Source of the DNA: Candidatus Altimarinota bacterium
Lineage (GTDB): Bacteria; Patescibacteriota; Gracilibacteria; GCA-2401425; JAJOLG01
Direction of reading: 5' to 3'
Length of the DNA stretch: 15,180 nucleotides
Assembly: GCA_021129445.1 (NCBI GenBank)
Contig: JAJOLG010000047.1
Location: forward strand, 1-15,180
How positions within the stretch are numbered: the stretch's first letter is position 1; every line of letters starts with the position of its first letter. Below the pieces are notes generated by a model. It had not been told where the DNA came from and did no database searches. It worked only from the letters and a program-made list of their open reading frames with translations. The translations under genes were made by a program, and so were the position numbers. This document shows positions 1 through 15,180 of the stretch, piece after piece.

Positions 1-57
1 TTTTTGTATTTTGAGAAAAATTTTTTTTTATTATCTCAATAAAATAATAAAAAATAA

Positions 58-966
58 ATGAGGTTAGATAATTACGTAGCAGAAGCAAAGCAAATCACAA
101 GAAGCCAGGCGCAAAATCTTTTGAAAAAAGAATGTGTAAATGTTGATTGAAAAACAATTAAGAAGAATTGATTTTCATTATTATGAAACGAGAAGATAAT
201 TATTAAAGATTTGCCAGCCAAATTGCATTCGGCACAAGCGACAAAAATGACAATTAATGTTATTTTTGAAGATGATGATTTGTTGGTTTTGAATAAAAGG
301 CAATGAATTCAGGTTTATCCTGGTGATGAAGGGGATATGACGGGGACTTTGCTTTCTGGTTTGAGATATTATTTTGCAAAAAATCCAGAAAAAGTTGAGT
401 CAGATAATGATTTAAAAGTTGAGAAAATTTGATTTATTCATCGTCTTGATAAGGATACTTCATGATGTTTGATGATAGCAAAAAATGCGGAAAGTTTGGC
501 ATTTTATCAAAAACAATTTGAAGAAAGAAATGTTGATAAATTTTATTTGGCAGCAGTTTTTTGACAAATTACACAAAAATGAAAAATTGAAGCACCAATT
601 TGAAGGTCAAAAACAGACAGGAAAAAATTTGCAGTTGTGCAAGATTGACGAGATGCAATGACTTTATTTGAGCCAATTGAATATTTGGAAAAAGAAAATA
701 TCACACTTTTAAAAGTACAAATTTTAACTTGAAGAACCCATCAGATTCGTGTTCATCTGAAATCAATTTGACATTCAATAATTTGAGATTGAACTTATTG
801 AAATGAAAAAATCAATGAAAAAATGAGAAAAAAATTTTGAATAAATTATCAAATGTTGCATTGTTTAGAAATGAGAATTGACTGAAAAAATTGAGAAAGG
901 CAAAAATTTTTTGCAAAACCGAATAAAAGTTTTAAGATTTTTGAGGAAGATTTTGTTGTGAGTTAG
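58..966 (+). CDS. RluA-family 23S rRNA pseudouridine synthase
   Basis: Converts specific uridines in rRNA (or tRNA) to pseudouridine in the cytoplasm. Read with TGA as Gly it gives 302 aa, a normal length for the RluA/RluD family. Residues 1-50 look like an S4 RNA-binding domain (starts MRLDNYVAEA). The catalytic motif HRLDKDTSG lies at 128-136 with the nucleophile Asp131; Gly136 is a TGA codon. The family signature TGRTHQIRVHL is at 224-234, and the GDGTYG motif at 243-248. The start is an ATG after an A-rich leader (AATAATAAAAAATAA) with no Shine-Dalgarno. It is followed by a short gap and two genes on the same strand, so a loose operon is possible. I cannot tell which rRNA position is modified, so no symbol is given. 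The family is certain; the subfamily is not. Confidence 0.95.
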
Positions 967-988
967 AAAAAATAATACTTTAATAGAA

Positions 989-1078
989 ATGACTAATGTT
1001 TGAACATGGATGAGTCATTGTTATATTGCAGAACATTTACAAAGAGGGATAATGATGGTGTCTGATGTAGAAAAATAA
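989..1078 (+). CDS. possible 29-aa small protein between rluA-like gene and membrane protein
   Basis: An ATG-to-TAA frame of 29 codons (starts MTNVGTWMSH, one TGA-encoded Gly) fills most of the 121-nt gap between the pseudouridine synthase and the next gene. It resembles no family I recognise. It has mixed polar residues and no membrane segment. It is included because the gap would otherwise be unexplained and its composition is less A/T-homopolymeric than other intergenic DNA here. It may equally be chance or a remnant. Confidence 0.2.
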
Positions 1079-1087
1079 TAAAAAAAT

Positions 1088-1543
1088 ATGCTAAAAAATT
1101 TATTAAAAATAATTTCATCACCAATTTGAGTATTTTGAACAATTTTAGGAATTGTAATAATAGCCATTCCTGAATATTATTTTATGAATTCGTGTTTGGT
1201 AATTTGAAATTTATGAAAAGTATTTTATAATACAGAAATAATTTTAACCATATTAAATTCAATTTTATTCTGAATTTTTTTATGATGAACTTTATATAAA
1301 ATAGATTTTTTTAGTGTAAAAAAATCTTGAATTTGATTATTATGATGATTTTTATGAGCAATTGTATCCTGATGCCCTGCTTGTAGTATCACTTTGGCAT
1401 CATATTTATGATTAGCATGAATAATATCAATTTTTCCATATCATGGAATTGAATTAAAATTTTTATCACTATTTGTGCTTTTATATGTAGATTATTCAAT
1501 TTTGAAAAATTTAGAAATGTGTGAATTAAAAATTAAAAAATAA
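1088..1543 (+). CDS. small membrane protein with a CPAC motif, unknown function
   Basis: A 151-aa protein with about four hydrophobic segments (near 12-30, 52-70, 82-100 and 104-135), so an integral membrane protein. It is rich in TGA-coded glycine. The notable element is GCPACSITLASYLG at 95-108: two cysteines (96 and 99) in a CxxC at the end of a Gly-rich membrane helix, followed by a loop FPYHGIELKFLS. Uncharacterised bacterial and archaeal membrane proteins with a CPACS motif in this position exist. The cysteines could be redox-active or bind metal, but nothing here decides that. The ATG follows an AATAATAAAAAAAT leader. lgt begins 43 nt downstream, so it may be cotranscribed with a membrane-lipid enzyme. 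The ORF is certain in code 25; the function is unknown. Confidence 0.8.
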
Positions 1544-1586
1544 TAATAAGAAGTATGAAAAAAATCCAAAAATTTATTAAAACAAA

Positions 1587-2330
1587 ATGGAAATCTTTAA
1601 TTTAACAATCTTTGGAATAACTTTTGCACCAAAATATTATGGCTTGATGTATGCTTTGTGATTTTTAATTTGATATTTAATCATCAAAAAAAGAGGATTT
1701 ATTACATGAGAAAAACTTGATGATTTGTTCATTTATTTGTTTTTATGAGTTGTTTTTTGAGGTAGATTGTGATATGTTTTGTTTTACAATTTTTCATATT
1801 ATTTAGAAAATTTTTTAGAAATTTTTAAAGTTTGGCAAGGTGGGATGAGCTTTCATTGATGAGTGATTTGAGTTGCTATTGCGGTGTTTTTTTATACAAA
1901 AAAATACAAAATTAATATTTGGAAATTGTGAGATGAAATTGCATCAGTTCTGCCAATTTGATTATTCTTTTGAAGAATTTGAAATTTTTTAAATAAAGAA
2001 TTATTGTGATTTTCACCTTATCACGGATTTTTGGCAGTTGAAAAAAATGGGAAATCTTATTTTCCATCTCCTTTATTAGAGGCATTTTTGGAGGGTATTG
2101 TTCTTTTTTGTATTCTTTATTTTATTTACAAAAATAAAAAATTTAATTGAGAGGTTTTAGCAGTGTTTTTAATTTGATATTGAATTTTTAGGATTTTTGT
2201 TGAAATGTTTTTTAGAGCGCCAGATGTGCAAATTTGATATATTTTGTGATATTTTACAATGTGAGAAATTTTATCTTTGCCGATGATTTTTATTTGAGCT
2301 GGAATTTATTTTTTTATGAGGAAAAAATAA
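1587..2330 (+). CDS. lgt: prolipoprotein diacylglyceryl transferase
   Basis: Transfers diacylglycerol from phosphatidylglycerol to the lipobox cysteine of prolipoproteins at the cytoplasmic membrane, the first step of lipoprotein maturation. The protein is 247 aa, slightly short but within family range, with about seven membrane helices. Family landmarks in order: YYGLMYALGF near 17-26, GGRLGYVLFYN near 58-68, the GGMSFHGG motif at 85-92 with the essential-type His90, the GRIGNFLNKE signature at 129-138, and the C-terminal YGIFRIFVEMFF at 198-209 before GEILS. Many of these glycines are TGA codons. The ATG is placed so that the N-terminus matches the family. A 16-aa ATG frame (1555-1605, MKKIQKFIKT...) overlaps the start in another frame and is probably incidental. 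No lipoprotein substrate is obvious in the window. Confidence 0.95.
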
Positions 2331-2420
2331 ATTTTTTTTATGGAAAAAAAATTTTTTTATGAGAAATATTTTTTTAATTGATTTTTAAAATTTTTTTTAT
2401 AAATTTTTTTAGCATTTTTT
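2331..2420. other. AT-only intergenic stretch before tRNA-Lys
   Basis: Ninety bases of A and T runs. A TATAAA at 2398-2403 sits 17 nt before the mature tRNA 5' end and could be the -10 element of its promoter. A TTGATT at 2378-2383 is present but only 14 nt away, so the -35 is doubtful. A 20-codon frame from 2340 is all Phe/Lys/Leu and is not credible as a gene. Confidence 0.3.
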
Positions 2421-2496
2421 GGAAGATTAGCTCAGTCGGTAGAGCAGAAGCCTCTTAAGCTTTTGGCCGTGGGTTCGAGTCCCACATCTTCCACCA
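2421..2496 (+). tRNA. tRNA-Lys (anticodon CUU), CCA encoded
   Basis: A complete cloverleaf can be folded by eye. The acceptor GGAAGAT pairs with ATCTTCC. The D stem GCTC/GAGC encloses AGTCGGTA. The anticodon stem GAAGC/GCTTT has a loop CTCTTAA giving anticodon CUU at positions 34-36. The variable loop is TGGCC. The T stem GTGGG/CCCAC has loop TTCGAGT. Discriminator A is followed by a genomic CCA. It decodes AAG, a minor lysine codon in this AAA-dominated genome. Its GC content is sharply higher than the surrounding DNA, as expected for a structural RNA. Confidence 0.97.
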
Positions 2497-2669
2497 TTCG
2501 GGATTAAAAAGAGTTTCAAGTCTTAATAAGTTTGATTATTTTTTTTCATTAGAAGAAAAAAATATTTTCGATGAAAATTTTTTGGAAGAAAAAACAAAAA
2601 ATTTTGAGAAAAATTTTAGTGAAATTGAGAAAATTTTTTTAAAAAAATTGACAAAATAATATTTTTTAG
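2497..2669 (+). other. intergenic stretch with an open frame lacking a start; possible gene remnant
   Basis: Directly after the tRNA one frame stays open until TAA near 2660 and translates to a plausible-looking acidic/lysine-rich segment (...SLNKFDYFFSLEEKNIFDEN...FLEEKTKNFEKNF...). It has no ATG, GTG or TTG start and runs back into the tRNA 3' end, so it cannot be an intact gene. It may be the eroded 3' end of an older gene. A TTGACA at 2648-2653 at its end is a candidate -35 element for the cluster that follows. No clear terminator was seen. Confidence 0.3.
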
Positions 2670-2694
2670 TTAGTTGAGACTAAGTCTCAACTAA
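2648..2694 (+). promoter_or_regulatory. candidate promoter overlapped by a perfect palindrome (probable Fur-family operator)
   Basis: A perfect inverted repeat, TTAGTTGAGACT-A-AGTCTCAACTAA, spans 2670-2694 (12-bp arms, one central base) and ends 13 nt before the ATG of the Fur-family gene. Its core TGAGACT-A-AGTCTCA has the 7-1-7 layout typical of Fur/Zur/PerR boxes and keeps their outer TGA...TCA. A consensus -35 TTGACA sits at 2648-2653. The expected -10 position falls inside the palindrome, although no good -10 hexamer is visible. The layout suits repression of the whole cluster by its first gene. It lacks a T-tract, so it is not a simple terminator. The palindrome is seen directly; its role as operator is inferred. 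Confidence 0.65.
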
Positions 2695-2707
2695 TTAGAA
2701 ATAAAAA

Positions 2708-3106
2708 ATGAACTATAAAGATATTTTAAAAAAGAATTGAATTAGTTTAACCAAACAAAGATTAGAAATTCTTGGTAAAATTGAAAAATTTCATCATTTT
2801 TCTTATATTGATTTACAAAATCAATTAAAAAATACATGAAGAGCTAGTATTTTTAGGAATTTAAAATTGTTTAATGAGGTTTGAATTATTAGAATAATAG
2901 ACTATACAGAATGAGCAATTAAATATGAATTAAATGATGACACCGTACATCATGAACATATGAAGTGTTGAAGTTGTAATGAAATTTCTGAATTTGATGA
3001 TAGTGAACTACATAGTCTTTTTGAAAAAATTTCAAAAAAAAATAATTTTAAATTAAAAAAACATTCACTTTTATTTGAGTGAGTTTGTGTAAATTGCAAT
3101 AATTAA
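2708..3106 (+). CDS. Fur-family metal-responsive transcriptional regulator
   Basis: A 132-aa protein of typical Fur/Zur/PerR length. Residues 1-75 form the winged helix (LTKQRLEILGKIEKF... then a recognition region NTGRASIFRNLKLFNEVGI at 42-60, resembling the family's ATVYRTLxxLxxxGl). The metal-sensing half has a His-rich stretch HHEHMKCGSC (81-90) and two CxxC pairs, Cys87/Cys90 and Cys127/Cys130, the standard structural Zn4Cys site. This tells Fur family but not which metal (Fe, Zn, Ni, Mn or peroxide) is sensed. It is the first gene after the perfect palindrome at 2670-2694, so autoregulation and control of the six following genes are likely. The next ATG is 13 nt downstream. Regulators of this kind are scarce in reduced CPR genomes, which strengthens the link to the neighbouring metal-type genes. 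Confidence 0.92.
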
Positions 3107-3119
3107 TAATAAAAAATAT

Positions 3120-4091
3120 ATGAGAATAGCATTTATGTGAAAATGATGAAGTTGAAAAACTACAGTTACAACATCTTTTTTGAAATATATTACAAAAGAA
3201 AGAGCCGATAAACAAAAACTAATTTTTGATGTTGATATAAATTCTCATTTGTTTAAAGAATATTCTTTAAATAAAAATGATATTAATTTTTTTTCTTGAG
3301 ATTTTTTAAAAATAGCAGATATTTTTGAGCCTGAATTTAAAAAAACATACGATTTAGACTTCATACCGAGTTTTTGAACTTTACCAATAAATAAAAATAC
3401 AAATCTAATTAAATGAGATTTATTTAATCATGATTTTGTAAAAAAATATTGATATGATTTGGATTCAACTACAAAACTTTTTACTTTGTGAAATTATATT
3501 ACAAAAAAGACTCAAATTTGAGAATGCTATCATTCTTTGTTAAACTCTTATGAACTATTGTTGCACAGAATTATTGATGACAAAAATTCTTATGTTATAG
3601 CTGATACTACAGCCTGAATAGATAATTTATGAACATCTTTATGTTTGTGATATGATATTACAATATTTGTAGTAGAGCCTTCTGAAAGGAGTGTAAGTGT
3701 TTATAAAGATTACATAAATACAGCGTGAATAGATACAGAAAGTGTATTTGTACTATGAAATAAAATAGAAGATGAAGATGATCTTGATTACATAAATAAA
3801 AATGTAAAAACTGATAAATTATTATGATTTTTAAAATTTAATAAAAAAATAAATAGAGATGAGTGAGCTGATAGATATGAATTATTTATTGAAGATAATT
3901 TATCGATATTTAATACTATTTTAGAAAAACTTGATAGCGCTGATAAAAACTGGAATTCATATTATAACCGAGTTCACAAGCTCTTTATTGATGAATCTAA
4001 ATCGTGGTTTAGCTCTTTTTATAATAAAGATTTAGAAAAAATACTAACACTTGATAAAAATTTAATAAATAAAATACAAAAATGAGAATAG
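3120..4091 (+). CDS. CooC-like P-loop ATPase, first tandem copy
   Basis: A 323-aa ATPase of the SIMIBI class. The deviant Walker A GKGGSGKTT lies at 7-15, with signature Lys8; all its glycines are TGA. Switch I FDVD is near 36-39. The Walker B/switch II region VIADTTAGIDNLG is at 159-171, then FVVEPSERSVSVYKDY (183-198) and LGNK (212-215). The order AGI(D/E)xLG ... VVEPS.RS ... GNK matches CooC, the ATPase that helps insert nickel into CO dehydrogenase. CooC carries a CxC nickel-binding motif between the switches; here the equivalent region reads GECYHSLLN, with Cys136 and His138. The C-terminal ~60 aa, rich in aromatic residues, extend beyond usual CooC length. All 18 glycines are TGA. Its 3' end overlaps the next gene by 10 nt, indicating translational coupling. 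The client protein is unknown. Confidence 0.85.
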
Positions 4092-5029
4092 CCTTTTTAT
4101 GAAAATGATGAAGTTGAAAAACAACTTTATCATGAAATTTCGCAAATTATTTAAATGCCAAAAATAAAAAAGTGTTACTGGTTGATGCTGATATTAATAT
4201 GCATTTAAATACATTAGTTTGAATCGATAGGAAAAATATAAAACCACTTTCAGACAACTGAAAATTAATAGAAAATTATATTAATAAAAATAGGAGCGAT
4301 GTTGAAAATATTCCATTTATTGGATCTATGCCACCTACTTTAAAATCAAATTTCATAAAATGAATTGATGATGAATTTTTAAATCAAATATCTTGCACAA
4401 ATGATAAATGATTAAAATTTATGGCAATTTGAAATTATAATGACAGTGATGTTTGAGTAAATTGTTATCATACAAAAACAGATAATTATATAAAATTTTT
4501 AAATCATTTTTTAGATAAAAATGATGATATTATGATTGCTGATAGTGTAACTTGAATTGATAACATATGAAATCCATTAATATATTCTTATGATTTAAAT
4601 GTGATAGTTGTTGAACCAAATCAAAAATCTTTATGAATTTACAAAGATTTTATAAAAGGTTTAGAAAATTTATGAATCGATTTAAATCTAAAAGTTGTTT
4701 GAAATAAAGTTATGGATGATGAAGATATTTTATTTTTGAAAAAAAATATAAAATCTGAGCATTTTTTATGCTATCTTAAAAAATCAAAAAATATGAAAAA
4801 TTTTGATAGATGAGATGAAGAATGATTATGATTATTTATGAAAGAACATGAAGATATTTTTGATAAAATATATAATCATTTAATTAGTGTTAAAAAAGAT
4901 TACGAAAAATATTATAAAAATATTTTAGATAATCATAAATTCGTTTCTAATTCTTACTATAATGATTATTACAATATAGATTTTAATAAATTTATAGATC
5001 CTGATTTTAATTTTAATAAAGTATTATAA
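4082..5029 (+). CDS. CooC-like P-loop ATPase, second tandem copy
   Basis: A 315-aa paralogue of the preceding gene. The first 15 residues match except position 6 (MRIAFL versus MRIAFM), including Walker A GKGGSGKTT at 7-15. The DNA at the two starts is also nearly identical, so the pair arose by tandem duplication and has diverged further in. Later landmarks: VDAD (34-37), the Cys-Tyr-His motif VNCYH (126-130) in the place of the CooC nickel-binding CxC, IADSVTGIDNIGN (152-164), VIVVEPNQKS (174-183) and VVGNK (205-209). The C-terminal region from about 255, rich in Tyr and Asn, resembles that of the first copy in length and style. ATPases of this class act as dimers, so a heterodimer of the two copies is an attractive guess. 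The stop TAA shares one base with the next ATG. Confidence 0.85.
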
Positions 5030-6495
5030 TGGAATATGCTTCAATAAAACCTTTTCTTCATGAAAAAGTAGAAAAAATTATAAATAATACAGAAAAATTA
5101 TTTGATTTATCATGACTCCATAATGGACCTATTCATGTTTTAGTGCCAGAAATAATGAATGATAATATAAAAGCTTTTAATAAAGTTTTTGATGATTTAG
5201 AAATGAATTGAATTATTAAATATGCTCATAAGACTAATAAGTCAAAAGCTTTATTGTTTCAAGCTTATAAGAATAATTTGTGAGTAGATGTTGCAAGTGA
5301 AGAAGAATTAAAAAATGTTTTATCTGTTTGATTTACATGAGATAAAATTAGCTGTACTTGACCAAAAAGTAAATCATTTTTATTTTTAGCATTATCACAT
5401 AAATGTCTAATTAGCATTGATAATTTAGATGAAATAAAAAAAATTATAGAATTAAGTGAAAAATTTAATTTTAAAAAAGTAAATATTTTAATTCGTTTTC
5501 ATGATTTATCTTGAAATGACAGAAAGCTTGTAAAGAAAAATACAAAATTTTGAATATCTAAAAATAATTTATTGGAAGTTTTAGATATTATTAAAGATTT
5601 TAAATTTATAGATATAAAATGAGTTCATTTTCATTATGATGAGCATCAACATGAAATAAAATCATGAAGTATCAATGATGCCCTTTCTGTTATAAAAAAA
5701 CTTTACGAGAATAACTATTCTCCAACTATAATAGATATTTGATGAGGTTTTAGAGGAAGAGAACTTGATTCTAAATTAGAATGGAGTAATTACATAGATT
5801 TTTTATCTGATAAAAGAAGAAAAAAATTTGATACTCATACTTGGTGAAACTGATGATATTGAATAAAAGTAAATGAAAGATGATGAATAGATTGAAGAGA
5901 ATTTGTTGAAAAAAGATATAGAGAAGTAGATAATTATGATTTTTTATCTAAAATTTTAAAAAAAGATTTTAAAAATTGATATACTTTATACGAAGAAATA
6001 AATGATTCAATGCTTAATTTAATGATAGAGCCATGATACTCTTTGTCGAGTAATACGTGATTTTCTATATTCAGAGTAGATTGATATAAAACTGTTTCTT
6101 CATGAGATGAGGCAATAATTATAAATTGAAATATTTTAAATCTTTCTAGTAAAATGTGGGAATATTTTGCTGATCCAATACATTTAATAAAAGATAAAAA
6201 AATAGAAAATAATAAAAATAATTTAGAAAAAAATATTAATCCTGAAGAATTTTATTGATACATACTTTGAAATCTTTGTAGGGATGATGATATTTTAATT
6301 AAAAGAAAAATTTATTTCAAACAAAAACCAGAAGAATGAGATTTAATAATTTTTCCAAATACATCTTCATATGTATCAGATTTTGAAGATTGAAGCCCTA
6401 TAATGCAAAATAAATGAAAAAAATTTGTAGCAACTGTAAAAGAGTGAAATGTAAAATTTTACGAAGATAATTTATATAACTTAATTAATTTATAA
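5029..6495 (+). CDS. Y4yA-family PLP-dependent enzyme (fold type III, decarboxylase-like)
   Basis: A 488-aa enzyme of the alanine racemase/ornithine-diaminopimelate decarboxylase fold. The PLP lysine is in YAHKTNKSKALL, at Lys68. GVDVAS follows at 85-90, then SCTGPKSK (108-115), GVHFHYDE (198-205), the phosphate-binding IDIGGGF (235-241), IEPGYSLSSNTG (333-344), and a C-terminal LGNLCRDDD (413-421) with FPNTSSYVSDFED (442-454). That last part, with LGNLC and a Tyr in place of the usual YD of DAP decarboxylase, matches what I recall of the Y4yA group named after a Rhizobium symbiosis-plasmid gene, whose members sit beside cysteine-synthase-like genes in siderophore-type clusters. An amino-acid decarboxylase reaction is the best guess; the substrate is unknown. 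Its start overlaps the previous stop, and the next gene starts 3 nt after its own. Confidence 0.85.
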
Positions 6496-6498
6496 AAC

Positions 6499-7809
6499 AT
6501 GATTTATAATAATATTTCTGAGCTTATTTGAAATACACCAATACTAAAATTGCCAGATAATTACGCTGGGATTAAAAATATAGAAATTTATGCAAAGCTG
6601 GAACATATGAATCCATTTGGTTCGTTAAAGGATAGAATTGCAAAAAATATGTTTGATGAAATCAAAGATGACGTTAAGGCCTCTGGTAAGACAATAATTG
6701 AAGCTTCTAGTTGAAATACATGAAAAGCTTTATCGATATTGTGCTCCACAAATCAAATTCCATTTAAGGCTATAACAAATAGAATAAAAATACCAGAAAT
6801 GAGAATGGCAATGCAGTGTACTTGATGTGAAATAGAGGAGCTTCCATGACTTTCAGATTGTCCAGATTTAAATGATCCAAATAGTTACACGACATTTGCT
6901 GATAATTTAGCAAAAGGTGAGCCTGAAAAATATCATTATACAGATCAATATTTTAATGAAAAAAATTGGCAAGCCCATTATAAATCATGACAGGAGGTTA
7001 TTGGTGACTTATGAGAAGTTGATTATTTTTTCTCAATGTTATGAACAACTTGATCATCTTTTTGAATGTGAAAAGCTTTTAGAGAAAAAAATGAAAATAC
7101 TGAAATATATTGAGTTGTAGCAAAATCTTGAGAACATATTCCTTGAGCAAGAAATTCAAATGAGCTCTGGGAAGTGTGATTTTATGATAGAGATTTTTAT
7201 ACTGATATTTTACTTGAAACTTGAAAATGAGCTACTGATTGATCAATTAAGTTGATTCAAGACTTATGATTATTAGCTTGACCAACTGCCTGATGAACTT
7301 TTACCTCAGCTTTAAAAAAGTTAAAAGAATTAGATAAAAAATTGGATTGAACGAAAGAGAAGAAAAAAGCTGTTTTTTTAGTTTGTGACAGAGTGGAGTT
7401 GTATTTTAATTATTTAAACGGTGTTTCACCTGAAATTTTTTCTGAATCCACGTCTTCAAGAAAAAAAGTTTCAGATATGAAATCTGAAACAGATAAAGAA
7501 TTTATTTTAAGTTCCGACTTTGTAGAAAAAAATAAAGATGATTTTATTATGATTGATATCAGATGAAATTTTCCATATTCAATATGACACATCGAGTGAT
7601 CTTTAAATATAATCGATGAACATTTAACTTCTATGGTTGAAGAGTGAAAAGTTTTTCCTAAAAAGAAAAAATTATTAATTATTTGTAGAATCTGAAAAAA
7701 CTCTGCCCAATATGTAAATTTTTTAAGAGAACAGTGATATGAAGCTTTTATGCTTGCTTCGTGATTAAGCTGATGGAAAAAAGACTGATTAAATCTTATT
7801 AAGGATTAG
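6499..7809 (+). CDS. cysteine-synthase-like PLP enzyme fused to a rhodanese domain
   Basis: A 436-aa two-domain protein. Residues 1-300 are a fold type II PLP enzyme related to CysK and SbnA: IGNTPILKL near 10-18, PLP lysine Lys44 in NPFGSLKDR, the substrate loop SSGNTG at 70-75, a phosphate-binding loop GTTGSS at 182-187 in place of GTGGT, and GPTAGG at 261-266. After a lysine-rich linker, residues 335-436 form a rhodanese: IDIRGNFPYSIGHIEGSLNI (352-371) and the active-site loop CRIGKNS with Cys396, then SGLSGWK. The catalytic cysteine is present, so sulfur transfer is possible. YTDQYFN and DYFFSMLGTTGS resemble SbnA, the enzyme making the precursor of L-2,3-diaminopropionate, more than plain CysK. 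Fusion to rhodanese suggests that sulfur, persulfide or a thiol product is involved. The methyltransferase gene follows after 8 nt. Confidence 0.88.
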
Positions 7810-7817
7810 AATCTTTT

Positions 7818-8528
7818 ATGAATAATAATTTAATTTGTGATGTAAATAATTACATATTTACAAAAATTAATGAAGACAGAAAGATAAAATTCAAAGAACT
7901 TTTTTGAGAAATAAAATGATGAAGAGGTTTGGATTTATGATCTTGATTTACTTGAATTTACTGGCTTCTTTCTTATGTAGAAAAAATTGAATCTATAGAT
8001 TATTTTGATTATTTTGATAATAATATTAAAAAATTAGAAGAAATATTAAATAATATTTCTCCAGAATATTTAAATGAAAATTTTTCTGATACAATTAATT
8101 TTTTAGAAGAAGAAAAATTTATTCAAAAAAATTCTGAAGAATTGTGTATTAATATAATTGAAAAAGTTGGTGAAATAAAGCAATTTAATTTTTTTAATGA
8201 AATTAATAATGGAAATAACGGTGATTATGATTTTATAATTTCAAGTGAAGCTATTGAATGTGTAGAAAATTATGAAGATTTTAAAAAAGTTGTAAAAAAT
8301 ATTTATAATGGTTTAAATATTTGATGATTATTTATTTGAAATATTTTAGAATATAAAGAGAGAAATAGTATTACAGATGATTTAATAAAAAATAAACAGG
8401 AATGAAAATTGAATCCATCAATTAAAACTATTAAAAAAGCATTTTTAGAAATTTGATTTGAAATTAAAAAGTTAAAATTAATAAAAAATAATAGATGAAA
8501 TTTAATTTATTTTGTTGGAAAAAAATAA
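7818..8528 (+). CDS. class I SAM-dependent methyltransferase, small-molecule type
   Basis: A 236-aa protein with the Rossmann-fold SAM motif I LDLGSGFTG at 38-46, an acidic motif II after ESIDYFDYFDNN (58-69), and motif IV/V region YDFIISSEAIECVENYEDFKKV (137-158) followed by LNIGGLFIGNIL (166-177), the post-motif IxGG turn. The pattern LDxGSGxTGIYxLLS..E.I...DY.D.N...LE resembles the nicotinamide/phenylethanolamine N-methyltransferase group, suggesting a small amine substrate; this is a resemblance, not an assignment. It contains a middle stretch rich in Glu, Asn and Ile (80-130). It sits 8 nt after the CysK-rhodanese gene, so it probably acts in the same pathway, for example N- or S-methylating an amino-acid-derived product. 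A non-coding gap of about 48 nt follows. Confidence 0.82.
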
Positions 8529-8576
8529 ATTAGATTTATAATTAAATAAAAAAATTTAAAATAATAAAAATATTTT

Positions 8577-8624
8577 ATGAAAAAAATAATCCTATTCGTG
8601 CTATTCTGAATAATTTTATGATAA
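8577..8624 (+). CDS. 15-aa hydrophobic upstream frame overlapping the transporter start
   Basis: An ATG preceded by the A-rich AATAATAAAAATATTTT leader opens a 15-codon frame, MKKIILFVLFGIILG, ending in TAA at 8622-8624. Its end overlaps the ATG of the transporter (8618) in a different frame. The peptide closely resembles the transporter's own signal sequence (MIKKIIKYFLILFIILG), as if that segment had been duplicated. It could be a leader peptide that couples translation, or the better-initiated remnant of the old start. It is too short to be confident. Confidence 0.35.
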
Positions 8625-10279
8625 AAAAAATTATAAAATATTTTTTGATATTATTTATAATATTGTGAAACTTTAATACTATTAATGATATTAAAGCACA
8701 CCCTTTAGATGTTTCAATTTCAGTCTTTGAACTATGAAATTGAAAAAAAATAAAGGCAAAAACCTTTTTACACTTTTTTGAAGTTGGGTTTTTATTAGAT
8801 CAGAAGTGAGAAAAAATTGATAATTTTGAAGAAATTTTTGAGAAAAAAGAAATTTTTGAAAATTTTTTTAGAGAGAAAAATTTATTTAAAAATAATTGAA
8901 AAACCTGTTTAATAAATAATTTTGAAATTTCAAAACAGCAAGAATTTGAAGTTTACTCAGATTGATTAAGGCTTGATTATAAAATTATTTGTCCAGATAG
9001 AATTGAAAATTTTTATTTTGAAAATAGAATGTTTATTGAAGATTTTGATCTTCAAACAAATAAAATGTTATTTTTCCAAGGAAAATCCCAAAATCCTATT
9101 TATGAAAAAATTTTAACTTCAAAAATTTTTTCAAATGAATTTTCTTTAGCTAATCCAAAAAATTCTGATAAAGATTCTGATTGAGATTGACTTTATGATA
9201 AAGAGGAAGTGATTTATTGAACAGATCCAAATTTGATGGATAGTGATTTTGATATGTATTCTGATTGATTAGAAGTGAATGATTGATGGAATCCTTTGAA
9301 TCCAGAAAATTCACCTGGTCAAAAACTTTTAGTAAATATTGAAAATGCAAAACAAGAAAGATTGAATTATCTTTCAAATCAAGATAATTGAATAATATTT
9401 GAAAAAATAAATGTTAATTCTTGAGAAGAAAATTTAGAAAATACTTGAGAAAAAATTTCTGATGAAAATAAAATTTTTTTAGACTCTGAAAAAAATTTAA
9501 ATGAAGATTTAGAAAAAAAATCAGATAATAAAATTATTAAAGAAGTTTCCAGAGAAACAAGTGATTATTCTCTTTGATGATGAGTTCTAAAAGATACTTT
9601 GGAATTGGTTTCAAAACAAATTTGAAAAACTTGAGAGGGAAATTTTTATTTAATGATTTTCTTTGTGTTTCTTTTGTGAGTTTTACATGTTTTGGCTCCA
9701 TGACATTGAAAAGGTGTTTTGGCAGCTTATTTAATGGAAAAAAGTAGTGGTTTTAAAGTTGTTTTTAGTTATTCTTTAATTTTTACCTTTACTCATTTAA
9801 TTGATATTATTGCTATTGCAGTTGTAATTAAGGTTTTCTCTCTTTGGGCGACAATTTGAGCTTATATCTGAGTTTTACAAAAAATTTGAATAATTGGATT
9901 ATTTCTCTTTTCTTTATTTTTTCTTTATAATGCTTTTAAGAATCATAAAACTTTGAGTTGTTCCTGTTGATCTTGTAAATCAAAAAAACTCTTTAATTCA
10001 CCTTTTTTACTTTGAATTTTATCTTGAATTGCACCCTGTAGTTATGGCTGGGTTCTTTTTCTTACAGTTCTTTCACTATGAAGAATAGAGTGGTTATTTC
10101 CAGTAATGTGAGTTTTTGCTCTTTGAATTTTTTTTACAATTTTTGCATTTTGATCTACAATTGTAATTTTGAAAGTTAAAACCCTTTGAAGATATGATAA
10201 TTTTGCTAAATACTCTGGAATTGTTTCTTGATTAGTTTTATTTGGGCTTTCGGTTTATTTGTTGTTTAGTGTTTTTTAA
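8618..10279 (+). CDS. NicO/RcnA-like Ni/Co transporter with large extracytoplasmic Ca-binding-type region
   Basis: A 553-aa membrane protein. Residues 1-28 look like a signal peptide ending before AHPLDVS, the start of the mature region in NicO-type proteins. Residues 28-320 are outside the membrane and include aspartate-rich thrombospondin type 3/EF-hand-like repeats at about 184-224 (DKDSDGDG, then TDPN and DSDFDMYSDG), followed by an acidic Glu/Asn/Lys linker. Residues 343-553 hold about six helices: LHVLAPGHGKGV (356-367), matching the NicO HxLxPGH core, FTHLID (391-396) and SGIAPCSYGW (469-478). A loop CSCGSC at 448-453 offers metal-binding cysteines. Typical RcnA is near 275-370 aa, so this one is long. 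Family members either import or export Ni/Co; direction is not decidable here. As the last gene of a Fur-headed cluster it is probably the metal or ligand transporter. A strong hairpin follows. Confidence 0.85.
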
Positions 10280-10315
10280 TAATTTTTCTCTCAAACGCTA
10301 CCCTGAAACAAAAAG

Positions 10316-10359
10316 TCTAAGATTTTAAAGCATTTCTTTAAGATCTTAGATTTTTTCTT
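10316..10359 (+). terminator. strong rho-independent terminator after the metal-linked cluster
   Basis: TCTAAGATTTTAAAG (10316-10330) pairs with CTTTAAGATCTTAGA (10336-10350), a 15-bp stem with one G-U pair and a 5-nt loop, followed by TTTTTTCTT. A run of A precedes it, so it may also stop transcription coming from the right. Confidence 0.88.
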
Positions 10360-10394
10360 AATTATTCTTAAAACACTTTTGTATTTCATTGCAT

Positions 10395-10427
10395 AAAAAA
10401 ATCCACTAATTTAATAAAAATTGTGGG
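10395..10427 (-). terminator. terminator of the ricT-TPR-mraY operon
   Basis: On the minus strand, CCACAATTT pairs with AAATT and GTGG with a one-base bulge, followed by a run of seven T (plus-strand A at 10395-10401). It lies 27 nt beyond the mraY stop and faces the cluster's terminator, so the two transcription units converge here. Confidence 0.6.
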
Positions 10428-10453
10428 AATTAATTGATTTAAAATCATTTTTT

Positions 10454-11503
10454 TTAAACGTTCATTAACCCAACCAAAATCCCAATAAAACTCAAAAACG
10501 CTCAAATAATCCAAAACCTCATCACAATCTGCGATTCTGTCCAGCCACAAGCTTCGAGATGATGATGAAAAGGTGCAATTTTAAAAACTTTTTTACCATT
10601 TCTGAATTTTTTTGAAGTCAATTGAATTATCACAGAAATAATTTCAAAAACAAACACTCATCCGATGATTGGAAGTGCAAAAACAGAGTCTATCATCATT
10701 CAAATCACTCAAAGTGTTGCTCAAAGTGCAAGTGAGCCGGTGTCTCCCATGTAAAATTTTGCAGGAGGTATATTAAACCATAAAAAAGCAGCAAGTGTTC
10801 ATACGATTACAGCACAAAATATACTTAAACTGTAAAGTCATTTAAAGTATGCAAGTATTCAGAAGGCGAAAAATGCAGAAATTAGCAATCAGCTTGCAAG
10901 TCAATCAAGTCAATCTGTGATATTTACTGAATGTGCGGTTCATGTGATTAAAATTATGAAAAGCGGGATGTAAAAAAATCAAATGTCAACATCTCCAATG
11001 AAAGGTATATAAATTCAAGTATATCATAATTTAAAATAAAACCAAAGTGCTCAAATTAGTGCAAAAAATAGTGTAAAAAACATTTTTGGGTTATGGTGTA
11101 ATCATTTATGTTTTGATTGAATAATGTTTAAATAATCATCAATTGCACCCAAAAATCACATAAAAATCAGTGTAAAAAGTGGTAAATAAACCTCTCATCT
11201 GTCCAAAAGAGAGGATTCAATGTATCAAAAATATGACAAACCTCTTGAAAATATCACAACAAACAAAATTACACCCCAAATAAGCACTCATCACATGGTT
11301 GGAGTTCATTTTTTTTTGTTATGAAGTGAGTTAAAAATTTTTGCAACTTGTCAAGTTGAATCATTTTCTCTTAAATTTTTTGAAAATTTGTATTTTATCA
11401 AAAAATTTATGAAAATTGGGCTTAATAAAAATGTAATTAAAAATGCAGAAAATGCACTAATTAAAATTACAAAAAGTTGTGATGTTATCATATTTATAAT
11501 CAT
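10454..11503 (-). CDS. mraY: phospho-N-acetylmuramoyl-pentapeptide transferase
   Basis: Makes lipid I by moving phospho-MurNAc-pentapeptide from UDP to undecaprenyl phosphate at the inner face of the membrane. The protein is 349 aa with about ten helices, a normal length. Landmarks: KKKGTPTMGG (63-72), GAIDDYLN (119-126) with the paired Asp122/Asp123, NITDGLDGLASG (194-205), [20 protein letters not shown] (243-262) and the HHH loop [11 protein letters not shown] (311-321). Several invariant glycines are TGA, including those in MGG and TDGLDG. The ATG at 11503 overlaps the end of the TPR gene by 10 nt; a second in-frame ATG lies 12 nt further in. A stop directly upstream in frame excludes longer starts. 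It shows that this cell makes its own peptidoglycan lipid precursor. The location beside ricT rather than in a mur/fts cluster is unusual. Confidence 0.97.
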
Positions 11504-12273
11504 TTATGTTCTAAATTTTCCAAATAATCATGTGCTTCTTGGTTGTATGGTTCAATTTGTAAAATTTTTTTGTAAATTTTTTTCGCTTCTGAAAAATTTT
11601 TTTCTTCAATGAAAATTTCTGCTTTCATGAAAAAAATTTCTGTATCTTTTGGTTTTATTTTTAAGGCTTCCTTAAAACATTCCAAAGATTTTTTAAAATC
11701 AGAAATTAAAAAATAAAGTTTTCACAATTGTTTGAAAAAATCAAATCGTCATCAGCAAAGCGAAACTGCATATTCGTAAACTTCAATTGCTTCTTTGTAT
11801 TTTCAATTTTGCAAATTGCAATATCAAATTTTTCACAAAAGGTCTATATTTTTTTCGTTTCATTTTAACGCTTTTAACAGAAAAAATTCTGCTTTGGAAA
11901 AATTTTTTTCATCCAAAAAAATTTTTCACAACAAAAAATTTGCATCAAAAAAATTTTCGTCATAGGATAAAATTCAAATCAAAATTTTTTTTGCATCGTT
12001 TATTTCTCAAAAGGAAATAAGCATATCTGCTTTTTTTATTTTTTGTTTTAATTCCAAAATTGAAAAAGTTTTTTTCTCCTCCTGTTTTTTTTTATCTTTT
12101 TTATTAAATTTTGTTTTTTCTTCGTGTTCTTCAAAAATCTTTTTTTCTTGTTTTAATCTTTCTTTTTTTGCTTCTTCTTTGAGTTTTTTGAGAATTCTAA
12201 ATTTATTTAAAATAATGAAAGTTATTCAAATTAAAGAAAATAATAATATTAAAAATAAAATTTTTGTATCCAT
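11494..12273 (-). CDS. membrane-anchored TPR protein
   Basis: A 259-aa protein with one N-terminal membrane helix (residues 4-22), a highly charged Lys/Glu coiled-coil-like stretch (25-80), then tetratricopeptide repeats from about 85 to 252 (for example KYKEAIEVYEYAVSL, DFKKSLECFKEALKIKPKD and NFSEAKKIYKKILQIEPYN). Such proteins are scaffolds that hold protein complexes at the membrane; the partner is not evident. The start ATG lies 5 nt after the ricT stop, and the end overlaps mraY by 10 nt, so the three genes are one transcript. With TGA as Gly the protein continues two residues past ...NLEHK to GL and then TAA. Being placed between ricT and mraY hints at a cell-envelope role, but that is weak evidence. 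Confidence 0.88.
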
Positions 12274-12278
12274 AATTG

Positions 12279-13307
12279 TTATTTTTTATTTTTTTTATCT
12301 AAAAATTTTTTTTCGTGAGAATTGATGTGGTGGCTATTTTTTTTCAGGTCTTTAAATTCTTTTTTTGGGCGATTATTAAAATTTGTTTTTTGAAATGGTT
12401 TTTTAAAATCTTTTTTTTCAAATTTTTTAAATCATTCATTTTTTTGAATTCAGGTTTTATTTTCAGAATTAAAAGATTTTTTCTGTTCCAAAAATTCTTT
12501 GATTTCAGATAAATCAAAGATTTTTGCAGAATCTTGAAATTTTAATTTCACTTTTTGACTAAAAATATCAACTCAAATAATAATTCATTTTTTATCATCT
12601 ACAAAAACAGAAGTTCAAATATTTGGAAAATTTTTCTTTATTTCTTGATATTGTTGCACTTCATAATTCAAACAACATTTTAATTTTCCACAAACTCATA
12701 ATAAATTATCAGTGTCTTTGTACATCAAATCTTGCACTTTTGGTGCATGAATCGGAACAATTGGGGTGTTTTTTAAAAATTTTGAACAACATAATTCCCT
12801 TCCACAAACTCAAAAACCTCAAAAAACTGCGGCTTTGTCTCTTGTTCAGATGTGTTTTAATTGAATTCTTCTTCTGAATTTTGATGCTAAAAATTTTACC
12901 AATTCTCTAAAATCAACCCTTTCTTCCGAAGTATATGAAAAAAGCAACATTTTATCATCGTGAGAAACCTCGCAAGAATTTGGTTCAAGTGTGATTTTGA
13001 AATCTTCATAATGATTACGGAAAAATTTCAAAAATTCATTTTCTTTGTCAATTGATAATTGAATTTCTTTTAAATCTTCATCATTGCATATTCTCAAAAA
13101 TTTGCATTCTTCTTCATTTGCAATTTTTTTTTGAGTATTTTTATCCTCTAAATATTTAAAAATGTTTTTTATTTCTCAACGAAATTTATTTTCTCACGAT
13201 TGAAAAATTGTTAAATCTCAAACATTTATTTTTCAAAATTTTTCTTCATCGTAAGAAATATAGAAGTTTTTCAGGAAAAATCCCGAATATATTTTTAATA
13301 TTTTCAT
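12279..13307 (-). CDS. ricT: PSP1/RicT (YaaT) family protein
   Basis: A 342-aa member of the PSP1 C-terminal family. In Bacillus, RicT (YaaT) acts with RicA and RicF in an iron-sulfur complex that affects RNase Y and RNA maturation. The conserved core is here: RVDFRELVKFLASKFRRRIQL (130-150), GTRDKAAVFGGFGVCGRELCC (154-174) and GVCGKLKCCLNYE (204-216). Six cysteines (168, 173, 174, 206, 211, 212) match the cluster-binding set. The N-terminal part is shortened and divergent. Residues 275-342 form a Lys/Phe/Asn-rich, probably disordered tail that could bind RNA. It is first in a minus-strand operon with the TPR gene and mraY. A promoter with TTGATT (13350-13355) and TATTTT (13327-13332), 17 nt apart, is visible upstream. 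RicA and RicF are not in the window. Confidence 0.92.
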
Positions 13308-13326
13308 AAAATTTTTTTATATTTTT

Positions 13327-13355
13327 AAAATAATGAAAAAATTTTTTTTAATCAA
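13327..13355 (-). promoter_or_regulatory. candidate promoter for ricT operon
   Basis: Reading the minus strand, TTGATT (13355-13350) and TATTTT (13332-13327) are 17 bases apart, with the ricT ATG 19 nt beyond the -10. In such AT-rich DNA partial matches are common, so this is only a fair candidate. Its spacing and its position opposite the rpsT promoter are in its favour. Confidence 0.4.
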
Positions 13356-13384
13356 TTTATTTTTTAAAAAAATGAAAAATAATT

Positions 13385-13413
13385 TTGACTTATTTAAAAT
13401 AATAATTTATAGT
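13385..13413 (+). promoter_or_regulatory. promoter for rpsT
   Basis: TTGACT (13385-13390), a 17-nt spacer and TATAGT (13408-13413) make a near-consensus sigma-70 type promoter. Transcription would begin near 13420, giving a leader of about 30 nt before the rpsT start codon. Strong promoters are expected for ribosomal protein genes. Confidence 0.7.
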
Positions 13414-13450
13414 GTAATTCGTATTTTATAAAAAATTAAAAAATAAGGAT

Positions 13451-13828
13451 ATGCCTTTAATTAGATCTGCAATTAAAAAAGCAAAACAAGATGTTTTAAG
13501 AACTAACAGAAACAGACATTTTAAAACAAGAATGCAAACAATGTACAAAAACATTAAAAAGTTTGTTGAAGCATGAGAAGTTGAAAAAGCTAAATGATTT
13601 ATTTCAGAAGCCTACTCTGCGATTGATACTGCTGCGAAAAAAAATATCATTCATAAAAATAATGCTGCAAACAAAAAATCAAAATTAGCAAAAATGGTTT
13701 GAGCAACTCCTGCTACTACAAAAAAAGAAGCAAAAAAAGCTTCTGCTAAAAAACCAACTGTTAAAAAAACTGCAACTAAAAAAGCACCAGCAAAAAAATC
13801 TACAACTAAAAAAACAGAAGAAAAATAA
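13451..13828 (+). CDS. rpsT: 30S ribosomal protein S20 with long basic tail
   Basis: Binds 16S rRNA during small-subunit assembly. Residues 1-82 match S20: PLIRSAIKKAKQDVLRTNRN at the N-terminus, helical RHFKTRMQTMYKNIKKFV, and the conserved KNIIHKNNAANKKSKLAK (64-81). S20 is normally about 85-90 aa; this one has 125. The extra 40 residues are a Lys/Ala/Thr tail with repeated K-K-[AT]-[AP] units, resembling histone H1-like proteins, and may bind nucleic acid non-specifically. An AAGGA lies only one base before the ATG, too close for a normal Shine-Dalgarno. It has its own promoter and terminator, so it is monocistronic, as S20 genes often are. Confidence 0.96.
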
Positions 13829-13853
13829 TTTTTCTGTAAAATAAATTTTTTAT

Positions 13854-13882
13854 AAACTCCAAATTGTTTTTTGGAGTTTTTT
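13854..13882 (+). terminator. rho-independent terminator of rpsT
   Basis: AAACTCCAAA pairs with TTTGGAGTTT around a 6-nt loop (TTGTTT), followed directly by further T. It lies 25 nt after the rpsT stop. Confidence 0.88.
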
Positions 13883-14012
13883 AATATTTTTTTGTTTTTA
13901 AAATATTTTTTTTAGATAAATAAAATTTTTTATCAATTTTGTAAAATTTTTTTATAGGAGAAAAATATTTTTTTTAGTAAAATAATATGATTTTAAAAAA
14001 TAATATTTTAAT
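13883..14012. other. AT-rich intergenic stretch before the HIT gene
   Basis: Long A and T runs. A TATAGGAG at 13953-13960 and a TAATAT at 13983-13988 could be -10 elements, but I see no -35 at a good distance from either. It presumably holds the HIT gene promoter. Confidence 0.3.
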
Positions 14013-14441
14013 ATGAATTATCATGAAGCTTTAAAAAAAATTTGAAATAAGTGTCCATTTTGTGCAATTGATGAAAATATAAAAATTTATGATTATGCAT
14101 CAGTTTATATGACAATTGCTCGTGCTCCGTATTGACCAGACCATCTTTTGATAATTCCAAAAAGGCATGTTGATTCTCTTTTTGATTTGACAATTGAGGA
14201 AGATGATGAGATTCAAGGGCTTGTGAGAGCAGGTATAAAAATGTTGAAAAAATTGTGATATTCTGATTTAAGTATTTTGGTTCGTGAATGAATGGCGACA
14301 TGAAAATCAATTCCGCATTTGCATTATCATATTATTCCAAATATTAATATTTGATCTGCAAATTCTAATTGAGAAAGGGAGTTTTTAGATGACAATAAGG
14401 CGAAAGAGGCTATTGATAGGATTTTAAAAGTTAAGATTTAA
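14013..14441 (+). CDS. HIT-family nucleotide hydrolase/transferase
   Basis: A 142-aa protein with the histidine-triad active site HLHYHIIPN at 102-110 (His102, 104, 106). Residues 14-17 CPFC are the zinc-type CxxC seen in many bacterial HIT proteins. APYGPDHLLIIPKRHVDSLFDLT (38-60) is the family's central strand-helix segment. HIT proteins cleave nucleoside phosphoramidates, AMP-lysine adducts or dinucleoside polyphosphates in the cytoplasm; the exact substrate is not readable. Ala-Gly turns are TGA-coded. It stands alone, with rpsT's terminator upstream and its own downstream. Length and motif order fit the HinT/HIT (Ap4A hydrolase-like) group. Confidence 0.93.
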
Positions 14442-14449
14442 ATATAAAT

Positions 14450-14479
14450 AAAAAACAGATAAATAATATCTGTTTTTTT
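14450..14479 (+). terminator. rho-independent terminator of the HIT gene
   Basis: AAAAAACAGATA pairs with TATCTGTTTTTT around the loop AATAA and ends in T; it starts 8 nt after the stop. The stem is AT-rich and the flanking A and T runs extend it. Confidence 0.8.
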
Positions 14480-14501
14480 AAATATTTTTTTAAAAACCTG
14501 A

Positions 14502-15180
14502 AATTTAATATTTGCCAATCCAAAAAATTTTCAGGAAAGAAAAGAAAAAATTGAAAATTATTTTGAGACAAGACAGGAAGAAACCGAGTGGCAATATGCA
14601 AAATATGACGAATGATTTGAAGATTATGCGGATTTGAGTCGTTTAAAAAATTATTGTAAAATTTTTAATGGTCAGTAAATTGTTTATCCGAAATTTTTGT
14701 GAACCGAGTTTGATGAAATTTTAATTCCGCTTTCTTTGGCTTGAATTACAGAAATTGAAAGAAAAGTTTTGAAAAAATATTGAAGAAAGATTGATATGGA
14801 TTTTTTATGATGAGGTGAAAAAATTTTTATTGAGAATGAAAAAATTTTTTGCAAATCCAGAAAATAAAGAAAAATTTTTGCAAAAATTAAAATATTTTTT
14901 GAATACAAGATTTTTATTCTACCAAATTTGATCAATTGAAAACCCGCTTTGCGAGTTGATTTTGAGGTCGCTGGAAAAAAATACACAATTTGCATAAAAT
15001 TTTCCGAATCAGAAAAAAAATATTTTTCTTACAGTTTTAAATCAATGAAATTTGTTGAGGGTTTTGAGGCAAAAAATTACAATGAAAAGTATTGGGCAAG
15101 CGATTTACACGATTTATTTGAGTGAAAACAGGAGATGTGTTTTCGACATTTTTACATAAGTTGGAAAAATGAAAGCCTTT
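14502..15180 (+). pseudogene. decayed coding region, unknown family, runs off the window
   Basis: One plus-strand frame reads as protein-like sequence over nearly the whole stretch but is broken by TAA at 14676-14678 and 14865-14867, and no start codon precedes it after the upstream stop at 14460. Segments include NYFETRQEETEWQYAKYDEG, then TEFDEILIPLSLAGITEIER and, after 14900, LRVDFEVAGKKYTICIKFSE and WASDLHDLFEGKQE. Around 14836-14930 a second frame (FANPENKEKFLQKLKYFLNT) looks better, suggesting frame-changing indels on both sides. Amino-acid choice, codon use and TGA at glycine are as in real genes here. I recognise no family. It could be a gene inactivated recently, or a rapidly evolving remnant. 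The 3' end is outside the window. Sequencing error is a less likely alternative, since several lesions would be required. Confidence 0.5.

Follow-up and report, generated by a model that had tools for sequence, protein, structure and literature searches.

The window, a 15,180-nt stretch of DNA from a Candidatus Altimarinota bacterium, carries seven genes on the forward strand between positions 2708 and 10279. The original prediction of a same-strand cluster in genetic code 25, running from a Fur-family regulator to a membrane protein and closed by a terminator, holds: all seven open reading frames were confirmed. The regulator, of 132 aa, is encoded at 2708-3106 (PF01475, E=4e-24). Directly upstream of its gene is a perfect 12-1-12 palindrome, TTAGTTGAGACT-A-AGTCTCAACTAA (2670-2694), a candidate operator for the regulator that was absent from the original prediction. 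Two CooC-like P-loop ATPases follow, the first (3120-4091) of the CbiA/MinD class with a C-Y-H motif placed by the C-x-H alignment, and the second (4082-5029) with Cys128-Tyr-His130 replacing the C-Y-C of CooC1. Next come a fold-type III PLP decarboxylase of 488 aa from the LysA/ODC/BtrK/SbnH superfamily (5029-6495; PF02784, E=3e-24), a 436-aa fusion of a CysM-like PLP enzyme with a C-terminal rhodanese domain (6499-7809; PF00291, PF00581), a SAM methyltransferase resembling NNMT, PNMT and TEMT (7818-8528; PF01234, E=2e-10) and a membrane protein with an RcnA/NicO-like C-terminal half (8618-10279; PF18884, E=7e-11).

The gap between the regulator and the first ATPase gene is 13 nt, the two ATPase genes overlap by 10 nt, and the second overlaps the decarboxylase gene by 1 nt; gaps of 3, 8 and 89 nt separate the last four genes in turn. 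An intrinsic terminator-like hairpin lies at the 3' end of the operon on the same strand (10311-10355), and the region holds two terminator-like sites where shuffled sequences lead one to expect 0.6. Is TGA read as glycine? Where the CysM-rhodanese gene has its 32 TGA codons, table-11 homologues have Gly in 71% of cases versus 3% at other positions, and for the decarboxylase the figures are 55% versus 5%. This enrichment supports code 25.

A conserved module

The question raised with the original prediction was whether homologues of these genes are ever found together elsewhere. They are, as the same unit occurs in many phyla. GTDB yielded 415 candidate loci, and the module is common to actinobacteria, Obscuribacterales, predatory alphaproteobacteria, CPR bacteria and DPANN archaea. 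The decarboxylase gene is directly upstream of the CysM-rhodanese gene in all 78 loci with a contig long enough to show it, bacterial and DPANN archaeal alike, and outside the actinobacteria a CooC-like ATPase gene precedes the pair. A gene for a SufS-type cysteine desulfurase, with its catalytic Cys present, is found in 74 of 86 loci, usually after the pair. No SufS/IscS (class-V enzyme) was detected in the operon's own 673-kb genome, nor were ZnuA or COG0523. The loci have no dedicated exporter or receptor in common. A search of openly licensed papers found no relevant description of the gene combination or pathway, in itself weak evidence.

The two PLP enzymes

The CysM-rhodanese protein is the sole CysK homologue in the genome. 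Its catalytic Lys44, a family-specific Cys121 and the rhodanese Cys396 are invariant in 86 of 86 homologues. Invariance of Cys121 is partly a matter of ascertainment, because the loci were found by patterns that included it; the residue is also present in relatives found independently of the patterns (G315, G320, G405 and two Streptomyces from a plasmid collection). Scores fall below the curated cut-offs of the CysM (137 against 394 bits), CysK (107 against 351) and SbnA (118 against 350) models, and in the tree these proteins form their own clade, apart from E. coli CysK/CysM and SbnA. The CysM part matches PDB 8h4h/8h4q, deposited as 'Rhodanese domain-containing protein', for which no paper was found.

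The decarboxylase model (pLDDT 87.9) aligns with LysA, ODC, BtrK and SbnH at Z of about 29-33, a range that does not discriminate between them as guides to substrate. Lys68 and Cys417 are invariant among homologues, and an EPG-Tyr337 stands at the position of an Arg in E. coli LysA. The score against the LysA equivalog is 96.6 bits, below the cut-off of 297.9, and identity to Y4yA is about 25%. No relatives were found in viral contigs. The original prediction had asked whether these enzymes group with ordinary LysA and CysK: the CysM-rhodanese protein stands apart, but the tree does not separate the decarboxylase family from E. coli LysA, which sits on a long branch, so that the distinctness of the decarboxylase rests on scores and synteny. 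The operon's clade is identical in both enzyme trees. The labels 'SbnA-like' and 'Y4yA-like' are apt for superfamily resemblance but do not extend to family membership.

The ATPases

CooC1 is the nickel-inserting ATPase of CO dehydrogenase (PDB 3kje-3kji). The operon ATPases share with it a SIMIBI dimer-type, MinD/NifH-like fold and the deviant Walker A signature GKGGxGKT. An AlphaFold model of the second ATPase (pLDDT 92.8) has CooC1 as its top Foldseek match (E=1.5e-11), and the family profile matches CooC1 along residues 1-220 (E=4.5e-32). VIA-align ranks differently from these two methods, placing nitrogenase Fe protein (Z 20.8) slightly above CooC1 (Z 18.7). The metal-motif Cys is at the same alignment position in both families, but where CooC1 has the C-x-C nickel motif (CYC), all 58 of the 58 related ATPases have C-x-H, in the form C-[YFLS]-H. 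No CO dehydrogenase gene is present among the operon genes or the neighbours examined in related loci, and no hydrogenase gene among the neighbours examined.

Which metal?

The regulator is the single protein with a FUR domain detected genome-wide, and it has the zinc-site cysteines (CxxC...CxxC) of that domain. Its nearest solved structures are Fur and not Zur, its best model scores are to Fur/PerR and its sequence is nearer to Fur than to Zur; the operon's own Fur sequence does not tell which metal is sensed. The 15-bp core of the palindrome, TGAGACTAAGTCTCA, has its sole exact match in the 673-kb genome here. With up to three mismatches there are 27 matches, compared with 23 for a control pattern; the near matches are thus attributable to chance, and a regulon built from them was rejected. 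The palindrome differs at four positions from the Zur box TGAAAATNATTTTCA, which is of actinobacterial type.

All of the zinc evidence comes from other genomes, not from the operon's own. One locus (L047) has SufS, ATPase, decarboxylase, CysM and Zur genes in overlapping order, with a regulator scoring 102 bits to Zur versus 41 to the next family. In another (L026), Zur, DUF1007 and NicO genes adjoin the module, and the regulator scores 84 bits to Zur versus 47. A third (L085) reads ATPase-decarboxylase-CysM-SufS-Fur-ArsP-DUF1980. COG0523 GTPase genes neighbour the module in about ten loci. In Streptomyces (L095/L097) the module adjoins paralogues of S14/L28/L33 or L32, which are zinc-free ribosomal proteins, together with COG0523, a combination that is a textbook Zur regulon (PMC6103462). 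A genome of the same class as the operon's own (G570) has the ATPase divergent from Fur and a ZIP zinc transporter, and in G409 (locus L131) CooC-like ATPases lie beside a COG0523-like GTPase. Nicotianamine synthase is also encoded at L131, the only locus with that gene; the operon has none. Zur-like 7-1-7 boxes are found upstream in 19 of 81 loci, where about four are expected; by shuffling, 17 of 81 reach p<=0.05 against 7 of 68 control regions, a modest enrichment.

Together, the co-transcription with Zur, COG0523, the zinc-free ribosomal proteins, DUF1980/ArsP and Zur-DUF1007-NicO near the module elsewhere suggest that the metal handled is probably zinc rather than nickel, and the nickel/cobalt handling first proposed loses ground also to ATPases that have C-x-H and lack C-x-C. 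Could the operon still serve nickel, cobalt or iron, or assemble a metal-sulfur cofactor, with the ATPases inserting metal in the manner of CooC and the sulfur enzymes giving sulfide? CooC1 is the nearest characterised relative of the ATPases, the last gene is RcnA-like and the operon's regulator Fur-like; yet C-x-C is replaced throughout, CODH and hydrogenase genes are missing from the neighbourhoods, true Zur and zinc genes accompany other lineages, and a supply of sulfide needs neither decarboxylase nor methyltransferase. Such a role is unlikely.

The methyltransferase and the last gene

Relatives of the methyltransferase are in the same place or close by in L021, L022, L023, L037 and G315. 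The membrane protein has an N-terminal domain, a TSP3 calcium-type repeat and a CSCGSC cluster in its RcnA/NicO-like half. Pfam NicO (PF03824) gave no match at E<=0.01, and the resemblances to RcnA (PRK10019, E=5e-4, 19 bits against a cut-off of 195) and, in the transmembrane part, to DsbD_2 (E=4e-4) are faint. No NicO-like last gene was found beside related clusters; the gene lies outside the conserved core, and its NicO/RcnA label is weak. Its product is probably an accessory transporter.

A putative pathway

What might the operon make? A metal-regulated operon for a small amino-acid-derived ligand is supported. Methylated or sulfur-containing products had both been suggested, and the sulfur option is the better supported, given the invariant rhodanese Cys and the SufS-type desulfurase that forms part of the core elsewhere. 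Since the module is kept in order and zinc-starvation genes adjoin it, a sulfur-containing molecule for the handling of scarce zinc seems most likely. We lean, with some confidence, towards a zinc-starvation pathway that has ATP-driven metallochaperones of its own and yields a small ligand, decarboxylated and containing sulfur; the operon would be a local version of a widespread module.

From what is observed (the genes, the conserved unit, the catalytic residues, the CooC kinship with C-x-H and the zinc-gene neighbourhood elsewhere) we infer a reaction order, a product, zinc as the metal in this organism and a role for the ATPases. Under metal shortage the Fur-family repressor would leave the palindrome and the operon would be expressed. 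The CysM-rhodanese enzyme would convert an activated serine-like substrate to aminoacrylate and accept sulfur as a persulfide on the rhodanese Cys, which elsewhere may be loaded by the adjacent SufS-type desulfurase and here by another donor. The decarboxylase would take off the carboxyl group and the methyltransferase cap N or S, so that a small ligand for metal results. As metallochaperones powered by ATP, the two C-x-H ATPases may load the metal, most likely zinc, or unload it, and the last gene may encode a lineage-specific transporter of metal or ligand.

It is improbable that the module instead spares zinc, replacing a sulfur or amino-acid step with zinc-independent enzymes under zinc shortage and making no ligand. 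Zinc-free ribosomal paralogues do adjoin the module, there are three PLP enzymes and no dedicated uptake receptor, and Zur regulons include zinc-free enzymes (PMC6103462). But the C-x-H ATPase, the methyltransferases and the nicotianamine synthase near CooC-like ATPases elsewhere point to metal ligand chemistry, and a genome with a single CysK and without SufS/IscS has little ordinary cysteine metabolism to bypass. Ordinary lysine and cysteine metabolism beside unrelated genes, to which membership of the LysA/CysK superfamilies and the single-copy CysK would point, was rejected as highly implausible on a gene order kept in unrelated phyla and a CysM-rhodanese clade apart from E. coli CysK/CysM and SbnA, and is opposed also by scores far under the LysA and CysK equivalog cut-offs and by a dedicated regulator with a candidate operator.

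The zinc-starvation ligand pathway can be carried further, tentatively, to a new and widespread class of prokaryotic zinc homeostasis. In it, a CysM-rhodanese enzyme fed with persulfide would work with a decarboxylase to produce a ligand of the thiol or thioether kind, ATP-driven C-x-H members of the CooC superfamily would serve as zinc chaperones that pass metal between ligand and proteins, and the system might be the main detected route of zinc acquisition in a 0.67-Mb genome. If so, hundreds of genomes, free-living actinomycetes included, would hold an undescribed metal-ligand pathway, and the CooC family would gain an ATP-dependent zinc-chaperone branch. Zinc handling would also be accounted for in an extremely reduced bacterium without detected ZnuA, COG0523 or cysteine desulfurase.

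Comparison with known systems

CooC1, of 254 aa, has CODH as its partner, whereas the operon-type ATPases are about 315 aa, with a longer C-terminal helical part, and are linked to the decarboxylase, CysM-rhodanese and Fur/Zur. The staphyloferrin B pair SbnA/SbnH and the plasmid SbnA-FAD/OCD-Y4yA clusters, which build a chelator, share with the operon a CysK-type enzyme and a fold-III decarboxylase (SbnH at Z of about 30). Unlike staphyloferrin B clusters, the operon has no SbnB/OCD and no NIS synthetase, and its enzyme differs from SbnA in its CysM-like type, rhodanese fusion and extra Cys.

Zur-controlled zincophore clusters include those for coelibactin, EDDS and pseudopaline/staphylopine (PMC6103462, PMC7438024). 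The module is likewise a small biosynthetic operon in a zinc-regulon neighbourhood, but it is without a conserved exporter or receptor, and the operon has sulfur-transfer enzymes and ATPases instead of NAS, opine dehydrogenase or NRPS. The PDTC/quinolobactin operons (PMC1779556) use sulfur chemistry to build metallophores; no ThiS/JAB/E1 proteins were seen in the module neighbourhoods. In CysM/CysO, a PLP enzyme of the cysteine-synthase type is fed by a protein sulfur carrier, a likeness proposed for the operon enzyme. In contrast to both systems, the operon enzyme joins its rhodanese directly to the CysM domain, and elsewhere its partner is SufS.

Conservation of the module

The pairing of a decarboxylase with a CysM-rhodanese protein, usually with a SufS-type desulfurase and/or a CooC-like ATPase, is a real and conserved module; its function we infer. 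The gene order was sought in other genomes, as the original prediction proposed, and was found across CPR, other bacterial groups and archaea. Of 415 candidate loci in a genome-wide scan, 80 were kept, from CPR, Obscuribacterales, Alphaproteobacteria including Micavibrio, Magnetococcales, Bacilli, Tissierellales, Ktedonobacteria, Nocardia, Streptomyces and Actinoplanes, and from the archaeal Woesearchaeota and Nanohaloarchaea. The decarboxylase lies directly upstream of CysM-rhodanese at every locus with a long enough contig (L025 and L075 are too short); 74 of 86 loci also encode a SufS-type enzyme that has the catalytic-Cys loop, and the ATPase is found mainly at non-actinobacterial loci. 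Within the same GTDB class, genome G370 has a 49%-identical decarboxylase after two ATPases, exactly the window arrangement, and the order ATPase-decarboxylase-CysM-rhodanese recurs in G315, G320, G405 and G338. The decarboxylase is sporadic in the class (5 of 353 genomes), which suggests transfer or loss. G003, a genome of the same phylum that uses the standard code, retains a broken remnant: at locus L013 (contig C23, 8956-11931) the ATPase-decarboxylase-CysM-rhodanese region is disrupted by stops and frame breaks and reads as a decaying copy.

Obscuribacterales loci, e.g. L039, have the module flanked in fixed order by an Asp/Asn beta-hydroxylase-like gene, an FAD amine-oxidase-like gene, methyltransferases and a second ATPase. 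MacB/FtsX-type ABC transporter genes come right after the module in two alphaproteobacterial bins (L022, 12957-14920; L086, 11023-13067) and might export the product.

The proteins

The window decarboxylase is of fold-type III, and its confident model (pLDDT 87.9) is equally close to LysA, ODC, BtrK and SbnH; catalytic Lys68 and Cys417 are invariant among homologues. CysM is among the best solved relatives of CysM-rhodanese. All 86 homologues of the latter keep the CysM-type IPGxR Arg218, the family-specific Cys121 and rhodanese Cys396, although Cys121, unlike Cys396, was part of one of two search patterns, and its invariance is partly ascertainment. By contrast, neither Cys121 nor the rhodanese domain is present in CysK or CysM of E. 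coli or in a SbnA, and in the tree every CysM-rhodanese protein falls into a single clade that excludes CysK, CysM and SbnA. The trees of the two enzymes recover the same window clade of eleven, with support of 0.995 and 1.0, except for loci truncated for one gene; E. coli LysA is not cleanly separated in the decarboxylase tree. A diverged CysK-rhodanese family of 468-488 aa (L127, 5923-4472; L128, 5727-4261; L130, 6258-7664), with an altered PFGSVKDR motif and both cysteines retained, comes after a C-x-H ATPase, and the decarboxylase is absent.

The window ATPase model (pLDDT 92.8) has CooC1 as top Foldseek match (E=1.5e-11; next 6e-8), and the family profile matches CooC1 across residues 1-220 (4.5e-32; next 4e-12). 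C128-Y-H130 falls on the C-Y-C of CooC1, and C-x-H is present in 58 of 58 family members. The window methyltransferase is NNMT/PNMT/TEMT-like. The last operon gene combines a TSP3 repeat with a membrane half that is faintly RcnA/DsbD-like; it scores under the NicO cut-off, and no counterpart was found next to related clusters. Just upstream, a 15-codon ATG frame (8578-8625) encodes a second signal-peptide-like stretch (MKKIILFVLFGIILG), possibly the leftover of a duplicated start.

Operon and regulator

The operon stands as first described, with seven code-25 genes on one strand and a hairpin terminator at 10311-10355; gaps or overlaps are 1-13 nt, except for 89 nt ahead of the last gene. The window is an entire contig of a draft genome (673 kb, 77 contigs, ~95% complete). 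Reading of TGA as glycine is supported in two window genes, where 71% and 55% of table-11 homologue residues at TGA positions are glycine, vs 3-5% elsewhere. Immediately ahead of fur is a perfect palindrome of 25 bp (2670-2694). Because its 15-bp core has a single exact copy genome-wide, and no second FUR-domain protein was found in the genome, the regulator looks dedicated to the operon. A small membrane protein of 151 aa (1088-1543), encoded two protein genes ahead of the operon, carries a GCPACS motif and has no match in Pfam or NCBIfam.

Which metal?

The window alone cannot name the metal, as its Fur is closer to Fur/PerR than to Zur. Gene neighbourhoods in other lineages point to zinc. 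In Micavibrio (L047), SufS, ATPase, decarboxylase, CysM and Fur genes follow one another in that order, overlapping or nearly touching, and the regulator scores far better as Zur than as the next family (102 vs 41 bits). Zur-DUF1007-NicO genes stand alongside the module at L026, an arrangement that may resemble the Haemophilus zinc genes zevAB. The module at L085 runs on into Fur, ArsP and DUF1980. COG0523 GTPase neighbours are present in G320 and G405 and at L018, L032, L037, L084, L086, L089, L095 and L097; at the two Streptomyces loci (L095, L097) they adjoin small open reading frames that, on inspection of their sequences by eye, look like S14, L28, L33 and L32 paralogues, a set listed with COG0523 as the Zur regulon (PMC6103462). 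Upstream Zur-like 7-1-7 boxes beat 95% of random same-locus segments at 19 of 81 loci (~4 expected), among them a perfect TGAAAATGATTTTCA in L030 and TGAAAACGATTATCA in L071; a shuffle test was weaker (p<=0.05 at 17 of 81 loci vs 7 of 68 control regions). At L126 (G570, contig C24, 1-2145) a ZIP zinc transporter gene shares its strand with fur, a C-x-H ATPase gene is divergent from both, and biosynthetic genes are absent. In G409, of the same class as the window (L131, contig C25, 86-4068), two CooC-like ATPases that lack C-x-H are encoded in a tight operon with a COG0523-like GTPase and nicotianamine synthase (PF03059, E=1.7e-39); it is a second predicted ligand-plus-ATPase combination.

Proposed mechanism and comparison with known systems

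Rhodanese persulfide sulfur would be passed to aminoacrylate on the CysM domain, the decarboxylase and methyltransferase would complete a small ligand, and the C-x-H ATPases are proposed to move the metal at the expense of ATP, as CooC does nickel. Since SufS draws sulfur from cysteine, remaking cysteine would be futile; thus, probably, either something other than serine itself is the acceptor or additional sulfur ends up in the product. No class-V enzyme, ZnuA or COG0523 was found in the window genome (positive controls for each; ~5% of the genome missing). The first absence implies another sulfur donor; given the other two, and allowing for the missing 5%, the operon may be the main zinc route of this organism.

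Metal-regulated ligand synthesis is a known kind of system; for this set of enzymes combined with CooC-type ATPases of the C-x-H form, there appears to be no description in the openly licensed literature that was searched.

Follow-up and report, generated by a model that had tools for sequence, protein, structure and literature searches.

A putative zinc-handling family of CooC-like P-loop ATPases with a Cys-x-His motif

Two neighboring genes from a Gracilibacteria operon encode proteins that, judged by their sequences, are CooC-like ATPases of the SIMIBI class with a deviant Walker A motif, in which Cys-x-His takes the place of Cys-x-Cys as the predicted interface ligand. Here, we propose that each is a P-loop ATPase that binds Zn through a Cys2His2 site at the dimer interface and is part of a zinc-limitation response, a reading to which we assign a probability of about 0.55. 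For the broader proposal, the odds appear even: these proteins may belong to a widespread group of zinc-handling Cys-x-His (CxH) P-loop ATPases that spans Patescibacteria, Actinomycetota, and Alphaproteobacteria and mirrors the COG0523/ZNG1 zinc GTPases but is driven by ATP. Its members would be paired with one of two partner modules, either CysM-rhodanese (LysA present or absent) or a SCO5389-family protein, and would act as an A–B heterodimer where duplicated.

The window, namely the whole 15,180-nt stretch of DNA analyzed, is mostly 20–27% G+C and codes poorly under translation table 11. The table 11 reading was rejected because it hides both ATPase genes, and table 4 was rejected because a TGA read as Trp falls inside the P-loop. 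Table 25 (SR1/Gracilibacteria, TGA = Gly) opens long genes and puts TGA codons at P-loop glycines. Under this code, ATPase A (323 amino acids, 18 TGA codons) and ATPase B (315 amino acids, 19 TGA codons) are complete, and their genes overlap by 10 bases. The first-pass annotation had placed the pair at 4082–5029, which covers ATPase B and leaves out ATPase A. The features of the operon are as follows.

2667–2697, no strand: 31-base palindrome TAGTTAGTTGAGACTAAGTCTCAACTAATTA (15-bp half-sites, gap of 1, one mismatch)
2708–3106, plus strand: Fur-family regulator, first operon gene (Pfam FUR, 3.8e-24)
3120–4091, plus strand: ATPase A, CooC-like, with C136-Y-H138 (AlphaFold2 model, pLDDT 90)
3525–3533, plus strand: Cys-Tyr-His codons of ATPase A, metal column of CooC
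4082–5029, plus strand: ATPase B, CooC-like, with C128-Y-H130 (AlphaFold2 model, pLDDT 90)
4463–4471, plus strand: Cys-Tyr-His codons of ATPase B
5029–6495, plus strand: PLP enzyme of the LysA/ornithine-decarboxylase fold (Pfam Orn_Arg_deC_N, 3e-24)
6499–7809, plus strand: CysM-like PLP enzyme fused to a rhodanese domain (PALP, 9.2e-42; Rhodanese, 5.1e-13)
7818–8528, plus strand: SAM methyltransferase of the NNMT/PNMT/TEMT type
8618–10,279, plus strand: membrane protein with a TSP3 repeat, weakly DsbD/NicO-like (DsbD_2, 0.0037)

The six genes from fur to the methyltransferase share a strand, neither overlaps nor gaps between them exceed 13 bases, and a gap of 89 bases separates the methyltransferase gene from the weakly NicO-like gene. 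The latter is possibly the last gene and the metal transporter of the operon; its product carries AHPLDVSISVF close to the N-terminal start and scored 19.4 bits against a cut-off of 195 with the nickel/cobalt efflux model. The palindrome is a probable Fur-family operator ahead of the operon. A TTGACA hexamer lies upstream of it (2648–2653), and the palindrome would overlie the −10 region. The product of the Fur-family gene scored below the cut-offs of the NCBIfam Fur, PerR, and Zur models. The sole match in an Rfam scan of the window was tRNA-Lys at 2421–2496.

As the first-pass annotation had claimed, the two neighbors share their N-terminus and Walker A motif: both begin with MRIAF-[ML]-GKGGSGKTT, which contains the deviant Walker A motif GKGGxGK[ST] with the signature lysine. 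The two proteins are about 30–33% identical. The Cys-Tyr-His (CYH) residues it had reported, Cys136/His138 and Cys128/His130, are also present as claimed, and its placement of CYH in the metal column of CooC agrees with a profile built from 11 homologues. When this profile was compared with the PDB, CooC1 (3KJE) was the best match (E 1.5e-31; next best, 7.7e-11), and the segment "igksCyHgkl" fell on CooC1 "GGSQCYCREN", with C-Y-H on C-Y-C (Cys112/Cys114). In the CooC1 crystal structure, Zn is held by Cys112 and Cys114 of two subunits, and Ni competes there (PMC6006190). The second Cys of the CooC Cys-x-Cys is replaced by His in ATPase A, ATPase B, and all CxH homologues; by analogy with this structure, the ligands across a dimer would be two Cys and two His.

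The AlphaFold2 monomer models of ATPases A and B have a mean pLDDT of 90 each, and in both the CYH is located at the start of a helix, right behind a loop of pLDDT below 50. CooC1 was rank 1 in Foldseek. In the VIA-align comparison, whose list does not exclude families missing from it, CooC1 gave a Z of 19.1 (rmsd 3.9, 247 residues aligned) and the best Z was 20.5 for the nitrogenase Fe protein. Structure was rejected as a family discriminator because the Fe protein, FleN, CooC, and MinD all gave Z values of 18–20.5. Since the values of the Fe protein and CooC1 are close, the fold identifies the SIMIBI class only, and the assignment of CYH to the CooC column is based on sequence, not fold. The nitrogenase Fe protein and MinD/ParA share the SIMIBI fold but have different ligand motifs. 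Identification as NifH or an Mrp Fe–S ATPase was rejected (nifH, 19.8 bits versus 394; ApbC and MrpORP, under 21 bits), and the NCBIfam minD scores were likewise far below the cut-off.

The exchange is strictly conserved. C and H occupied 2 of the 18 invariant columns among the 11 homologues, and in an alignment of 31 homologues (19–42% identical to ATPase A), C136 and H138 were among 14 invariant columns, the others being P-loop and switch residues. Their presence among so few invariant columns indicates that CYH is more than chance. Variable Cys or His in homologues would have spoken against the motif, and this objection fails because both residues are invariant; the position between them can be Y, F, A, S, or G. 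Of 80 relatives drawn from 84,980 genomes, mostly from Actinomycetota, 78 showed CYH (the automated match fell on another site in the remaining two). At least 554 relatives were counted, and the gene occurs in hundreds of genomes, including those of the tractable genus Streptomyces. In the class search, the only full-length relatives without CxH were the tandem of G228 and G208 (MCPY and MCDY). The G228 pair falls with CooC in the tree, and the CxH family forms a separate branch (split 98/92). This CooC-like tandem (L047:2307–4065 and L048:9584–11,339) lies near a G3E GTPase with GCVCC. A 66% G+C contig with the standard code (L046/L052, G263), binned as a Peribacteraceae MAG in the class of the window, is probably foreign to its bin. 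A literature search, largely without subscription papers, did not find any CxH CooC-like ATPase described or linked to zinc, and the CxH ATPases are apparently a large undescribed family.

The genomic surroundings point to zinc. The loci were chosen by ATPase homology, not by zinc genes, and among the 29 non-actinobacterial CxH genomes, 19 carry a zinc- or Fur-type gene near the ATPase; no zinc gene was found at the loci of the other 10, several of which are on short contigs. A FUR-family gene accounts for 16 of the 29 genomes (the window, G175, G041, G347, G632, G376, G777, G900, G723, G805, G669, G725, G760, G746, G910, and G720). For the adjacent or nearby regulators at two alphaproteobacterial loci (L157 and L159), the Zur model NF008646 was the best match, with 115 and 109 bits under a cut-off of 167. 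ZIP transporters (L042, L164, L166, and L168), ZigA-like GTPases (L016, L018, L021, and L168), and ZrgA (L076) also occur near the ATPase. Candidate operators were found as well. An E. coli-type Zur box, TGATGTTATATTATAACATTA, lies ahead of the ATPase start at L157. The S. coelicolor Zur motif (PMC5472717), counted at up to 2 mismatches within 100 bp upstream, precedes 14 of the 24 SCO5389-type actinobacterial copies, in which the ATPase gene is followed by that of a SCO5389-family protein, compared with ~1% in shuffles; in the same scan, it was found in 0 of 40 copies of the second, larger actinobacterial group. Near CYH ATPases of this second group, a fusion of a SulP transporter and carbonic anhydrase was observed (L066:7476–9893 and ~36 other Streptomyces/Kitasatospora loci). 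In other Patescibacteria, ATGCAA-N5-TTGCAT is placed between the Fur gene and the ATPase or just upstream of the ATPase, with 13 sites (up to 2 mismatches) in ~2 kb of such regions versus 9 in the remaining ~200 kb. The window has no such site at up to 2 mismatches, its palindrome matches no known Zur box, and no ZIP or ZnuA was found in its own genome, which is ~95% complete. The zinc association of the CxH family as a whole is well supported.

Nickel was considered in the same context. CODH (TIGR01702) was absent from the genome of the window and from 16 other CxH genomes, and it was detected in the CooC control, a single Acetoanaerobium record (the only one given by a plasmid search for more) in which a canonical CVC CooC lies beside CODH. 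Membership in CooC was rejected because both the Cys-x-Cys ligands and the CODH client are absent. ATPases A and B share with the nickel ATPases CooC1 and AcsF (3KJE; CODH/ACS maturation) the fold, the GKGGxGKT signature, the position of the motif at the same column behind a flexible loop, and the switch motif D-x-[VTAM]-x-G, but they differ in carrying Cys-x-His and ~60 extra C-terminal residues, and the CxH family differs in its zinc-gene neighbors and in the lack of CODH in the genome. Cys-x-His would be suitable for Co(II) or Ni(II) too, and for the window operon, where the metal is putatively zinc, the weakly NicO-like gene downstream fits nickel or cobalt as well. One alternative is a Ni/Co chaperone as in CooC with softened ligands, serving a Ni/Co enzyme or the downstream NicO-like transporter. 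It would agree with CooC1 being the nearest characterized relative and with the gene at 8618–10,279, but CxH genomes are without CODH, the homologues are surrounded by zinc genes and Zur operators, and the NicO-like match is far under the cut-off in a gene that has no full homologue at the compared loci; we consider it distinctly unlikely. The altered metal choice suggested in the first-pass annotation is likely, because zinc-homeostasis genes surround the family and CODH is missing from the 17 CxH genomes. As CxH is fixed family-wide beside zinc-starvation genes in several phyla, zinc, not nickel, is the most likely metal.

The CxH ATPases are accompanied by one of two sets of partner genes. 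The ATPase occurs with LysA and CysM-rhodanese at four loci (G064, G077, G071, and G175), and with CysM only, lacking LysA, at five (G003, G070, G139, G041, and G150). The G064 operon also has a homologue of the methyltransferase. The order on an alphaproteobacterial contig (G376) is zur, a 234-amino acid protein, ATPase, LysA, and CysM-rhodanese, and the same order without a visible zur is found in G440. In two alphaproteobacterial operons, the genes immediately preceding the ATPase encode similar proteins of 215–234 amino acids with no Pfam match (L158:8908–9552 and L159:4032–4733). Of the 353 genomes in the class, 11 encode CysM-rhodanese, and 10 of these 11 belong to the 14 with a CxH ATPase (hypergeometric p 1.5e-15, a statistic that ignores relatedness). 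The exception is G176, where fur-lysA-cysM-rhodanese (L170:4677–8089) has no ATPase between fur and lysA; its genus-mate G175 does have an ATPase. The G176 locus indicates that the LysA/CysM enzymes do not strictly need the ATPase. In alignments, the active-site residues are invariant both in CysM-rhodanese (K44 and rhodanese C396, with SxxNT present in the window copy) and in the LysA-like enzyme (PLP lysine K68, EPG, and GNLCxxxD). In the other set, a SCO5389-family (KH_NucS_shadow) protein adjoins the CxH ATPase in three phyla (L053, L060, and 22 further actinobacterial loci; L042, L061, L161–L163, L157, and L076). N-C-[CH] is conserved in these proteins, most of which also end in Cys; this conservation and the recurrent position next to the ATPase argue that the SCO5389 "shadow ORF" family is a real protein.

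These linkages bear on two further explanations. The ATPase might use ATP to activate or assemble the PLP enzymes, or in Actinobacteria the SCO5389 protein; CxH would then be a structural zinc site or a redox/persulfide relay and would not serve in delivery. The tight linkage to CysM-rhodanese or to SCO5389-family proteins with the conserved N-C-[CH] would fit this function, as would the retained rhodanese Cys; however, the two partner sets are unrelated, G176 has the enzymes without the ATPase, and the ZIP, ZigA, and ZrgA neighbors indicate metal supply, so that we regard it as unlikely. Alternatively, the operon might make a zincophore, much as SbnA/SbnH-type enzymes contribute to the synthesis of staphyloferrin B, and the ATPases would handle it or release its zinc. 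As with SbnA/SbnH, CysM-like and LysA-like PLP enzymes are found together under a Fur-family regulator; SbnH is presumably the staphyloferrin B counterpart of the LysA-like enzyme of the window. The SbnA-like (118 bits) and LysA-like enzymes are side by side with a methyltransferase, and the gene of an SBP_bac_5 importer diverges from that of one Streptomyces ATPase. Metallophore clusters, moreover, are known in Zur regulons (PMC6103462). This explanation is nevertheless improbable: the window CysM is fused to a rhodanese, matches to the SbnA and LysA models fall well short of the cut-offs, and the window has no recognizable siderophore synthetase, ligase, NIS synthetase, opine dehydrogenase, or exporter. 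Binding and handling of zinc by the ATPase itself remains our preferred reading.

The first-pass annotation regarded the exchange as a feature of the duplicated pair. This did not hold, as it is a trait of the whole, mostly single-copy family, and a restriction of CxH to duplicated pairs was rejected because single-copy homologues carry it. Being single-copy, most family members are presumably homodimeric. In the window organism, the duplication is old and both copies are maintained, since G118, which belongs to another family, encodes one orthologue of ATPase A and one of ATPase B (support 100/100 for A and 99/96 for B), while a single ATPase copy is present in each of the next relatives, G064 and G077. 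In a tandem of G402, a copy with the altered P-loop GGGAGDGKTT and with GCYH retained (L156:3174–4250) lies directly before an intact CYH ATPase and is possibly a non-hydrolyzing partner. The age of the A and B lineages and the G402 tandem are compatible with a putative A–B heterodimer, which the first-pass annotation had suggested to be obligate.

The mechanism that we propose is modeled on CooC. Two subunits would pair over the nucleotide, as a homodimer in most species and as A–B or homodimers in the window organism. The loop that leads into the next helix would supply the ligands for one Zn(II), a Cys and a His from each subunit; such Cys2His2 sets are common in zinc sites. ATP binding or hydrolysis may then open the site and pass zinc to a client, as in the scheme proposed for nickel in CooC. 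Candidate clients are the CysM-rhodanese enzyme, the SCO5389-family protein, and zinc enzymes in general. When metal is short, the LysA-like decarboxylase and CysM-rhodanese probably yield a small product that bears an amine or sulfur; a role of this product as a zinc ligand is a guess.

Cells must direct scarce zinc to the proteins that need it, and the COG0523/ZNG1 GTPases are the established candidates for this task. Like the CxH ATPases, COG0523, ZigA, and ZNG1 are P-loop NTPases; they are proposed to deliver zinc under Zur control, and members of this group lie near the CxH ATPase at four loci. They are G3E GTPases with CxCC, whereas the CxH family is of the MinD/CooC class with Cys-x-His; neither ATPase A nor ATPase B has a cobW match in Pfam, and both are of the CbiA/MinD class. 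In relation to the COG0523/ZigA zinc chaperones, which use GTP, the CxH family would be a counterpart that runs on ATP. If this is true, it would be a second zinc NTPase family, from a different P-loop class and one residue change away from the CooC nickel site, and it would allow the effect of ligand choice on metal identity in SIMIBI chaperones to be tested directly. It would also give a likely role to a conserved gene of hundreds of genomes.
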